Source: Flavonifractor sp. An92 (GTDB taxonomy: Bacteria > Bacillota > Clostridia > Oscillospirales > Oscillospiraceae). Taken from it: a stretch of 64,000 nt of DNA. The translations under genes were made by a program, and so were the position numbers. The stretch spans positions 62,001-126,000 of the forward strand of contig NZ_NFGZ01000002.1 in assembly GCF_002159175.1 (NCBI RefSeq). The letters run 5' to 3'. The notes beneath the pieces were generated by a model, which had not been told where the DNA came from, did no database searches, and worked only from the letters and a program-made list of their open reading frames with translations. This document shows, one piece after another, positions 1 to 64,000 of this stretch (the stretch's first letter is position 1; the number at the start of each line of letters is the position of its first letter).

Positions 1-78
1 AAATCCGGTAGGGCTGTCAGCGGACATGAGGGTGTGCACGGTTTGTTTTAGAAAATCAATCCCACTGTCAAAGTTCAT
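1..78 (-). CDS. M42-family aminopeptidase, N-terminal fragment (cut by window edge)
   Basis: Only the first 26 codons are inside the window; the gene runs off the left edge. The start codon follows a strong AGGAGG site 5 bases upstream. The peptide has a helical start and then the phrase SADSPTGF, which resembles the SPTGY/SPSGY loop at the start of M42 glutamyl/tetrahedral aminopeptidases. Such enzymes trim peptides in the cytoplasm, which would fit the peptide importer and extracellular protease next door. The identification rests on one short motif, so it is tentative. It is divergent from the GntR regulator gene and may share its control region. Confidence 0.5.
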   Translation of the reverse strand, partial: MNFDSGIDFLKQTVHTLMSADSPTGF

Positions 79-187
79 AGAAACCTCCTATTTTTTCTGT
101 TTGGTGACCTCATTATATGAATTTGGTGAACAAAACGAGGTATGAAATAAAGTGCACAAAAAAATCTGAAGAAACTTTCTATATTTG

Positions 188-249
188 TTGAAAACACAAT
201 CGAAATGTGGTATATTAATGCCAACAAGATTGTAGATTGTATACAATCT
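188..249 (+). promoter_or_regulatory. Promoter plus GntR-type operator upstream of the GntR gene
   Basis: TTGAAA at 188-193 and TATATT at 211-216 are separated by 17 bases and form a good sigma-A promoter reading towards the GntR gene. Just downstream, 234-249 is a perfect 16-base palindrome centred on TTGTATACAA, the kind of site bound by FCD-type GntR proteins. A repressor bound there would block the start of transcription, so autoregulation is the simplest reading. The rest of 79-340 is AT-rich with no gene. Confidence 0.75.
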
Positions 250-340
250 TCTTTTCTAATCTACATCGAAGCATGGTAAAAGTCAATATACAAAACAAAC
301 TTTCTATAAAAATGCAAAGATATATAGGGGAACAGCAAAA

Positions 341-1030
341 ATGGCTGAAATTCAGTTTAAAACATTACGCGAGCGGGTAGCGGATGCAATTCGGATGAAG
401 ATTTTGAGCGGCGAACTGCAGCCCGGAGCCCGGATCGTGGAGCAGGATCTCTCCAATGAGCTTGGCGTGAGCCGGGCGCCTGTGCGTGAGGCCCTGCGGC
501 AGATCGAGGAGGAGGGCCTGATCGAGTACACCCGGAATGTGGGGTGCTCGGTCAAGCGCGTGACCGATGTGGACCTCTATGAGATCTATCTGCTCCGCGC
601 CACCTATGAGATCCTGGCGGTCAAACTTTGTGAAGGAAGGCTGGCACCGGAGAGCCTGCGGCAGATGGAAGAAGCCCTGGAAAAAATGAAAACTCTGGAG
701 GAACAGGACTTCCACGCCTCGATCTCCTATGACAATGACTTCCACGAGGGAATTATCCGTCAGGTAGGACTGCCGCGGCTGGCGAAAGTGTGGAGCCAGC
801 TCAATTCCGGCAACATCATCACCTATTATACCGGTAGTACGGACCATGCAGCTTCGACCAAGCGGCAGTATCCCATCCATAAAGAACTGTACGACGTGTG
901 CTGTACCGGAAATATGCAGGACATCTGCGATGCGATTATGGACCACTACATGCTCACTACCCGCCGCCGTATGGTGGAGCAGGGCATGGATGCGGAGCAT
1001 TTCCAATTTGGGGTCAAGATTCGGTTGTAA
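341..1030 (+). CDS. GntR-family transcriptional regulator, FadR/FCD subgroup
   Basis: This 229-residue protein has an N-terminal winged helix of the GntR class (about residues 8-72, with the recognition region VSRAPVREALRQIEEEGLIE) and an all-helical FCD-type effector domain in residues 80-220, which usually binds a small organic acid or related ligand through a metal. It is a DNA-binding regulator in the cytoplasm. A palindromic operator lies 92 bases upstream of its start, so it probably represses itself. The oligopeptide transporter genes follow 83 bases downstream in the same direction, so they are the likely regulated targets, but the effector cannot be read from sequence. Confidence 0.88.
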   Translation: MAEIQFKTLRERVADAIRMKILSGELQPGARIVEQDLSNELGVSRAPVREALRQIEEEGLIEYTRNVGCSVKRVTDVDLYEIYLLRATYEILAVKLCEGRLAPESLRQMEEALEKMKTLEEQDFHASISYDNDFHEGIIRQVGLPRLAKVWSQLNSGNIITYYTGSTDHAASTKRQYPIHKELYDVCCTGNMQDICDAIMDHYMLTTRRRMVEQGMDAEHFQFGVKIRL

Positions 1031-1113
1031 TTCACGGCAAAGCGGGATCCCCGCGCCAGTGGCTGCACCGGTTTTGGTAAGTAGCAATCAGAGTGATGAA
1101 AGGGGAAAAGAAC

Positions 1114-2775
1114 ATGAAAGCAAAACGACTGTTAACCTCGCTCCTGGCCCTGGCTATGATAGCCGGTCTGACCGCCTGCGGCGGTGAAGACAGCGGCACG
1201 GCGGAGCAGACGCTGGTCACTTCCCTGGCGGAGGAGCCGGCTACCCTGGATCCGTCTCGGTGCAACGATGTGGTAGGCGACACCATTCTGATCAATGTCA
1301 TGGAGCCTTTGATCCGCATTCAGGAGAACGAAAACGGCGAGAATGTGCCCACTGGCGCCGGCGCAGAGCGCTGGGAATCCAATGAGGACGGCTCGGTGTG
1401 GACCTTCTATCTGCGGGACAACACCTGGAGCGATGGTGAGCCGGTGACCGCTGAGGACTATGTCTATGGTATCCAGCGCATCCTGGACCCCGAGGTGGGC
1501 TCCCCCATCTCCTTCCTCCTGTCCGACTGCATCAAGAACGGCAACGCCGTCAACCTCGGTGAAATGCCGGTCAGTGAGCTGGGCGTGAAGGCTCTGGATG
1601 AGAAGACTCTGGAGATCACCCTGGAGGGCCCCACTCCCTACTTCCTGTCCCTGGCCTACAGCAAGGCCATGTACCCCGCCCGTCAGGATATTGCAGAGTC
1701 TCTGGGTGACACCTATGGCGCCGATGCCGCCGGCCTGGTCTTCAACGGGCCCTTTGTGGTGACTCAGTGGACCCACAACTCCCAGTTTGTGCTGGAGAAG
1801 AACGACTCCTACTGGGACAAGGACAATGTGTCTCTGGACTCCATCACCTATATGATCATGGGCGATGAAAACTCCCGCTACAACTCCTTTGAAAACGGCT
1901 CTCTGGAGATCGTCACCGTGGGTCAGCCTGAGTGGATCGACCGTTTCAACCAGAAGGACAACGTGACCTTCACCGAGTATGTGACTCCCTCCGTCCGCTT
2001 CCACTTCTACAACACCCAGGATCCCATCTTCCAGAATGAAAACATCCGCAAGGCCTTTACTCTGGCCCTGGACCGGGACGACGTGGTGGAGACCATCTAT
2101 CACGGGACCATGCTTCCCTCCTACAGCTGGGTGCCCCAGGGCGTGGCCAGCGGCGAGACCATCTCCGACTACAGCAGCCGCGGCACCGCGCCCCTGACCA
2201 CCCTCATTGAGGAGAACCCCGACGCCAAGGCCCTTCTGCTGCAGGGCATGGAGGAGCTGGGCCTGGGCTCTGATCCCTCCACGCTGGACATCACCTTCTC
2301 CTTCGGCGGCACCACCCAGTGGCTGCGCAACTACGGCGAGTACCTCCAGGCGGTGTATAAGGAAGCTCTGGGCGTTCAGATCCAGCTGGAGTTCAACGAG
2401 TGGGGTACCTTCCAGTCCCTGATCAACTCCGGCGACTATCAGGTGGGCTATCAGGTCTGGTCCATCGACTACAACGACCCCATGGCCATGCTCTCCCTGT
2501 TTGTCTCCACCTCCAGCGCCATCCCCACCGGCTGGTCCAATGAGGAGTACGACGCTCTGGTGGCCCAGGCCGGCCGCGAGATGGACGACGAGGCCCGTCT
2601 GGCCCTCTACCAGCAGGCGGAGAACATCCTGGTCCATGACGCCGGCATCGTCTGCCCGGTGGTCAATGAGACCGTGAACCGCTTCCACTACAACTACATT
2701 CAGAACCTGCCCACCAACTACTTCTCCAGCAACAACGGCGGCATGAAGTACGTGAGCATCCAGCAGGATTCTTAA
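1114..2775 (+). CDS. oppA: Oligopeptide ABC transporter substrate-binding lipoprotein (SBP_bac_5)
   Basis: The 553-residue protein has a lipoprotein signal with lipobox LTAC (Cys at about residue 21), then a family-5 extracellular solute-binding fold with the typical early phrases EEPATLDPSRCND and GDTILINVMEPLI. It would be anchored outside the membrane and deliver peptides to the OppB/OppC channel. The start at 1114 is preferred over an upstream ATG at 1093 because AAAGGGG lies 8 bases before it and the signal peptide begins there. It is the first gene of the opp cluster. A hairpin follows its stop and may separate its high expression from the rest. Confidence 0.92.
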   Translation: MKAKRLLTSLLALAMIAGLTACGGEDSGTAEQTLVTSLAEEPATLDPSRCNDVVGDTILINVMEPLIRIQENENGENVPTGAGAERWESNEDGSVWTFYLRDNTWSDGEPVTAEDYVYGIQRILDPEVGSPISFLLSDCIKNGNAVNLGEMPVSELGVKALDEKTLEITLEGPTPYFLSLAYSKAMYPARQDIAESLGDTYGADAAGLVFNGPFVVTQWTHNSQFVLEKNDSYWDKDNVSLDSITYMIMGDENSRYNSFENGSLEIVTVGQPEWIDRFNQKDNVTFTEYVTPSVRFHFYNTQDPIFQNENIRKAFTLALDRDDVVETIYHGTMLPSYSWVPQGVASGETISDYSSRGTAPLTTLIEENPDAKALLLQGMEELGLGSDPSTLDITFSFGGTTQWLRNYGEYLQAVYKEALGVQIQLEFNEWGTFQSLINSGDYQVGYQVWSIDYNDPMAMLSLFVSTSSAIPTGWSNEEYDALVAQAGREMDDEARLALYQQAENILVHDAGIVCPVVNETVNRFHYNYIQNLPTNYFSSNNGGMKYVSIQQDS

Positions 2776-2793
2776 CTGATTGGCTGAACTCAC

Positions 2794-2825
2794 AAATGGG
2801 CGCCCGGTCTCCGGGCGCCCATTTG
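2794..2825 (+). terminator. Intercistronic hairpin after oppA
   Basis: A 14-base perfect inverted repeat (arms 2794-2807 and 2811-2824, loop TCT) follows the oppA stop by about 20 bases. It lacks a long T-run, only ATTTGAATAA follows. It is better read as a partial terminator or an mRNA 3'-end stabiliser that lets the binding protein be made in excess over the membrane subunits. Confidence 0.7.
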
Positions 2826-2882
2826 AATAAAGCACCCCCAAAGAAAACCACCCTATGCCGAACTGTTCATGGGAGGACTGGA

Positions 2883-3815
2883 ATGTTAAAGTTTGTACTC
2901 AAACGGGTCTTCTACATGCTGTTGACCTTGTTCATCATTATCACGGTCACCTTTTTTCTGATGCACAGCATCCCGGGTGACCCTCTGGCCAGCATGGCCC
3001 GGAATCTGCCGGATCAGACACGGGAGAACTATTATGCCAAATACGGTCTGGATAAACCGGTTTGGGAGCAATACCTGATCTTTATGAAAAACCTGGTCAC
3101 GAAGGGTGACCTGGGTGAATCCATCCGTTACCCGGGCCGTAGCGTCTCGGACACGCTGGCCACCAACTCTCAGGTCTCGGGTACCACGGGAGGACTGGCG
3201 CTGCTGTTGGGCATCGCCATCGGTGTGACATTAGGAATCATAGCAGCGCTGAACAAAAATAAATGGCCCGATTACTTGGTGATGTTTATCGCCATTCTGG
3301 GTATCACAGTGCCGGTCTTTGTTCTGGCGGCGCTGCTGCAATATTTCTTCACCGTGCAATTCCACCTGCTGCCCACCACAGGCTGGGGCAAGCCATCCAA
3401 TCTGGTGCTACCGGTGATCGTCCTGAGCTTCAACACCATCGCTACCTATGCCCGGTATGTGAAATCCAACATGCTGGAGGTGATGAACCAGGACTACATC
3501 CTGACAGCGGAGGCCAAGGGTGTCACGCCCTTCAACGTGGTCAAGAACCACGTGCTGCGCAACGCCTTCCTGCCCTGCATCACCATCCTGGGCGGTCAGA
3601 TCGCCAGCGTGTTCACTGGCTCCTTCATCGTGGAGCGGATCTTCGGTATCCCCGGACTGGGCTTCTACTATATCTCGTCCATCAATGACCGGGACTACAC
3701 CATGATCCTGGGAACCACCGTGTTTTTCGGTGCGCTTTTCGTGATCGCGCAGCTTTTGATCGATATCGTATACGGAATTCTGGATCCTCGTATGAGGATC
3801 AAAGCCAAGGACTAA
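2883..3815 (+). CDS. oppB: Oligopeptide ABC transporter permease OppB
   Basis: A 310-residue integral membrane protein of the DppB/OppB class with an N-terminal membrane helix (LKRVFYMLLTLFIIITVTFF), the conserved IPGDPL segment, and about six membrane segments. The coupling EAA-type loop is visible as LTAEAKGVTPFNVVKNHVLRNA. It forms half of the peptide channel. The start at 2883 follows GGGAGGACTGG and begins the usual hydrophobic helix; the longer reading frame from 2796 overlaps the oppA hairpin and is unlikely. The next gene begins 16 bases after its stop. Confidence 0.93.
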   Translation: MLKFVLKRVFYMLLTLFIIITVTFFLMHSIPGDPLASMARNLPDQTRENYYAKYGLDKPVWEQYLIFMKNLVTKGDLGESIRYPGRSVSDTLATNSQVSGTTGGLALLLGIAIGVTLGIIAALNKNKWPDYLVMFIAILGITVPVFVLAALLQYFFTVQFHLLPTTGWGKPSNLVLPVIVLSFNTIATYARYVKSNMLEVMNQDYILTAEAKGVTPFNVVKNHVLRNAFLPCITILGGQIASVFTGSFIVERIFGIPGLGFYYISSINDRDYTMILGTTVFFGALFVIAQLLIDIVYGILDPRMRIKAKD

Positions 3816-3831
3816 GGGGGATCGAGCGATT

Positions 3832-4770
3832 ATGGACGAAACGATGGTCAAAGAGCCCATCCCAAAGGAAAAATTTCAGGTTATCGGCACCGATGACTTC
3901 AGCGGAGATGTGATCGCCCGGCCTCAGATCGGCTACTGGAAGGACGCCTGGCGCCGCTTCCGGGAAAACAAGATTGCTACCGTCTCCCTGGTGGTACTGC
4001 TTCTGATGATCATTATGGTCATCATCGGGCCCTACATCAACGGCATCAACTACGAAGACATTGATCAGGGGGCCCTCAACCAGGCACCCAGCGCGGAGCA
4101 CTGGTTCGGCACGGACGCCCTGGGGCGCGACCTGTTCTCCCGTGTGTGGCAGGCTGGCCGGGTCTCCATCGCCATCGGCGTGGCCGGCGCCCTGATCAGC
4201 ACCGTCGTGGGGTGCCTGTACGGCGGCATTGCGGCCTATTTCGGCGGCGCGGTGGACACCATTCTGATGCGTATTGTGGAGGTGCTCTTCAGCATCCCCT
4301 ATCTGCTCATCGTCATTCTGATTTCGGTCATCACCGACAGCCACAGCATCTTTACCCTTATGCTGGCGCTGACACTGACCGGCTGGTGCAACACCGCCCG
4401 TCTGGTGCGTGGACAGATGATGCAGCTCAAGAATCAGGAGTTCGTGCTGGCGGCCAACGCCCTGGGCGTGAGTCCCTGGAAGATCATTGTCAAGCACCTG
4501 CTGCCCAATACTCTGGGCGTCATCCTGGTGGCCATCACCTTTGATATCCCGGGCTATATCTTCTCCGAGGCCTTCCTGAGCTACCTGGGTCTGGGCATTC
4601 AGGCTCCCAACACCAGCTGGGGTGCTCTGGCCTCGGCCGCCCAGCAGACCTTCGCATTCTATCCCTATCAGATGTTTTTCCCGGCGCTTCTGATCGCGCT
4701 GACGATGCTGTCCTTCACCCTGCTGGGTGACGGACTGCGGGACGCGCTGGACCCGAAGCTGAGAAAGTAG
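3832..4770 (+). CDS. oppC: Oligopeptide ABC transporter permease OppC
   Basis: The 312-residue protein is the second channel subunit. It has the OppC_N segment (KDAWRRFRENKIATVSLVVL), the family phrase HWFGTDALGRDLFSRVW, several membrane helices, and the coupling loop VLAANALGVSPWKIIVKHLLPN. It sits in the cytoplasmic membrane with OppB and is driven by OppD and OppF. It is 16 bases from oppB and 11 bases from oppD, so a single transcript is likely. Confidence 0.94.
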   Translation: MDETMVKEPIPKEKFQVIGTDDFSGDVIARPQIGYWKDAWRRFRENKIATVSLVVLLLMIIMVIIGPYINGINYEDIDQGALNQAPSAEHWFGTDALGRDLFSRVWQAGRVSIAIGVAGALISTVVGCLYGGIAAYFGGAVDTILMRIVEVLFSIPYLLIVILISVITDSHSIFTLMLALTLTGWCNTARLVRGQMMQLKNQEFVLAANALGVSPWKIIVKHLLPNTLGVILVAITFDIPGYIFSEAFLSYLGLGIQAPNTSWGALASAAQQTFAFYPYQMFFPALLIALTMLSFTLLGDGLRDALDPKLRK

Positions 4771-4781
4771 GAGGAAACAGC

Positions 4782-5801
4782 ATGGAACCGATTTTGGAAG
4801 TAAAAGACCTCCACGTCTCGTTCAATACCTATGCCGGGGAAGTGAAGGCCGTCCGCGGTGTCAGCTTCACGCTGAACAAGGGAGAGACCCTGGCCTTCGT
4901 GGGCGAGTCGGGCTGCGGCAAGACGGTGACCGCCAAGGCGATCCTGCGCCTGCTCAAGCCCCCCTTTGCCGAGATCAAGGAGGGGTCCGAGATCCGCTAT
5001 CAGGGCCAGGACGTGGTCCATATGGATAAAAAGACCCTGAGCAACTACCGCGGCGAGGAAGTGAGCATGATTTTCCAGGACCCCATGACCTCTCTGAACC
5101 CGACCATGAAGATCGGCAAGCAGATCATGGAGAGCCTGAAAATCCACAAGCACCTGAACAAGGAACAGGCCCGGAAAGAGGCCATTGAGCTGCTGCGGCT
5201 GGTGAACATTCCCAGCCCGGAGACCCGGGTGGACAGCTATCCCCATGAGCTCTCCGGCGGCATGCGCCAGCGCGTGATGATTGCCATCGCCCTGGCGTGC
5301 AGCCCCAGCATCCTCATCGCGGACGAGCCCACCACGGCTCTGGACGTGACCATTCAGATCCAGATCATGGATCTGCTGAAGGACCTGAAGACCAAGCTGG
5401 GTACCGCCATTATTCTGGTGACCCACGACCTGGGTGTAGTGGCCAACTTCGCCGACCGGGTGCAGGTCATGTACGCCGGCCAGGTGCTGGAGCGGGGCAC
5501 CACCCGGGAGATCTTCCAGGACAGCCGCCACCCCTACACCTGGGCGCTGCTCAGTTCGGTGCCCACACTGGCCAAGGAGAGCAAGCAGGAGCTCTACGCC
5601 CTCAAGGGCACGCCTCCTGACCTGATCCTGCCCTTGAACCACTGCCCCTTCGCGGCGCGGTGTGAACACTGTATGCAGATCTGCAAGGAGCAGATGCCTC
5701 CGGAGACGGTGCTCAGTGAGACCCACAAGGTCTCCTGCTGGCTGCAGCATCCGGACGCGCCCCGGACGATCACCTTTCACGGCAAGGAGGCACGGTCATG
5801 A
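4782..5801 (+). CDS. oppD: Oligopeptide ABC transporter ATP-binding protein OppD
   Basis: A 339-residue ATPase with Walker A GESGCGKT (41-48), signature LSGGMRQR (157-164) and Walker B ILIADEPT (177-184). After the ATPase core comes the C-terminal oligopeptide/dipeptide domain with the cysteine group [14 protein letters not shown], which in some OppD/DppD proteins holds an iron-sulfur cluster. It powers peptide import on the inner face of the membrane. A GTAGGAGG site precedes the start. It overlaps the next gene by four bases (ATGA), implying coupled translation. Confidence 0.95.
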
Positions 5802-6793
5802 GCGAGCAGCAGAACACCCAGAACATTGTGGAGGTCACCGACCTGTGTAAATACTTCCGCGTCAGCCGCAAGGCTACGCTGAAGGCGGTGGACCATGTGA
5901 CCCTGAGCATTCGCCGGGGCGAGACCCTGGGCTTGGTGGGTGAGTCGGGCTGCGGCAAGACCACCTGCGGCCGGACCATGATCCGGCTCTATGAGCCCAC
6001 CTCCGGCACGGTCAAATTCAACGGCAAGGACATCTCCAAGCTCTCCGGCAAGGAGCTGCTCCAGTTCAAAAAGGACGCCCAGATCATTTTCCAGGACCCC
6101 TATGCCTCTCTGGACCCCCGTATGACCATCGGTGAGATCATCACCGAGGGCATGAATGTCCACTACCGCTACTCTGAGGAGGAGAAGCGCAAGCGGGTCC
6201 ACGAGCTGCTCAACCGGGTGGGCCTGACGGCGGACTACGCCAACCGCTTCGCCCACGAGCTCTCCGGCGGCCAGCGCCAGCGCATCGGCATCGCCCGGGC
6301 CCTGGCGGTCAACCCCCAGTTCATCGTGTGCGACGAGCCCATCTCCGCCCTGGACGTGTCCATCCAGGCCCAGGTGGTCAACCTGCTGATCCGGCTTCAG
6401 AAGGAGGATCAGCTCACCTACCTGTTCATCTCCCACGACCTGGCTATGGTTAAGCACATCTCCGACCGGGTGGGCGTTATGTACCTGGGCAACCTGGTGG
6501 AGCTGGCCAGCAATGTGGAGCTCTACGACCACCCCCTCCACCCCTATACCAAAGCGCTGATCTCGGCCATCCCCACCGCCGACCCGGAAGAGGATATGAG
6601 CAGCAAGCAGATCAAGCTGGAGGGCGAGGTGCCCAGTCCCATCAACCCGCCGGACGGCTGCCGCTTCTGTCAGCGCTGCCGTTACGCCTGTGAGCAGTGC
6701 CGGAAGGAGACGCCGGTCCTGCGGGAGGTCCAGCCGGGCCATTTCGTGGCCTGTCACCGCTGTGAGGAGCTGGATCAGAGCCAGAAGAAGTAA
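5798..6793 (+). CDS. oppF: Oligopeptide ABC transporter ATP-binding protein OppF
   Basis: The second ATPase, 331 residues, with Walker A GESGCGKT (48-55), signature LSGGQRQR, Walker [13 protein letters not shown] and the C-terminal Opp cysteine cluster [14 protein letters not shown]. It pairs with OppD to energise OppBC. The start overlaps the oppD stop by four bases. It ends the transporter set; the S8 protease gene begins 116 bases further on in the same direction, so read-through into the protease is possible. Confidence 0.95.
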
Positions 6794-6909
6794 TCCCATT
6801 GGAACAATGGTCAACTGCCCCTGCGCACAGAGGGAAAGGAGGTTCATGCTGCGCGTCAGGAACAAGAGATGTGAAATGTGAGTCGTTGAATCAAGCAAGG
6901 AGTGAAAGA

Positions 6910-9900
6910 ATGAGCGGTAAAGGAAAACAGATCCTCAGCGGTGTACTGGCACTCTCTCTTGCAGTGGGGCTGGCGGTACCGGCAAGCGCGAACACAGTTG
7001 CATCGGAAACCGACAAGACGTCGGAAAACGCAGTTCATCCATCCGGCCTGGTAGGCTTCGACGGGGAATACGCGCTGTCCGGTGACGGGAGCCCGGTCTC
7101 CATCATCGTGGAGCTGGAGCATCAGCCGGCCGCTCTGGTGCGGGCGCTGCAGGAGATGAGCGGTATGGGCACGCTGGGGGCCTCCCAGGGAAATCTGGAG
7201 GCTCAGGCGGAGCAGGACCGGGAGGAGTTCCTGGACGCGCTGAGCGCGATGCCGGCGGCGCAGTCCGCTTCGGGCAGTGAGGTGGAGATCACCTATACCT
7301 ATACCAATGCCATCAACGGCTACGCGCTGACCGTGCCGGACACGCTGGTTCCCGAACTGGCGAAGCTGGAGTGCGTGTATGCCATTTATCCCAATGAGGA
7401 GATCCAGCTGGATCTGGACGAGGAGCTGAACGAGACCTACACCATCGGGGTGGACCTGGGCAGCTCCGCCGGCGACGGTGAGACATCGGCAGAGCCCATC
7501 GGCATGCTGGCCAGCCGGAATTACTATGAGACAGAGGCCCTGAACGAAGCCGGCTACACCGGCGCCGGGGTGACGGTGGGCGTCATCGACTCCGGCATCG
7601 ACTATGAGCACCCGGATCTGGCGGCAGCTTTCTCGGACAAGATGCCCGGTACCGGGGAAACGGCCCCCGATGACTTGCTCCTGAACGGCAAGTTCTATGG
7701 CCGCAACTACATCAAGAATGGCCGCGAGGCCAACGATCCCATGGATGACCACGGCCACGGCACCCACGTCTCCGGTACCATCACCGGCCGGGGCGAGGAT
7801 GCCATCTCCACCCGGGGCATCGCGCCGGAGGTGACCCTGGTGGGCTATAAGGTCATCACCGCCAGCGACTCGGTCTCCTCCAACAACCTCATCAAGGCGA
7901 TGGAGGATGCCTGCAAGGACGGCTGTGACATTCTGAACATGTCCCTGGGCTGGAGCAACCAGAACGGCCCCATCCATGTGACCACGCTGGCGCTGAACAA
8001 TCTGGCGCTGCAGTATCCGGACACCCTCTTTGTGGTGTGCGCGGGCAACAACGGCTCTGCTTCCTACACGCTGTGGTCGCCCTCCACCTCTCCTCTGGCC
8101 TTCTGCGTGGCCAATGCGGAGATCCCCTTCCTGCGCTATCACTATGTGATCCACCGCACGGAGGACGTGGAGAGTGTCTACGACACCCAGATCCGTCTGG
8201 TGCGCAATGACTGGAGCAGCACTGCGGAGTTCGACGACGCCAAGGGGGTCTACCTCCTCCAGAGCGGCGTGGATGAGGACCCGGATTGCTACTTTGCGCC
8301 CAGCGAGACGGGCACTTATCAGATGCTGCTCCTGCCGGTGACTGAGCCGACTGAGGACGGCAGCAATTGGGACAATCTGGCTACCGGTACCCAGGAGGAG
8401 CTGGACGCCTTTGCCGAAGCGAATCCGGACTGGGACTGGACCAACACCATGGTGGTGCTCAAGCGCGGCCAGAACTTTGACGACACGGTCAAGCGCCTGC
8501 GTGCGCTGGGCGGCGGTACCGTCGTCGTGATCAACACCGAGGGACGGGATGACGCGGATATCTCCTACTATCAGTCCCCCTTTGAGAACTATCTGCCGGT
8601 CTTTACCGTGGGCTATGAGGATGGCCTGGAGCTCATTGAGGCTCTGGAGCCCGGTCAGGCCTGCGAGGTCAACATCCCCGCCATTGAGGAGCCCACGTCT
8701 GAGCCTCACATCTACACTGGCAGCTCCCGCGGCCCGGTGGAGTCCACCTATGATGTGCGGCCTGACATCGCCGCCTCCGGCACCAACGTCCTCTCTACCG
8801 TGCCCAGAACGTACTTTGATCCGGATCTGGAGACCCATGAGCACAGCTACGCCTCCATGACCGGTACCTCCATGGCGACCCCCCACATCGTGGCGTTCGC
8901 CGCGCTGCTCAAGCAGGAGCACCCCGAGTGGAACGCTCTCCAGCTGAAGGCACATCTGGCCAATACTGCCAACCCGGATGAACTGGACACCGAGGACCGC
9001 TATCTGAGCGTCTACGACCAGGGCTCCGGTATGGTGCGCCCGGCGGATGCTCTGGCCAACAGCGATTTCTATGCCACGGCCAGCAACCTCAACGCCTATT
9101 ACCGTACCGATACCAATGGTATTGCCAACGACGGCGCCGTGGAGGGCACTACCATCAGCTTTGGCGTCGTGTCCAACTATGCGGAGACTTCCAAACTGGT
9201 CCCTGTGACGGTCTATAATGACGGCGCCGATGCTGCCGAGTTCTCGGTGGAGATCCGCACCACCCAGGCGCTGAACGGCGTGTCTGTGACGGCAGCCAGC
9301 GATTCCGTGACCGTGGAGGGAGGCAGCCAGGTCAGCTTCGATGTGACCGCCGCAGTCTCGGCTGAGGCAGAGACCGGCTTCTGCGAGGGCTATGTGGTCC
9401 TCACCGAGGCGAGCTCCGACATCACCCTGGTCCTGCCCTTTGCCATCTACGTCAACAACCAGCCCGCCGATGAGGGCGGTGCCTTCAACGAGGACTTCAC
9501 CTTCACCCAGGTGGCAGTTCTCTCCAACGGCGAGCACAGCCAGATCAAGGATATCCCCAATTACAGCAGTTTCGACTCCCTGCTGCACTATCAGTTCGCC
9601 AATTCCTACGATATGCTCAATCTGCTGATTGGAGATGCCGAGGGCAACCCGATCGGCCTGGCGTATCCGGAGACGATCACGGACACCAGCGTGGGGGATA
9701 ACTGGTATTGGTATGGCACCTTTACGGGCTCCTATTACCCCTATGATGAGAGCGGCCACCCCAGCCAGACCGCTCAGCCTCTGCCTGAGGGACAGTACCA
9801 GCTGCTCTTCCAGGCCAAGAAGCTGGACGGCAAGGAGGACGTGCACGCCGTGCCGTTCGTGGTGGACAATACCCTGCCGGAGCTGACCCTTTCTGACAGC

Positions 9901-11229
9901 AGCGGGTCTACTTGGTACTACACCAATGAGAACGGCTATCTGGTTCTGAGCGGTCGGATCTACGACGCAGCTACTGCTGAGATGCAGGCCGACGGCCTCA
10001 ACTCTACCGTGAACCAGCGTATCTTTGGCAAGACGACCAGCCAGCAGGACAATATCGTGGTGGTCCAGATAGGAGACGCTTACTACCGCGCCACCATTCA
10101 GGAGGACGGTACCTTCACCGTCCGCATCCCCGACAGCGGTACTCCCGTGGAGAGCGCCACGGTGTACTACGGCGACCACTTCCTGCCAGTGGGCAGTGAG
10201 GCCTATGCGAATGGCCAGCGCTACGGCTGGAGCGAGGAGCAGGCCAGCAAGGACTTTGATCCTCAGCGCCTGAGCTATGAGCAGTGGGGCCCCCAGGATG
10301 CCGGCGACAAGGTGCCCTGGATGTTCCTGTATGCCTATCGCGCCGCCAATATGGACTCTATGCAGGTGACCATCTCGAACAAGAGCACCACTTCCGGCGG
10401 CGGGAGCAGCTCTGTGACCCGCTATACCATCCAGGCCCAGGCCAGCGAGGGCGGCACCATCTCTCCCAACGGCTCGGTTCGTGTGGAGCGTGGCGATGAC
10501 CAGACCTTCACCATGAAGGCGGAAGAGGGCTATGTCCTGTCCGACGTCCTGGTGGACGGGAAGAGCGTGGGCGCCGAGGAGCGCTACACCTTTGAGAACG
10601 TGCGCGCCAATCACACCATTGAGGCGGTCTTTGAGACGGACATCGGGGAAGGCGACACGCCGCTGGCCAGCAATGTGTTCCAGGATCTGAACAAGGATGC
10701 CTGGTATGTCGATGCTGTGAACTATGTGTACGCCAATGGACTGATGAACGGCACCAGCGAGACCACCTTTGCCCCCAACACCAATCTGACCCGCGCCATG
10801 CTGGTTCAGATCCTGTACAACCTGGAGGAGAATCCGGCCGCTGGTACGGCTTCCTTCCACGATGTGGCCTCCGATGCCTGGTATGCCGACGCGGTGGCCT
10901 GGGGCACCCAGGCTCAGATCATCAGCGGTGTGGGCGGCGACCTCTTTGCCCCCAACGCGGATATCACCCGGGAGCAGGTGGCAGTGATCCTATACCGCTA
11001 TGCCCAGTACAAAGGCTATGATGTGACCGGCGGCGCGGACCTTTCCGCCTACGTCGATGCCGACAGCATCAGCACTTGGGCCCTGTCTGCCATGCAGTGG
11101 GCCAATCAGAAGAGCTTCGTCACCGGTACCAGCGCCACCACCCTGGCTCCTCAGGGTGCGGCGAGCCGGGCACAGGCGGCTTCCATGCTTATGCGCTTCT
11201 ATGAGAGCGTGGCCGTGGAGACTGAGTAA
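6910..11229 (+). CDS. Large S-layer-anchored subtilisin-like (S8) protease
   Basis: A 1439-residue secreted protein. Order of parts: signal peptide (about 1-26, ending ASAN), an inhibitor-like propeptide, a subtilase domain with triad Asp227 (VIDSGID), His283 (HGHGTHVSG) and Ser654 (GTSMATPH), interrupted by a PA-like insertion, then Fn3-like beta regions, a bacterial repeat module (about 1175-1225), and three SLH repeats at the C-terminus that bind secondary cell wall polymer. It resembles C5a-peptidase or lactocepin-type proteases that cut proteins at the cell surface. The start at 6910 follows AAGGAGTGAAAGA and begins the signal peptide. Its position after opp suggests it feeds peptides to the importer. 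Confidence 0.92.
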   Translation: MSGKGKQILSGVLALSLAVGLAVPASANTVASETDKTSENAVHPSGLVGFDGEYALSGDGSPVSIIVELEHQPAALVRALQEMSGMGTLGASQGNLEAQAEQDREEFLDALSAMPAAQSASGSEVEITYTYTNAINGYALTVPDTLVPELAKLECVYAIYPNEEIQLDLDEELNETYTIGVDLGSSAGDGETSAEPIGMLASRNYYETEALNEAGYTGAGVTVGVIDSGIDYEHPDLAAAFSDKMPGTGETAPDDLLLNGKFYGRNYIKNGREANDPMDDHGHGTHVSGTITGRGEDAISTRGIAPEVTLVGYKVITASDSVSSNNLIKAMEDACKDGCDILNMSLGWSNQNGPIHVTTLALNNLALQYPDTLFVVCAGNNGSASYTLWSPSTSPLAFCVANAEIPFLRYHYVIHRTEDVESVYDTQIRLVRNDWSSTAEFDDAKGVYLLQSGVDEDPDCYFAPSETGTYQMLLLPVTEPTEDGSNWDNLATGTQEELDAFAEANPDWDWTNTMVVLKRGQNFDDTVKRLRALGGGTVVVINTEGRDDADISYYQSPFENYLPVFTVGYEDGLELIEALEPGQACEVNIPAIEEPTSEPHIYTGSSRGPVESTYDVRPDIAASGTNVLSTVPRTYFDPDLETHEHSYASMTGTSMATPHIVAFAALLKQEHPEWNALQLKAHLANTANPDELDTEDRYLSVYDQGSGMVRPADALANSDFYATASNLNAYYRTDTNGIANDGAVEGTTISFGVVSNYAETSKLVPVTVYNDGADAAEFSVEIRTTQALNGVSVTAASDSVTVEGGSQVSFDVTAAVSAEAETGFCEGYVVLTEASSDITLVLPFAIYVNNQPADEGGAFNEDFTFTQVAVLSNGEHSQIKDIPNYSSFDSLLHYQFANSYDMLNLLIGDAEGNPIGLAYPETITDTSVGDNWYWYGTFTGSYYPYDESGHPSQTAQPLPEGQYQLLFQAKKLDGKEDVHAVPFVVDNTLPELTLSDSSGSTWYYTNENGYLVLSGRIYDAATAEMQADGLNSTVNQRIFGKTTSQQDNIVVVQIGDAYYRATIQEDGTFTVRIPDSGTPVESATVYYGDHFLPVGSEAYANGQRYGWSEEQASKDFDPQRLSYEQWGPQDAGDKVPWMFLYAYRAANMDSMQVTISNKSTTSGGGSSSVTRYTIQAQASEGGTISPNGSVRVERGDDQTFTMKAEEGYVLSDVLVDGKSVGAEERYTFENVRANHTIEAVFETDIGEGDTPLASNVFQDLNKDAWYVDAVNYVYANGLMNGTSETTFAPNTNLTRAMLVQILYNLEENPAAGTASFHDVASDAWYADAVAWGTQAQIISGVGGDLFAPNADITREQVAVILYRYAQYKGYDVTGGADLSAYVDADSISTWALSAMQWANQKSFVTGTSATTLAPQGAASRAQAASMLMRFYESVAVETE

Positions 11230-11297
11230 ACAAAACATGTGAGTTCAGGGCGGTTCCCGCCAGATACGGCGGAGAGCAGACTGGAGTCAGACGAAGA

Positions 11298-11338
11298 ACG
11301 AGCGGCACAGCCAAAGGCTGTGCCGCTCGTTTGGTTTT
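11298..11338 (+). terminator. Rho-independent terminator after the S8 protease
   Basis: A 15-base perfect stem (11298-11312 with 11316-11330, loop AAA) is followed by TTGGTTTT. It ends the opp/protease transcript and faces the converging 3' end of the selenoprotein cluster. Confidence 0.9.
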
Positions 11339-11392
11339 AGATGCAGTTGGTGGTATTGAACACGGTAAGGTTTACGGTGCGGACGGGGATTT

Positions 11393-11665
11393 TTATGTGT
11401 GGGGGAGGGGCGTCAGCGACCGGCTGCCAGGCCCGTAGGCCATGCGGTAGAACCGGCAGTCGCCGCGGCAGCTTTCCAGTGCCGCCCGGGCCTGGGGGTA
11501 CTCCTCCGGCGGGAGGCGCACCGAAAGTCCGCAGCTGACCGAGATCTCCCGGGGCGTGGGCATGATGTGGGCGGTAAGACCGGCCCCCTCCAGGGTCCGG
11601 CGGGCCTGAACAGCCCCCAACGCGCCGTCAAAGGCGATGAGACAGTAGATATGTTCCTCTTCCAT
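11393..11665 (-). CDS. DUF3343 protein, putative Se/S carrier-like
   Basis: A 90-residue protein resembling the DUF3343 family, which Pfam describes as putative Se/S carrier-like. The family features seen are the opening YCLIAFDGALGAVQA, the helix that follows, the segment REISVSCGLSVRLP with a central Cys, and a ferredoxin-like length. It is the last gene of the minus-strand cluster, 27 bases after the stop of a substrate-binding lipoprotein, with GGGAGG eight bases before its start. A protein handling selenium or persulfide would fit a cluster that contains several predicted selenoproteins. The biochemical role of the family is not established. Confidence 0.75.
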   Translation of the reverse strand: MEEEHIYCLIAFDGALGAVQARRTLEGAGLTAHIMPTPREISVSCGLSVRLPPEEYPQARAALESCRGDCRFYRMAYGPGSRSLTPLPHT

Positions 11666-11692
11666 GCCGCGCCGCCTCCCGCTGCGGCTCCA

Positions 11693-13012
11693 TCAGCTCG
11701 CCTGGTGATAGGGCGCCACATAGACGCCGTCGCCGGTGTAGGGCTCGATGGGGCTCTCGGTGGTGTTGCCACCCTCCATCCACTTGTCCACGGTCTTGCC
11801 CACCGTGCTCTCGTGGTCGATGCCGTCGATCTCCTCGGCCATGTACAGCCAGTCGGCGTAGCTCATGCCGATGGGCTGGACCTCGTCGATCTTCTCCTCC
11901 GCAATGAAGGTATCAAAGTCCTCGATGCCGCACTTGTCCAGCCAGCTCAGGTCCATGAAGCCATCCACGTCGGTGACCAGAACGCGCTCCTCCTCGGGCA
12001 CGCCCAGCTGATCGTACCAGGTCTCGTAGTTCTCCATGTTGCTCTCGTCGATGGTCCAGCACAGAGTGCGGCCCTCGGCGTTGGTCTTGAGGTACATGGT
12101 GCGCAGGCCCACGTCCTTGGAGGTGCCGAAGGTCTCGGCGAACATCTCACCGGCGCTGTAGGGGTGCTGGTACATGTACTTGATGGCCAGGCAGTGGGCC
12201 AGCACCAGACGGGTGGTCAGCTCGGGGTGGGCCTCGGCGAAGTCGGCGTTGATATAGTAGCCGCAGTGGATACCCCAGCCGGTGGACTTGTCCTCCTTCA
12301 CGTCGGCGTGCCAGGCGGTGGCCAGGATCTTGCCGAAGCCCTCCTGCTCGGCGATGGAGGCGTAGGGGTCACAGCAGGTGAAGATGTCCAGCTGGCCGGC
12401 CCGCAGGGCCATCATGGCGTCCTCGTCGCCCATGCTGGAGCCCTGGTAGTAGGTTCCGATGTCGGAGGGGATGCCCAGCTTGTCACAGATCTCCAGCCAG
12501 AAGGTGCTGTACTGGGAGTCGGGGCCCATGTCCAGGGTCTTGCCCACCACGTCGTCCAGGGACTCCACGTCGGGGCTGACCACCAGGTACATGGCACCGC
12601 CCAGGTGGGAGCCGGCGGGCATGATGACCTGGGCGCCCTTGTTGTAGTTGTTGATGAGACCGCTGAAACCGGCATAGCCCACCACCATGTCACCGGAGGC
12701 CATGGCAGAGGCCACCTGGCTGGTCTTGGTGATGTTGACGTTCAGGCCCAGGGCCTCATAGAGGCCGGTGTCCTGGCCGATGATGGCCGCCACCATATGG
12801 TCACAGTTGTTGTAGCCCATTTCGATGACGTAGTCCTTGTCGGCCTCGGGGATTTCGGGCAGGTTGTCCACATAGGGGGCGATGGCCTCCTGGGGGTCGT
12901 ATTTGACCTCCGCAGTCTGTTCGGTCTCCTGGCCGCTGTCGTGACAACCGGCCAGAGCGCCGGCCAGCATGGCGCCGGCCAACAGAAGAGACAGTGTTTT
13001 CGTGTACTTCAT
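11693..13012 (-). CDS. ABC substrate-binding lipoprotein with Cys-Cys pair (NMT1/SsuA-like), paralogue of the next gene
   Basis: A 439-residue lipoprotein: lipobox LAGC with Cys23, then an SsuA/NMT1-type solute-binding fold. Conserved features shared with its neighbour include Cys70 in CDHMV, DPYAS, LKTNAEGRTL and a shared ending region (PIGMSYADWLY, IDGIDHES). Cys213-Cys214 in TCCDPYAS occupies the place where the neighbour has an in-frame UGA followed by DPYAS. It would bind a ligand outside the cell for the two ABC permeases upstream in the cluster. A start at 13012 is set by the signal peptide and AAGGAAGG; a longer frame to 13360 runs through the neighbour's 3' end and is spurious. Likely a second SaoB-type protein; the name is from memory. 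Confidence 0.82.
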   Translation of the reverse strand: MKYTKTLSLLLAGAMLAGALAGCHDSGQETEQTAEVKYDPQEAIAPYVDNLPEIPEADKDYVIEMGYNNCDHMVAAIIGQDTGLYEALGLNVNITKTSQVASAMASGDMVVGYAGFSGLINNYNKGAQVIMPAGSHLGGAMYLVVSPDVESLDDVVGKTLDMGPDSQYSTFWLEICDKLGIPSDIGTYYQGSSMGDEDAMMALRAGQLDIFTCCDPYASIAEQEGFGKILATAWHADVKEDKSTGWGIHCGYYINADFAEAHPELTTRLVLAHCLAIKYMYQHPYSAGEMFAETFGTSKDVGLRTMYLKTNAEGRTLCWTIDESNMENYETWYDQLGVPEEERVLVTDVDGFMDLSWLDKCGIEDFDTFIAEEKIDEVQPIGMSYADWLYMAEEIDGIDHESTVGKTVDKWMEGGNTTESPIEPYTGDGVYVAPYHQAS

Positions 13013-13058
13013 GGCGGATCCTTCCTTTCTCCAGTTACAGATGCTGCCTTTAGGTGGC

Positions 13059-14339
13059 TTATCCTTCGCTGTCGCTGTGGAGGGGGATCTCGGTGATGAC
13101 CTCGCCGTCCATCCACTTCTCCACGTTCTTGCCCACTTCGCTGCTGTGATCGATGCCGTCGATCTCCTCCGCCTCATACAGCCAGTCGCTGTACGACATG
13201 CCCACGGGGAAGTTCGCGTTGATGCCGGCCTCCTCCAGGAAGGTGTCGAAGCTCTCGATGCCGCAGCTCTCCAGGAAGGACAGATCAAAGATGCTGTCGC
13301 TGCCGGAGGCGACAATGGAACGGTTTTCCTCGCTGATGCCCCAGTACTCCTGGTAGGCACAGAGGTTGTCGATGTTTTCGCCGCTGATCTCCCAGTTTAG
13401 GGTGCGGCCCTCGGCGTTGGTTTTCAGGTACATGGTGCGCAGGCCGGCCGCCTCGCTGGTGCCGAACTCCTTGGCGAACATCATGGCCGCGCTGTACGGG
13501 TGCTCATACATGTACTTGGTGGACAGAGCGCTGGCCAGCACCAGGCGGGCGGTCAGCTCCGGGTGTTCGTCCACAAAATTCTGGTTGTAAACTTCGGTGC
13601 AGCACACGCCCCAGCCGATGCCCAGCTCATTGGACAGGGAGCCCCAGGCGGTGTTGATGATCTTGCCGTAGCCCTCTTCCTCCGCACGGGAGGCATAAGG
13701 GTCTCACACAAAGCAGCCGTCAATCTGATCCGCCTTCAGGGCGGTGACGGCGTCGCTGTTGCTCATGCTGACTCCCTCATAGGAGCGGTAGTCCGGGTCC
13801 ATGCCCAGCTCACTGCTGAAGCGCAGCCACTCGGTGCTCTCCATGGAGGTCTCGGTGACGGTGAGGGACTTGATCTGGTCCAGGGAGGTGATCTCATCCC
13901 GGACCAGGAAGTACCGCGCGCCGCCCAGGTGGGAGCCCACCAGTCCGATGAGGGGAGCTCCGGCGTTGAAGTTGTTGATGGCGCTCTGGAAGCTGACGTA
14001 GGCGCAGTCCATATCCCCGGCGATGAGGGCGTTCATGGCCTGGCCGCTCTTGGTCACGTTGACGTTGAGCCCCAGGGCCTCGTAGATACCGCTCTCCTGG
14101 CCGATGATGGCGCCCACCATATGGTCGCAGTCAAAGAAGCCCATCTCGATGACAAAATCTTTATCCGCCTCGGGGATCTCGGGCAGATTCTCCAGGTAGG
14201 GCGCCACGGCTTCGTTGGCGTCAAATTCCACATAGCTGACGTTCAGCTGCGCGTCCTGCTCACTGTCGTGGCAGGCGCTGAGCAGCCCCAGCGTCAGTGC
14301 GCCCGCCACAGCCAGCGCGGTGAGGTTGTGTAGGTTCAT
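13059..14339 (-). CDS. saoB: ABC substrate-binding selenoprotein lipoprotein (in-frame UGA read as Sec212), SaoB-like
   Basis: Reading UGA at 13704-13706 as selenocysteine gives one 426-residue lipoprotein; without it the gene splits into two open frames with no frameshift between them. Lipobox LLSAC (Cys23) and Cys71 (CDHMV) match the downstream paralogue. Sec212 falls in GCFV-U-DPYAS, aligned with the second Cys of TCCDPYAS in that paralogue. Similarity continues uninterrupted on both sides of the UGA. Ten bases after it a hairpin with arms CCTCC/GGAGG and loop CGUGC could act as a bacterial SECIS. AGGAG precedes the start at 14339 by six bases. It probably feeds a metal- or organometal-related ligand to the permeases; this is inference. 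Confidence 0.82.
13679..13693 (-). promoter_or_regulatory. Candidate bSECIS hairpin of the substrate-binding selenoprotein
   Basis: On the coding strand the hairpin CCTCC-CGUGC-GGAGG starts ten bases after the UGA, placing a loop G about 17 bases downstream. Known bacterial SECIS elements have a small stem with a G near the start of the loop roughly 16-37 bases after the UGA. The fit is by eye only. Confidence 0.5.
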
Positions 14340-14418
14340 GTATTGCTCCTGTTCCCTTCTCGTGTCTTCTCTTGCGGCTGCCGCCGCGGGCTTTCGGCCT
14401 TCCAAGCGAAAGCCCCTC

Positions 14419-14449
14419 CTGCTCCCGGACCGGGAGCTGTCCATTGCGG
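14419..14449 (-). repeat. 31-base hairpin repeat, copy 1 (downstream of permease gene 1)
   Basis: This 31-base segment differs by one base from 15448-15478. Its core is the inverted repeat GCTCCCG-N3-CGGGAGC. Both copies lie just downstream of a UGA-containing permease gene, in the spacer before the next gene. They may be transcript-processing hairpins or a trace of tandem duplication of the permease unit. Confidence 0.75.
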
Positions 14450-14480
14450 CCTGAACGGGACCGCCGTCCCGCCCCTGGAA

Positions 14481-15314
14481 TTACCGCTTCCAGCGAAGCA
14501 GTATACCCTCCAGCACCAGTACGACGCGATCCATCAGGAAGCCCACGATGCCGGCCATGATCATATAGGCCATGATGGCGGTGGTGTCCAGCTGGACCTG
14601 TGCGTCGTGGATCAGAAATCCAAAACCGGTGGTGGTCGCAATGAACTCGGCTCAGACGACCGCGCCCCAAGCGCTGCCGATGGAGACCCGCAGGCCGGTG
14701 ATGAGACCGGCCATGCTGGAGGGGAACACCACGTCGGTGATGGTCCCCAGGGTCTTGGCGCCCATGCTGCGCACGGCGTTATAGTAGTCGGGGCTGATGT
14801 CCTGCACCGCCACCACGGTGGAGAGCAGGACGTTGAAGGTCGCCTGGAATGCGATGATAAAGATGGTGGGGCCGTCGCCCAGGCCGAACCACACCACGGC
14901 CAGAGGCACCCAGCACATGGTGGGGATCTGGCGCAGGGAGTTGATGAAGGGGGCGATGGTGTACATCACGGCCTTGGAAAAGCCCATGGCCACCCCCAGA
15001 GGGAAGCCGATGACGGCGCCCCAGAACACGCCCACGGTCACCCGGCGCATGGTGATGTACAGGCTGCGCCAGACGTGCATGTCGGTGAGCGAGTAGCCGA
15101 TCTGCCCCAGGATGTCCTCGATCATGGGGAAGCGGAAGGAGTCGTCCACCGCGTGGGCCGCCACAAACCAGATGGCGATGAGGCAGGCCAGCGAGAGGAC
15201 CAGACTGCCGTAGTAGCTCACCCAGCTCCGGATGGCCGCGCCCATCCGCTTCCCGCCGGAAGGGGCGATAGCCGGGGTTCCGCCTTCGGAGCGGGGTGTT
15301 TTGTTACGCTTCAT
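14481..15314 (-). CDS. saoP: ABC transporter permease selenoprotein 1 (in-frame UGA read as Sec221), SaoP-like
   Basis: Reading UGA at 14652-14654 as Sec gives a 277-residue permease of the SsuC/TauC class. The coupling loop is AVRSMGAKTLGTITDVVFPSSMAG-type, ending a normal distance before the UGA. Sec221 lies in WGAVV-U-AEFIATTTGFGFLI, where ordinary SsuC/TauC proteins have VVAAEMI-like residues. The 56 residues after the UGA contain the expected last membrane helix and charged end (LLRWKR), so a true stop would remove needed structure. The next permease gene carries UGA at exactly the same place, 57 codons before its end. The start ATG at 15314 is the best available but its ribosome site (AAGGAAGTGAG) is somewhat distant. 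Confidence 0.82.
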
Positions 15315-15447
15315 GCTCTCAGAGCTCACTTCCTTCTTCGCCGCGTCCGCCGCGGCAGGGTAGCCCGGCCGGGCCGCCGGCCAGCCGGGACATACAGGAT
15401 GCCTCCTGTCTTCGCCCAGACCCCCGGGCGGGGGTGGGGCGGAAAGC

Positions 15448-15478
15448 CTGCTCCCGAACCGGGAGCTGTCCATTGCGG
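15448..15478 (-). repeat. 31-base hairpin repeat, copy 2 (downstream of permease gene 2)
   Basis: The partner of the copy at 14419-14449, with one difference in the hairpin loop. The 193-base spacer 15315-15507 that contains it is GC-rich and holds no credible gene. The final 23 bases of both permease genes (14481-14503 and 15508-15530) are also identical. Confidence 0.75.
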
Positions 15479-15507
15479 GAGCTGCGGACCAAAGTGTCCG
15501 CGGACGG

Positions 15508-16347
15508 TTACCGCTTCCAGCGAAGCAGTACGGTCTCCAGCAGCAGGACGATGCGGTCCTGCGCGAAGCCCAGCACGCCCACCAAGATCATGTAGGCCAT
15601 GACCGTGTCGGTCCAGAGCTGACTCTGGGCGTAGCTGAGGATGAAACCGAAGCCGTCACTCGTCGCAATGAACTCCGCTCACATCACCGTCATCCATGCG
15701 CCGCTCAGGGCCATGCGCATACCGGTGATGAGACCGGACATACACCCCGGGAACACCACATCCACCAGCACATCCTTGTTGGTGGCGCCCATGCTGCGCA
15801 CGGCGTTGTAGAAGTCGGGGCTGATCTCCTGCACGCCGGAGATGACGTTCAGGATGACCACAAAGACCGCGTTGAACGCGATGATGAAGATGGTAGGGCC
15901 GTCGCCCAGGCCGAACCAGATGATGGCCATGGGCACCCAGGCGGTGATGGGGATCTGCCGCAGGGCGTTGATGTAGGGGGCCAGAAGGCGCATCAGGAAG
16001 GGGGAGAACCCCATGGCCATCCCGATGGGGAAGCCGATGACCACCGCGATGCCCACGCCCTTGAGGACCCGGACGAAGGTGATGAGGAAGTTGGTCCAGA
16101 AGTAGGGGTCCACCAGCGCCTCAAAGAGCCGGGCCAGCACGTCCTCGATGTAGGGGAAGGTGGCCACGTAGTTGACCTTGTGGGCGGCAAAATACCAGAT
16201 GAGCAGCAGCACCGCCAGGCAGCCGGCGAAGGCGAAGTAATAGACCACCGAACCGAAGAGGTTGCGGAAGTTGCGCCGGTCGCCCAGCCGCACCGAGGTT
16301 TGCATGCGCTGTAAATCTCTTTGACCTTGATCCATAATGCTTTGCAA
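15508..16347 (-). CDS. saoP: ABC transporter permease selenoprotein 2 (in-frame UGA read as Sec223), SaoP-like
   Basis: A 279-residue SsuC/TauC-type permease if UGA at 15679-15681 is Sec. The coupling loop AVRSMGATNKDVLVDVVFPG is followed by GAWMTVM-U-AEFIATSDGFGF. The UGA is in the same position as in the adjacent paralogue, and homology continues after it through the last membrane helix to LLRWKR. Two non-identical permeases suggest a heterodimeric channel. The start is uncertain: TTG at 16347 has GAGG just upstream, while ATG at 16335 lacks a site; the protein would then be 275 residues and the Sec at 219. It is 30 bases from the preceding gene. Confidence 0.82.
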
Positions 16348-16377
16348 TCGCCTCGTTTCCGATGGAGATAGGGGCTG

Positions 16378-16710
16378 TTACAGGGTGATCACCTGGTCGA
16401 TGTTGGCCCCGGCCAGCGCGGTGTACACGTTGGGGAAGCAGCCGATGCCGGCGGGCGCCACCAGCTTGTCCTCGATCTCCCGCTGGATGCAGCAGCGGTC
16501 GCAGGCCATGAGCAGCATGCCGGTCTTTTCGGACAGGGCGGCCAGACGCTTGGCGATGTCGTTGCCCTCCACCAGCATGTAGCAGTTGTCAAAGAAGAAC
16601 ATCATGCCGGCCACCTCAGCCACATGGGTCCCCTGCTCCAGCTGGGGGATGATCATGTTCTCCAGGATCTCCCGGGCGTGTTCGGATTCAAACAGATACG
16701 CGACTTTCAT
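16378..16710 (-). CDS. saoD: DsrE-related small cysteine-rich protein, SaoD-like
   Basis: A 110-residue protein with a DsrE/DsrF-like pattern (MFFFDNCYMLVEGNDIAKRL) and five cysteines: Cys43, Cys70, Cys73, Cys74 and Cys91. The group CDRCC at 70-74 is striking and would suit transfer of sulfur or capture of a soft metal. DsrE proteins carry persulfides in sulfur trafficking. It lies between the ATPase and permease genes of the cluster. The start at 16710 follows GGAGGG by seven bases; an upstream ATG at 16731 has no such site. The name follows what I recall of the SAO families. Confidence 0.78.
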   Translation of the reverse strand: MKVAYLFESEHAREILENMIIPQLEQGTHVAEVAGMMFFFDNCYMLVEGNDIAKRLAALSEKTGMLLMACDRCCIQREIEDKLVAPAGIGCFPNVYTALAGANIDQVITL

Positions 16711-16770
16711 TTTCGTTCCCTCCATAGTCACTGGGTTTTGGGTTCTCTATCAGGTCACGGCCGGACGGGC

Positions 16771-17712
16771 TTACAGCTTGTCGTCCAGGTCGTGGCACTG
16801 CCGGGTCTTGCGCAGAAAGTTCCTGCGCTCTTTTTTGGGCGCCGACGTCTCCTTCTCGGTGCCCAGGATGCTGCGCCCCTCGGTGAGGTCGGCGCCGGTC
16901 TCCACATTCTCGATGAACTTCATGAGGTCCTTGTCCTCATCGTTAAAGACCTCGCCGTTGAGGGCGTTCTTCAATACCTCGGTGAGCTGGTCCATGTACT
17001 CGTGGTACCGCTCGGAGGTGCGGTCCCGGGGGCGGGGCAGGTCGATCTTCACGTCCGCCATGATGCGGCCGTGGTCCCGGGACATGACCACCACCCGGTC
17101 GCTGAAATAGATGGCCTCGTCCACGTCGTGGGTGACCATCATGGTGGTCACCTTCCGCTGCTGGAGCATGGCCTCCATCTGGATCTGGAGGAGCTTGCGC
17201 ATCTGGAAGTCCACGGCGCCCAGAGGCTCGTCCATCAGCAGGATCTCCGGGTCGCAGGCCAGGCCGCGCAGGATGGCCACGCGCTGCTTCATGCCGCCGG
17301 AGAGCTCGTAGATGTAGCTGTTGGCGCTGCCCTCCATCTGGGCGATGGCCAGCAGCTCCTTGAGCCGCCGCTCCCGCTCGGCCTTGGGGACGCCCTGCTT
17401 CTTCATGGGGTACATGATGTTGTCCCCCACCTTCAGCCAGGGGAGCAGCGCGTAGTTCTGGAACACGAAGGCCCGGTCGGGGCCCGGCTTGGTCACGGGC
17501 TTGCCGTTGACCAGCACCTGGCCAGAGTCCGCCTTCTGGAAGCCGGCGATGATGGTCAGCGTGGTGGTCTTGCCGCAGCCGGAGGGGCCTACCAGGCTGA
17601 CAAACTCCCCGTCGTGGACCTCAAAGGAGATATCCTTCAGGACCAGCTTCTTCTCTTTCTTGTTTCCCTTGGCGGAAAAGGTTTTGGTGATGCCCTGCAC
17701 AGAGATCGACAT
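16771..17712 (-). CDS. saoA: ABC transporter ATP-binding protein of the SAO-like cluster (SsuB/TauB class)
   Basis: A 313-residue ATPase of the nitrate/sulfonate/taurine class with Walker A GPSGCGKT (42-49), FVFQNYALLPWL Q-loop region, signature ELSGGMKQR (136-144) and Walker B ILLMDEPLGAVD. About 50 residues beyond the usual SsuB core form a charged tail. It is the only ATPase in the cluster and so should drive the two Sec-containing permeases, making a complete importer with the substrate-binding lipoproteins. No unusual cysteines are seen in its active motifs. It is 60 bases upstream of the DsrE-like gene. Confidence 0.85.
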   Translation of the reverse strand: MSISVQGITKTFSAKGNKKEKKLVLKDISFEVHDGEFVSLVGPSGCGKTTTLTIIAGFQKADSGQVLVNGKPVTKPGPDRAFVFQNYALLPWLKVGDNIMYPMKKQGVPKAERERRLKELLAIAQMEGSANSYIYELSGGMKQRVAILRGLACDPEILLMDEPLGAVDFQMRKLLQIQMEAMLQQRKVTTMMVTHDVDEAIYFSDRVVVMSRDHGRIMADVKIDLPRPRDRTSERYHEYMDQLTEVLKNALNGEVFNDEDKDLMKFIENVETGADLTEGRSILGTEKETSAPKKERRNFLRKTRQCHDLDDKL

Positions 17713-17760
17713 AGTTTTCCATTCCTCGTTTCGTTTCTCGTGGTGTCCAAAGGGGCCGGT

Positions 17761-18576
17761 TCACTCCTGTCCGGCCTCCGGCAGGTACAGGAATTTCAGA
17801 TTGACGGAGTCCCAGAAGGCGTCGTCCATGCCGTAGAGGGCCTGGAGGTTGGCCTTGTCGTTGAGGGCTTCCGCCGTCTCGTTGTAATACTTCAGAAAGG
17901 TCTGGAACTGGGGGGTGTCCACGATCTCGTCCCGCACCACCAGACAGTAGGACACATAGTCCTGGTCGCAGACCCGGGTGTACTGGTACTCCGGCATCTG
18001 GAAGGCGCGGGCGATGTCCATCACCGCCCCGTCCACCTGCTGGTCGCCGAAGGCGTACAGGATGGAGGTGGAGGAGACCTCCTCGATGCTCTCCACCCAC
18101 GGGTACTCCTCCCGTACCAGCTCGGCCAGATGCTCCCGCTTCATGGGGATGGCCATGGTGCGGATGTCCTCCGGGTCGGTCCAGTAGCCCAGCACCTCGC
18201 CGTTCATGACCACGGGGCTGTAAATGGAGAAGCCCTCGCTCTGGTTGACGATGGCCATGGAGATATGGCTGCAGTAGAAGCCCAGGTCGATGTCCTGGGT
18301 CAGCAGGGACCACTGTCCGGCGTTGGAACAGCAGTCGATGAAGAGATAGGAGTCCAGATCCTCCCCGCCCGCGTGGGTCAGGCCCTCCTGGCCGTCGGCC
18401 TCGTAGCGCTGGAGGATCTGCTCCATCAGCCGGCCGGTGATGTCGTCTCCCACGCCCACCACCAGCGTCTCGTCGTCCGCCGGGCGTTTTCCCTCCCGGG
18501 GCAGGACAAAGGCCAGCAGCAGACCCAGGACCAGGGCGGCGCTGAGAAAGATCGCCCCCCGTTTCATGGCGTTCAA
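17761..18576 (-). CDS. Membrane-anchored solute-binding-like protein with Asp-Cys-Cys motif
   Basis: A 271-residue protein with one N-terminal membrane helix (about 7-25) and an extracellular domain whose end (YCLVVRDEIVDTPQFQTFLKYYN) resembles NMT1-type solute-binding proteins. The motif FIDCCSNAGQ at about 79-88 gives another vicinal Cys pair, and other cysteines occur in FYCSH and RVCDQ. It may be a further binding component of the importer; it could also be the family named SaoB, which I cannot decide from memory. I see no MerB active-site pattern. The start is TTG at 18576, ten bases after GGAAGGAGG; ATG at 18567 is possible. Confidence 0.7.
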   Translation of the reverse strand: MNAMKRGAIFLSAALVLGLLLAFVLPREGKRPADDETLVVGVGDDITGRLMEQILQRYEADGQEGLTHAGGEDLDSYLFIDCCSNAGQWSLLTQDIDLGFYCSHISMAIVNQSEGFSIYSPVVMNGEVLGYWTDPEDIRTMAIPMKREHLAELVREEYPWVESIEEVSSTSILYAFGDQQVDGAVMDIARAFQMPEYQYTRVCDQDYVSYCLVVRDEIVDTPQFQTFLKYYNETAEALNDKANLQALYGMDDAFWDSVNLKFLYLPEAGQE

Positions 18577-18598
18577 GGTGTGCGAGCCTCCTTCCCGG

Positions 18599-19150
18599 TC
18601 AGCAGCAGTCTTCCATATCCTCGCCGAACAGGTTGATCAGCTCGCCGTCGATGATGCGGTAGATGGCATAGCCCACCTCACCGTCCTTCTCGCCGGTGAC
18701 GACAAACTCCATCTCGCCCTCCTTGTCCATGTTGAAGAAGCGGATGGCCTGGTTTTCGATGGGGGCGCGGGTGGGCTCGGTGATGTCGTAGGTGCCGTCG
18801 CCCCGGTTGATGAGGGCCACCATCCAGTTGATGACGCCCTCCTCCGGGTTGTGGTAGAGCACCACCAGGTCCTTCCGCCCGTCGTCGGTGAGGTCCTCCT
18901 CACAGGCCAGGAAAATCTCCCGGCCGGGTACTTCCTGCTGGAAATAGAGGAGCGCCTCGTGGTCCTCCGGCACCGACTCGGCGTATTGGAGACGGCTGCT
19001 GCTGTTCTGCTTTTCCTCCTCCAGGGAGTAGATGTACTGCCGCAGGAAAAACACCGCCACGACGGCGGCCAGGATCAGCAGGAGCCGGGCCCAGAGGGGG
19101 AAGGAGCGCTTTGCTTTGCTGTTGTTCGTCATTGCATTCACCGCCGTCAT
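18599..19150 (-). CDS. saoC: Membrane-anchored protein ending in Cys-Cys-COOH, SaoC-like
   Basis: A 183-residue protein with an N-terminal signal anchor (about 18-37), an extracytoplasmic domain that contains a calcium-loop-like segment (DLTDDGRKDLVV), and the last two residues Cys182-Cys183 (GEDMEDCC). A free C-terminal vicinal dithiol is rare and recalls the C-terminal Cys pairs of MerA and thioredoxin reductases that handle mercury or selenium. It matches the family I recall as Cys-Cys-COOH (seleno)protein SaoC. Its ATG overlaps the stop of the upstream permease by four bases, so translation is coupled. An upstream start at 19231 would lie inside that gene and is rejected. Confidence 0.82.
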   Translation of the reverse strand: MTAVNAMTNNSKAKRSFPLWARLLLILAAVVAVFFLRQYIYSLEEEKQNSSSRLQYAESVPEDHEALLYFQQEVPGREIFLACEEDLTDDGRKDLVVLYHNPEEGVINWMVALINRGDGTYDITEPTRAPIENQAIRFFNMDKEGEMEFVVTGEKDGEVGYAIYRIIDGELINLFGEDMEDCC

Positions 19151-20256
19151 ACGGTCTCCGCGTCCCGTCGGGCGGAGAGCTTGCGCAGGCGGCTGCGCAG
19201 GGCGCTGAAGCCGGCGTAGAGGGCGTAGCACACCAGAAGGCAGGTGCAGACATACTTGAGCCAGTCAGGGCCGTTGTGCATCATGGTGTTGGCCGCCGAG
19301 ATGGAGTGGGTCACCGCGTCATAGTTCAGCACCGGCACGAAGTCGGGGAAGAGCTGGTTGGTGAGATAGCCCACGAAGTTGGAGATGAAAACCACAAGGC
19401 CGAAGTACATCAGCATGGCCCGCTTGCCAATGGTGCGGTTGATGGTGATGAGCTCGGAGATGTTGGTGGCCGCGCCGGCCATCAGGAAGGTAATGGCCAC
19501 GCCGGGGGCGGCGCCGCTGGCCACGATGGCCGCGATGAAGGGGATGTGTCCCACGGCGCAGACGTACATCACGGCGGCGATGACGGTGATGCCCAGCAGG
19601 GAGATGAAGCTGGGGTCGCCCAGGTAGCGCTGGATGGCGGTCTGGGGGAAGATGCTGAAGATCAGCGCGGCGGTGAGCATGCCCAGCACGGTGTACTTGC
19701 CGATCATCAGGGCCAGCTCGCTGAAGGACCAGCGCAGGCCCATCAGGATGCGGCGGGGCACCGAGGGCTTCTCCATCTCCAGCTGGATGCGCTGGGTGCC
19801 GTTGTCCTCCCGCTTCAGATAGAGCTCGTCCCCTGCGAAGTGATTGGCAACGAGACCGATGATCATGGGCGCCACGAAGCCGGTGATGACGTACACGGTG
19901 GCGATCTCCGGGCCCAGCAGGCCATAGCAGAGGATGATGGCGATGGGGTTGATCATGGGGGACGAGGTCATAAAGGCCAGCGTGGGCCCCAGATACGCCC
20001 CCGAGTGGTACAGGCCGATGCCCAGCGGGATGCTGCCGCAGCTGCAGATGGGGATGAGCATGCCTGTCAGGGTGGCCCACAGCACGCCGGTGGGCTTGGT
20101 GGTGCCCAGGTTGCTCTTCTGCAGCGCCTCAGGGGTGAGGAACTCGTGGAGACAGCCGGCCACGATCAGGCTGAGCACCATCCAGTAGGACGCTCCGTTG
20201 ATCATGTTGACCGCCGACTTCAGCACCGTCCATAAAAAATCGACAAATTCGCTCAT
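19147..20256 (-). CDS. saoE: Permease of the DUF318/ArsP-like family, SaoE-like efflux transporter
   Basis: A 369-residue membrane protein with the family signature LIPICSCGSIPLGIGL (Cys71, Cys73) and TSSPMINPIAIILC, repeated later as GHIPFIAAIVASGAAPGVA. This permease superfamily includes ArsP, which exports trivalent organoarsenicals, and YraQ-type proteins. About eight to ten membrane segments are visible. A soft-metal or organometal export role fits the Cys-rich neighbours. It overlaps saoT by four bases upstream and saoC by four bases downstream, so these three are translated together. Confidence 0.85.
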   Translation of the reverse strand: MSEFVDFLWTVLKSAVNMINGASYWMVLSLIVAGCLHEFLTPEALQKSNLGTTKPTGVLWATLTGMLIPICSCGSIPLGIGLYHSGAYLGPTLAFMTSSPMINPIAIILCYGLLGPEIATVYVITGFVAPMIIGLVANHFAGDELYLKREDNGTQRIQLEMEKPSVPRRILMGLRWSFSELALMIGKYTVLGMLTAALIFSIFPQTAIQRYLGDPSFISLLGITVIAAVMYVCAVGHIPFIAAIVASGAAPGVAITFLMAGAATNISELITINRTIGKRAMLMYFGLVVFISNFVGYLTNQLFPDFVPVLNYDAVTHSISAANTMMHNGPDWLKYVCTCLLVCYALYAGFSALRSRLRKLSARRDAETV

Positions 20257-20510
20257 GCCGTTTTCAGTGCCTCCTCAAACGCGTTTCGTACCGCGCTCTT
20301 GCTCAATTTGGCGATGGCTTTGGCTTCGTTGATGATGAGCATGCTCTTGGAAATCGCACCATATTTGGCGACATATTCCGTATCGACACCGGACTTGTAA
20401 ATCTTCACATCCACGCGTCCCCGATACTCCACGGCCAGGGATTGGACCAATCCCGCATAGACCTCGCATCACCCACAGGCACTGATGTATTCGATACAAG
20501 GATGTTTCAT
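20253..20510 (-). CDS. saoT: Thioredoxin-like selenoprotein with C-G-U-C motif (in-frame UGA read as Sec14), SaoT-like
   Basis: Reading UGA at 20469-20471 as Sec gives an 85-residue protein beginning MKHPCIEYISACG-U-CEVY. Cys12-Gly-Sec14-Cys15 sits where small thioredoxin/glutaredoxin-like proteins carry their redox cysteines, followed by the thioredoxin-type strand (RGRVDVKIYKSGVD). Only the full reading has a proper start: AGGAGGAAAAATC precedes the ATG at 20510, while the fragment after the UGA has none. Fourteen bases after the UGA is a perfect seven-base-pair hairpin, a good bSECIS candidate. It is the first gene of the cluster and overlaps saoE by four bases. Confidence 0.88.
20438..20454 (-). 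promoter_or_regulatory. Candidate bSECIS hairpin of saoT
   Basis: On the coding strand GGGATTG-GUC-CAATCCC is a perfect seven-pair stem with a GUC loop, beginning 14 bases after the UGA, so the loop G lies about 22 bases downstream. Spacing and loop resemble known bacterial SECIS elements, for example the GGUC loop of fdhF. Confidence 0.7.
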
Positions 20511-20570
20511 GATTTTTCCTCCTCTTCCAACACAAAACACTAAAATTTACCAGACTATGTAAACGAAAAA

Positions 20571-20599
20571 ATTATACCACCACGATTCTTTATTGAAAA
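20571..20599 (-). promoter_or_regulatory. Promoter of the selenoprotein cluster, with possible operator downstream
   Basis: On the minus strand TGGTATAAT (extended -10, 20571-20576) lies 17 bases from TTTTCA (20594-20599). Between it and the first gene, 20546-20563 holds the inverted repeat TTTAC-N8-GTAAA, close to the expected transcription start and possibly an operator. The regulator is not evident in the window. Confidence 0.6.
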
Positions 20600-20746
20600 G
20601 AAGGGGGGAGACATTATCGAAAAACACAATATCTGGCCAAATTATATAGAAAAAGTTCCATAAAACTAAAAATGGATGGAAGGAACAATTTTGCATAAAT
20701 CAAGCGGAAGTGCGAAAAAACATGCGCGGTTTTCGGGCGAATTGGC

Positions 20747-20781
20747 ACAAAAAACCCCGGAGCTCTGAGGAGCATCCGGGG
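20747..20781 (-). terminator. Terminator of the marR-MATE operon
   Basis: Arms CCCCGG (20755-20760) and CCGGGG (20775-20780) extend inward with GAGCTC-like pairing; on the minus strand a T-run follows at 20747-20754. It separates the MATE gene from the selenoprotein cluster promoter. Confidence 0.8.
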
Positions 20782-20792
20782 TATTGTACGCG

Positions 20793-22124
20793 CTAGGCGT
20801 ACTGATAGCGCCTGCGGCAGAGGAGGAAAAACGCCACGGTGACCGCCAGGGCGCACAGCTCGGCGGCCACGATGGCCAGCCACACGCCGTCCAGGCCCAG
20901 CAGGAAGGGGAGGAGCAGGATGGCGGCTACCTGGAACACCAGCGTGCGCAGGAAGGAGATGGCGGCCGAGACACCGCCGTTTCCCAGGGCGGTGAAGAAG
21001 GCAGAGCCGAAGACGTTGAATCCGCAGAAGAGAAAGGCCAGGGCGTAGATGCGGAATCCGTGGTAGGTCATCTCGGCCAGGGCCGGGTCGTACCCCACAA
21101 AGAGGACGGAGAGGGGATGGGAGAGTACTTCCGCCAGGGCGGTCAGCACCAGCGCGCACAGGGCGGTGATGGTGAGGCTTTTGCGGAAGAGGCTGCGCAG
21201 CTCGCCGGTGTTTCCGGCGCCGTACTGGTAGCTGATGACCGGGGCGCTGCCGATGGCGTAGCCGAAGAAGATAGCGTTGAAGATGAAGTTGATGTACATC
21301 AGTACGCCGTAAGCCGCCACGCCGTCCTCGCCGGCCAGCTCCATGAGCTGGAGGTTGTAGAGGGTGTTCACCACCGAGGAGGACAGGTTGGTCATCAGCT
21401 CCGAGGAGCCGTTGGCGCAGGCCCGCAGCAGCGCCCGGGGGGTGAAGGGGGTGCGGGTCAGGCGGAGGAGACTGTCGTTGTTCCGGGCGAAGTAGATCAG
21501 GGGCAGGCCGCCGCCCACCACCTGGCTCATCACCGTGGCAAAGGCCGCCCCGGCGAGGCCCCAGCGGAACACCGCCACAAAGAGGGCGTCCAGCACGATG
21601 TTGGTCATGCCTGCTCCCACGGTGAACCACAGGCCCAGCCGGGGCTTTTCCGCCGTGACGAAGAAGCTCTGGAAGGCGATCTGGAGCATGTAGGTGGGCT
21701 GAAAGACCAGCAGAATGCGGCCGTAGAGGATGCAGTCGTCCAGCATGGAGCCGGTGGCCCCCATGGCCGAGGCGATGGGGCCCACGGCGAAGAAGCCCAC
21801 CGCGCCCAGCACTACGCCGGTGACGATGGCGGCGTAGATGATGAGGGAGAAGTACTGGTTGGCTCGCTCCCGGCGGCCCTCGCCCAGGGTGATGGCCACC
21901 AGGGCGCTGCCGCCGGTGCCGAACATGAAGCCCATGGCGGCGATGCCCATGAGGAAGGGCATGATGAGGTTGATGGCCGCAAAGGGGGTCTTGCCCACAA
22001 AGTTGGACACGAACAGCCCGTCCACCACCGTGTAGATGGAGGTAAAGACCATCATGATGACCGACGGCAGCACGAAGCGGATGAGCTTGGAGTAGTCAAA
22101 GTGTTCGGAGAGCTGGATCCTCAT
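20793..22124 (-). CDS. MATE-family multidrug efflux transporter
   Basis: A 443-residue protein with about twelve membrane helices and the NorM/DinF-like pattern of MATE exporters (LIRFVLPSVIMMVFTSIYTVVDGLFVSNFVG at the N-terminus shows the first helix and the DGLFV turn). Such proteins pump cationic drugs out using a Na+ or H+ gradient. Its ATG overlaps the stop of the marR gene by four bases, so the pair is a translationally coupled operon controlled by the MarR operators upstream. The substrate cannot be predicted. Confidence 0.9.
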   Translation of the reverse strand: MRIQLSEHFDYSKLIRFVLPSVIMMVFTSIYTVVDGLFVSNFVGKTPFAAINLIMPFLMGIAAMGFMFGTGGSALVAITLGEGRRERANQYFSLIIYAAIVTGVVLGAVGFFAVGPIASAMGATGSMLDDCILYGRILLVFQPTYMLQIAFQSFFVTAEKPRLGLWFTVGAGMTNIVLDALFVAVFRWGLAGAAFATVMSQVVGGGLPLIYFARNNDSLLRLTRTPFTPRALLRACANGSSELMTNLSSSVVNTLYNLQLMELAGEDGVAAYGVLMYINFIFNAIFFGYAIGSAPVISYQYGAGNTGELRSLFRKSLTITALCALVLTALAEVLSHPLSVLFVGYDPALAEMTYHGFRIYALAFLFCGFNVFGSAFFTALGNGGVSAAISFLRTLVFQVAAILLLPFLLGLDGVWLAIVAAELCALAVTVAFFLLCRRRYQYA

Positions 22125-22579
22125 AGCGGCACATCCTCCAGAAGGGCGTCGGCGCTGCGGCGCAGGTGGGTGAGATAGCGCTGGTTCAGGGCGAGGAAGG
22201 TCTCCCGCTCCTCCGGGGTGAAGCGGTCCAGGGCGTCCTCCTCCAGGGCAAAGACCCGGTCCACCGTCTCACCGGCCAGGGCCTGCCCCGCCGGGGTCAG
22301 CACCAGGGGCTTGCCCGCCTTGCCGTCGGGGGCGGGGAGCAGCTCCAGATACCCCGCCCGCCGCAGCTGCTGGATGGCGGAGTTGACGGTCTGGCGGCTC
22401 AGGCACAGGATAGCGCACAGCTCCGCCTGGGTACAGGGCGCGGTGGACTCCCGCAGGGTATATAAAATCCAAAAAGCGCAGTCGGACAGCTGAAAGCGCC
22501 GGGCCAGATGGTGGTAGAATTCGTTGGTCTCTTTATAAACGCGGTTGTAGCGGACCAGCAGGTCCCGCAGCTCAGACAT
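22121..22579 (-). CDS. MarR-family transcriptional regulator of the MATE exporter
   Basis: A 152-residue winged-helix repressor: dimerisation helices at both ends and an HTH in the middle (QAELCAILCLSRQTVNSAIQQLRRAGYLEL). The start at 22579 is chosen because AGGAG lies nine bases upstream and two palindromic operators plus the promoter lie directly before it; a longer frame to 22675 would run across those elements. It most likely represses its own operon with the MATE pump and releases DNA on binding a drug-like ligand. Confidence 0.9.
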   Translation of the reverse strand: MSELRDLLVRYNRVYKETNEFYHHLARRFQLSDCAFWILYTLRESTAPCTQAELCAILCLSRQTVNSAIQQLRRAGYLELLPAPDGKAGKPLVLTPAGQALAGETVDRVFALEEDALDRFTPEERETFLALNQRYLTHLRRSADALLEDVPL

Positions 22580-22602
22580 AGGGAGCGCTCCTCTCCATAG
22601 AT

Positions 22603-22653
22603 TGTCCGAAATCGGACAGCGGAGAGTATAGTCCGAAATCGGACAAAAGTCAA
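22603..22653 (-). promoter_or_regulatory. Promoter with two MarR operators
   Basis: On the minus strand TTGACT (22648-22653) and TATACT (22625-22630) are 17 bases apart. GTCCGAAATCGGAC occurs twice as a palindrome, at 22631-22644 inside the promoter spacer and at 22603-22618 (as TGTCCGAAATCGGACA) near the transcription start. Centres are 27 bases apart. The placement is ideal for repression by the adjacent MarR protein. Confidence 0.88.
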
Positions 22654-22670
22654 GGGGCTTCCCCGTGGGC

Positions 22671-22714
22671 AACAAAAAAGGCCCCCACGGGTCCCGGAGG
22701 ACCCGCAGGGGCGG
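22671..22714 (-). terminator. Terminator after the CoA-transferase gene
   Basis: A long stem (22681-22695 with 22698-22712, one U-G type imperfection) is followed on the minus strand by six Ts (22674-22680 region). It isolates the CoA-transferase from the marR promoter. Confidence 0.9.
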
Positions 22715-22729
22715 AAGGGGGGGAGGGGA

Positions 22730-24076
22730 TCAGCGTTTGTTGGAGCGGCGCCAGATGTGCATCTTTTCGGCGGACTGGATGAGCTCCTCCCGGAACTGGG
22801 GGTGGGCCACCGAGATGATCTTCTCGGCCCGCTCCCAGGAGGAGGTGCCCTTCAGATTCACCTTGCCGTACTCGGTCACCAGCCAGTGCAGGTTGGGCCG
22901 GGCGTCGGTGACCACCGAGCCCACGTCCAGGGTGGGCTTGATGCGGCTCTCCAGCTGGCCGGTCTTTTTGTTCATAAAGGTAGAGGAGCAGCAGATGAAG
23001 CTCTTGCCGCCCTTGGAGAGGTAGGCGCCCAGGACGAAGTCCAGCTGTCCGCCGGCGCCGCTGATCTGACGGATACCGGCCGACTCGGCGTTGATTTGGC
23101 CGAAGAGGTCCACGTCCACGGCGTTGTTGATGGAGATGAAGTTGTCCAGCTGGGCGATGGTGCGGGCGTCGTTGGTGTAGTCCACCGGCGCGGCCATGCA
23201 GGCGGGGTTGTCGTTGAGGTAGTCGTAGAGCTTCTGAGTGCCCGCGCCGAAGGCGTAGGTCTGGCGGAAGCGGTCGATGGACTTGCACGCGCCGGTGATC
23301 TTGCCGGCCATGGCGATGTCCACGAAGGCGTCCACGTACATCTCAGTGTGTACGCCCAGGTCCTTCAGGTCGGACTCGGCGATGAGGGAGCCCACCGCGT
23401 TGGGCATGCCGCCGATGCCCAGCTGGAGGCAGGCGCCGTTGGGGATCTCCTCCACGATCAGGCGGGCCACGGCCTGGTCCACCTCGGTGGCGGGGCCGCC
23501 GGCGGGCAGCTGGCCCAGCGCGGGAGCGGAGCCCTCCACGATCATGTCCACCTGGTCGATGTGGATGACATGCTCCTTGCCGCCCAGGCACCGGGGCATG
23601 TTGGGGTTGACCTCCACCACGATGATCTCAGCCTGCTCGCACATGGCGGTCATGTGGGAGGCGTTGGGGCCGAAGCTGAAGTAGCCGTGGGAGTCCATGG
23701 GCGAGACCTGGAAGAAGGCCGCGCGGATGGGAGCCACGTTCTCCCGGTAGTAGCGGGGCAGCTCGGAGTACCGCAGGGGGCAGTAGAAGGTGGAGCCGTC
23801 GGCGATCATCTTGCGCTCCACGCCGGACATGTGCCAGGAGTTCCAGGTGAAGTGCTCCGCCACGTCGGGGACCGACATGATGGCGGGCTTGTGGAAGAGG
23901 ATGCCGCCGCGCACCTTCACGTCGGTCAGCTCCTGATACCGGGCCGCCAGGGCCTGATCCAGCGCCTCGGGGGTGCCGGTGCACCAGCCATAGTCGATCC
24001 AGTCGCCGGACCGCACGACCTGGACGGCCTTGTCCGCTGTGGTGAGCTTGCTCTCATACTGGGCCGCGTAATTCAT
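22730..24076 (-). CDS. Acetyl-CoA hydrolase/transferase family; butyryl-CoA:acetate CoA-transferase-like
   Basis: A 448-residue CoA-transferase. The middle contains [20 protein letters not shown] and [14 protein letters not shown], where the Glu of TEMY is the expected catalytic residue that forms the CoA thioester. The [10 protein letters not shown] form is the one I associate with butyryl-CoA:acetate CoA-transferases of gut Clostridia rather than 4-hydroxybutyrate CoA-transferases (GIGAIP). If so, it would move CoA from butyryl-CoA to acetate in the last step of butyrate formation. The start at 24076 follows GAGGTGTCTCAAC; the frame to 24121 lacks a site. It is monocistronic, with its own promoter and terminator. 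Confidence 0.85.
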
Positions 24077-24133
24077 GTTGAGACACCTCGATATTTCTAA
24101 TCTTCGTTTATTTTTTAACAATCTAGCGAAGCT

Positions 24134-24162
24134 ATTATATCATTCCAGCCGGGTCCTGACAA
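24134..24162 (-). promoter_or_regulatory. Promoter of the CoA-transferase gene
   Basis: On the minus strand TTGTCA (24157-24162) and TATAAT (24134-24139) are 17 bases apart, close to the sigma-A consensus, leaving a leader of about 50 bases. Confidence 0.75.
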
Positions 24163-24268
24163 GAGCGGGGGGAGAAAAATTCCGGTTTCCAACGGGAATG
24201 CAGCGGTAAAATCGACAGATGGTGCAGGCGCGGCACGAGAAGCGCGGGTTTTTTGCACGACTTTATTA

Positions 24269-24297
24269 TTTACGCCTCCCGGCAGAGATGGTACAAT
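24269..24297 (+). promoter_or_regulatory. Promoter of the lipoprotein-rlmD pair
   Basis: TTTACG (24269-24274) and TACAAT (24292-24297) are 17 bases apart and read towards the lipoprotein gene 45 bases downstream. Confidence 0.6.
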
Positions 24298-24341
24298 ATA
24301 GGGAAAAGAAAGCTGTTTCATCCCAGCCAAGGAGGTTCCCC

Positions 24342-25169
24342 ATGAAGCGACGCATCGTGTCCGCGGCGTTGTCCGCCCTGCTGGCGGCAGCGCTGACCGC
24401 CTGTGGTCCGGCCCCTGCCGAGCCCACGGCTACGCCCGAGCCCACCCCCACCGTCACGCCCACGCCCACCCCGGAGCCCACGCCGGAGCCGCTGGTGGAC
24501 CCGGTGCTCAGCAGCCGGAATTTTGCCGAGACCTACACCGCTGACGACGGCACCGTGGTGCTGACGGTGAGCTATACCCTGCCGGACTTTGAAAATAAGG
24601 GGGACTCCAAGGTCCTGACCGCCATCGCCGACTGGTACGAGGAGGAGGGGGAGAGCCTGCTGGACAGCGCCCGGACCCGCTCCGCCGACGCCAAGAGCGA
24701 CTATGAGGTATCCACCGCCGCCGGAATCGAATTTTCGCCGGTGCTGGAGGAGATCAAGAGCGAGCTGAGCTACCAGAGCGACGGCGTGCTCAGCTTCCGG
24801 CGGGAGTTCTACGCCGGCGGCGCGGGCATGGCCCACCCCACCGTGCTGCGGATGGGGGAGCAGTTTGCCCGCACCGACGGACATAAGCTCACCTTTGCCG
24901 ACTGCGTCACCGACGGCCTGGCCGCTACGGACGTTGCCCTCTCCTACCTGACCACCCACGGAACGGTGGGGGAGCTGGTCTCCGCCGGGACCGTCACCGC
25001 CGACGCGGTGGAGGCCGCCTTCCAGCCGGACCACTTCTACCTCACCGAGGAGGGCTTCACCTTCTGGTTCCAGCCGGGCGAGCTGTCCGGCGTGTCGGGG
25101 AATTCCCCCATCGAGACGGTGGTCCCCTATTCTGTCTTTGAGGAGCTGCTGCAAGCATGGATCGTATGA
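24342..25169 (+). CDS. Lipoprotein with RsiV/DUF3298-like C-terminal domain
   Basis: A 275-residue lipoprotein with lipobox LTAC (Cys at about 22), a Thr/Pro/Glu-rich linker (about 25-52) with repeated TPTPEP-like units, and a domain that begins YTADDGTVVLTVSYTLPDF and ends in the pattern HFYLTEEGFTFWFQPGEL seen in DUF3298 domains such as the outer part of RsiV. RsiV-type domains sense lysozyme, but here there is no anti-sigma region or transmembrane signalling part, so the role is unknown. AAGGAGG precedes the start. Its last 13 bases overlap the rlmD start. Confidence 0.8.
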   Translation: MKRRIVSAALSALLAAALTACGPAPAEPTATPEPTPTVTPTPTPEPTPEPLVDPVLSSRNFAETYTADDGTVVLTVSYTLPDFENKGDSKVLTAIADWYEEEGESLLDSARTRSADAKSDYEVSTAAGIEFSPVLEEIKSELSYQSDGVLSFRREFYAGGAGMAHPTVLRMGEQFARTDGHKLTFADCVTDGLAATDVALSYLTTHGTVGELVSAGTVTADAVEAAFQPDHFYLTEEGFTFWFQPGELSGVSGNSPIETVVPYSVFEELLQAWIV

Positions 25170-26515
25170 TGGAACACACCACCCAGCGCCTGCACATCGA
25201 GAGCTACGCCAGTGACGGCGCCGGTGTGGCCCGGCTGGACGGCGCGGTGGTCTTTGTGAAGGGCGCCGTCCGGGGCGAGACCTGCCAGGTCTATCTGGAC
25301 AAGGTGGGCCGCAGTGCCATCTGGGGCCATGTGACGGCGGTGGAGGTGGCCTCCAGCAGCCGCGTGGAGCCGGATTGCCCCTATTACGAGCGCTGCGGCG
25401 GGTGCTGCTACCGCCATATGACCTACGCTGAGGAGCTGGAGGCCAAGCGCCAGCGGGTGGAGGACGCCATTCAGCGCATCGGGGGCGTGGACCTGACCGT
25501 TCCGCCGGTGCTGGGGGCGGCGCACCCGGAGCGCTACCGCAACAAAGCCCAGTTCCCTGTGGCCCCCGGGCCCCGCATCGGCTTTTACCAGAAGCGGACC
25601 CACGCCGTCACCGATGTGGAGGACTGCCTGCTCCAGAGCGAGGCCGCCGCGCGGCTGCGCGCCACCACCCGGAGCTGGATGAAGCAATTCCACATCCCCG
25701 CCTATCTGGAGCGCAGCGGCAAGGGTCTGGTGCGCCACGTCTACGTCCGCACCAACCGGAAGGGACAGTCCCTCTACTGCCTGCTCATCAACGGCAGCAC
25801 TGCCCCACGGCTCACCGAGCTGGTTGGAGCCCTCCGGGCCGCCGAGCCGGGCCTGGTGGGCGTGGTGCTGGGCATCAACGAAAAGCGCAACAACGTCATT
25901 CTGGGGGACAGCTACCGCACCCTCTGGGGCCAGGACTACCTGGACGACACCCTGTGCGGGCTCACCTTCCGGCTGTCGGTGCCCTCCTTCTACCAGGTCA
26001 ACCCCGAGCAGACCGAGGTGCTCTACCGCCAGGCGGCGGAGTACGCCGGCCTCACCGGCGGGGAGACGGTGCTGGACCTCTACTGCGGCATCGGCACCAT
26101 CGGCCTCACCATGGCCGGGCAGGCCGGGACGGTCATCGGCGCCGAGGTGGTGCCCGAGGCAGTGGAGGACGCCAAACAAAACGCCCAGCGCAACGGCGTC
26201 ACCAACGCCCGCTTCCTCTGCGGGGACGCGGGGGAGGCCGCCCGTCAGCTGGCCGCGGAGGGGGTGCGCCCCGACGTGGTCTGTGTGGACCCGCCCCGGA
26301 AGGGACTGAGCGAGGACGTGGTGGAGACTGTGGCGGAGATGGCGCCGGAGCGGATCGTGTACGTCTCCTGCGACCCGGCCACCCTGGGCCGGGACCTGGA
26401 GCGCTTCGCCCGGCGGGGCTACGCCGCCCGGCAGGTCACCGCCGTGGACCTCTTCCCCCGCACCGCCCATGTGGAGACCGTGGTACAGCTGGACCGAATT
26501 CCTTCGGATCTATGA
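25157..26515 (+). CDS. rlmD: 23S rRNA (uracil-5-)-methyltransferase, RlmD/RumA family
   Basis: A 452-residue SAM-dependent RNA methyltransferase. It starts with a TRAM-like RNA-binding domain, then the iron-sulfur cysteine set CPYYERCGGC with a later Cys in EDCLLQ, then the SAM site LDLYCGIGTIGL and the catalytic region VYVSCDPATLGRDL containing the nucleophilic Cys. It methylates a uridine of 23S rRNA, U1939 or U747 in the E. coli numbering; which one is not clear. The start overlaps the preceding lipoprotein gene, and a bidirectional terminator follows at once. Confidence 0.93.
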   Translation: MDRMMEHTTQRLHIESYASDGAGVARLDGAVVFVKGAVRGETCQVYLDKVGRSAIWGHVTAVEVASSSRVEPDCPYYERCGGCCYRHMTYAEELEAKRQRVEDAIQRIGGVDLTVPPVLGAAHPERYRNKAQFPVAPGPRIGFYQKRTHAVTDVEDCLLQSEAAARLRATTRSWMKQFHIPAYLERSGKGLVRHVYVRTNRKGQSLYCLLINGSTAPRLTELVGALRAAEPGLVGVVLGINEKRNNVILGDSYRTLWGQDYLDDTLCGLTFRLSVPSFYQVNPEQTEVLYRQAAEYAGLTGGETVLDLYCGIGTIGLTMAGQAGTVIGAEVVPEAVEDAKQNAQRNGVTNARFLCGDAGEAARQLAAEGVRPDVVCVDPPRKGLSEDVVETVAEMAPERIVYVSCDPATLGRDLERFARRGYAARQVTAVDLFPRTAHVETVVQLDRIPSDL

Positions 26516-26516
26516 G

Positions 26517-26554
26517 AAAACGCCGCCTGCGAATGCTTCGCAGGCGGCGTTTTT
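26517..26554. terminator. Bidirectional terminator between rlmD and the DUF2798-like gene
   Basis: A near-perfect 17-base stem (26517-26533 with 26537-26553, loop TGC) flanked by As on the left and Ts on the right serves both converging genes. Confidence 0.92.
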
Positions 26555-26556
26555 GA

Positions 26557-27051
26557 TCAGGCCGCGGCCAGTTGACGCCGGAAGAGCCGCCGGAACAGCA
26601 GGCGGCTCACCGGACCGGCGGCAAAGAGGTTCCAGAGCAGGGCCATGGGGAAGTTTTTCAGCACGGTCCCCACCCAGTAGGCCGGAAGCTGGCTCCAGGA
26701 CCCGCCGCCCAGCAGCACCGAGAAGAGCACCGCCGCCACTGCGCTCATGGTGGGGCACATGACCAGCACCGTACAGGCCGAGCGGAGCACTACATCGACA
26801 AAAGGATTGTCCTCCGGGCGGACCAATTTGGCGGCCAGGGCGTGGCCCAGCCGATTTCCCCACAGATTGGAGAACAGAAACACAAAGATCCACATGTACG
26901 CCGCCTCCAGCAGCGCGTCTCCAAAGACCCGGTTGGTCATGGCGGACAGCCCGCCGGACTTCAGCGCCACGTTGTAGACTTCCATCCCGTAGGCCATGGT
27001 GATGGACATGAGGAGTCCGAATACGATTCCCTGCAGCTTGGTTTTTGGCAT
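26557..27051 (-). CDS. Small membrane protein, DUF2798-like
   Basis: A 164-residue protein with four hydrophobic segments (about 8-26, 47-64, 86-108, 118-142). The beginning, MPKTKLQGIVFGLLMSITMA, and the paired-helix layout resemble DUF2798 membrane proteins. No catalytic residues stand out. A GGAAGGATG-type site precedes the start. It lies downstream of a strong hairpin that ends the upstream transporter gene and could also be an operator. The function is unknown. Confidence 0.7.
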   Translation of the reverse strand: MPKTKLQGIVFGLLMSITMAYGMEVYNVALKSGGLSAMTNRVFGDALLEAAYMWIFVFLFSNLWGNRLGHALAAKLVRPEDNPFVDVVLRSACTVLVMCPTMSAVAAVLFSVLLGGGSWSQLPAYWVGTVLKNFPMALLWNLFAAGPVSRLLFRRLFRRQLAAA

Positions 27052-27069
27052 GATGACATCCTTCCTTTC

Positions 27070-27111
27070 CCAAAGAAAAAGCGTGTAATGACATTCGTCA
27101 TTACACGCTTT
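27070..27111 (-). terminator. Long hairpin between AEC transporter and DUF2798-like gene
   Basis: A perfect 15-base inverted repeat (27078-27092 with 27097-27111, loop of four) is followed on the minus strand by TTTTTC, so it can end the AEC transporter transcript. Its core ATGAC-N4-GTCAT also looks like a TetR/MarR-style operator directly upstream of the membrane gene, and the two roles cannot be separated by eye. Confidence 0.7.
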
Positions 27112-27194
27112 GCGGCATATGTGCTACACGCAAGAATGATTATAGACCCGCGGAGCGGAAAAGTCAAAGGGCCTTTGCGAAATTTTTGCCGCCA

Positions 27195-28115
27195 TCAGGC
27201 GAACAGGATGGTGATGACCGTAAAGGCCGCCAGCGAGACCAGCGTATAGAGAGACAGCGCCGTGGAGGCGAAGGCCTTGTGCTCGGTGCCCTTGGCGTAG
27301 AGGGGCGCCATGAAGCAGGGGGGCATGCAGAGATAGAGGACCAGGGCGATCTGCTGCTCCCGGACGGTAAACAGGGGCCCCAGCAGGAACCACACGGCGG
27401 CCAGCAGCAGGGACTGGAGCACCAGCCGCATCAGCACGGCCAGTCCTGCGGCGGCCAGGACCTGGCGGTCCAGGCGCAGGTCGTACCCCACGCAGAAGAG
27501 GATCAGCGCGGACACCGGAGTGGAGAGCATCTCCACCGCCGCCTCGTAGACCGGTCCCACCGGGGAGGCCAGCAGAGCGGGCAGAAGGCCGGTGGCGCCC
27601 AGCAGGATGCCTCCGGCCACGCCGTACAGGGCGGGGGCGTGGAGCACCGTGCGCAGCAGCTCCTGCCCGGAGCAGCGGCCCTGTCCGGCTGCGGTGATGA
27701 GGGTCAGATAGACCGTGAAGGTGAAGATGCAGTTGGCCATGTCCAGCGCGGCGATGTTGGACAGCGCCGCCGCGCCGCACAGGGAGATGTAGAGGGGATA
27801 GGCCATCATGCCGCCCTCGTAGGTGGTGGTGAGGAAGGGCAGGTATACCCCGCGCCCTCCCAGCACCGGGCGAAGCAGGTATCCGGCCAGCAGAGCTGCC
27901 GTCAATACCAGGAACATCACGCCGACCAGCACCAGGGTGGCGGGGCTGTACTCGGCGGTGCCCAGGGCGTTGAACAGCGTCACCGGCAGCAGCACGCCGG
28001 TGGCCAGCTGCTTGATGCCCTCCATGCCGGACCGGTCAATTACGCCCCGGCGTGCGCAGAACATCCCCAGTCCCAGGACCAGAAAGACCGGCAGCACAAT
28101 GGCCAGGATCTCCAT
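27195..28115 (-). CDS. AEC-family transporter (auxin efflux carrier superfamily, malate permease-like)
   Basis: A 306-residue membrane protein with ten hydrophobic segments in the five-plus-five arrangement of AEC carriers. It opens with MEILAIVLPVFLVLGLGMFC and keeps the family's broken-helix region. Bacterial members move dicarboxylates such as malate, or unknown metabolites. It stands alone, divergent from nothing and followed by a terminator hairpin. The substrate cannot be assigned. Confidence 0.85.
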   Translation of the reverse strand: MEILAIVLPVFLVLGLGMFCARRGVIDRSGMEGIKQLATGVLLPVTLFNALGTAEYSPATLVLVGVMFLVLTAALLAGYLLRPVLGGRGVYLPFLTTTYEGGMMAYPLYISLCGAAALSNIAALDMANCIFTFTVYLTLITAAGQGRCSGQELLRTVLHAPALYGVAGGILLGATGLLPALLASPVGPVYEAAVEMLSTPVSALILFCVGYDLRLDRQVLAAAGLAVLMRLVLQSLLLAAVWFLLGPLFTVREQQIALVLYLCMPPCFMAPLYAKGTEHKAFASTALSLYTLVSLAAFTVITILFA

Positions 28116-28188
28116 CCTTACTCCTCCTCAAACAAAACTGTCCCTTTTATACCATAGTTTGATACCGCTGGCAAGGCGGGGCGGGGGC

Positions 28189-29229
28189 TCAGGGCTGGAC
28201 CGAGAAGCGGAACACGGTGGTGTGCGCCCAGACCTCTCCGGCCCGCAGGACGGGCTGGGGGAAATTGGCGTGGTGGATGGCGTCGGGGAAGAACTGGGTC
28301 TCCAGACACACGCCGTCCCGGGGCTGATAGCTCACGCCGTCCTTGCCGCTGGGGCGGCCGTCCAGATAATTGCCGGTGTAGAGCTGCACGCCGGGGGAGG
28401 TGGTCTCCACCTCCATGACGATGCCGGTCTTGGGGGAGGCGAGCTCGGCTGCCGGACGGAGGGTGCCCACGGGGCCGTCCACCACATAATTGTGGTCGTA
28501 CCCCTTGCCCCAGAGGAGCTGCTGGAAGGGCTCGTCGATGCGGGAGCCCAGAGTGGCGGGGGTGCGGAAGTCCATGGGGGTGTTTTCCACCGGGGCGATC
28601 TCGCCGGTGGGGATGGCGGCGTCGTCGGAGGGGGTGTAGCGCTGGGCGTGGAGGGTGAGGACATGGTCCAGAACGCTCCCGGAGGCGTGGCCGCTCAGGT
28701 TGAAATAGGTGTGGTTCGTCAGGCTGCACAGGGTGTCCCGGTCGCTGACCGCCCGGTACTGGAGGGTCAGGGTGGTGCCCTCCAGGAGGTAGGTCACCTG
28801 GGCGGTGAGGGTGCCGGGGAAGCCCTCCTCCATGTGGGGGCTCACATAGGTGAAGCGCACCCCGCCGGGGACCTCCTCCGCCTTCCACACGCGGGTGGAA
28901 AAGTTGGTGGGGCCGCCGTGGAGGTTGTTGGGGCCATCGTTGGTGGCCAGGGGATACTCCACCCCGTTGAGCGAGAAGGAGGCCCCGGCGATGCGGTTGG
29001 CATGGCGGCCCACGGTGGCGCCCAGGCACTTGTCGGGGTTGTCCTCATAGTGCTCCAGGGAGCCCAGGCCCAGCACCACGTCCACCGGCTTGCCGTCCCG
29101 GCCGGGGACGGTGAGGGACTGGAGGGTGGCTCCATAGGTCAGGATGGTGCAGGAGGCCGCGCCGCTCTCCAGGGTGATGGCCTCCACCGCCTCGCCGGAG
29201 CGGGTGGTACCGTAAAAGGTTCGTTTCAT
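28189..29229 (-). CDS. galM: Aldose 1-epimerase (mutarotase)
   Basis: A 346-residue mutarotase that interconverts alpha and beta anomers of sugars. Family features include GATLQSLTVPGRDGKPVDVVLG near the start, the NR motif in GRHANRIAGASF, the catalytic His region TNHTYFNLSGH and a Glu near the C-terminus (VCLETQFFPDAIHH). In this setting it probably supplies the right anomer of L-arabinose to the isomerase gene upstream. It is the last gene of the arabinose block and is separated from araA by a hairpin. Confidence 0.93.
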   Translation of the reverse strand: MKRTFYGTTRSGEAVEAITLESGAASCTILTYGATLQSLTVPGRDGKPVDVVLGLGSLEHYEDNPDKCLGATVGRHANRIAGASFSLNGVEYPLATNDGPNNLHGGPTNFSTRVWKAEEVPGGVRFTYVSPHMEEGFPGTLTAQVTYLLEGTTLTLQYRAVSDRDTLCSLTNHTYFNLSGHASGSVLDHVLTLHAQRYTPSDDAAIPTGEIAPVENTPMDFRTPATLGSRIDEPFQQLLWGKGYDHNYVVDGPVGTLRPAAELASPKTGIVMEVETTSPGVQLYTGNYLDGRPSGKDGVSYQPRDGVCLETQFFPDAIHHANFPQPVLRAGEVWAHTTVFRFSVQP

Positions 29230-29245
29230 GGAAATCTCCTCCCTG

Positions 29246-29275
29246 CCAAAAGAGGCGGGCCAGGGGCCCGCCTCT
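29246..29275 (-). terminator. Terminator or attenuator between araA and galM
   Basis: An 11-base stem (29251-29261 with 29265-29275, loop AGG) is followed on the minus strand by TTTTGG. It may end most araA transcripts and reduce galM expression. Confidence 0.75.
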
Positions 29276-29296
29276 GTAAGGTCGTATGAAAATGGA

Positions 29297-30766
29297 TTAC
29301 TTCAGCTTCCAGGCCAGATCGTTGAGGAAGAGCTGCTGCTCCAGGCCCTCCACGGTGGTGTCCTTGGTGATGTGGACGAACTCGATGTCCATCATGGTGG
29401 CCCAGTCCTTCATCTGCTCGGCGGTGACGTCGTAGCTGAGGACGGTGTGGTGGGCGCCGCCGGCGGTGATCCAGCACTCCACGCCGGTGGTCAGGGAGGG
29501 CTCGGCCTGCCACATGACACGGGCCACAGGCAGGTTGGGCATGGGCATGATGGGCTTCACGCAGTGGATGTCCTGGCAGATCAGGCGCAGCCGGCCGCCC
29601 ATGTCGATGAGGGACACCACGATGGCGTCGCCCTCCTTGCCCTCGAACACCAGACGGGCGGGGTCCTCACGGTCGCCGATGCCCAGAGGATGGACCTCGA
29701 TGCGGGGCTTGGCAGCGGCCACAGAGGGGCAGACCTCCAGCATGTGAGCGCCCAGGCTGTACTCCTGGCCCTTCACCAGATGATAGGTGTAGTCCTCCAT
29801 GAAGGCGGAAGCGCCGTTGCCGTTCTCGCCCATGGCCTTCATGATGGCAGTCATGGCGGAGACCTTCCAGTCGCCCTCGCCGCCGTAGCCGTAGCCCTGG
29901 GCCATCAGGTGCTGGCTGGCCAGACCGGGCAGCTGCTTCATGCCGTAGAGATCCTGGAAGGTGTTGGAGAAGGCCTTGCAGCCCTCGGCGTCCATCATCT
30001 TCTTCATGGCGATCTCTTCCCGGGCCTGATAGCGGACGGTCTCGATGTCGTCGGTGGCGAAGTCGTAATTGGCCTTGTAGACGTCCATCAGCTCGTCGAT
30101 CTCGGCATCGGTGACAGCGTCCATGGTCTCCACCAGCTTGCCCACCGGCCAGGTGTTGACCTGCCAGCCCAGCTTGGCCTGGACCTCGACCTTGTCGCCC
30201 TCGGTGACGGCCACTTCGCGCATGTTGTCGCCGAAGCGCATGACCTTCATCTCCTTGGACACGGCCACGCCGATGGCGGCGCGCATCCAGGAGCCCAGGC
30301 GCTTCTGCACGTCCTCGTCCTGCCAGTAGCCGGCGATGACCTTGCGGGGCATGCGCAGGCGGGCGGCGATGAAGCCGTGCTCCCGGTCGCCGTGAGCGGC
30401 CTGGTTCAGGTTCATGAAGTCCATGTCGATCTCGTCGTTGGGGATCTCACGGTTGTACTGGGTGGCGAAGTGGCAGTAGGGCTTCTGCAGATTCACAAAG
30501 CCGTTGATCCACATCTTGGAGGGGGAGAAGGTGTGGCACCAGGTGATGACGCCCAGGCAGTTGTCGTCGTAGTTGGCCTCCTTGACCACGTCGGCGATCT
30601 CCTTGTTGGTCTTGGCGGTGACCTTGTAGACCAGCTTGCAGGGCAGGTTGCCGGAGGCGTTCAGCTTGTCGGCCATCTCAGCGGCGCGGGCGGCCACGGT
30701 ATCCAGAACCTCGGGGCCGTACAGGAACTGACTGCCGACCACGAACCAGAATTCTTTATTGTTCAT
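29297..30766 (-). CDS. araA: L-arabinose isomerase
   Basis: A 489-residue enzyme converting L-arabinose to L-ribulose. It has the opening NNKEFWFVVGSQFLYG, GVITWCHTFSPSKMWI, TQYNREIPNDEIDMDFMNLNQ, YGYGGEGDWK and SFMEDYTYH-like regions, which carry the metal-binding Glu and His residues of AraA. Length matches the family. It is downstream of the kinase gene by 32 bases in the same direction. The isomerase-kinase order plus AraR and a ChvE-type importer define an arabinose pathway. No L-ribulose-5-phosphate epimerase gene (araD) is present in the window. Confidence 0.97.
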   Translation of the reverse strand: MNNKEFWFVVGSQFLYGPEVLDTVAARAAEMADKLNASGNLPCKLVYKVTAKTNKEIADVVKEANYDDNCLGVITWCHTFSPSKMWINGFVNLQKPYCHFATQYNREIPNDEIDMDFMNLNQAAHGDREHGFIAARLRMPRKVIAGYWQDEDVQKRLGSWMRAAIGVAVSKEMKVMRFGDNMREVAVTEGDKVEVQAKLGWQVNTWPVGKLVETMDAVTDAEIDELMDVYKANYDFATDDIETVRYQAREEIAMKKMMDAEGCKAFSNTFQDLYGMKQLPGLASQHLMAQGYGYGGEGDWKVSAMTAIMKAMGENGNGASAFMEDYTYHLVKGQEYSLGAHMLEVCPSVAAAKPRIEVHPLGIGDREDPARLVFEGKEGDAIVVSLIDMGGRLRLICQDIHCVKPIMPMPNLPVARVMWQAEPSLTTGVECWITAGGAHHTVLSYDVTAEQMKDWATMMDIEFVHITKDTTVEGLEQQLFLNDLAWKLK

Positions 30767-30798
30767 GTTGGATCAACCTCGCTTTTCGAAAAGATAAA

Positions 30799-32394
30799 TC
30801 AGATGTGCTCCACAGCGGAGCGCTCCACCGCGAGACCGGCGGAGTAACGGCGGATGAAGGCGTTGAAGCCCTCCACGTCGGCGGCCTCGGGGGAGAGGGT
30901 GGTCACCGGCTGACCGGCAAAGACCTCGTTCTCCAGATAGTCCTCCAGGGTCTGGCCCTCAGCCTTGCGCACCCGGTAGGCGGCCAGCAGAGCCATGCCC
31001 CAAGGTCCGCCCTCGCCGGCGGTCTCCATGACACTCACCGGCGCGCCGGCAGCGGCGGCCATGATGCGCTGACCCACCACGGGGGTCTTGAAGAAGCCGC
31101 CGTGGCCCAGCAGACGGTCCAGAGCTACATGCTCCCCGGCCAGGATGTCCATGCCCAGCTTCAGGGTGGCCAGGGCGGAGTAGAGCTGCGCCCGCATGAA
31201 GTTGGCGAAGTCCAGGGTGGCCTCGGGGGAGCGGACCAGCAGGGGACGGCCCTCCTCCAGGCCGGTGATGGGCTCGCCGGACAGGTAGTTGTACAGCACC
31301 AGGCCACCAGCGTCGGCCGCGCCCTGCGCCGCCGACTGGAACATGGCGGTGTAGAGGGCGTTCATGTCGGGAGTCTGACCCAGAGCGGTCAGCAGGCCCT
31401 GGAACACATTGGCCCAGGCGTTGATCTCGTTGGTGCAGTTGTTGCAGTGGACCATGGCCACCGGCTTGCCGGTGGGGGTGGTCACCATATCGATCTCCGG
31501 ATAGACCTTGGAGAGGGCCTTCTCCAGCACGATCATGGCAAAGACGCTGGTGCCGGCGGAGACGTTGCCGGTGCGCTCGGCCACGGCGTTGGTGGCGGTC
31601 ATGCCGGTGCCCGCGTCGCCCTCGGGGGGGCAGAGGGGGATGCCGGCCTGGAGGGACCCAGTGGGGTCCAGGAGCTTGGCGCCCTCGGCGGTGAGGGTGC
31701 CGGCGTCCTCGCCGGCGCTGAGCACGCCGGGCAGGATGTCCCGCAGCTTCCAGGGATAGCCACCCTCGGAAGCCAGGGCGTCAAAGGAAGCCAGCATGCC
31801 CGCGTCGTAGTCACACTTGGTGCTGTCGATGGGGAACATGCCGCTGGCCTCGCCCACGCCCAGGACCTTGCGCCCGGTGAGCTTGTAGTGGACGTAGCCG
31901 GCCAGGGTGGTGAGATAGGCGATGTCCTTCACATGGGCCTCGCCGTTGAGCATCGCCTGATAGAGATGGGCGATGGACCACCGCTGGGGGATGTTGAACT
32001 GGAAGCGCTGGGTGAGGGCCTCGGCGGCCTGACCGGTGATGGTGTTGCGCCAGGTGCGGAAGGGGACCAGCAGCTGGTCGTCCTTGCCCAGGGCCACATA
32101 GCCGTGCATCATGGCCGAGAAGCCCATGGCGGCCACTTTGGTCAGCGCCACGCCGTACTTGGCGGCCACGTCGGCCTTCAGCTTGGCGTAGGCATCCTGA
32201 AGACCGGCCCACACGTCCTCCATATGATAGGTCCACACCCCGTCCTCCAGCCGGTTCTCCCAGCCGTGGTCGCCCGAGGCGATGGGGGCGTGGTCGCTGC
32301 CGATGAGCACCGCCTTGATGCGGGTGGAGCCCAGCTCAATGCCCAGATAAGTCTGACCGGCGGCGATCTGTTCCTTGATTACCGTTTGATCCAT
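30799..32394 (-). CDS. FGGY-family carbohydrate kinase, probable L-ribulokinase
   Basis: A 531-residue sugar kinase of the FGGY family with the N-terminal phosphate motif [16 protein letters not shown] and the later ATP-site region [14 protein letters not shown]. Its location between araA and the sugar importer argues that it phosphorylates L-ribulose. It differs from classical AraB in sequence and looks closer to the xylulokinase-like kinases found in clostridial arabinose operons, so the substrate is an inference from context. AAAAGGGG precedes the start. Confidence 0.85.
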
Positions 32395-32408
32395 GCAAAT
32401 AACCCCTT

Positions 32409-32696
32409 TTACGACGCTCCGGCCGGAGGCTCGTCGCCCTCGTCGTCGTCATCCGACTCGTAGGGCAGACGGTACTCGCCCCGGATCAGGGCGCGGATGG
32501 AGAAGAAACAAAGGAGCGCACCCACCACCAAAAACACCACGGCGGCCGGTAGGAAGAGGAAGTTTTCCTCTCCGCGCAGGGCCCCGGCGGCGGCGCCGCG
32601 CAGGTCCCAGGCCAGGTAGATCAGGTATGCCCCGCACAAGGCGCGCAGGATCAGGCTGATCTGGGGCGGACGGTGTTTGGTGGGGGTGCGTTCCAT
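32409..32696 (-). CDS. Small membrane protein of unknown function
   Basis: A 95-residue protein with two hydrophobic segments (about 13-31 and 46-67) and an acidic tail rich in Asp (DDDDEGDEP). It lies inside the arabinose operon between importer and kinase, with GGAGG before its start. No family is recognised. Its position suggests co-expression, not necessarily a role in sugar use. Confidence 0.75.
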
Positions 32697-32724
32697 GTGG
32701 TTCCTCCTTATGTGACGGACGGGA

Positions 32725-33924
32725 TTAACCCTTCTTGCGCTTGCTCAGCAGGTCGATGGTCACGGCGCCCAGCAGGACGGCGCCCTTGACGATCTTCTGC
32801 ACGTTGGTGTCGAAGCCGGCCAGAGACATGCCGTTGTTCAGCACGCCCATGATCAGAGCGCCGACCACAGCGCCGATGATGGTGCCCACGCCGCCGGAGG
32901 TGGCAGCGCCGCCGATGTAGCAGGAGGCGATGGCGTCCATCTCGAACTGGTCGCCGGCCTTGGGGGTGGCGGAAGCGTTACGGGCGGAGAGGACGATGCC
33001 GGCCACGCCGCACAGCAGGCCCATGTTGGCGTAGACCCAGAAGAACACCTTCTCGGTGTTGATGCCGCTCAGGCGGGCAGCCTTGGCGTTACCGCCCATG
33101 GCGTAGATCTGACGGCCGGCCACGGTCTGGGTGGTGATGAAGTGGTAGATGCCGACCACGATAGCCAGCAGGATGAGGAGCACAGGCACGCCGCTGAAGC
33201 AGGCCAGCTTGTAGAAGAAGAAGAACTCGATGCCGATGATGACGGCGTCCTTGATGATCAGCTGCCAGGTGGGGACCATGGGCAGGCCGTGCTTCTTGGT
33301 GGTGGCGATGTTCTTGATCTCGGCCAGGACGATGAGGACGGCCACCACGATGGCGATGGCGATGCTCACCAGATCCACGCCGCTGGCGCCGTCCACGGCG
33401 CCGACCTTGATGGTGGGCAGGAAGCCGGTGGAGATCCAGTTGTAGTCAGCGGGCAGGGGGCCCTTGGTCTGGGACTGGAGGATGACGTAGCAGATGCCGC
33501 GGCCCATCAGCATGGTGGCCAGGGTCACGATGAAGGGGGGGATGGCCAGCTTGGACACGAAGAAGCCGACGAACACGCCGAAGAGGGCGCCCACGGCCAG
33601 AGCGGCCAGCATGGCCACGGGGGTGCTGACGCCGAAGTCCACGATCAGGGTACCGGCCACAGCGCCGCAGGAGGCGACGACCGAGCCGACGCCCAGGTCC
33701 ACGTTACCGGTCAGAACACACAGCAGCATACCGACAGCCAGGATGATGACGTAGCCGTTCTGCATGATCAGGTTGTTGACGTTGATGGCGGAGAGGTTCT
33801 TGCCGCCGGTGAGCGCGGCAAAGATGAGATACACGGCGATGAGGGCCAGCACCATGCCGTATTGCTTCATGCTCAGGTTGACTTTCTTGCTGGCGGGGGC
33901 AGTCTTGACAGCAGTGTTTTCCAT
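32725..33924 (-). CDS. Multiple-monosaccharide ABC transporter permease (GguB/MmsB-like)
   Basis: A 399-residue permease of the ribose/xylose class, longer than RbsC, as in GguB/XylH-type subunits. It has about ten membrane helices and the family phrases DLGVGSVVASCGAVAGTLIV and RLSGINTEKVFFWVYANMG. The start overlaps the stop of the ATPase gene by one base (TAATG). With the ATPase and binding protein it forms an importer for arabinose and similar sugars. Confidence 0.92.
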   Translation of the reverse strand: MENTAVKTAPASKKVNLSMKQYGMVLALIAVYLIFAALTGGKNLSAINVNNLIMQNGYVIILAVGMLLCVLTGNVDLGVGSVVASCGAVAGTLIVDFGVSTPVAMLAALAVGALFGVFVGFFVSKLAIPPFIVTLATMLMGRGICYVILQSQTKGPLPADYNWISTGFLPTIKVGAVDGASGVDLVSIAIAIVVAVLIVLAEIKNIATTKKHGLPMVPTWQLIIKDAVIIGIEFFFFYKLACFSGVPVLLILLAIVVGIYHFITTQTVAGRQIYAMGGNAKAARLSGINTEKVFFWVYANMGLLCGVAGIVLSARNASATPKAGDQFEMDAIASCYIGGAATSGGVGTIIGAVVGALIMGVLNNGMSLAGFDTNVQKIVKGAVLLGAVTIDLLSKRKKG

Positions 33925-35474
33925 TATGCATCTCCCTTTCTGTTATGCGCCATGATGCAGCCCATGATGGCCTCCTGGGTGATCTCGTCGCCGGACAGCT
34001 CGCCGGCGATCTCGCCCTCATTGAGGACGTAGGTGCGGTCACAGGTGCCGATGATCTCGGGCATTTCGGAGGAAATGATGATCACGGCCTTGCCGGCCTT
34101 GGCCAGCTCATTGATGACGCAGTAGATCTCGTACTTGGCGCCCACGTCGATGCCGCGGGTGGGCTCATCCAGGATGAGCACGTCGGGCTGGGTGAGCATC
34201 CACTTGGCCAGAACCACCTTCTGCTGGTTACCGCCGGAGAGGGAACCCACGGCCTGATCCACCGAGGTGGTCTTAACATTGATGAGGTTGCGGTACTCTT
34301 CGGCCTTCAGAGCCTCGTTGTGATGATCCACCACGCCGTTGTGGGAGAAGAAGTTGGACAGGGCGGAGAGGGTCATGTTGAACTTGATGCTGTCGATGAG
34401 CACCAGGCCGTAGGTCTTACGGTCCTCGGAGACGTAGGCCAGCTTGTTGTTGATGGCCTGACGGACGTTCTTCATCTCCACCGGGCGGCCGTTCATCAGT
34501 ACCTGGCCGGAGATCTTCTGGCCGTAGGAGTGGCCGAACAGGCTCATGGCGAGCTCCGTACGTCCCGCGCCCATCAGGCCGGCCAGACCCACGACCTCGC
34601 CGGCGCGGACCTTGATGTTGATGTTCTTGAGCACCTGGCGGTGGGCGTCATCGGGGTGATAGACGTTCCAGTCCTTGACCTCGAAGATCACGTCGCCGAT
34701 GGGGCAGTTCTCACGCTTGGGGTAGCGGTTGGTCAGCTCACGGCCAACCATGCCCTTGATGATGCGGTCCTCGGAGAAGTCATCCACGCCCTTGTGCAGG
34801 GTCTCGATGGTGTGACCATCGCGGATGATGGTGATGGAGTCGGCCACATAGCTGATCTCGTTGAGCTTGTGGGAGATGATGATGCAGGTCATGCCCTGCT
34901 TCTTCAGCTGAAGCATCAGTTCCAGCAGCTGGGCGGACTCCTTGTCGTTCAGAGCGGCGGTGGGCTCGTCCAGGATCAGCAGGTCGGCCTTCTTGCCCAG
35001 GGCCTTGGCGATCTCGATGAGCTGCTGCTTGCCCACGCCCAGGGAGTTGACGGGGACGTTGACATTCTCATGCTCCAGACCCACGCGGGCCAGAAGCTCC
35101 TGCGCTTCCCGGCGGGTGGCGGTCCAGTCGATGATGCCGCCCTTCTTGCGCTCGTTGCCGATAAAGACGTTCTCGGCGATGGAGAGGAAGGGGCTCAGGG
35201 CCAGCTCCTGGTGGATGATGACGATGCCCTTGTGCTCGCTGTCCTTGATGCTGTGGAACTTGCAGACCTCGCCGTTGTAGACGATGTCGCCGCTGTACTC
35301 ACCATAGGGATACACGCCGGAGAGCACGTTCATCAGGGTGGACTTGCCGGCGCCGTTCTCACCGCAGATGGCCATGATCTCTCCGGGCTTGACCTTCAGG
35401 TTGACGTCGTCCAGGGCCCGCACACCGGAGAACTCCTTGACGATGTGGTTCATTTCCAGGATGTATTCGGACAT
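33924..35474 (-). CDS. Multiple-monosaccharide ABC transporter ATPase (GguA/MmsA-like)
   Basis: A 516-residue double ATPase. The first half has Walker A GENGAGKS, a signature seen as [16 protein letters not shown], and Walker [12 protein letters not shown]; the second has a degenerate Walker A ([16 protein letters not shown]), signature [15 protein letters not shown] and Walker [15 protein letters not shown]. This layout is typical of sugar importers of the RbsA/XylG/GguA class. It lies between the binding protein and the permease genes, after a strong intercistronic hairpin. Confidence 0.94.
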
Positions 35475-35579
35475 TCTCTCAACTCCTTCTTACACACATC
35501 TCGCGCTTTCCTGCCGGGGCACATCTGAAAGGCGGGCGGCCGGACGCCGCGGACCATTCAGATACGCCCCGGGAGAGAG

Positions 35580-35614
35580 AAAGAAAGGGGCGGCGGCAGA
35601 CTGCCGCCGCCCCT
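35580..35614 (-). terminator. Intercistronic hairpin after the sugar-binding protein gene
   Basis: A 13-base perfect GC-rich stem (35586-35598 with 35602-35614, loop GAC) is followed on the minus strand by TTTCTTTCTC. As after oppA, it sits between the binding protein and the rest of the importer and would reduce downstream transcription. Confidence 0.8.
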
Positions 35615-35646
35615 CATTCGACTCGATGTTAAGCTGTGAACTTGGA

Positions 35647-36786
35647 TTAGCCAGCCAGCTCCTCGGCGGTGTAGTAACCGCCGTCCACCAGCAGCTCCTC
35701 ATAGTTGTTGACATCGACGGCCTGCGGGGTGCACAGGTAGGAGGGAACCACGAACACGCCGTTGTCGTAGGTCTCAGTGTCGTTGATCTCGGGCTCGGAG
35801 CCGGTCACCACGGCGTTGACCATGGTCACGCACTTCTCAGCCAGCAGGCGGGTGTCCTTGTAGATGGACATGGTCTGCTTGCCGGAGATGATGTTCTTAA
35901 CAGCCATCAGCTCAGCGTCCTGGCCGGTGATGAGGGGCCAGTTGGCCTCGGTGTAGCCGGCGCCCTCCAGAGCGGAGCGGATGCCGTAGGAGAAGCCGTC
36001 GAAAGCGGAGCAGGCGATGTCCAGATCTTCGTCAGCGTAGAAGCCGGACAGGTAGTTCTCACACCACTGCTGAGCAGTCTCCTGGCTCCAGCGGAGGATA
36101 CAGGTCTCCTCGAAGGAGGTACGGCCGGTCTTGCAGACCAGGGTGCCGTCGTCCAGGTAGGGCTGCAGGACTTCCATGATGCCCTGATACAGCAGCACGG
36201 CGTTGTTGTCGTCGGGGGAGCCCATGAAGAACTCGATGGTGTAGCTCTCACCGGCAGCGCGGGCGGCCTCCAGGTCCTTGGCATCCACGATGTAGTTGGC
36301 GATGGCGGTGCCAACACCCTTGTTATCGAAGGAAGCGTAGTAGGAGACAGCGTCGGTGTCCATCAGCAGACGGTCATAGGCGATGATGGGGATACCAGCG
36401 GTCTTGGCCTGAGCCTCGACGGTGGTCAGAGCGCCGGAGTCAACGGCGGCGATGACGATACAGTCGACCATCTGGGCCACGAAGTTCTCGATCTGGGAGA
36501 CCTGCTGCTGGGGATCGTCCTCAGCGTACTGGAGCAGGACCTCGTAGCCGAGGGCCTCCAGCTGGGCCTTCATGTTGTCGCCGTCCTTGATCCAGCGCTC
36601 GGAGGACTGGGTGGGCATGGCGATGGCGACGGTCTTGCCCTCGCCGGGCTTGTCGGTCTCGCCGCCGGTGGTGGTCTCAGTGCCGGGGTTGGTGGACTCA
36701 CTGGGAGTGGAGCCGGTTTTCTCGCCGCAGGCGGCCAGGGACAGGACCATGGCCAGCGCGAGAAGCAGAGCGAAAAGTTTCTTCAT
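35647..36786 (-). CDS. ChvE-like sugar-binding lipoprotein
   Basis: A 379-residue lipoprotein with lipobox LAAC (Cys at about 20) and a type I periplasmic-binding fold (VAIAMPTQSSERWIKDGDNM, then LQYAEDDPQQQVSQIENFV), close to ChvE and other multiple-monosaccharide-binding proteins for arabinose, xylose, galactose or glucose. It is the first gene of the operon, with a strong promoter upstream. The start at 36786 is set by the signal peptide; a frame to 36903 crosses the promoter. Confidence 0.93.
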   Translation of the reverse strand: MKKLFALLLALAMVLSLAACGEKTGSTPSESTNPGTETTTGGETDKPGEGKTVAIAMPTQSSERWIKDGDNMKAQLEALGYEVLLQYAEDDPQQQVSQIENFVAQMVDCIVIAAVDSGALTTVEAQAKTAGIPIIAYDRLLMDTDAVSYYASFDNKGVGTAIANYIVDAKDLEAARAAGESYTIEFFMGSPDDNNAVLLYQGIMEVLQPYLDDGTLVCKTGRTSFEETCILRWSQETAQQWCENYLSGFYADEDLDIACSAFDGFSYGIRSALEGAGYTEANWPLITGQDAELMAVKNIISGKQTMSIYKDTRLLAEKCVTMVNAVVTGSEPEINDTETYDNGVFVVPSYLCTPQAVDVNNYEELLVDGGYYTAEELAG

Positions 36787-36874
36787 TTCAGTACTCTCCT
36801 TTTCCGTTTTGGTTTGCGTGTTACCCGTGGGAGACCCGCGCTGCCGGGCGCCCCGTTGGGTTTCTTCGGTTGAA

Positions 36875-36903
36875 AGTATACCTCTGGGTTTGGGCGATGT
36901 CAA
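36875..36903 (-). promoter_or_regulatory. Promoter of the arabinose importer operon
   Basis: On the minus strand TTGACA (36898-36903) and TATACT (36875-36880) are exactly 17 bases apart, near-consensus sigma-A. The transcript would have a leader of about 80 bases. Confidence 0.82.
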
Positions 36904-37287
36904 TAATTTGTGCGCATAAATGGCAATTTCGTTTCTCTAAACAATACAAATCGGCGGCATGGTGGGAGCTAAAAAGCGTACAAACTTTTTGAACCTGACC
37001 AATAAGTTCTCTATTATTTTTCAATAGATGAAAAATAGGCACAAAACGGATTTGTTAAAAAAATAACAACTGCCAAATACCCCGGAAAAGCCTTCGTGGA
37101 AATAGATAAAATAGGGGGGCGGTGGGGAGAGCATACTGACAAAATGCGAAATACGGCGGGTAAAATTTGGCTATCAACGCTTAAATTCGTCCGCTTGTAC
37201 GGGTGCCCTCCAAACAAATTCTGATATTTGTATCGGAGGGCGGAAAAGAAAAGCAGACAAAATAACAGACAAATTTCGCTTCGTCCA

Positions 37288-37316
37288 TTGTATTTTGAAA
37301 TGGGATATGATATAGT
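37288..37316 (+). promoter_or_regulatory. Promoter of araR
   Basis: TTGTAT (37288-37293) and TATAGT (37311-37316) are 17 bases apart, about 30 bases before the araR ribosome site. Confidence 0.6.
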
Positions 37317-37352
37317 GGTTGCAATCAGGGAGCCCCGGAAGGAGAGATGGAC

Positions 37353-38417
37353 ATGGCAGCCAAATACCAGGAGATCGCGGAGCTGATCCGCGGGCGCATC
37401 CTCAGCGGCTATTTTGGGGAGCGTTCCCTCCTGCCCACAGAGCAGGAATTCTGTCAGGAATTCCAGGTCAGCCGGCAGACCGTCCGGCAAGCCCTGTCTG
37501 TCCTGGTCAGCCAGGGGCTCATCGAAAAGCGCCAGGGCAGCGGCTCACACATCCGGGACCTGTCCCAGCCGGTGCTGCCTCCCCAGCGGTCCATCGCGGT
37601 CGTGACGACTTATATCGGAGACTACATCTTCCCCTCCATCCTCCGGGAGATCGAGACGGTGCTGGCCGCCAACAACAGCGCCCCCGTCCTCTTCGCCACC
37701 CAGAACCAGGTGGCCAATGAGCGGCGCATCCTCCAGCGGCTCATCAATCAGCCTCTGGATGGCGTGCTGGTGGAGGGCACCAAGACCGCGCTGCCCAACC
37801 CCAACCTGGACCTCTACCGCAAGCTCATCGCCAAAGGGGTCCCCATCCTCTTCATGCACTGCAACTATCCGGAGCTCACCGGCACCCTCTCGGTGCTGGA
37901 CGACAATTACGGCGGCGGCCGCCAGCTGGTGGAGTACCTCTACCGCAAGGGGCACCGCCGCATCGCCGGTATCTTTAAAAATGACGATATCCAGGGCCAT
38001 CAGCGCTACGCCGGCTACGCCGCCGCGCTGCGGGAGTACGACCTGCCCATGGAGGACGGACAGATCTTCTGGTATGGGACCGAATTCAAGGAGCGCCTCC
38101 TGGCCGGCGGCTCCACCGAGGAGCTGGAGGCGGTGCTCACCGACTGCACCGCCGTGGTGTGCTACAACGACGAGATCGCCAACCGTCTGGTGACCCAGCT
38201 GGTGAAGCGGGGAGTCAAGATCCCCGAGGAGATGGCGGTGGTCAGCTTCGATAACAGCCAGTACAGCGAGATGGCCCCCCTGCGCATCACGTCCCTCTCT
38301 CACGGACAGTACAATGTGGGGCGCATGTCGGCCGAGCTCCTCTTCCGCTGGATGGAGGGGCAGAGCTGCCAGCCCATGGTGTCCCCCTGGGTGCTGGTGG
38401 AGAAAGAGACCAGCTGA
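37353..38417 (+). CDS. araR: AraR-type arabinose repressor (GntR DNA-binding plus LacI-like sensor)
   Basis: A 354-residue chimera typical of AraR: a GntR winged helix in residues 1-68 (LLPTEQEFCQEFQVSRQTVRQA) followed by a LacI/GalR periplasmic-binding-like sensor (IAVVTTYIGDYIFPSILREIE, then NYGGGRQLVEYLYRKGHRRIAGI). It should repress the divergent arabinose genes until L-arabinose binds. The start at 37353 is preferred over ATG at 37347 because AAGGAG is eight bases before the second ATG but only two before the first. Confidence 0.93.
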   Translation: MAAKYQEIAELIRGRILSGYFGERSLLPTEQEFCQEFQVSRQTVRQALSVLVSQGLIEKRQGSGSHIRDLSQPVLPPQRSIAVVTTYIGDYIFPSILREIETVLAANNSAPVLFATQNQVANERRILQRLINQPLDGVLVEGTKTALPNPNLDLYRKLIAKGVPILFMHCNYPELTGTLSVLDDNYGGGRQLVEYLYRKGHRRIAGIFKNDDIQGHQRYAGYAAALREYDLPMEDGQIFWYGTEFKERLLAGGSTEELEAVLTDCTAVVCYNDEIANRLVTQLVKRGVKIPEEMAVVSFDNSQYSEMAPLRITSLSHGQYNVGRMSAELLFRWMEGQSCQPMVSPWVLVEKETS

Positions 38418-38429
38418 TTTTGTACATGA

Positions 38430-38466
38430 GAAAAGCCCCCGCGTCCAATGGACGCGGGGGCTTTGT
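38430..38466. terminator. Bidirectional terminator between araR and the YbjQ-like gene
   Basis: A 15-base stem (38432-38446 with 38450-38464, loop AAT) beginning with As and ending with Ts ends both converging genes. Confidence 0.9.
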
Positions 38467-38476
38467 GTTTTGGGCC

Positions 38477-38797
38477 TCACCGGGCGGAGAGGATGCGCAC
38501 CGCCGTGCCATAGGCAGTGAGTTCCGCCGCGCTCTGCATGAGGGAGGAGCTGGCGTAGCGGATGTTCAGCACCGCGTCCGCCCCCAGGGCCTCCGCCTCG
38601 TCCACCATGCGCTTGGTGGCGATCTGGCGGGCCTGATTCAGAAGGTCGGTGTAACCCTCGATCTCACCGCCCACCAGGGTCTTCATGCCCGCCATAAAAT
38701 CCTTGCCGAAGTTTTTCGCCTGGACCACGCTGCCCTTTACTAGGCCCAGCGCCTCCACTTCCTTCCCGGGAATGTGGTCAATATTGAGAAGCAGCAT
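38477..38797 (-). CDS. YbjQ/UPF0145-family protein
   Basis: A 106-residue protein matching the YbjQ family of putative heavy-metal-binding proteins that assemble as pentamers: it opens LLNIDHIPGKEVEALGLVKGSVVQ, then KDFMAGMKTLVGGEIEGYTDLLN and ADAVLNIRYASS. There is no cysteine pair. It overlaps the 3' end of the MerR gene by 20 bases. The family's function is unproven. Confidence 0.9.
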   Translation of the reverse strand: MLLLNIDHIPGKEVEALGLVKGSVVQAKNFGKDFMAGMKTLVGGEIEGYTDLLNQARQIATKRMVDEAEALGADAVLNIRYASSSLMQSAAELTAYGTAVRILSAR

Positions 38798-39428
38798 CTT
38801 CTTCTCCTCCTTTGATCTGCCGGATGCGCTGGCGCAGGGCCAGCAGCACCCCGATGATGAATACCAGGGGAATGGCCGCGAATACCACGATGAGGACCAT
38901 AGGCGGCGCCTCCTCCGGGCTGATGGTGAAGCCCCAGATCATCAGGGCCATCAGCCCCACCATCAACAGCACGAACACCGCTGCGGCCACCACCGGGCCC
39001 ACATACCGCTGCCCGGTGTCCTGCTTGTGTACGTTCATGAATCGCGTCCCCTCCTGTTCCATATGGGCCATGTCCTCCAGCCAGGCCTGGGCGTCCAGGC
39101 CGGTGTAGGGCACGCCCGCGTCGGCCAGCTTGGCGCACAGGGCCTCCATGGTGTTCAGGTTGTCCTGGGCCCGGCGGAGCTGGATGATGTGGCGGCGGAG
39201 CACGTCCTCCAGGGTGAGCAGTCCGCTCTGGAGCTTGCCGATCTCCTCCAGCGGCACGTCCAGCTTCCGCAGGAGCTTGATCTTCCGCAGCGTCTCCACA
39301 TCCTCGTCCCCGTAGTCCCGGTAGCCGTTGCGGCTGTCCCGCCGGGGAGAGAGCAGGCCCTCCGCCTCATAGAATCGGATGTTGCGCTTGGTGATGCCCA
39401 CCAGCTCCTCGACCTCATTGATTTTCAA
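38778..39428 (-). CDS. MerR-family regulator with C-terminal membrane segments
   Basis: A 216-residue protein with an N-terminal MerR winged helix (INEVEELVGITKRNIRFYEAEGLL), a coiled dimer helix at 65-100, and a C-terminal part holding two hydrophobic segments (about 133-158 and 172-196). It looks like a membrane-tethered MerR protein. The start is TTG at 39428, as AGAGGGGG lies nine bases upstream and MerR proteins begin in this way. It shares a transcript with the YbjQ-like gene. The signal it senses is unknown. Confidence 0.82.
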   Translation of the reverse strand: MKINEVEELVGITKRNIRFYEAEGLLSPRRDSRNGYRDYGDEDVETLRKIKLLRKLDVPLEEIGKLQSGLLTLEDVLRRHIIQLRRAQDNLNTMEALCAKLADAGVPYTGLDAQAWLEDMAHMEQEGTRFMNVHKQDTGQRYVGPVVAAAVFVLLMVGLMALMIWGFTISPEEAPPMVLIVVFAAIPLVFIIGVLLALRQRIRQIKGGEEDAASQY

Positions 39429-39504
39429 CGGCGTCGTCCCCCTCTCTTCGGGTCCATGATATACCTTGCATCCGGTGGAAGGTCAAGTATTTTTTTCGAA
39501 GGCC

Positions 39505-39537
39505 GAAAAAACCCCGCGGCGGAGTTCCGCCGCGGGG
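39505..39537 (-). terminator. Terminator after nrdJ
   Basis: A 12-base perfect stem (39512-39523 with 39526-39537, tight loop GT) is followed on the minus strand by a T-run at 39505-39511. Confidence 0.9.
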
Positions 39538-39547
39538 AAGAAAGGGC

Positions 39548-41812
39548 TCAGTTGCACTTGGAGTAACCGCACTCCCGGCAGGTGACACAGCCGCCCTCAT
39601 GCTCCAGACGGCTGCCGCACTCGGGGCAGTACTTGGCCAGCTTGGCCTGGGCGGGGGTCATGTCCACCGGGGCGGAGGGTGCCAGCGGCTCCGGCGGCGT
39701 GGGGAGGGTCCCGGTCTGGGTGGCCTTCAGAACCTTCTCCAGGCTGCGGGCAATGGCATCGGGGCAGGAGGTGACGGTGACGTCGCTCTGCCGCAGGCAG
39801 GAGGGGCAGCGGATGCCCCGCAGCTGCTGGATGATCTCACGGGGGTCCATGCCGCTGCGGATGCCGATGCTGACCAGACGGGCGGTGGCCTCGCTCTGGC
39901 TGGGGCAGCCGCCGGCCCGGCCGGTGTTGGTGAACACCTCGCAGATGCCGTTCTCATCGTAGTTCACGGTGACATAGAGATTTCCACAGCCGATGTGGAC
40001 TTTTTCCGTAAAACCGGTGGTCACGGTGGGGCGGGGCCGGGGCTGGATGGAGCCGTAGGGGGGCATAGCGCAGTCGGGACAGGCGGGCGCGGAGGCGGAG
40101 GCGTTCACCTCGCCGATGTTCAGCACCTGCTCGCTGCGGGAGCCGTCCCGGTAGATAGTGGTGCCCTTGCACCCCAGCTTCCAGGCCAGCTGGTAGACCT
40201 CCGCCACATCCTTCCGGGTGGCCGAGTTGGGGAAGTTCACCGTCTTGCTCACCGCGTTGTCGGTGAAGGACTGGAACGCGGCCTGCATCCGGACGTGCCA
40301 CTGGGGGGAGATGTCATGGGCGCAGACGAACACCCGGCGCAGCTGCTCCGGGAGGGCCTCCACATGGGCCAAGGTGCCCTGCTGGGCAATCTGGTGGATC
40401 AGCTCGTCGGACAGGAGCCCCCGCTCCTCCAGCGCGGCGCGGAGGATAGGGCTGCTCTCCACCAGGTGGGTGCCGTCCATGATGTTGCGGATATAGGCGT
40501 AGGCGAACACCGGCTCCACGCCGCTGCTTACCCCGGCGATGATGGAGAGGGTGCCGGTGGGGGCGATGGTGGTGACGGTGGCGTTGCGCAGAGGCTCCCC
40601 GTTCTGATAGACGCTCTCATGGAAGAGCGGGAAGGGACCCCGGACCTTGGCCAGAGCGCGGCTGGCGGCGTGGCCCTCCCGCTGGACGAAGGACATGATG
40701 GCCTTGGCGGTCTCCACGCCCTCCTCCGAGTCGTAGGGCACCCCCAGCAGCAACAGGAGGTCCGCAAAGCCCATGACGCCCAGGCCGATCTTCCGGGTCA
40801 GGCGGGTCACCCGGTCGATCTCCGGCAGGGGATAGCGGTTGACCTCGATGACGTTGTCCAGGAAGTGGACGGCGGTGTGGATGGTGTCCTTGAGCTTGTC
40901 CCAGTCGATGGCATAGCCCTCGGGGCTCTTTTTCGCGTGGTTGACCAGGTTGATGGAGCCCAGGTTGCAGGCCTCATAGGGCAGCAGAGGCTGCTCTCCG
41001 CAGGGATTGGTGGACTCAATCTCGCCCATGGAGGGCACCGGGTTGTCCCGGTTGAGCCGGTCCAGGAACACGATGCCCGGCTCACCGGTGCGCCAGGCCG
41101 AGTCCACGATGGCCTCGAACACGGCGCGGGCGTTGCGCCGGGCGGTCACCTTTCCGGTGGAGGGGTCCACCAGGTCGTACTCGGCTCCGGCTTCCACCGC
41201 GCGCATGAACTCCTCGGTGATGCCCACCGAGAGGTTGAAGTTGGTGATCTGGCTGGTGTCGTTCTTGCAGGTGATGAAGTCCAGAATGTCCGGGTGGTCC
41301 ACCCGCAGGATGCCCATGTTGGCGCCCCGGCGGGTTCCGCCCTGCTTCACCGCCTCGGTGGCGGCATTAAAGACCTTCATAAAGGAGATGGGGCCGCTGG
41401 CCACGCCGCCGGTGGAGTTCACCGCCGAGCCGCTGGGACGCAGGCGGGAGAAGGAGAAGCCGGTGCCGCCGCCGCTCTTGTGAATGAGAGCGGCGTACTT
41501 GATGGCGTCGAAGATCTCCTCCATGGAGTCCCCCACCGGCAGCACGAAGCAGGCCGACAGCTGGCCCAGCGGCCGCCCGGCGTTCATCAGGGTGGGTGAG
41601 TTGGGCAGAAAGTCCAGCTCCGACATGAGGCGGTAGAACCGCTCCGCCGTGGCGGTGGTGTCGGCACCCGGGTCCAGAATGCCGTCCGCCGCTGCGATGG
41701 CGTCCGCCACCCGGTGAAAGAGCCCGTCCACCGTCTCGGTGGGCCGGCCCTCGGCATCCCTTATGAGATAGCGCCGCTCCAGCACGGCGCGGGCATTTTC
41801 GCTGATGGACAT
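39548..41812 (-). CDS. nrdJ: Adenosylcobalamin-dependent (class II) ribonucleoside-diphosphate reductase
   Basis: A 754-residue reductase that makes deoxyribonucleotides using vitamin B12 radical chemistry. Features are an N-terminal part with NSPTLMNAGRPLGQLSACFVL, the HKSGGGTGFSFSRLRP region, the active-site motif NPCGEQPLLPYEACNLGSIN with the radical Cys and Glu, and a C-terminal zinc-ribbon-like set (CPECGSRLEHEGGCVTCRECG) with a terminal Cys that would re-reduce the active site. The start at 41812 begins the MSISENARAVLERRYL segment, preceded by GGGGAGCGG. It is monocistronic, with its own terminator. Confidence 0.95.
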   Translation of the reverse strand: MSISENARAVLERRYLIRDAEGRPTETVDGLFHRVADAIAAADGILDPGADTTATAERFYRLMSELDFLPNSPTLMNAGRPLGQLSACFVLPVGDSMEEIFDAIKYAALIHKSGGGTGFSFSRLRPSGSAVNSTGGVASGPISFMKVFNAATEAVKQGGTRRGANMGILRVDHPDILDFITCKNDTSQITNFNLSVGITEEFMRAVEAGAEYDLVDPSTGKVTARRNARAVFEAIVDSAWRTGEPGIVFLDRLNRDNPVPSMGEIESTNPCGEQPLLPYEACNLGSINLVNHAKKSPEGYAIDWDKLKDTIHTAVHFLDNVIEVNRYPLPEIDRVTRLTRKIGLGVMGFADLLLLLGVPYDSEEGVETAKAIMSFVQREGHAASRALAKVRGPFPLFHESVYQNGEPLRNATVTTIAPTGTLSIIAGVSSGVEPVFAYAYIRNIMDGTHLVESSPILRAALEERGLLSDELIHQIAQQGTLAHVEALPEQLRRVFVCAHDISPQWHVRMQAAFQSFTDNAVSKTVNFPNSATRKDVAEVYQLAWKLGCKGTTIYRDGSRSEQVLNIGEVNASASAPACPDCAMPPYGSIQPRPRPTVTTGFTEKVHIGCGNLYVTVNYDENGICEVFTNTGRAGGCPSQSEATARLVSIGIRSGMDPREIIQQLRGIRCPSCLRQSDVTVTSCPDAIARSLEKVLKATQTGTLPTPPEPLAPSAPVDMTPAQAKLAKYCPECGSRLEHEGGCVTCRECGYSKCN

Positions 41813-41901
41813 GTGTTCCGCTCCCCTCTCATTCCGTATCGCATGAGTGACATACCACATATTGTAGCACCGAAAAAATTTTAAGCAAGATATTGACAGA
41901 G

Positions 41902-41930
41902 TATACAGCCCGGACAAAACCTGTTATAAT
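41902..41930 (+). promoter_or_regulatory. Promoter upstream of the CPBP protease gene
   Basis: TATACA (41902-41907) and perfect TATAAT (41925-41930) are 17 bases apart. The start of transcription would fall near 41937, close before the proposed CTG start, so the leader is short. Confidence 0.7.
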
Positions 41931-41974
41931 CATACCGTGTCCCTTGCGGCGCAAGGAGAAAGGGGGGAGCGGCC

Positions 41975-42841
41975 CTGAGAGAAAAAAACTGGGGCGGCGC
42001 TCCCTGGACGGGCTGGGAGGCCCTGGGCGCGGCGGGCTGGGCCCTGCTGGCCTGGACGCTGGGGCAGGACCTGTGCAGCCTGTTGCTCCAGACCCTGGCC
42101 GCCCGGTGGAGCGGCGGAGCGCCGCTGGGCCCTACCCTTCGGTGGGCGGTGGGTGTGGTCTCCACCTATGGCGCGGGGCTGCCGCTGGCGGCCTGGTGCA
42201 TGAAGCGCGTCCCCGCGGTCCCCGGTTCCCGGTCACGCCCGGCCCTGCGCCGGGGCGAGCTGGCGGAGTACGCCGCCGCCCTGTTGGGCCTGATGTACGG
42301 GGCCAATCTGATGACCCTGACGGTACAGGCCGCCCTGGGCGGGACCGGCGGAGGGGAGACGGGACTTTCCACCTATCCGGCTGCTTTGGTGGTCATCCAG
42401 ACTGTGATTTTGGCCCCGCTGGCGGAGGAAACCCTCTTCCGGGGGCTGATGCTGCGGCGGCTCCTCCCGTTTGGAGAGCGCCCCGCCGTGGCCCTCAGCG
42501 CCCTGTGCTTTGCCCTGGCCCACGGCAGCGTCGACCAGGTTCTATACGCCCTGGCCGGAGGTGCGGTGCTGGGCTATGCCGCCGTCCGCACCGGGCGGCT
42601 GTGGCCCTGTGTGCTCCTGCACGCCCTGGCCAATGCCGCTGCCCTGGTCCTGGGACAGCTGGGCAGCGGAACGGAGCTGGCCGTGGTGCTGGCGCTGCTG
42701 TTGCTGGGCTGCGCCGCCGCGGTCCATCTGTGGCGGAGCCATCCGCTGGCCGCAAGCGGCGGCTGGCCCGCCGACTTCTGGCGGCAGGGCGGAATGCCGC
42801 TGGCGCTGCTCTATGCGCTAGTGCGGATGGCGCTGGGATAA
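41975..42841 (+). CDS. CPBP-family intramembrane metalloprotease
   Basis: A membrane protein with about seven helices and the CPBP (ABI/Rce1-like) motifs EETLFRGLML, ALAHGSVDQVLYALAGG and LLHALANAA, which supply the Glu and His residues of the active site. Members process or protect against peptides in the membrane. The start is uncertain: no ATG, GTG or TTG is in frame before TTG at 42083, yet coding-quality sequence continues upstream to CTG at 41975, which has a GGGGGGAGC site and includes a likely first membrane helix. The protein is 288 residues from CTG or 252 from TTG. Confidence 0.8.
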   Translation: MREKNWGGAPWTGWEALGAAGWALLAWTLGQDLCSLLLQTLAARWSGGAPLGPTLRWAVGVVSTYGAGLPLAAWCMKRVPAVPGSRSRPALRRGELAEYAAALLGLMYGANLMTLTVQAALGGTGGGETGLSTYPAALVVIQTVILAPLAEETLFRGLMLRRLLPFGERPAVALSALCFALAHGSVDQVLYALAGGAVLGYAAVRTGRLWPCVLLHALANAAALVLGQLGSGTELAVVLALLLLGCAAAVHLWRSHPLAASGGWPADFWRQGGMPLALLYALVRMALG

Positions 42842-42874
42842 AAACAGGACGCGGGTCCGACGGACCCGCGTCCT
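42841..42874 (-). terminator. Terminator after cstA
   Basis: A 13-base perfect stem (42846-42858 with 42862-42874, loop GAC) is followed on the minus strand by GTTTTTA. It also lies 3' to the CPBP gene and may serve it weakly. Confidence 0.88.
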
Positions 42875-42890
42875 GAAGCGGTCAGAGCGA

Positions 42891-44351
42891 TCAGCGCCCC
42901 ATGGAGGCGATCAGCTCGTGGTTCACATCGTCCTTGTGCAGGATGAGGGTGCGCCACACGAAGATGGCCAGGAAGGCCAGTGCGGCCACGATGCCTACCG
43001 GATAGGCAATGGCGGTGGACAGACCCAGGCACTCAGAGGCCTGGAAGAAGTAGGTGATAGACACCGCCGACATGAAGGTGGCGGGGAAGGCGGCCATCAG
43101 ACAGGCCATGGGCGGGAAGCCGTGCTTGTGGAGGAACACCGCGCCGGTCCACAGCACCAGCATGGCCAGCGTCTGGTTGGACCAGGAGAAGTACCGCCAC
43201 AGGATATCCCAGGGCAGCGCCGTGGCGATCACAGCGCCCACCGCCAGCAGCGGCACCGACAGGGCCGCGCGCTTGCCTACGTTGGACTGGTCCAGATGGA
43301 ACCAGTCGGCAATGGTGAGGCGGGCGGAGCGGAAGGCGGTATCACCCGAGGTGATGGGGCAGGCCACCACGCCGATGATGGCCAGAATACCGCCCACAGG
43401 GCCCAGCAGGGTGATGCAGATATCCTTCACCACGCCGCCCTGGGTGAGGGCGTCCAGCGCGTCCTGCAGGGGACCCACGCCGTTGTAGAAGGTCACGCCG
43501 GCGGCGGCCCAGATGAGGGCGATGATACCCTCGGCCACCATGGCGCCGTAGAAGATGGTGCGGCCCTCCTTCTCCGAGGTCATGCACCGGGCCATCATGG
43601 GGGACTGGGTGGCGTGGAAGCCGGACACGGCGCCGCAGGCCACCGTGACGAACATCATGGCCCACGCGGGGTAGCCCTTGGGGTGGGTGATGAGCAGAGA
43701 ATCCCACAGCTCGGGCATATGATACTGGGGCATGAGGAGAATGGCGCCGCCCACACCCAGCGCCATGATGATGAGGCAGATGCCGAATACCGGGTAGAGC
43801 TTGCCGATGATTTTATCAATGGGCAGGAAAGTGGCCAGCAGGTAATAGAGCAGGATCACCACCAGCCAGAACGTGGAGTTCAGGGCCGCCGGGGTCATGC
43901 TGGCGATCAGATTGGCGGGGCCCACCGAGAAGTTGACGCCCACCATCACCAGCAGCACCACCGAGAAGATGTGCATGATGAAGGTCATCACTTTGCCCAT
44001 GTACAGGCCCACGATCTCGGAGATGGAGGCGCCGTCGTGGCGCTCACTCATCATACCGGACAGAAAATCGTGGACGCCGCCGCCCAGAATGGTGCCGAAC
44101 ACGATCCACAGGTATACCTTGGGGCCCCAGCACGCGCCGGCCAGAGCGCCGTAAATGGGGCCCAGACCCGCGATGTTCAGCAGCTGGATGAGAAAGACAC
44201 GCCAGGTCTTCATGGGGACATAGTCCACGCCGTCCGGATGGGCCAGCGCAGGCGTCGGCCGGTCATCGATGTGAAAGACCCGCTCCACCAACTTGCCGTA
44301 GGTGAAGAAGCCCACCACCAGGAGAACCAGCGCGATCAGGAAACTAATCAC
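42891..44351 (-). CDS. cstA: CstA-family carbon starvation protein / peptide or pyruvate transporter
   Basis: A 486-residue membrane protein with many helices and the CstA patterns GKLVERVFHIDDRPTPA, NIAGLGPIYGALAGACWGP, GGGVHDFLSGMMSERHDG and GGTAFR-like SGDTAFRSARL. CstA relatives take up peptides or pyruvate during carbon shortage. It is shorter than E. coli CstA, as is usual in Clostridia. The start is GTG at 44351, placed after GGAGGG and beginning the first membrane helix; the frame to 44432 has no site. Confidence 0.92.
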   Translation of the reverse strand: MISFLIALVLLVVGFFTYGKLVERVFHIDDRPTPALAHPDGVDYVPMKTWRVFLIQLLNIAGLGPIYGALAGACWGPKVYLWIVFGTILGGGVHDFLSGMMSERHDGASISEIVGLYMGKVMTFIMHIFSVVLLVMVGVNFSVGPANLIASMTPAALNSTFWLVVILLYYLLATFLPIDKIIGKLYPVFGICLIIMALGVGGAILLMPQYHMPELWDSLLITHPKGYPAWAMMFVTVACGAVSGFHATQSPMMARCMTSEKEGRTIFYGAMVAEGIIALIWAAAGVTFYNGVGPLQDALDALTQGGVVKDICITLLGPVGGILAIIGVVACPITSGDTAFRSARLTIADWFHLDQSNVGKRAALSVPLLAVGAVIATALPWDILWRYFSWSNQTLAMLVLWTGAVFLHKHGFPPMACLMAAFPATFMSAVSITYFFQASECLGLSTAIAYPVGIVAALAFLAIFVWRTLILHKDDVNHELIASMGR

Positions 44352-44617
44352 AAAAATCCCTCCGTTTCGTGGTGCAACGTCGGGAAAATATGCGTTTTTC
44401 CGGCGCGGCAGATCCGGGGCAGTGCGGAGCACATCCGCCTTCCCTGTTCAGCGGCTCTATTATAGTCCTCCTGTGCTCCGGCACAAGAAGGGAATCGCAC
44501 AGAATTTTTGGCAAAGTTTTCGGTGATTTCGTGAAATTGAGGCTTTCTTTTTGAGAACTGGAAGATAGATACAGAACTATAAAATATGGTATATACATCC
44601 AACTGGGAGGTAAAATC

Positions 44618-44668
44618 ATGAAGGTTTTATACGACGATCGGATTTCATATATGGGGAGGACACGCTGA
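44618..44668 (+). CDS. 16-residue leader peptide upstream of the NYN gene
   Basis: ATG at 44618 follows a strong GGGAGG site and opens a 16-codon frame (MKVLYDDRISYMGRTR) whose stop overlaps the next ATG as TGATG. Such an arrangement couples translation of the short frame to the downstream gene, since the second gene's own GGGGAGG site lies inside the short frame. The peptide need not have a function. It is too short for standard gene callers. Confidence 0.5.
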   Translation: MKVLYDDRISYMGRTR

Positions 44669-45573
44669 TGGAGCGGACGGAACTGCGCCTGGCCGTCCTC
44701 ATCGACGCCGACAACGCCCCCCGCTCGGCCATCAAGGACGTGATGGCTGAGATCGCCGTCCACGGCACCCCTACCATCAAGCGCATCTATGGCGACTGGA
44801 CCAGCCCCAATATGAGCACCTGGAAGCCCCTGCTGCTGGAAAACGCCATCAGCCCCGTGCAGCAGTACGCCTACACCACCGGCAAGAACGCCACCGACTC
44901 GGCCATGATCATCGACGCCATGGATATCCTCTACTCCGGCCGGGTGGACGGCTTCGTGCTGGTGAGCAGCGACAGCGACTTCACCCGCCTGGCCACCCGC
45001 CTGAGGGAGGCGGGTATGATGGTCTACGGCATGGGCGAGCGCAAGACCCCCGCCCCCTTCATCGTGGCCTGTGACAAGTTCATCTACATCGAGGTCATCC
45101 GGGCCGCCGGGGAGAAGGCCCGGGCCGCCGCCCGCGCCGCCGAGCAGCAGGAGAAGGCGGAAAAGGCCCGGCTGGAGCGGGAGAAGAAGGAGAAGGCGGA
45201 GGCCGCCGCCCGGGCCGAGGCCGAGAAGGCCGCCGAGGGGAAAAAGAACGCCCCCGAGCCCAAGAACCCCAAGCGCAGCGCCAAGAAGCAGGCCAAATCC
45301 TCCGAGCCGGAGGAGGAGCGGGTGCCCAGGGCGGTGGTGGAGCTGCTGGTCGACTCGGTGGAGAGCGTGGCCGACGAGGACGGCTACGCCCTCATGGGCG
45401 ATGTGGGCAACCTTCTGGTGAAGAAGCAGCCCGATTTCGACCCCCGCAACTTCGGCTTCTCCAAGCTCAGCCAGCTCTTTAAATCCCTGGAGCGCTTCGA
45501 GCTGGACATCCGCCCCACCAATCTGCCCCATGTGAAGCAGATGTATGTGCGGGACAAAGAGGAAAAGGCATAA
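44668..45573 (+). CDS. NYN (PIN-like) ribonuclease domain protein with OST-HTH/LOTUS C-terminus
   Basis: A 301-residue protein. Residues 1-150 form a NYN/LabA-type PIN-like domain with the acidic residues AVLIDADNAP, TDSAMIIDAMD and LVSSDSDFTRLATRLRE, which are expected to bind metal and cut RNA. Then comes a highly charged Ala/Glu/Lys coiled linker (about 150-212), and an OST-HTH/LOTUS domain (about 218-295) that binds RNA or proteins. It probably degrades a class of RNA. The gene starts one base inside a short upstream frame and ends at its own terminator. Confidence 0.9.
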   Translation: MERTELRLAVLIDADNAPRSAIKDVMAEIAVHGTPTIKRIYGDWTSPNMSTWKPLLLENAISPVQQYAYTTGKNATDSAMIIDAMDILYSGRVDGFVLVSSDSDFTRLATRLREAGMMVYGMGERKTPAPFIVACDKFIYIEVIRAAGEKARAAARAAEQQEKAEKARLEREKKEKAEAAARAEAEKAAEGKKNAPEPKNPKRSAKKQAKSSEPEEERVPRAVVELLVDSVESVADEDGYALMGDVGNLLVKKQPDFDPRNFGFSKLSQLFKSLERFELDIRPTNLPHVKQMYVRDKEEKA

Positions 45574-45576
45574 ATT

Positions 45577-45617
45577 GGCTCCGCCGGAGGAAGCTCCTTC
45601 CACCGGCGGAGTTTTCT
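45577..45617 (+). terminator. Terminator after the NYN gene
   Basis: CTCCGCCGG (45579-45587) pairs with CCGGCGGAG (45603-45611) across a 15-base loop, followed by TTTTCTCTT. The T-run abuts the next promoter. Confidence 0.8.
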
Positions 45618-45618
45618 C

Positions 45619-45666
45619 TTGACTTCACGACTAGACAATTGTAAAATAACTATAACGACAAATGTC
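45619..45666 (+). promoter_or_regulatory. Promoter with two BlaI/MecI-type operators
   Basis: TTGACT (45619-45624) and TAAAAT (45642-45647) are 17 bases apart. GACAATTGTA (45634-45643) and GACAAATGTC (45657-45666) match the ACA-N2-TGT core of BlaI/MecI operators; one overlaps the -10 region and the other lies near +5. The adjacent BlaI-like repressor should bind both. Confidence 0.82.
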
Positions 45667-45687
45667 TAATGAAAGGATGGGAACGCG

Positions 45688-46068
45688 ATGCGGAAACTGG
45701 AACGCCTGCCCGACGCCGAGCTGGAGGTCATGCAGGCCCTGTGGCAGCTGGAGCCCTACCCCGTCACCTCCGCCCAGCTAATGGAGAAGCTCTCCGGGCG
45801 GCACTGGCGGCTGCCCACGCTCTTGAAACTCCTCTCCCGCCTGGAAGAGCGGGGCTTTGTGGCCAATGAGAAGGAGGGACGAAACAACCGCTACCGCCCC
45901 CTGGTGGACGAGCGGGAGTACCTGGCCGCCGAGAGCGGGCGGTTCTTCCAAAAACTCCACGGCGGCTCCTTGCCCAGTCTGGTGGCCGCGCTGATGGAGA
46001 GCCGCGCCATCACCTCGGACGACGTGGCCGAGCTGGAGGCCATCCTGAAAGGGGGGAAGAGGCCGTGA
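45688..46068 (+). CDS. BlaI/MecI/CopY-family repressor
   Basis: A 126-residue winged-helix repressor with the family pattern RLPDAELEVMQALWQLEP at the start, PTLLKLLSRLEERGFVANEKEGRNNRYRPLVDEREYL in the wing region, and a C-terminal dimer helix. Repressors of this family are cut by a partner metalloprotease when it senses a signal. The gene overlaps that partner by four bases (GTGA), and two operators lie upstream, so autoregulation is clear. Confidence 0.92.
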   Translation: MRKLERLPDAELEVMQALWQLEPYPVTSAQLMEKLSGRHWRLPTLLKLLSRLEERGFVANEKEGRNNRYRPLVDEREYLAAESGRFFQKLHGGSLPSLVAALMESRAITSDDVAELEAILKGGKRP

Positions 46069-47807
46069 CCGTCCTGTTTTCCCACTGGGCTGAGGTCTCT
46101 CTGGGCACCGGCGCGGTGATTTTGCTGCTGTTTCTGCTGCGCCCCCTGCTGGAGCGGGCCTGCCCCGCCCGGTGGCGGTGCTGGGTGTGGCTCATCCTGG
46201 CCGCCCGGCTGGTCTTGCCCTGGAGTCTGAGCGGACCCTGGTCCCCCTTCCAGCTCTTTCTCCCCGTGGATTCCGAGCGCCCCACCCCCACGGCGGCGGT
46301 GGAGAGCAGCGCGGAGATGACGATTCAAAACGACGGGATGGTGCAGTATTTCGAGGCGGACACCATCCAGCCCGGCACCGCCGACACCGAGCTCATGGAC
46401 CAGGAGTGGGCGGTGGTCCTGGATGGGGAAGTGACGCCCGGACGCGGCGGGGAACTGCCCGCAGAGGCCCTCCTTCTCCTGCTGTGGGGGCTGGGGGCTG
46501 TGACCATGGCGGGGGTCCACACCGTGGCCTATGTCCGCTTTGCCCGGCGGGTGCGGCGGTGGAGCCGCCCGGCGGGGACCTATGAGGGCCTCCCCGTGGC
46601 GGAGTGTCTGGCGGTGGAGACCCCGCTGCTGCTGGGGTTCCTCCATCCCACCATCGTCCTGCCCCGGGGCATGGAGGGGGAGGACCGGGACTTCGCCCTC
46701 CTCCACGAGTACACCCACTTCCGCCGGAGCGACCTGTGGCGCAAGCTCCTCCTGCTGGCCGCCAACGCCCTGCACTGGTGGAACCCGGCGGCCTGGCTCC
46801 TCCGCCAGGCGGGGGAGCGGGACATCGAGATGGCCTGCGACGAGGCGGTGCTGGAGGGAAAGGACCTGGAGTACCGGCAGCGGTACGGGCAGGCCCTCCT
46901 CCACACCATCACCGGCTCCATGGGGGCGGCGGGGGCCATGACCACCGGCTTTGCCCTGGGGATGAGCGGGCTCAAAAAGCGCTTCGCCGCCCTGGTGGAG
47001 GAGCGCCGCCGCCCCTTCGGCCGGAGCAGCCTGGCTCTGGCGCTGTGCCTGGCGCTGCTGGGGGGCACGCTGGTCTCCTGTTCCGAGGAAGCGCCCGGCG
47101 CGGTGGAGAGCTTGCAGCCCACCGCCAGCGTCCAGCTCTGGGAGGAGCCCCCCGCTCCCAGTGCCACCCCGGAAGCGGATATTTGGACCGGCCAGATCGG
47201 CTATCTCCTCCAGGGGTATGACCTGGAGGAGCGGACCATCGAGGTGTTTCCGGTAGAGACCAGTGGGTCGGGTCTTCTGAGCGCTCGGCTCCCGGAGGAC
47301 GCCGTGGGGGAGAAGCTGACCCTGGCCGAGGAGGTAGAGCTCCGGTGGGAGGGAAGCGGCGGTTTGGCCGACTTCCTGGCCTGGCCGGCGGTGAGCGGGG
47401 AGTCCTGGGTCCTCTTCTGCGACTGGAACAAAGGGGGCGCGGTGAGCGGCTTGGCCTGGGTCCCCTGTCAGGGTAGCAGCTGGACCGGCGTGACCTGGGC
47501 CCGCTGCGGCACCTGGGACGGAGAGGCACAGACCTTCCAGTTCTATCCTCTGACAGTGGACCCGGATGCCCGGACCTGGAAAGAGAGGGAAGAGGGGCCC
47601 TGGATGTTCTCCTTGAGTTCCAAGGCCCAACTGCCTCCCATCTCCCTGCCCGCCAACGGCACAGAGCTGGACCGGGAGACCTATCTCCAGAACGTCTTTC
47701 GGGCTGAGCCGCTGGAAAACTCGGAGGGGGACTGCCTCCTGCGTATGACGGTGGTGGACGGCGCCATCGTGGAGGCCCAGTGGCTGACCCCCTATCAGGC
47801 GGGATAA
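46065..47807 (+). CDS. BlaR1-like M56-family membrane metallopeptidase
   Basis: A 580-residue protein with four N-terminal-half membrane helices and the zinc protease motif LLHEYTHFRRSDLWRK, followed by ALHWWNPAAWLLR and DIEMACDEAVL, as in BlaR1/MecR1. After the last helix (about 320-340) comes a 230-residue outer domain. I see no penicillin-binding SxxK sensor, so the signal is probably not a beta-lactam. It should cleave the BlaI-like repressor encoded just upstream. The start is GTG at 46065, overlapping the previous stop. Targets beyond its own operon are not visible. Confidence 0.88.
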   Translation: MTVLFSHWAEVSLGTGAVILLLFLLRPLLERACPARWRCWVWLILAARLVLPWSLSGPWSPFQLFLPVDSERPTPTAAVESSAEMTIQNDGMVQYFEADTIQPGTADTELMDQEWAVVLDGEVTPGRGGELPAEALLLLLWGLGAVTMAGVHTVAYVRFARRVRRWSRPAGTYEGLPVAECLAVETPLLLGFLHPTIVLPRGMEGEDRDFALLHEYTHFRRSDLWRKLLLLAANALHWWNPAAWLLRQAGERDIEMACDEAVLEGKDLEYRQRYGQALLHTITGSMGAAGAMTTGFALGMSGLKKRFAALVEERRRPFGRSSLALALCLALLGGTLVSCSEEAPGAVESLQPTASVQLWEEPPAPSATPEADIWTGQIGYLLQGYDLEERTIEVFPVETSGSGLLSARLPEDAVGEKLTLAEEVELRWEGSGGLADFLAWPAVSGESWVLFCDWNKGGAVSGLAWVPCQGSSWTGVTWARCGTWDGEAQTFQFYPLTVDPDARTWKEREEGPWMFSLSSKAQLPPISLPANGTELDRETYLQNVFRAEPLENSEGDCLLRMTVVDGAIVEAQWLTPYQAG

Positions 47808-47819
47808 TGCGTGCGGCGA

Positions 47820-47863
47820 AGGGCCGCGGACCGGAGTTTCCGGCCCGCGGCCCTGTTGTTTTT
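47820..47863 (+). terminator. Terminator after the BlaR1-like gene
   Basis: AGGGCCGCGG (47820-47829) pairs with CCGCGGCCCT (47845-47854), with further CCGG pairing inside, followed by GTTGTTTTT. Confidence 0.85.
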
Positions 47864-47996
47864 CCCGGCGGAGCGGTGGGAAATTTACAAATAGGGCATA
47901 CCAATCAGGGCGGGAGTATGCTAAAATAAAAAGGATTCCATCAACCGAACGACGGCGGACCGTCCACCCGACGGTCCCCGCCCGAGGAGGCCTTCC

Positions 47997-49376
47997 ATGA
48001 GAGTGACCAAGCTCCTGCGCGCCGCCGTACTGGCCGCGGCGCTGCTGTGTACCACCGGCTGCTCCGCCTTTCTGGCGGAGGAGGATCTCTATCAGCTGCC
48101 GGAGATGCCCAAGGATTACCAGGACCTGACCAGCCAGACCCAGGCCGTCATCGACCAGGGCGCCGAGTACAGCGCCCCCCTCACCGGGGAGAACATCCAG
48201 AACATCCAGCTCCAGGACCTGGACGGCGACGGCGAGTCGGAGTCCGCCCTGGCCTTTTTCCGCATGGGCGGGGAGGAAAAACCCCTGAAAATCTATATTT
48301 ACCGCCAGCATGAGGACTCCTATGAGCTCCAGTCGGTCATCGAGGGCGCGGGGACCAACATCCACAGCGTCTCCTATGTCAACCTGGACGACGACCCGGA
48401 CAAGGAGATCGTGGTCAGCTGGCAGATCAGCGAAAAGGTCTACCTCCTGGCCGCCTACTCCGTGGCCCCTGACCAGGTGGTGGAGCTGTTCAGCACCGAC
48501 TACACCAGCTACCAGATCATGGACATGGACCAGAACGGCGATCAGGAGATCGTGGTCCTCAAGGCCGCCACCGAGGGCGGCGGCGATATGGAGCTGTACA
48601 ACTTCAACGGCGGCATGATGCAGATGCAGTCCTCCGCGCCCCTCTCCGCCGGGATCACCGATGTGGCCGAAGGGGAGCTGCGCCGGGGCTATCTGAAGGG
48701 GCTGGTGCCCGCCCTCTTCCTCACCTGCGCCTATGGCGAGACGGGCAACAGCAGCATCACCGACATCTTCGCCTGGGATACGGCCACCCAGACCCTCTCC
48801 AACGTGACGCTGGACAAGGAACAGGGCTTCAGCGCCTCCACCTGGGGCTATTACTCCGTGGTGGGCCCCACCGACATCGACAAGGACTCCATTATGGAGA
48901 TCCCCATCTCCACCGCCATCCAAGAGTACCGGCAGACCAGCTCCGCCTCCAATTTCTGGATCAACCGCTGGTATAAGTACGACATCAAAGGCACCGCCTG
49001 GCCGGTGTTCACCACCTATTACAACAACCAGGACGGGTGGTATCTCATCCTCCCGGATCACTGGCTGGGCAACATCACCCTCTCCCGCAACGACGCCGCC
49101 GGCGGCGGGGAGCGGGCGGTGGTCTTTTCCTACTGGGAGGGGGACAACAGCGTGGAGCCCATCCCCTTCCTCACCATCTACCGCCTGAGCGGCAGCAACC
49201 GGGAGACCCGGGCCAAGCTCCCCGGCCGGTTCCTGCTGGGCGACAGCGGAGAGGATGAGCCCAGCATCCTCTACGCCGCCAAATTTGAGGAGAACAGCTG
49301 GGACTGCGGCCTGGATGAGGAGAGCCTGAAGGAGTCCTTCCAGGTCATCCGCGCCGATTGGGACGGCCTGAGCTGA
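47997..49376 (+). CDS. Lipoprotein with FG-GAP/VCBS-like calcium loops
   Basis: A 459-residue lipoprotein with lipobox TTGC (Cys at about 22). Repeated acidic loops, LQDLDGDGESESALAFF, VNLDDDPDKEIVVSW and MDMDQNGDQEIVVLK, resemble calcium-binding FG-GAP/VCBS blades, suggesting a partial beta-propeller on the cell surface. The function is unknown. It directly precedes a two-component system (23 bases to the regulator gene), so it may be an accessory sensor or simply share a transcript. The start follows GAGGAGG. Confidence 0.8.
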   Translation: MRVTKLLRAAVLAAALLCTTGCSAFLAEEDLYQLPEMPKDYQDLTSQTQAVIDQGAEYSAPLTGENIQNIQLQDLDGDGESESALAFFRMGGEEKPLKIYIYRQHEDSYELQSVIEGAGTNIHSVSYVNLDDDPDKEIVVSWQISEKVYLLAAYSVAPDQVVELFSTDYTSYQIMDMDQNGDQEIVVLKAATEGGGDMELYNFNGGMMQMQSSAPLSAGITDVAEGELRRGYLKGLVPALFLTCAYGETGNSSITDIFAWDTATQTLSNVTLDKEQGFSASTWGYYSVVGPTDIDKDSIMEIPISTAIQEYRQTSSASNFWINRWYKYDIKGTAWPVFTTYYNNQDGWYLILPDHWLGNITLSRNDAAGGGERAVVFSYWEGDNSVEPIPFLTIYRLSGSNRETRAKLPGRFLLGDSGEDEPSILYAAKFEENSWDCGLDEESLKESFQVIRADWDGLS

Positions 49377-49398
49377 TCCCGGAGTAAAGGAGTTTACT

Positions 49399-50085
49399 AT
49401 GAAAAAGGTTTTGGTATTGGAGGACGAGTCCAATATTCGCAGCTTTGTAGTCATCAATCTGAAGCGGGCCGGCTACGAGACCATCGAGGCCGGCACCGGC
49501 GAGGAGGCCCTGGAGGAGCTCAAGCGCAACCCCGACATCAAGGTCGCCCTGCTGGATATCATGCTCCCCGGCATCGACGGCTTCGAGGTCTGCCGCCGCA
49601 TCCGGGCCAGCAACAGCCAGATCGGCATCATCATGCTCACCGCCCGCACCCAGGAGATGGACAAGGTCACCGGCCTGATGACCGGCGCCGACGATTACGT
49701 CACGAAACCCTTCTCCCCGGCTGAGCTCACCGCCCGGGTGGACGCCCTCTACCGCCGCACCGGCGGCGCCGTCGCCGAGAACGCCGACGAGATCAACCAG
49801 CCGCCCTTCCTCCTCAACACCCGCAACCGCACCCTGGAGAAGAACGGCCAGCGCATCAAACTCACCCAGGTGGAGTACGCCATCATCAAGCTCTTTATGG
49901 ACAACCCCGGCAAGGCCCTCTCCCGGGAGGACATCCTGGACACCGTGTGGGGAAGGGACTACTTCGGTGAGCTCAAGATCGTGGACGTGAACATCCGCCG
50001 CCTGCGCATCAAGATCGAGGACGACCCCACCAACCCCACCTATATCAACACCGTGTGGGGCTACGGGTACAAGTGGGGCGCATGA
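49399..50085 (+). CDS. OmpR/PhoB-type response regulator
   Basis: A 228-residue regulator with a receiver domain (residues 1-120; acidic pocket LEDESN, phospho-acceptor Asp in VALLDIMLPGID, and Lys in YVTKPFSP) and a winged-helix DNA-binding domain (about 130-228, ending YINTVWGYGYKWGA). It is phosphorylated by the kinase encoded 34 bases downstream. Target genes are not evident from sequence. Confidence 0.94.
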   Translation: MKKVLVLEDESNIRSFVVINLKRAGYETIEAGTGEEALEELKRNPDIKVALLDIMLPGIDGFEVCRRIRASNSQIGIIMLTARTQEMDKVTGLMTGADDYVTKPFSPAELTARVDALYRRTGGAVAENADEINQPPFLLNTRNRTLEKNGQRIKLTQVEYAIIKLFMDNPGKALSREDILDTVWGRDYFGELKIVDVNIRRLRIKIEDDPTNPTYINTVWGYGYKWGA

Positions 50086-50119
50086 CGGGCTCCTATCAAC
50101 GCTTCAGGGTGGTGCATCC

Positions 50120-51544
50120 ATGAGAAAATTGAAGGGCATCCGCAAACGCTGGATCGTGAACAGCCTGAGCTCCGCCCTGCTCATCGTGCTGCTGGCCGTG
50201 GCCACCTTCTCGGTGTCCATGGTGAGCTACTACTACAAGAGCATGAGCAACAAGCTCCAGGAAAAGGCCAGCTCCGCCGTCAGCTTCTTCAGCAGCTACA
50301 AGACCGAGGAGGCTTTCTACCAGAACGCCTACACCTATATCAACTACCAGTTCCAGGAGAAGGACAAGCTGGACTTCCAGCTGGTGGACACCGACGGCAC
50401 CGTGCGCTTCTCCAGCTTCTTTGAGTCCTCCGGCTACGCGCCGAGTACCCCCGATATCGACTGCGCCCTGGGGAACAATGAGACCGAAAAGCCCATGATG
50501 AAGGTCTGGACCGGCTCCGACCCCAACACCGGCGAGCACATCATGGCCGTCTCCTGCCCCCTGATGGTGGACGGCGAGGTGGCCTGCGTCATCCGCCTGG
50601 TCACCTCCCTCAACCGGGTGGACCGGCAGATCATCTTCATCATCGGCGCGGCCCTGCTGGTGGGGCTGGTGATCGTGGCCATCATCTACGTCTCCAACCT
50701 CTACTTCCTGCGCTCCATCGTGGACCCGGTCACTGAGGTCACCGGAACCGCCGAGCGTATCGCCGCCGGCAGCTACGGCGTGCAGATGGAGAAAAAATTC
50801 GACGACGAGATCGGCGACCTTATCGACGCCATCAACGACATGTCCCAAAAGATCAAGCAGGCCGAGCAGATGAAAAATGAGTTCATCTCCTCGGTCTCCC
50901 ACGAGCTGCGCACCCCCCTCACCGCCATCAACGGCTGGGCGGAGACCATCATGCGGGGCGAGGTGCGCAACGCCGCCGACGTGAAGAAGGGCATGGGCAT
51001 CATCGTCAGCGAGGCCCGGCGCCTGACCAACATGGTGGAAGAACTGCTGGAGTTCTCCCGCATCCAGGACGGCCGCTTCACCCTGTCCATCGAGCCGGTG
51101 GACATCAAGGCCGAGCTGGAGGACGCGGTGTACACTTATCGGGAGTTCTTCCGCAAGGAGGGCATCGAGCTGACCTACACCGACTGCGAGGAGGAGTTCC
51201 CCCTGATGAACGCCGACCCCGAGCGGCTGCGGCAGGTCTTTTGCAACCTCCTGGACAACGCCTCCAAGCACGGCGGCTCCGGCAAGCGCATCGACACCGC
51301 CATCGCCCCTGGCGAGGAGAACACCGTGGTCATCACCATCCGGGACTACGGCCCCGGCATCCCCGAGGAGGAGCTCCCCCACGTCAAGACCAAGTTCTAC
51401 AAGGGCAGCTCCAAGGCCCGGGGCTCCGGCATCGGCCTGGCCGTGTGCGAGGAGATCGTCACCCGCCACCAGGGCACTCTGGACATCGGCAACGCCCCCG
51501 GCGGCGGCTGCCTGGTGACCATCCACTTCCCGATTGGAACGTAA
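50120..51544 (+). CDS. Sensor histidine kinase with HAMP domain
   Basis: A 474-residue membrane kinase: two membrane helices (about 13-35 and 170-195) flank an extracytoplasmic sensor domain, then HAMP (SIVDPVTEVTGTAERIAAGSYG), the phospho-acceptor His in SSVSHELRTPLTAINGWAE, and the ATPase core with N box NLLDNASKHG, and glycine boxes DYGPGIPEEELP and GSGIGLAVCEEI. It is VicK/PhoR-like in layout. It is paired with the upstream regulator. The stimulus is unknown. Confidence 0.94.
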   Translation: MRKLKGIRKRWIVNSLSSALLIVLLAVATFSVSMVSYYYKSMSNKLQEKASSAVSFFSSYKTEEAFYQNAYTYINYQFQEKDKLDFQLVDTDGTVRFSSFFESSGYAPSTPDIDCALGNNETEKPMMKVWTGSDPNTGEHIMAVSCPLMVDGEVACVIRLVTSLNRVDRQIIFIIGAALLVGLVIVAIIYVSNLYFLRSIVDPVTEVTGTAERIAAGSYGVQMEKKFDDEIGDLIDAINDMSQKIKQAEQMKNEFISSVSHELRTPLTAINGWAETIMRGEVRNAADVKKGMGIIVSEARRLTNMVEELLEFSRIQDGRFTLSIEPVDIKAELEDAVYTYREFFRKEGIELTYTDCEEEFPLMNADPERLRQVFCNLLDNASKHGGSGKRIDTAIAPGEENTVVITIRDYGPGIPEEELPHVKTKFYKGSSKARGSGIGLAVCEEIVTRHQGTLDIGNAPGGGCLVTIHFPIGT

Positions 51545-51558
51545 GTTCGATTTTCCTC

Positions 51559-51587
51559 TTGCCAGAGGGCGGAAAATTTGATACCAT
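51559..51587 (+). promoter_or_regulatory. Promoter upstream of the DUF1385 gene
   Basis: TTGCCA (51559-51564) and TACCAT (51582-51587) are 17 bases apart, about 50 bases before the ATG. It would drive DUF1385 and prmC. Confidence 0.55.
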
Positions 51588-51635
51588 AGGGGCGGCGGAT
51601 CAACCGTTCACCCCCGTAAGATGTAAGGAGATACT

Positions 51636-52616
51636 ATGTCAGAAGAAAAGCAGCGCGCCTGTCCCGCCTACAAGACCATGATCGGCGGACAGGCGCTCAT
51701 CGAGGGCATCATGATGCTGGGGCCCGAAAAGAAGGCCGTGGTGGTCCGACGCCCCGACGGCGGGCTGGAGGAGCAGGTGGAAAACCGCATCCTCATCAAG
51801 GACCGCCACCCCATTTTTGGCGTGCCCTTTATCCGGGGCATCTTCAACTTCGGCTCCTCCCTGGCCAACGGCGTGAAGGCCCTCATGTTCTCGGCCGAGT
51901 TCTACCCGGAGGACGAGGAGGCCGACGAGGAGCCCTCCAAGTTCGAACAGTGGCTGGAGAAGCGCCTGGGCAGCGAGAAGCTCTACTCTTTGGTGGTCAC
52001 CCTGGCCATGGTGCTGGGCCTGGCCTTCTCCATCGGCCTCTTTATCCTGCTGCCCACCGCCGTGGTGGGCGGCATCGCCTGGCTCACCAACGGCATGCCC
52101 ATGTGGTTGCGCAACCTCCTGGAGGGCGTGGTGCGCATCATCATCTTTATGGGCTATCTGATGCTCTGCTCCAAGACCAAGGACATGCACCGGGTCTTTC
52201 AGTACCACGGCGCCGAGCACAAGACCATCTTCTGCTATGAGGCGGGGCTCCCCCTCACCGTGGAAAACGTGCGCAAGCAGCCCCGGCACCACCCCCGCTG
52301 CGGCACCAGCTTCCTATTCGTCGTGATTGTCATCTCCATCCTCATTTCCAGTGTGTTCTTCTCCTTTGTGGAGCTGACGAACGTCTTTGCCCGCATGCTG
52401 GCCCACCTGGTCCTGCTCCCCGTGGTGGTCAGCATCACCTATGAGATCAACCGCTGGATGGGGCGGCACGACAACTGGTTCAGCCGCCTCTTCACCGCGC
52501 CGGGCCTGTGGCTCCAGAACTGGACCACCTTCGAGCCCGATGACTCCATGATCGAGGTGGGTATCCGCTCCTTTGAGCTGGTGCTCCCCAGCGAAGCGGG
52601 CAAGGACGCCTGGTAA
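51636..52616 (+). CDS. DUF1385 membrane protein
   Basis: A 326-residue protein of the DUF1385 family with the opening IGGQALIEGIMMLGP, four or so membrane helices, and the conserved segment QYHGAEHKTIFCYEAGLPLTVENVRKQPRHHPRCGTSFL with many His and Cys residues. The gene commonly precedes prmC in Clostridia, as here (25 bases). The function is unknown; the His/Cys pattern suggests metal binding. Confidence 0.92.
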   Translation: MSEEKQRACPAYKTMIGGQALIEGIMMLGPEKKAVVVRRPDGGLEEQVENRILIKDRHPIFGVPFIRGIFNFGSSLANGVKALMFSAEFYPEDEEADEEPSKFEQWLEKRLGSEKLYSLVVTLAMVLGLAFSIGLFILLPTAVVGGIAWLTNGMPMWLRNLLEGVVRIIIFMGYLMLCSKTKDMHRVFQYHGAEHKTIFCYEAGLPLTVENVRKQPRHHPRCGTSFLFVVIVISILISSVFFSFVELTNVFARMLAHLVLLPVVVSITYEINRWMGRHDNWFSRLFTAPGLWLQNWTTFEPDDSMIEVGIRSFELVLPSEAGKDAW

Positions 52617-52641
52617 GAGAGAACGATAAGAGAGGGATCAT

Positions 52642-53505
52642 ATGGCGACCACATATAACAATCTGTATTTGGACGCCAGGAAGCGGCTCAAGCATGCCGG
52701 CATCGAGTCGGCCCAGCTGGAGGCCCGGGAGATCGTGTGCGCCGCGGCGGAGAAGAGCCGGGAGCAGTTCTACCGGGACCTGATGCTCTACGCCTCCGAC
52801 CCCGTGGAACAGCGGGTGCAGGAGCTGGTGGAGCGCCGTCTGGGCGGCGAGCCGGTGGCCTACCTGGTGGGGGAGTGGGAGTTCTACGGCCTGCCCCTGG
52901 AGGTGTCCCCGGCGGTGCTCATCCCCCGGATGGACACCGAGGTGCTGGCCGAGCAGGCCATCCTCCTGGCCCGTGCCGCCGGAGAGGGCGCCCGGGTGCT
53001 GGACCTGTGCTGCGGCAGCGGCTGCGTGGGCCTGGCCGTCGCGGCCAATGTGCCCGACTGCCGGGTGGTGCTGGCCGATGTGTCGGAGGACGCCATCCGC
53101 CTGTGCAAGCGCAACATCCGCCGCAACGACCTGAGCGCCCGCGTCACCTGTATCCACACCGACGCCATGCAGAAGCCCACCGCCGAGCTGTGGGACTTTG
53201 ACGTCATCGCCTGCAACCCGCCCTACATCCCCACCGGCGACATCGCCGGGCTGGAGGCCTCGGTACGGGATTACGAGCCCCACCTGGCCCTGGACGGCGG
53301 GCTGGACGGCCTGGACTTCTACCGCGCCATCGCCCAGAACTGGAAAAACGCCCTGTGCCTGGGCGGCACCCTCCTCTTTGAGGTGGGCATGGGCCAGGAC
53401 CGGGACGTGATGGGCCTGCTCAGCCGCAACGGCTACCGGGACGTGCGCAGCGTCCCCGATACCCAGGGCATCCAGCGGGTGGTGTGCGGCGTCGCCGGAG
53501 AATAA
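52642..53505 (+). CDS. prmC: Release factor glutamine N5-methyltransferase PrmC
   Basis: A 287-residue SAM-dependent enzyme that methylates the GGQ glutamine of peptide release factors. An N-terminal helical domain is followed by RMDTEVLAEQ, the SAM loop VLDLCCGSGCVGLAVAANV and the catalytic CNPPYIP motif. The usual prfA neighbour is not adjacent here. A short hairpin (AGTCCCAT/ATGGGACT, 53507-53524) follows and may act as a weak terminator. Confidence 0.95.
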   Translation: MATTYNNLYLDARKRLKHAGIESAQLEAREIVCAAAEKSREQFYRDLMLYASDPVEQRVQELVERRLGGEPVAYLVGEWEFYGLPLEVSPAVLIPRMDTEVLAEQAILLARAAGEGARVLDLCCGSGCVGLAVAANVPDCRVVLADVSEDAIRLCKRNIRRNDLSARVTCIHTDAMQKPTAELWDFDVIACNPPYIPTGDIAGLEASVRDYEPHLALDGGLDGLDFYRAIAQNWKNALCLGGTLLFEVGMGQDRDVMGLLSRNGYRDVRSVPDTQGIQRVVCGVAGE

Positions 53506-53618
53506 AAGTCCCATTTATGGGACTGCGTTTGTGGGATACTTAAGGTACCAAATCGGAAGGGACCCCCTCCGAAGTTCAGATACCGCCGGCGCACCCGGCT
53601 GGAAAGGATGATCGTACG

Positions 53619-54755
53619 ATGGCTGATAAGAAGAAACCGCTGGAGGCCGCAGCCCCCGCCGCAGATAAGAAGAAGGCGCTGGAGACCTGTCTGGCCAACA
53701 TTGAAAAGACCTACGGCAAGGGCACCGTCATGCGTCTGGGCGAGAACGCCCACGTGGTGGTGGAGTCCATCCCCACCGGCTCCCTGTCCCTGGACCTGGC
53801 CCTGGGCATCGGCGGCGTCCCCAAGGGACGAATCGTGGAGATCTACGGCCCCGAGTCCTCCGGTAAGACCACCCTGGCCCTCCACATCGTGGCCGAGGCC
53901 CAGAAGCGGGGCGGCGAGGTGGCCTTTATCGACGCCGAGCACGCCCTGGACCCCACCTACGCCCGGGCCCTGGGCGTGGATATCGACTCCATGCTCATCT
54001 CTCAGCCGGACACCGGTGAGCAGGGTCTGGAGATCTGTGAGGCCCTGGTCCGCTCCGGCGCCATCGACGTGGTGGTGGTGGACTCGGTGGCCGCTCTCAC
54101 CCCCCGGGCCGAGATCGAGGGCGACATGGGTGACTCCCATGTGGGCCTGCTGGCCCGCCTGATGAGCCAGGCCCTGCGGAAGCTGGCCGGCTCCATCTCC
54201 AAGACCAACTGTATCGTCATCTTCATCAACCAGCTGCGTGAGAAGGTGGGCGTGGTCTACGGCAACCCCGAGGTCACCACCGGCGGTCGGGCCCTGCGGT
54301 TCTACGCCTCGGTGCGCATGGAGGTGCGCCGGGTGGAGTCCCTGAAAAATGGCTCCGAGCTCATCGGCAACCGCACCAAGGTGAAGGTGGTCAAGAACAA
54401 GGTGGCGCCCCCCTTCCGGGAGGCCGAGTTCGACATCATGTACGGCGAGGGTATCTCCAAGGTGGGCGAGCTGGTGGACCTGGGCGTCAAGCTGGACATC
54501 ATCCAGAAGTCCGGCTCCTGGTTCTCCATGGGCGAGATGCGCCTGGGCCAGGGCCGCGACTCGGTGAAGCAGTACCTGAAGGACAACCCGGAGGAGGCCG
54601 AGAAGATCGAGGCTGAGATCCGCAAGAACGCCTACAAGCTCATGTCCAGCCAGTCCAAGGCCGCCGCCAAGGCCGCCGGACGGGCGGTGGATGTGAGTGC
54701 CGAGGACTTCGACGACGGCGAGACCGTGGCCGCTGACGCCGACACCGAGGCATGA
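53619..54755 (+). CDS. recA: Recombinase RecA
   Basis: A 378-residue protein that polymerises on single-stranded DNA and drives homologous pairing and the SOS response. It has Walker [10 protein letters not shown] (77-85), Walker [11 protein letters not shown], the L2 loop [22 protein letters not shown] and the RecA end region. An AGGATG-type ribosome site precedes it. I could not find a clear LexA box in the 113 bases upstream. The stop overlaps the recX start by four bases. Confidence 0.98.
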
Positions 54756-55405
54756 GACTTTGTAAATTAGCCCCCTCCCAGCGGGTGGAGGGGCGCTGGC
54801 TCCTCCATCTGGAGGACGGCTCCATCCTGCGGGTGGGGGAGAATGAGGTGGTCGCCTTTGCCCTCTACGCTGGGATGGAGCTCTCCCCCGAGACGCTGGA
54901 GGAGCTGCGGGAGGCCGCCGGACGGGCGGCGCTGAGGGAGAAGGCCTTGAAGGCCCTCTCCCTTCGGCCGCTTTCCCGGAAAGAGCTGCTGCGCAAGCTC
55001 ACCGCCCGGCCCCGGGTGAAGCCCGGGGAGGAGCCCCCCGAGCCGGTGGACCCCCAGAAGGCGGAGGAGGTGGCCGACTGGCTGGAGGAGCTGGGCTACC
55101 TCAACGACGAGGAGTACGCCCGCTCCGTGGCCCGGCACTACGCCGCCAAGGGCTACGGGGCCCGCAAGCTGCGGGATGAGCTCTTCCGCCGGGGGGTCTC
55201 AAGGGACCTGTGGGATCAGGCCCTGGACGAGGTGGAGGACCCCGCAGAGGAGATCGACCGCTTCATTGCGAAGAAAATGCGGGGGGAGGACCCCCGGGAC
55301 CCGAAGGCCCTGAAACGGACCTCCGACGCCCTGGCCCGGCGGGGCTACGGCTGGGAGGAGATCCGGGAGGGGCTGCTCCGCTACGGCGCGGATCAGGACG
55401 ACTAG
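54752..55405 (+). CDS. recX: Regulatory protein RecX
   Basis: A 217-residue all-helical RecX with tandem three-helix repeats ([47 protein letters not shown] split by the second repeat; [15 protein letters not shown]). RecX modulates RecA filaments. Four-base overlap with recA means coupled synthesis in a fixed ratio. The next gene starts 20 bases on. Confidence 0.95.
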
Positions 55406-55425
55406 GCGAGAAGGAGAATCGTGTT

Positions 55426-56748
55426 TTGAAGGTTGCATTTATTTCCCTGGGCTGTTCCAAGAATCTGGTCAATACCGAGCAGATGATGGCCCTGTGCCGG
55501 GATGCCGGCTACACCGTCACCGGCGAGCCCGACGGGGCCGACGTGGCGGTGCTCAACACCTGCGGCTTTATCGACGCGGCCAAGAGCGAGGCCATCGACA
55601 ACATCCTGGCCCTGGGCCAGTTCAAGGCGGAGGGCCGCCTGGGCAAGCTCTTGGTGACCGGCTGCCTCACCCAGCGCTACCGGGACGACATCCGGCAGGA
55701 GCTGCCCGAGGTGGACGGCATGCTGGGCACCGGCAGCTACACCGACGTGGTCGCGGCCATTGAGGACCTCACCCGGGGAGAGCGCCCCGAGGTCTTTGGC
55801 GATATCCACCACACCGACGATGACGGGCTGCGCATCGTGACCACGCCCCCCTACACCGCCTTTCTGAAGATCGCCGAGGGGTGCAGCAACGGCTGCGCCT
55901 TCTGCATCATCCCCAAGCTCCGGGGCCGTTACCGCAGCCGCACCATGGAGCATGTGCTGGAGGAGGCGAAGGCCCTGGCTGAGAGCGGCGTGCAGGAGCT
56001 CATCGTCATCGCCCAGGACATCACCCGGTACGGCATGGATCTGAAGGACGGCACCTCCCTGGCGGGCCTTCTGAAGGAGCTGTGCAAGCTGCCCTTCCAC
56101 TGGATCCGGCTCCACTACCTCTACCCGGAGGTCATCACCGACGAGCTCATCGACACCATCGCCCATGAGCCCAAGATCCTCCACTACCTGGACATCCCCA
56201 TCCAGCACTGCAACGACGAGGTGCTGGCCGCCATGCGCCGCCGCTCCACCAAGGCGGAGATCCAGGCGCTGTTCGCCAAGCTCCGCTCCGCCATGCCCGA
56301 CGTGGTGCTGCGCACCTCCCTCATCTGCGGCTTCCCCGGCGAGACCGAGGAGCAGTTTGAGGAGCTGTGCGCCTTCCTGGAGGAGGAGCGCCTCCAGCGG
56401 GCCGGTGTGTTCCAGTTCTCCCGGGAGGAGGGCACCCTGGCCGACAAGATGGAAAACCAGGTGCCCGCCGAGGTGGCCGAGCAGCGGGTGGACCGGGTGC
56501 GGGCCCTCCAGGCCGACATCATGGACCGCTGGAACGAGGAGCGCCTGGGCGGCGTGGAGGAAGTGCTCTGCGAGGGCTTCGACCCGGAGGAGGGCTGCTA
56601 CGTGGGCCGCACCTGGGCGGACTCCCCGGAGATCGACGGCCGGGTGCTCTTTACCGCCGCGGGCCGTATCCCCGCTGGCACCTTCGTACAGGTACGGATG
56701 ACCGGCATTTCCGACGGAGACCTGACCGGCGAGATCGAGGAGGACTAA
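55426..56748 (+). CDS. rimO: Ribosomal protein S12 methylthiotransferase RimO
   Basis: A 440-residue radical-SAM enzyme that adds a methylthio group to an Asp of ribosomal protein S12. Order: UPF0004 domain with cluster cysteines in ISLGCSKNLVNTE, NTCGFID and VTGCLTQRY; radical SAM core with CSNGCAFCIIPKLRG; TRAM domain at the C-terminus. The start is TTG at 55426, preceded by AAGGAG nine bases upstream and giving the standard LKVAFISLGC opening. The longer frame from 55210 lies in recX and is rejected. Confidence 0.95.
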   Translation: MKVAFISLGCSKNLVNTEQMMALCRDAGYTVTGEPDGADVAVLNTCGFIDAAKSEAIDNILALGQFKAEGRLGKLLVTGCLTQRYRDDIRQELPEVDGMLGTGSYTDVVAAIEDLTRGERPEVFGDIHHTDDDGLRIVTTPPYTAFLKIAEGCSNGCAFCIIPKLRGRYRSRTMEHVLEEAKALAESGVQELIVIAQDITRYGMDLKDGTSLAGLLKELCKLPFHWIRLHYLYPEVITDELIDTIAHEPKILHYLDIPIQHCNDEVLAAMRRRSTKAEIQALFAKLRSAMPDVVLRTSLICGFPGETEEQFEELCAFLEEERLQRAGVFQFSREEGTLADKMENQVPAEVAEQRVDRVRALQADIMDRWNEERLGGVEEVLCEGFDPEEGCYVGRTWADSPEIDGRVLFTAAGRIPAGTFVQVRMTGISDGDLTGEIEED

Positions 56749-56750
56749 GC

Positions 56751-57278
56751 ATGAATACCGCCAACAAGCTCACCATGCTCCGCATTTTGCTGATCCCTGT
56801 GTTCCTGGTGGTCCTCTACATGGACTTTGCCGCCAGCCGCTATGTGGCCCTGGGTATCTTTATCCTGGCCAGCCTCACCGATTTCGTAGACGGACATATC
56901 GCCCGCAGCCGGGGACTCATCACCGATTTCGGTAAGTTCATGGACCCCCTGGCCGACAAGATGCTGGTCATGGCCGCCATGCTGTGGTTCGTGGAGGTGG
57001 GCCGGATGCCCGCCTGGGCCCTCCTCATCGTGGTGGTGCGGGAGTTCGCCGTCAGCGGCCTGCGCCTCATCGCCGTGGACAACGGCCGCGTGATCGCCGC
57101 CGCCTGGTCGGGCAAGGTAAAGACCGCCTCCACCATGGTGGGCATCTGCTTCATGCTGGTGTTCCCCATCGCCTGGCTGGACACCCTGGTTACCGCCGTC
57201 ATCGTGGTCACCACCGTCTATTCCGGTGTGGAGTATTTTGTCAAAAATAAGGACGTCATCGACTGGAGCCATATGTAA
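56751..57278 (+). CDS. pgsA: CDP-diacylglycerol--glycerol-3-phosphate 3-phosphatidyltransferase
   Basis: A 175-residue membrane enzyme making phosphatidylglycerol phosphate, the first dedicated step to phosphatidylglycerol. The CDP-alcohol motif is complete: DGHIAR, then eight residues, GKFMDPLADK with both later Asp residues. Several membrane helices are present. The ATG lies three bases after the rimO stop. A terminator follows. Confidence 0.95.
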   Translation: MNTANKLTMLRILLIPVFLVVLYMDFAASRYVALGIFILASLTDFVDGHIARSRGLITDFGKFMDPLADKMLVMAAMLWFVEVGRMPAWALLIVVVREFAVSGLRLIAVDNGRVIAAAWSGKVKTASTMVGICFMLVFPIAWLDTLVTAVIVVTTVYSGVEYFVKNKDVIDWSHM

Positions 57279-57290
57279 GCTCCGGCGAGC

Positions 57291-57335
57291 AAAAAAGCGC
57301 CCCGTCTGCCGGTTCCGGCAGACGGGGCGCTTTGC
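57291..57335. terminator. Bidirectional terminator between pgsA and the alcohol dehydrogenase
   Basis: A 19-base perfect stem (57294-57312 with 57315-57333, loop TT) with As on the left and Ts on the right ends both converging genes. Confidence 0.93.
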
Positions 57336-57347
57336 GGTTTGGGGGGA

Positions 57348-58559
57348 TTAGAAATCCACGTCCTTGTCGTAGTACACGGCCAGCAGCAGCTTCTCCATGT
57401 CCTCCTGGCTGGGCTGGCGGGGGTTGGAGCCGGTGCAGGCGTCGCCGATGGCGTTGGCAGCCACGTCGGCGAGCTTGTCGTTGAACTCCTTCTCGTCGAT
57501 GATGCTCTGCTCGGCGATGACGCCGCCGGGGCCGTAGTTCTGGATGGACAGGGGGATGTCCAGCTGGCGGTTCATCTCGCGCAGCTCGGCCACCAGAGCG
57601 GCCACCAGCTCCTCGGTGGTCTCACCCTTCAGGCCGATGAAGCGGGCGATGTCGGCGTAACGCTCGGCAGCGGTGGCCACCTTGGCGTTGTACTGGATGA
57701 CCTTGGGCAGGTACATGGCGTTGGCCGCGCCGTGGATGATGTGGCCGCCGGTGAAGGCAGCGCCGGTCTTGTGGGCCATGGAGTGGACGATGCCCAGCAG
57801 GGCGTTGGAGAAGGCCATACCGGCCAGGCACTGGGCATTGTGCATGCGGTCCCGGGCCTCCATATCGCCGTCGTAGGACTTCTTCAGATCGTTGTGGATC
57901 ATCTTGATGGCGTGGAGGGCCAGCGCATCGGTGTAGTCACAGTTCAGGGTGGACACATAGGCCTCGATGGCGTGGGTCATGGCGTCCATACCGGTGTGAG
58001 CGGTCAGCTTGGGGGGCATCTTCTCGGCCAGGTCGGCGTCCACGATGGCCACGTCGGGGGTGATGTTGAAGTCGGCCAGGGGGTACTTGATGCCCTTCTG
58101 GTAGTCGGTGATGACCGAGAAGGCGGTGACCTCAGTGGCGGTGCCGGAGGTGGAGGGGATGGCGCAGAAGTGGGCCTTGGTGCGCAGCTTGGGGAAGCTG
58201 AAGGGGGTGATGAGCTGCTCGAAGGTGCAGTCGGGGTACTCATAGAAGGCCCACATGGCCTTGGCCGCGTCGATGGGGGAGCCGCCGCCCATGGCGACGA
58301 TCCAGTCGGGGCCAAACTCCCGCATCACAGCGGCGCCCTTCATCACGGTCTCAACGGAGGGATCGGGCTCGACGCCGTCAATGACGCGCACTTCCATCCC
58401 AGCCTGCTGCAGGTACTCCACGGCCCGGTCCAGGAAGCCGAAGCGCTTCATGCTGCCGCCGCCCACCACCAGGACGGCCTTGGAGCCGGTCAGATTCTTC
58501 AGCTCTTCCAGGGAGCCTTTGCCATGGTAGAGATCACGAGGCAGAGTAAAACGTCCCAT
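57348..58559 (-). CDS. Iron-containing alcohol dehydrogenase
   Basis: A 403-residue group III dehydrogenase with the nucleotide loop VVGGGSMKRFG, GGGSPIDAAKAMW, PSTSGTATEVTAFSVITD, and the metal-binding residues within VDADLAEKMPPKLTAHTGMDAMTHAIEAY and HIIHGAANAM. Such enzymes reduce aldehydes to alcohols, for example butanal or 3-hydroxypropanal; substrate and NAD(P) preference are not clear. It is monocistronic, with a near-consensus promoter. Confidence 0.94.
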   Translation of the reverse strand: MGRFTLPRDLYHGKGSLEELKNLTGSKAVLVVGGGSMKRFGFLDRAVEYLQQAGMEVRVIDGVEPDPSVETVMKGAAVMREFGPDWIVAMGGGSPIDAAKAMWAFYEYPDCTFEQLITPFSFPKLRTKAHFCAIPSTSGTATEVTAFSVITDYQKGIKYPLADFNITPDVAIVDADLAEKMPPKLTAHTGMDAMTHAIEAYVSTLNCDYTDALALHAIKMIHNDLKKSYDGDMEARDRMHNAQCLAGMAFSNALLGIVHSMAHKTGAAFTGGHIIHGAANAMYLPKVIQYNAKVATAAERYADIARFIGLKGETTEELVAALVAELREMNRQLDIPLSIQNYGPGGVIAEQSIIDEKEFNDKLADVAANAIGDACTGSNPRQPSQEDMEKLLLAVYYDKDVDF

Positions 58560-58633
58560 AATTGATTCCTCCCTATATGTATCATGGATTTTTACACGAA
58601 ACGGCGGAAGAAACTCCGCCCCTCGCTATCCAA

Positions 58634-58662
58634 ACTATACCGGCTTTTGTGCAAAAAGTCAA
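58634..58662 (-). promoter_or_regulatory. Promoter of the alcohol dehydrogenase gene
   Basis: On the minus strand TTGACT (58657-58662) and TATAGT (58634-58639) are 17 bases apart. The spacer contains TTTTGCACAAAA, a small palindrome that could bind a redox repressor, though it does not match the Rex consensus well. The AT-rich stretch 58663-58802 holds nothing else I can support. Confidence 0.75.
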
Positions 58663-58802
58663 TAGGGTAGAATAGTAGAATTGGGAGTACAATTTATAGA
58701 AAAAAGGAATATAGCGCTTAGAAGGGAACGAAGTACTTCTGGAACTTGAAATTACACTAAAGAGTTCTAAATAATTTTTGGATAGTTTTCAGGTATTACG
58801 CT

Positions 58803-59453
58803 TCAAAGACCCAGCCAGGCGCGCAGATCCGGGAGATCGGGGGAAATGTGGACTGCGGGGAAGGCGGCGAAATCGTCGGCCGGGGTGGTGCCGTTGAGGA
58901 CGGCGCAGAAGTCCGCACCGGCCCGCTGGGCGGTCTCGGCGTCGATGACCGTATCGCCGCAGTAGAGCACCTCCCGGGGCGTCAGGCCCAGTCCGGCCAC
59001 GGCGGCCAGGAGCCCCTCGGGATCGGGCTTGTGGTGCTTCACCATCTCGCCGCCGGTGACGGAGGCCAGCAGGGGCAGCACGCCCCGGGGCTCCAGCACG
59101 CTCCGCAGGGTCTGGGCCCGCTTGGTGCTGACGATGGCGGCAGGGACCCCGGCCTCCTTCAGGGCCGTCAGCAGCTCCACCGCGCCGGGGAAGAGCTTGG
59201 TGCACTGGATCTGCATGGGCACCGCCACCTCGGTGAACAGCTCGTGGAAGCGCACCCCCTGGGCCCGGTCAGGACAGCCGGTGAGCTGGGCAAAGGCGTC
59301 CTCCAGCGGGGTGCCGATGGTGCGGCGCACCGCGTTGTCGTCGGGGACGGGGTAGCCCAGGGCGGCAAAGCCGTGGCGGAAGCCGGCGATGATGGCCTCC
59401 GACGCGTCGCCCAGGGTAAAATCAAAGTCAAAGAGTACCGCTCGGTATTGCAT
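58803..59453 (-). CDS. HAD-family phosphatase, phosphoglycolate phosphatase-like
   Basis: A 216-residue HAD hydrolase with motif I DFDFTLGDAS (two Asp), a helical cap, motif II IVSTKR, Lys in MVKHHKPDPEGLL, and motif III YCGDTVIDAETAQRAG. This is the Gph/PGP-like subclass acting on small phosphate esters. The exact substrate is unknown. AGGAGG precedes the ATG. Confidence 0.92.
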   Translation of the reverse strand: MQYRAVLFDFDFTLGDASEAIIAGFRHGFAALGYPVPDDNAVRRTIGTPLEDAFAQLTGCPDRAQGVRFHELFTEVAVPMQIQCTKLFPGAVELLTALKEAGVPAAIVSTKRAQTLRSVLEPRGVLPLLASVTGGEMVKHHKPDPEGLLAAVAGLGLTPREVLYCGDTVIDAETAQRAGADFCAVLNGTTPADDFAAFPAVHISPDLPDLRAWLGL

Positions 59454-59523
59454 GTATGTATCCTCCTGTGGATCTCTCGATCAGAATGGCTCCATTGTAC
59501 CATGAAAGGGGCGCGGCGCGCAA

Positions 59524-59823
59524 TCAGTCCCCCCGCAGCAGCTTCCCCGCTCCGTAGCGCAGGCAGCGCCGCAGGCGGGCCTCGCCCCGGTGCAGGGTGC
59601 GGGACACGGTGGACTTGTTCACCCCCAGGCGGCGGCTGATGGCGGGGATGTTCAGCCCCGCCGCATAGTAGAGGGTGAGCATCTCGCGCTGTCGGGGAGT
59701 CACGTCCTCCTCCAGGGCCCGGAGCAGGTGGCGGCGCAGCTCCTGGCGCTGAGCCCGGTTGTCGCCGCTCATGGCCTGTACGTACAGGGCCAGCTCATCG
59801 CTGGCGTTCAGGCGGTGTGCCAT
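59524..59823 (-). CDS. Sigma factor region-4-like helix-turn-helix protein
   Basis: A 99-residue protein with a sigma-70 region 4 type HTH (VTPRQREMLTLYYAAGLNIPAISRRLGVNKSTVSRTLHRGEARL) and no region 2. Such short proteins are frequent in Oscillospiraceae and may be anti- or co-regulators rather than full sigma factors. The start at 59823 is inside the end of a small zinc-ribbon frame upstream, overlapping by 16 bases with GAGGAAGAG as a ribosome site, so the two are probably coupled. Confidence 0.75.
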   Translation of the reverse strand: MAHRLNASDELALYVQAMSGDNRAQRQELRRHLLRALEEDVTPRQREMLTLYYAAGLNIPAISRRLGVNKSTVSRTLHRGEARLRRCLRYGAGKLLRGD

Positions 59824-59957
59824 GTCTCTTCCTCCTCTTCTTCCTCCTCGGCGCGGCAGGCGGGACACAGGGGTCCCTCGCCGCCGTACAGCTCCGCTTC
59901 GCAGCGGCTGCACCAGCCCTTTGGCGGGGCCTGTTGGGGGTCCCGCAAAGGCTGCAA
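59808..59957 (-). CDS. Possible 49-residue zinc-ribbon protein
   Basis: The frame contains WCSRCEAELY then LCPACRAEEE, a clean CxxC...CxxC zinc knuckle, followed by eight Glu. It overlaps the HTH gene by 16 bases in another frame. The start is poor: TTG at 59957 without a ribosome site. The zinc knuckle argues it is translated, but the true 5' end is uncertain. Confidence 0.45.
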   Translation of the reverse strand: MQPLRDPQQAPPKGWCSRCEAELYGGEGPLCPACRAEEEEEEEETWHTA

Positions 59958-59976
59958 AATTTTTTGAAAAAAGTCC

Positions 59977-60005
59977 TTGACAAATAGCCTCCTGTCTGGT
60001 AAACT
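59977..60005 (+). promoter_or_regulatory. Promoter of the tRNA pair
   Basis: Consensus TTGACA (59977-59982), 17-base spacer, TAAACT (60000-60005) with a TGG extension, 26 bases before tRNA-Thr. Confidence 0.8.
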
Positions 60006-60031
60006 AAGCAACGTTGTGGACGAGCTGATTT

Positions 60032-60107
60032 GCTGGTGTAGCTCAGTTGGTAGAGCAGTTGATTTGTAATCAACCGGTCGGGGGTTCGAGTCCGTCCACC
60101 AGCTCCA
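60032..60107 (+). tRNA. tRNA-Thr (anticodon UGU), CCA encoded
   Basis: The 76-base sequence folds as a standard cloverleaf: acceptor GCTGGTG with CACCAGC, D-loop TAGCTCAGTTGGTAGAGC, anticodon loop TTTGTAA giving UGU, T-arm GGGTTCGAGTCC. CCA is encoded at the end. It is followed after 26 bases by tRNA-Tyr. Confidence 0.97.
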
Positions 60108-60133
60108 TCTTGTTCGGAGCGACAAGTTCATAT

Positions 60134-60217
60134 GGAGGAGTTCCCGAGTGGCCAAAGGGGGCAGACTGTAAATCTGTTGCGTGAGCTTCGGTGGTTCGAA
60201 TCCACCCTCCTCCACCA
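60134..60217 (+). tRNA. tRNA-Tyr (anticodon GUA), CCA encoded
   Basis: The 84-base sequence has acceptor GGAGGAG with CTCCTCC, anticodon loop CTGTAAA giving GUA, a long variable arm typical of bacterial tRNA-Tyr, T-arm GGTTCGAATCC and encoded CCA. Confidence 0.97.
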
Positions 60218-60220
60218 AAA

Positions 60221-60250
60221 GCGTCCTGCCAATCGGCGGGGCGTTTTTTT
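60221..60250 (+). terminator. Terminator after the tRNA pair
   Basis: GCGTCCTGCC pairs with GGCGGGGCGT (with G-U pairs) around AATC, followed by seven Ts. Confidence 0.85.
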
Positions 60251-60336
60251 GAACCTGAAATCAAACATCTGTTCGCGTCTTTAAAAGATACCACACAATG
60301 CCGCGCATGTCAAGCGCAAAAAAGGAGTGCTGTACC

Positions 60337-60702
60337 GTGTTGAAAGATGATTTCGCCATGCGGGATGTGGATACGCTGGCCAACACCATCGCCCGGCTGG
60401 TGCTGAAAAAAGAGAGCCTGGATTACACCCCCTCCGGGCTGGAGGCGGACGCCCAGGCCGACGGGCTGTGGTTCGCCCTGGACCAGTACATGAAGGCGGG
60501 GGACTTCAATGCCGCCGAGGACCTGCTCTATGAGAGCGCCGACTGGGATGACCTGCGGTACCTGGAGATGGGCGTGGCTTTCTACGCCCACCTGAACCAC
60601 CTGAGCGACAAGGAGCTGGCCGAGGGCGGCTTCAGCCGGGAAGAGGTGGGCGAGGGCCTGCGGGACCTGGCCGAGGAGTTCGGCGTGGATCTGAAGCTGT
60701 AA
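60337..60702 (+). CDS. DUF6483-like protein
   Basis: A 121-residue acidic helical protein; the pattern FAMRDVDTLANTIARLVLKK and the paired-helix region DGLWFALDQYMKAGDFNAAEDLLYE resemble the DUF6483 family of Clostridia. The latter part looks like a TPR-style helix pair. The start is GTG at 60337, nine bases after AAGGAG; a frame from 60298 has no site. The function is unknown. Confidence 0.8.
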   Translation: MLKDDFAMRDVDTLANTIARLVLKKESLDYTPSGLEADAQADGLWFALDQYMKAGDFNAAEDLLYESADWDDLRYLEMGVAFYAHLNHLSDKELAEGGFSREEVGEGLRDLAEEFGVDLKL

Positions 60703-60734
60703 AAAAGGACCCGGAGGATCAGTCCTCCGGGTCC
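60703..60734. terminator. Bidirectional terminator between the DUF6483-like and GNAT genes
   Basis: A 12-base perfect stem (60707-60718 with 60723-60734). The loop contains the stop codon of the minus-strand GNAT gene, so the terminator stem overlaps its coding end. As precede it, giving a T-run on the minus strand. Confidence 0.85.
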
Positions 60735-61261
60735 AATTCGATCCAGTAGCGCTCCATGCGCTGGCCCTTCCGGGGCTCGGTCACGGTGGATTCATAGCGC
60801 CCGCCGTCGGCCAGGATGGTGCGGCGGCTGCCCTCGTTCTCCTGGGCGCAGGTGATGAGCACCCGCTTCAGCCCCAGACTGCGGCAGTAGGGCAGCGCCA
60901 GAGCCAGCATGCCTTTGGCGTAGCCCTTCCGGCGGTGCTCCGGGTGGATGGAGTAGCCGATGTGCCCGCCGAAGCGTTCCAGAAAGGGATTGCCCAGGGT
61001 GTGGCGCACCTGGAGCATGCCCATCAGGAGCCCGTCCGTCTCCCGCACGCAGAGGAACTGGGAGGACTGTACGAAGCCCTCCGGGACGGTGGACGGGTCG
61101 GAGAGCCGCCGGACGAAGGCCAGCCACTCCAGGGGGTCCTCCACGTCGGGGAGGGGGCTGCACCCGGCCAGGGTGTCTCCCCGCCGCAGGAAGGCGGCCC
61201 GGTAGGCGGCGATCTGGTCGGCGTAGTCCGAAGTGGGCGGGATGAGCGCGATGGGTTCCAT
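60719..61261 (-). CDS. GNAT-family N-acetyltransferase
   Basis: A 180-residue acetyltransferase with the acetyl-CoA site HIGYSIHPEHRRKGYAKGML (the R/Q-x-x-G-x-G/A type loop) and a late strand-helix pair (KRVLITCAQENEGSRRTI). It resembles the RimJ/RimL-like or ElaA-like small-molecule acetyltransferases; the substrate is unknown. AGGAGG precedes the ATG at 61261; the longer frame overlaps the upstream terminator. Confidence 0.9.
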   Translation of the reverse strand: MEPIALIPPTSDYADQIAAYRAAFLRRGDTLAGCSPLPDVEDPLEWLAFVRRLSDPSTVPEGFVQSSQFLCVRETDGLLMGMLQVRHTLGNPFLERFGGHIGYSIHPEHRRKGYAKGMLALALPYCRSLGLKRVLITCAQENEGSRRTILADGGRYESTVTEPRKGQRMERYWIELDPED

Positions 61262-61279
61262 CGTAAATACACCTCCTGA

Positions 61280-61314
61280 TAAAAAAATCCCATGGCCTCT
61301 GGCCATGGGATTTT
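61280..61314 (-). terminator. Terminator after yabR
   Basis: A 14-base perfect stem (61284-61297 with 61301-61314, loop TCT), with a T-run on the minus strand. It ends the yabP-yabQ-divIC-yabR run. Confidence 0.9.
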
Positions 61315-61317
61315 GAC

Positions 61318-61767
61318 TTACTTGCGGCCGCCGCGGCGGGAACCGCCCCGCTTGTCCATATAGCGCAGCTCGGAGAGCTTGCTGTCCGAGGCCTGCATGA
61401 ACTGCTTGAGCCGGTCCTCAAAGGTGGCGGGCTCAGCGGGGGCGGAGCGGCGGAAACCGCCGCCCTGCGAACGGGGCGCGCCGGAGCGGGAGCCATTCAT
61501 GGGACGTCCCTGACCGGCGGGCCGGGGGGGAGGATCCATAGCCTTCTTGATGGAGAGATTGATCCGGCCATTCTCGTCGATACCGATGACCTTGACCTTG
61601 ACCGACTGCCCCTCCTTGAGGTGGTCCTTTACGTCATTGACGTAGGAGTAAGCGATCTCCGAAATGTGGACCAGGCCGGACTTGTTCTCCGGCAGGGACA
61701 CGAACGCGCCGAACTTTGTGATACCTGTGACTTTTCCCTCGAGAATCGAACCAACACCAAACTCCAT
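61318..61767 (-). CDS. yabR: S1-domain RNA-binding protein, YabR-like
   Basis: A 149-residue protein: one S1 domain in residues 1-72 (GSILEGKVTGITKFGAFVSL, then VKVKVIGIDENGRINLSIKKA) followed by a Gly/Arg/Pro-rich, disordered tail ending GGSRRGGRK. Its place after divIC matches yabR in Bacillus. Such proteins bind ribosomes or mRNA in stress. The start at 61767 has AAGGAGG 14 bases upstream, a rather long spacing. Confidence 0.9.
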   Translation of the reverse strand: MEFGVGSILEGKVTGITKFGAFVSLPENKSGLVHISEIAYSYVNDVKDHLKEGQSVKVKVIGIDENGRINLSIKKAMDPPPRPAGQGRPMNGSRSGAPRSQGGGFRRSAPAEPATFEDRLKQFMQASDSKLSELRYMDKRGGSRRGGRK

Positions 61768-61810
61768 ACCGACTGAAATATCCTCCTTATTTCTTCTTGG
61801 GCACACACGA

Positions 61811-62086
61811 TCAATCCGTGAATTCGATGATCTGATCGCCCGGGGCCACCAGGCCCAGCTTAGACCGGGCGATCTCTTTTTGCCGCTCCGGATCGTCGCT
61901 GTTGTCCACGGCGTCCCGCAGATCGGCGTTGGTCTGCTCCTGTGCGGCCTTTTCGGCCTGGAGCTGGGCCAGATCGGCCTGCGCTCCCTGGATCTGCGTG
62001 CGCAGATTGAGCAGCGCGCTGGCGACGAACACCAGCATCGCCAGCACCACGAGCTTGGTCAGAAGCCCGGCGCGTTTCAGTTTCAT
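61811..62086 (-). CDS. divIC: Septum formation protein DivIC/FtsB-like
   Basis: A 91-residue protein with one membrane helix (about 8-27), a coiled coil (about 30-62, LRTQIQGAQADLAQLQAEKA) and the conserved end region EIARSKLGLVAPGDQIIEF. It acts in the FtsL-DivIC-DivIB division complex. It lies downstream of the yabQ frame and is overlapped by the unusually long yabQ 3' end. GGAGGG precedes the start. Confidence 0.92.
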   Translation of the reverse strand: MKLKRAGLLTKLVVLAMLVFVASALLNLRTQIQGAQADLAQLQAEKAAQEQTNADLRDAVDNSDDPERQKEIARSKLGLVAPGDQIIEFTD

Positions 62087-62579
62087 GGGAAGCGCCCTCC
62101 TTTCGCCGTCTGCCTCTGTGGGGCGGTCTATCATCCGTTTCCCGGATCAGTAGCTTTATTCTATACCATTTCAAGCCGTAATGGAAGTTTTTTTTTGCAG
62201 CTGCCCGCAATTTTTTACACCCTGCATACAAAACGGCGGCCGGAAGGGCCAGCAGACGCAGCAGAGTTTCCACCACCGTGGCCAGCCGGTAGCCCAGGGC
62301 CAGAAAGAGGGGGCTGAAGATCTGGAAATAGAGGACCGCGCCGGCGAATACCGCGCCCACCATATAGAGCCGCACCACGCCGCCCTCCAGGAACAGGGCG
62401 TGGAGGAAGAGTGCGGCGGTGACCAGCACCCAGAACAGCAGGTCCAGCAGCCCCGCCAGCAGCGGGAGGGGCAGGCGGCAGCGCAGGATGCGGAAGCAGT
62501 CGTAGAGCACCCCCACCGCCAGCCCCAGCAGCGCCGCTGAGCCCAGCGCCAGGAGCTGCTGTGTGATGGAGACCGCCAT
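61860..62579 (-). CDS. yabQ: Spore cortex protein YabQ, with an anomalous C-terminal extension
   Basis: A membrane protein with four or five helices in residues 1-125, matching YabQ, needed for spore cortex formation. As read, it has 239 residues because the frame runs 227 bases into divIC; this extension is Arg-rich and of low complexity. The extension begins after a run of nine A residues (coding strand of 62188-62196). A one-base gain or loss in that run ends the protein within 15 codons, giving the normal family length. So the real end is probably near 62150, by slippage, mutation or a sequencing error. The start is one base after the yabP stop plus G. Confidence 0.78.
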   Translation of the reverse strand: MAVSITQQLLALGSAALLGLAVGVLYDCFRILRCRLPLPLLAGLLDLLFWVLVTAALFLHALFLEGGVVRLYMVGAVFAGAVLYFQIFSPLFLALGYRLATVVETLLRLLALPAAVLYAGCKKLRAAAKKNFHYGLKWYRIKLLIRETDDRPPHRGRRRKEGASHETETRRASDQARGAGDAGVRRQRAAQSAHADPGSAGRSGPAPGRKGRTGADQRRSAGRRGQQRRSGAAKRDRPV

Positions 62580-62580
62580 C

Positions 62581-62862
62581 TCAGCGGAACAGCCGGGCCA
62601 GCAGGCCCCCACCCTCCCGGCGGTCGTCCTCATAGGTGAGGGAGTCGATGTTCCCCTCCACCTTCAGGTCGCCGCCGTCCAGGCTCAGCGTCTCGATGTG
62701 CAGGTCCTCCCCCCGCACCACCAGCGCACCCCCCACCGTGTCCATGACGATGGAGGTCTCGTCAAAGCGCTCCACCTCCTCCACGCCGGAGATGGTCAGC
62801 CGCTCCCGGCCTTCCAGCAGAATGCGGTGCCCTACCGCGGGGCTTGACCGCCGTTCGTCCAT
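62581..62862 (-). CDS. yabP: Sporulation protein YabP
   Basis: A 93-residue protein of the YabP/YqfC family, with the beta-rich pattern RLTISGVEEVERFDETSIVMDT and LVVRGEDLHIETLSLDGGDLKVEGNID. It is required for spore coat or cortex assembly in Bacillus. The stop is one base before yabQ. The usual yabO (S4 domain) gene is not seen upstream; bioY is there instead. Confidence 0.93.
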   Translation of the reverse strand: MDERRSSPAVGHRILLEGRERLTISGVEEVERFDETSIVMDTVGGALVVRGEDLHIETLSLDGGDLKVEGNIDSLTYEDDRREGGGLLARLFR

Positions 62863-62926
62863 TGTGATCCCGCCTTTCCCATGGTTTGCCTATCTATATG
62901 GGACAAAGGCGGCTGTTATGCCAGGC

Positions 62927-63466
62927 TCAGGCGGGAGCCAGGTGCAGGGCCCGGGACAGGCGCTTGCCCACCGCCATGGCCAGGGCCAGCTTGACGAGAT
63001 CGGGGATGACGAAGGGGAACACGCACCAGCCCAGCACCGTGGCCATGCCGATGGGGCCGGTGGTGCGGGAGTAGAGGAAGAGGAACCACACCGAGCCGAT
63101 GAGGTAGCACACCGCCAGCCCCAGTACGCCCGAGAGGAGGAACGCCGCGGGGCTCCGGCCCAGCAGGCGCTCTCCGGCCCACAGCACCGCCGCCTGGGCC
63201 AGGAAGCCCAGGATATAGCCGCCGGTGGTGCCGAAGAGGGCCCCGGGGCCGCCCACGAATCCGGCGAACACCGGCGCGCCCACCGCGCCCAGCAGGATGT
63301 AGACCAGCACCGCCAGCGTGCCCCGCTTGCCGCCCAGCAGGGCAGAGGCCAGAAAGACGCCGAAGGTCTGGAGGGTGAAGGGGACCACGGTGGGGATGGT
63401 GATCCAGGAGCAGACCGCCATCAGGGCGACCAGGATGGCGATGTAGGTGAGATCGCGTGTTTTCAT
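62927..63466 (-). CDS. bioY: Biotin transporter BioY (ECF substrate-specific subunit)
   Basis: A 179-residue membrane protein with six helices and the BioY patterns VPFTLQTFGVFLASALLGGKRG and GAVGAPVFAGFVGGPGALFGTTGGYILGF. It binds biotin and works alone or with a shared ECF energising module that is not in this window. BirA boxes overlap its promoter, and GGAGG precedes its ATG. Confidence 0.95.
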   Translation of the reverse strand: MKTRDLTYIAILVALMAVCSWITIPTVVPFTLQTFGVFLASALLGGKRGTLAVLVYILLGAVGAPVFAGFVGGPGALFGTTGGYILGFLAQAAVLWAGERLLGRSPAAFLLSGVLGLAVCYLIGSVWFLFLYSRTTGPIGMATVLGWCVFPFVIPDLVKLALAMAVGKRLSRALHLAPA

Positions 63467-63478
63467 GTCAGGGCCTCC

Positions 63479-63574
63479 AATCGTAAACTTTGGAAAGAGT
63501 ATAGTTTACAATTGGGGAATTGTCAACTACTACCTCGCCTCTCGTTGACAATTCCGGGGGACATGGGCTACAAT
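63479..63574. promoter_or_regulatory. Divergent bioY/birA promoters with two BirA boxes
   Basis: Box 1: AATCGTAAAC (63479-63488), 15 bases, GTTTACAATT (63504-63513). Box 2: AATTGTCAAC (63518-63527), 16 bases, GTTGACAATT (63544-63553), a perfect inverted repeat. Minus-strand promoter for bioY: TTGACA (63521-63526), 17 bases, TATACT (63498-63503), lying across both boxes. Plus-strand promoter for birA: TTGACA (63545-63550), 18 bases, TACAAT (63569-63574), overlapping the right arm of box 2. Confidence 0.92.
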
Positions 63575-63598
63575 GGGGAAAAACAGGGAGGTGGGACC

Positions 63599-64000
63599 AT
63601 GCTGTCCGATGAGGTGCTGGCCCTGCTCAAGGAGCAGGAGGGCTATTGTTCCGGCGAGGAGATGAGCCGACGGCTGGGGGTCAGCCGGGCGGCGGTGTGG
63701 AAGGCCATCGCGGCCCTGCGTCAGGCGGGGTACGACATTTCCTCCGCCCCCAACCGGGGGTATCAGCTCCAAAAATCCCCCGACCGGGTGTCGGAGGGGG
63801 AGCTGAAGGGAGCGCTGACCGGTCGGGTGCTGGGGAAGGAGCTCCTGTGCCTGGACACGGTGGACTCCACCAACAATGAGGTCAAGCGCCGGGTGGTCCA
63901 GGGCGCGCCGGAGGGGCTCACCGTCATCGCCGACCAGCAGACCGGCGGCCGGGGCCGGAGGGGACGGGTGTTCGTCTCCCCGCCGGGCGGGCTCTATGTG
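63599..64000 (+). CDS. birA: BirA biotin--protein ligase and repressor, N-terminal part (cut by window edge)
   Basis: The first 134 codons of a group II BirA. A winged helix covers residues 1-60 (SGEEMSRRLGVSRAAVWKAIAALRQAGY), then the ligase domain begins with LDTVDSTNNEVKR and the biotinyl-AMP loop QQTGGRGRRGRVF. It attaches biotin to carboxylases and represses biotin genes when loaded with biotinyl-AMP. The start follows GGGAGG. It should bind the two boxes upstream and regulate itself and bioY. Confidence 0.95.
   Translation, partial: MLSDEVLALLKEQEGYCSGEEMSRRLGVSRAAVWKAIAALRQAGYDISSAPNRGYQLQKSPDRVSEGELKGALTGRVLGKELLCLDTVDSTNNEVKRRVVQGAPEGLTVIADQQTGGRGRRGRVFVSPPGGLYV

Follow-up and report, generated by a model that had tools for sequence, protein, structure and literature searches.

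Several described systems bear on this locus. In the mer operon, MerP and MerT carry out import, MerB is the lyase and MerA the reductase, and the substrates of MerB are organomercurials. To our knowledge, the natural substrate of the double-cubane reductase DCCP is not established. A selenocysteine-assisted organometal (SAO) system was reportedly described in 2023 by Haft and Gwadz (J Bacteriol). The SAO system is also cited in passages of PMC13188914 and PMC10418091. For the sulfonate-binding protein TauA, passages of PMC6906117 give ligand-site roles to Trp176 and Asp205.

When the window (the whole stretch of 64,000 nucleotides that was analysed) was checked, eleven minus-strand genes were found at 11393-20510, with the coordinates that the earlier note had given. 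Ten of the eleven gene products (SaoT, SaoE, SaoC, SaoB, SaoA, SaoD, two SaoP and two SaoX) reached NCBIfam Sao cut-offs. By these family models the cluster is assigned, as the earlier note had proposed, to the SAO system published in 2023, and it represents a lineage with two selenocysteine (Sec)-bearing permeases. The individual components named at that time were also recovered: the ArsP-like permease is SaoE, the DsrE-like protein is SaoD, SaoX, SaoP and SaoA are the SsuABC-like parts of the importer, and the DUF3343 gene matches the Se/S carrier family. The features are as follows.

20571..20599, minus strand: promoter-like site TTTTCA-17-TATAAT upstream of saoT (consensus scan)
20253..20510, minus strand: saoT, thioredoxin-like selenoprotein with motif CGUC; NF040730, 95.5 bits (cut-off 65); UGA at 20471-20469
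19147..20256, minus strand: saoE, ArsP-type efflux permease with conserved CSC and a third Cys; NF040736, 518 bits (cut-off 325); PF03773
18599..19150, minus strand: saoC, Cys-Cys-COOH end (Cys form); NF040734, 166 bits (cut-off 80)
17761..18576, minus strand: saoB, substrate-binding protein of a second type, in its Cys form with CC and a third Cys; NF040727, 273 bits (cut-off 140)
16771..17712, minus strand: saoA, ABC transporter ATPase; NF040729, 413 bits (cut-off 360)
16378..16710, minus strand: saoD, related to DsrE, three conserved Cys; NF040732, 187 bits (cut-off 169)
15508..16347, minus strand: saoP1, ABC permease selenoprotein; NF040733, 296.8 bits (cut-off 295); UGA at 15681-15679
14481..15314, minus strand: saoP2, second ABC permease selenoprotein; NF040733, 295.4 bits (cut-off 295); UGA at 14654-14652
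13059..14339, minus strand: saoX1, lipoprotein-type substrate-binding selenoprotein with VUDPYA; NF040735, 357 bits (cut-off 300); UGA at 13706-13704
11693..13012, minus strand: saoX2, Cys paralogue of saoX1 with CCDPYA; NF040735, 420 bits (cut-off 300)
11393..11665, minus strand: DUF3343 gene, putative Se/S carrier-like; PF11823 (Se_S_carrier), 53.9 bits (cut-off 25)
11296..11332, no strand assigned: 17-pair hairpin, possible terminator, between the last gene and a converging plus-strand gene (terminator scan)

The saoT/saoE and saoE/saoC pairs overlap by 4 bp and the remaining intergenic gaps are 22-193 bp. Start codons can be placed at TTG 18576 or ATG 18567 for saoB, and at TTG 16347 or ATG 16335 for saoP1. 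The promoter-like site is weak because two such sites were found in the region and 2.4 were expected. The hairpin was listed on the plus strand, the side of its T-rich tail. The single Rfam match within 11000-21000 (a miRNA family, far below the gathering score) was taken as chance.

Relatives were compared using 80 SaoE loci, and residue columns were drawn from 86 source stretches, a set that includes three or more repeats. The four UGA-interrupted genes of the earlier note proved to be saoT, saoP1, saoP2 and saoX1, which are open only when one in-frame UGA in each is read through. Chance does not explain these UGAs because each sits in a column with Sec (U) or Cys in relatives. The SaoP column contains U 78, C 7, F 1 and V 1 (n = 87; F and V belong to the second, divergent permeases of loci L119 and L115), the SaoX column U 7 and C 73 (n = 80), and the SaoT column U 39, C 24, S 14, T 7 and G 4 (n = 88). 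Sec in both permease paralogues was observed in the window and its five nearest loci. The earlier note had named two findings that would refute it, a genome without Sec machinery and joined proteins without similarity to Sao families, and neither was made: the Sao cut-offs were reached, and in the window's genome selA, selB and tRNA-Sec are grouped on one contig (C19) and selD lies on another (C4).

Folding downstream of the four window UGAs showed no excess over dinucleotide shuffles (z = -0.35, 1.09, 0.19 and -0.82). Across the loci, the mean folding z of the U forms was -1.41 for SaoL, -1.17 for SaoX, -0.97 for SaoT, -0.53 for SaoB and 0.00 for SaoP (n = 78, no excess). Thus, the case for recoding is one of comparative evidence, as SECIS folding is unsupportive for the window UGAs and for SaoP.

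SaoX has three conserved Cys/Sec columns (80/80, 80/80 and 79/80). The single sequence of SaoX2 gave no match to solved structures at E 0.001, and a 52-sequence SaoX profile succeeded. In the profile alignment, the TauA ligand residues Trp176 and Asp205 are not kept in SaoX and two of the Cys/Sec columns occupy their positions (counted manually, with numbering from the chain range of the structure); the third column is close to TauA Ser32, assuming a gapless start of the structural match. The window SaoX proteins score 61-67 bits against SsuA_fam, below its cut-off of 163.5. The predicted structure of SaoX1 has a mean pLDDT of 87.6, and saoX2 clusters with the sole saoX of the nearest relatives. 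DszB, whose active site uses Cys (the structure title names a C27S mutant), was also among the SaoX fold matches, and in view of this a catalytic SaoX is conceivable. In the case of SaoB, a comparison of folds pointed to the periplasmic binding proteins, and its profile found three weak matches among solved structures (best MetQ, E 0.026).

Cysteines are also conserved in the other components. The three Cys columns of SaoE are kept in 88/88 members (the third is U in one), the Cys pair of SaoC in 82/83 (the second is U in five) and the three Cys columns of SaoD in 58/59. By our reading, SaoC carries an N-terminal membrane anchor. By manual count in the alignment, the Sec position of the permeases corresponds to Ala in NrtB. 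The DUF3343 protein had no match in NCBIfam, and a relative of it is present in 24 of the 80 SAO loci.

The earlier note had seen no SaoL. This was right for the cluster and wrong for the genome, in which an unlinked saoL lies on another contig (156.4 bits; cut-off 140). Its C130, D133 and C193 align, by manual count, to MerB Cys96, Asp99 and Cys159. The equivalents of these residues are kept in 50/50 sao-linked SaoL sequences, the last being U in 44 and C in 6; judged from this alignment, Sec takes the place of MerB Cys159 in most relatives and Cys does so in the SaoL of the window's genome. At the genome level, 50 SAO genomes, chosen from the 80 loci and not independent of one another, were searched; the remaining 30 lay outside the search. 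SaoL turned up in no more than 38 of the 50 (34 over the cut-off), so it is either dispensable in some genomes or absent from some assemblies. No merA over the cut-off was detected in these 50 genomes, a set outside which the window's own genome falls, and 24 of them contain weaker relatives.

DCCP was found in 50/50 SAO genomes searched versus 41/391 genomes of the class. As this background is unmatched in its use of selenium, the 50/50 may in part reflect the selenium trait. DCCP is also present in the three SAO genomes in which selA had no match (G419, G420 and G422, whose records look like MAGs). DCCP adjoins sao in 38 of the 80 loci, 33 of these within 1 kb; this profile-based count was used because ORF-based counts (37 with activase; 36) overlooked some loci, L048 and L051 among them. 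In relatives, representatives next to sao satisfied the models NF040772 (DCCP) and TIGR00241 (activase). In the window's genome, DCCP does not adjoin sao and there are four matches elsewhere, three of them over the cut-off. The DCCP tree covers the sao-locus DCCP and these four only, and as such cannot separate a sao type from other DCCP. A molybdopterin enzyme adjoins sao in 17/80 loci and is absent beside the window's cluster.

We favour, with a probability of about 0.55, a thiol/selenol relay that imports a thiophilic organometal, which SaoL would cleave and whose product would be disposed of by a reductase and/or SaoE. In this relay, SaoX (lipoprotein-type) and SaoB would capture a thiophilic metal or metalloid bearing an organic group, SaoX doing so in a cleft lined with Cys/Sec that replaces the TauA sulfonate site. 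SaoP and SaoA would then import it by ATP hydrolysis, the permease Sec possibly serving as a further soft-metal contact. SaoL, as a MerB-like lyase, would break the carbon-metal bond; SaoT, SaoD and SaoC may supply thiols for reduction or hand-over; DCCP, or a molybdopterin enzyme in some relatives, may reduce an intermediate; and SaoE would export a product. The direction of transport, the substrate class, the order of the steps and the roles of SaoT, SaoC, SaoD, SaoE and the reductases are what we infer here. The earlier reading as a whole, which joined SAO identity to an organometal function, is thus partly supported: capture or import of an organometal, for which the note had guessed mercury, and export of a product agree with the site residues of SaoX, with the residues that SaoL shares with MerB and with an exporter of the ArsP type. 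In the open-access literature searched, which did not cover the founding 2023 paper, no experimentally shown SAO substrate was found.

Some observations weigh against this reading. SaoL was not found in part of the SAO genomes, SaoP1 and SaoP2 clear the NF040733 cut-off by 1.8 and 0.4 bits only, and the DCCP background is not selenium-matched. Metal resistance genes are known to be plasmid-borne, unlike SaoE, which had no match in 72,556 plasmid records at E 1e-40.

The main rival to the organometal reading is scavenging of organic selenium, in which SaoX, SaoP and SaoA would import organoselenium (methylated or other), SaoL or DCCP would break the C-Se bond, and SaoD and the DUF3343 protein would feed selenophosphate synthesis. 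In sections of PMC5322559, DUF3343, 2-hydroxyglutaryl-CoA dehydratase-like (DCCP-type) subunits, activase and LysR adjoin selenium genes in other bacteria, and such neighbourhoods fit selenium metabolism at least as well as an organometal function; sections of PMC10418091 tie Mlp clusters that have DCCP and Sao genes in their vicinity to methyl-selenide metabolism. The presence of selA in 47/50 SAO genomes points the same way, as do the other DUF3343 genes of the window's genome, which adjoin one DCCP and sit near selD. However, six of the 80 loci have no UGA in their visible sao genes (L068, L070 and L111 include SaoP; the other three are incomplete). In the L068 genome (a MAG) selA went unmatched, although a pair of DCCP genes adjoins the sao genes there. 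The L070 genome contains selA. Neither an ArsP-type exporter nor a full set of MerB residues is obviously needed by a selenium importer, and we regard selenium scavenging as unlikely, though worth keeping in view.

The same relay could also act on organoarsenic or another organometalloid and not on mercury, with SaoE, like ArsP, exporting a trivalent product. Pfam places SaoE in ArsP_1, and the molybdopterin enzyme beside sao might reduce a pentavalent form. Four such enzymes were scanned, and as all scored under every NCBIfam cut-off, family membership does not fix their substrate. SaoL, however, resembles MerB, an enzyme of organomercurials, and a relay of this kind appears improbable to us. 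Far less credible still is a decayed operon for sulfur relay or sulfonate uptake with UGAs as true stops. SaoX, SaoP and SaoA are distantly related to SsuABC/TauABC parts, SaoD is DsrE-related and SECIS-like folding is not evident at the window UGAs or in SaoP. However, UGA and Cys alternate at one column in many genomes with the frame conserved on both sides, for which the pseudogene reading was rejected, and the genome holds the genes for Sec insertion.

Within the preferred organometal reading, SAO together with DCCP may be an anaerobic counterpart of mer, a proposal that we put forward tentatively and consider doubtful. A converted sulfonate-binding protein would pass its ligand to a permease in which each subunit bears one selenolate and then to a MerB-type lyase (with a catalytic selenolate in most relatives), and the ATP-driven DCCP or the molybdopterin enzyme would replace MerA. 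If so, Sec in both permease paralogues would mean that the channel needs a selenolate pair. The unusual iron-sulfur reductase in related SAO genomes suggests a testable pathway, and its occurrence in every SAO genome searched gives that reductase a concrete one in which to be tested; the site mapping of SaoX and SaoL names residues for mutation, among them Cys49, Cys/Sec190 and Cys225 of SaoX in mature numbering and Asp133 and Cys193 of SaoL. If the metal reading is true, gut anaerobes hold a selenium-based organometal route that would affect compound persistence in the gut.

Compared with the SAO system, the window's genome has SaoA, SaoB, SaoC, SaoD, SaoE, SaoP, SaoT and SaoX with an unlinked SaoL, and Sec in SaoT, SaoP and one SaoX. 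Possible differences from the published description are the pairing of Sec-bearing saoP genes and of saoX genes within a single operon, a DUF3343 gene at its end, saoL on another contig, and Cys forms of SaoB, SaoC and SaoL. SAO would work like the mer operon in outline (thiol capture, import and a lyase with MerB residues); however, it has an ABC importer instead of MerT, uses Sec, lacks merA over the cut-off in the genomes searched and has a SaoE without match in the plasmid collection. With TauABC/SsuABC and NrtABCD/CmpABCD, the cluster shares the SaoX fold and a homologous permease and ATPase, whereas its ligand site is Cys/Sec-substituted and its permease has Sec where NrtB has Ala. DCCP and its activase match their family models beside sao in relatives, whereas the window's cluster stands without an adjoining DCCP.

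The cluster was confirmed as a member of the known kind of selenocysteine-assisted organometal (SAO) system, with a lineage-specific layout. When UGA was read as selenocysteine (Sec, U) where needed, all ten sao proteins (10/10) reached the curated NCBIfam cut-offs, SaoP barely so (296.8 and 295.4 bits against a cut-off of 295). The family identity proposed in the earlier note thus holds, as do its eleven tightly packed genes and its carrier-like DUF3343 gene, which is the final gene and matches PF11823 (Se_S_carrier). The features are as follows.

11393-20510, minus strand: eleven genes, in transcription order saoT, saoE, saoC, saoB, saoA, saoD, saoP1, saoP2, saoX1, saoX2 and the DUF3343 gene
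14430-14446 and 15459-15475, minus strand: an identical 17-base string within a small hairpin, after saoP1 and again after saoP2
Beyond the last (DUF3343) gene: a 17-pair hairpin

Overlaps of 4 bp join saoT to saoE and saoE to saoC. From a reading of the open reading frames, the upstream neighbour resembles a MATE transporter, and the plus-strand gene that converges from downstream resembles an S8 peptidase. The 17-base string (two matches against 0.03 expected) has one exact match apiece in the SAO loci L047, L048 and L049.

The nearest five loci (L047-L051), including Flavonifractor- and Lawsonibacter-type records, have the same gene order, two Sec-containing SaoP and a single Cys-containing SaoX. 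SaoP1 and SaoP2 fall into two separate clades, with Sec in all tree neighbours listed. The copy common to the window and these five loci is saoX2; saoX1 is a divergent sister to the saoX2 clade, and none of the five has it. Elsewhere, saoX pairs were observed in L056, L088, L090 and L092.

A single UGA apiece interrupts saoT, saoP1, saoP2 and saoX1, as had been read from the sequence, and the Sec machinery on which that reading leaned was found in the genome: selA, selB and tRNA-Sec lie together on contig C19, and selD on contig C4. The selD region (L137, 3007-5856) also contains a DUF3343 gene and a gene of membrane type, possibly YedE. A single TGA lies in frame within selD, so its product could be a selenoprotein too. 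selA was present in 47 of 50 SAO genomes selected from those with the 80 loci. In the case of the three genomes without a selA match, L068 has no UGA in its sao genes; L069 and L072 have U in SaoP, yet no selA match, which is likely an assembly gap. The L070 locus has no UGA, yet its genome carries selA.

Family alignments were built from 86 stretches (the window, 80 loci and five others), with at least three repeats among them (L127 = L047, L128 = L048, L014 = L054). A second SaoT column also contains U (20/88). Lone U residues were observed in SaoE of L075, at a conserved Cys, and in SaoX of L090, at the first conserved Cys; neither site is otherwise U in the set. Folding 3' of the window's UGAs did not differ noticeably from that of shuffles. 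When mean z values against mononucleotide shuffles were compared over loci between U forms and C forms, three families gave some folding support for recoding, and SaoP gave none.

Table. Residues in the Sec column (family alignments; for SaoL, sao-linked sequences) and mean folding z over loci
Family; Sec column; U forms; C forms
SaoP; U 78/87, Cys 7/87; 0.00; 0.59
SaoX; U 7/80, Cys 73/80; -1.17; -0.38
SaoB; U 38/78, Cys 39/78; -0.53; -0.24
SaoL; U 44/50, Cys 6/50; -1.41; -0.40
SaoC; U 5/83, Cys 77/83; no value; no value
SaoT; U 39/88, Cys 24/88, plus S, T, G; -0.97; 0.29

The SaoX1 model (mean pLDDT 87.6; 52 sequences) has a periplasmic binding protein fold. Its top VIA-align match is 3un6 (Z 26.5), followed by NrtA and CmpA, with SsuA, TauA (Z 20.7) and the desulfinase DszB lower. 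All 52 sequences keep Cys49, Cys/Sec190 and Cys225 (mature numbering), which are found in 80/80, 80/80 and 79/80 of a wider set. In a profile alignment counted manually, with TauA numbers taken from the chain range of the structural match, Cys190 aligns with TauA Trp176 and Cys225 with Asp205; Cys49 aligns with Ser32 provided that the start of the match is gap-free. In the TauA report, Asp205 confers taurine selectivity, Trp176 contacts MES and Ser32 is one of the residues lining the site (PMC6906117). The sulfonate site therefore seems to have been swapped for Cys/Sec ligands in SaoX. SaoB also has a binding-protein fold (model mean pLDDT 90.2) and three invariant Cys. In an alignment of SaoP with NrtB and CmpB, the Sec column corresponds to NrtB Ala220 (manual count), on a helix that presumably lines the pathway in importers of this type.

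The earlier note saw no MerB-like lyase, SaoL. This stands for the cluster but not for the genome, where one SaoL above cut-off is encoded at C1:301057-301776 (L003:9058-9777), near an NrdR gene; all SaoE and SaoX matches of the genome are on contig C12. SaoL was found in 38/50 SAO genomes (above cut-off in 34/50). In the 50 sao-linked sequences, the fully conserved positions are a Cys, an Asp and a third that is U in 44 and C in 6. By manual count they align with MerB Cys96, Asp99 and Cys159, which we take to be its catalytic residues; the Sec column, aligned with Cys159, is Cys193 in SaoL of the window's genome.

Neighbours were counted in the 80 loci, many of them cut by contig ends, using profiles built from adjoining open reading frames. 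The double-cubane cluster protein (DCCP) was found in 38/80 loci (33 within 1 kb of sao genes) and a molybdopterin oxidoreductase in 17/80 (14 within 1 kb); 49/80 have either, 6/80 both and 31/80 neither. When ten neighbour representatives were scanned, four reached NF040772 (DCCP) and two TIGR00241 (activase); the four molybdopterin proteins scanned reached no cut-off. DCCP was above cut-off in 50/50 SAO genomes versus 41/391 genomes of the window's class. Four genomes of the class sample have SaoE above cut-off, all within the 41, which leaves DCCP in 37/387 genomes without SaoE above cut-off. Of the four DCCP matches in the window's genome, three are above cut-off and none lies beside the window's sao genes. 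In a tree of sao-locus DCCPs and these four, with unlinked DCCPs of other genomes left out, an adjacent pair on contig C56 (L135, 6826-9103) falls among the pairs found at sao loci, with its nearest neighbours at distances of 0.19 and 0.74. Another DCCP of this genome overlaps a DUF3343 gene.

No merA above cut-off was found in the 50 SAO genomes, a set outside which the window's own genome lies. A search of 72,556 plasmid records at E 1e-40 gave no match to SaoE. Genes for sensor kinases and response regulators lie in or beside the sao clusters of L058, L060, L061, L062, L064, L066, L067 and L087, and 13 of the loci have LysR genes. At L115 and L119, a second permease gene and a second ATPase gene adjoin the sao genes, with V or F in the Sec column.

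A 2026 review, after Haft & Gwadz 2023, describes an SAO operon with six selenoprotein genes and counts SaoB, C, L, P, T and X among the selenoproteins (PMC13188914). The close NCBIfam numbers of the DCCP and Sao families hint that Haft & Gwadz 2023 may already report the DCCP link. A 2015 study placed DUF3343, LysR-type and 2-hydroxyglutaryl-CoA dehydratase-like subunit genes near selenium genes (PMC5322559). The SAO substrate and the order of steps are what we infer; what is new is comparative, namely that Cys/Sec occupy ligand positions in the binding protein and in the lyase, and that DCCP accompanies the system.
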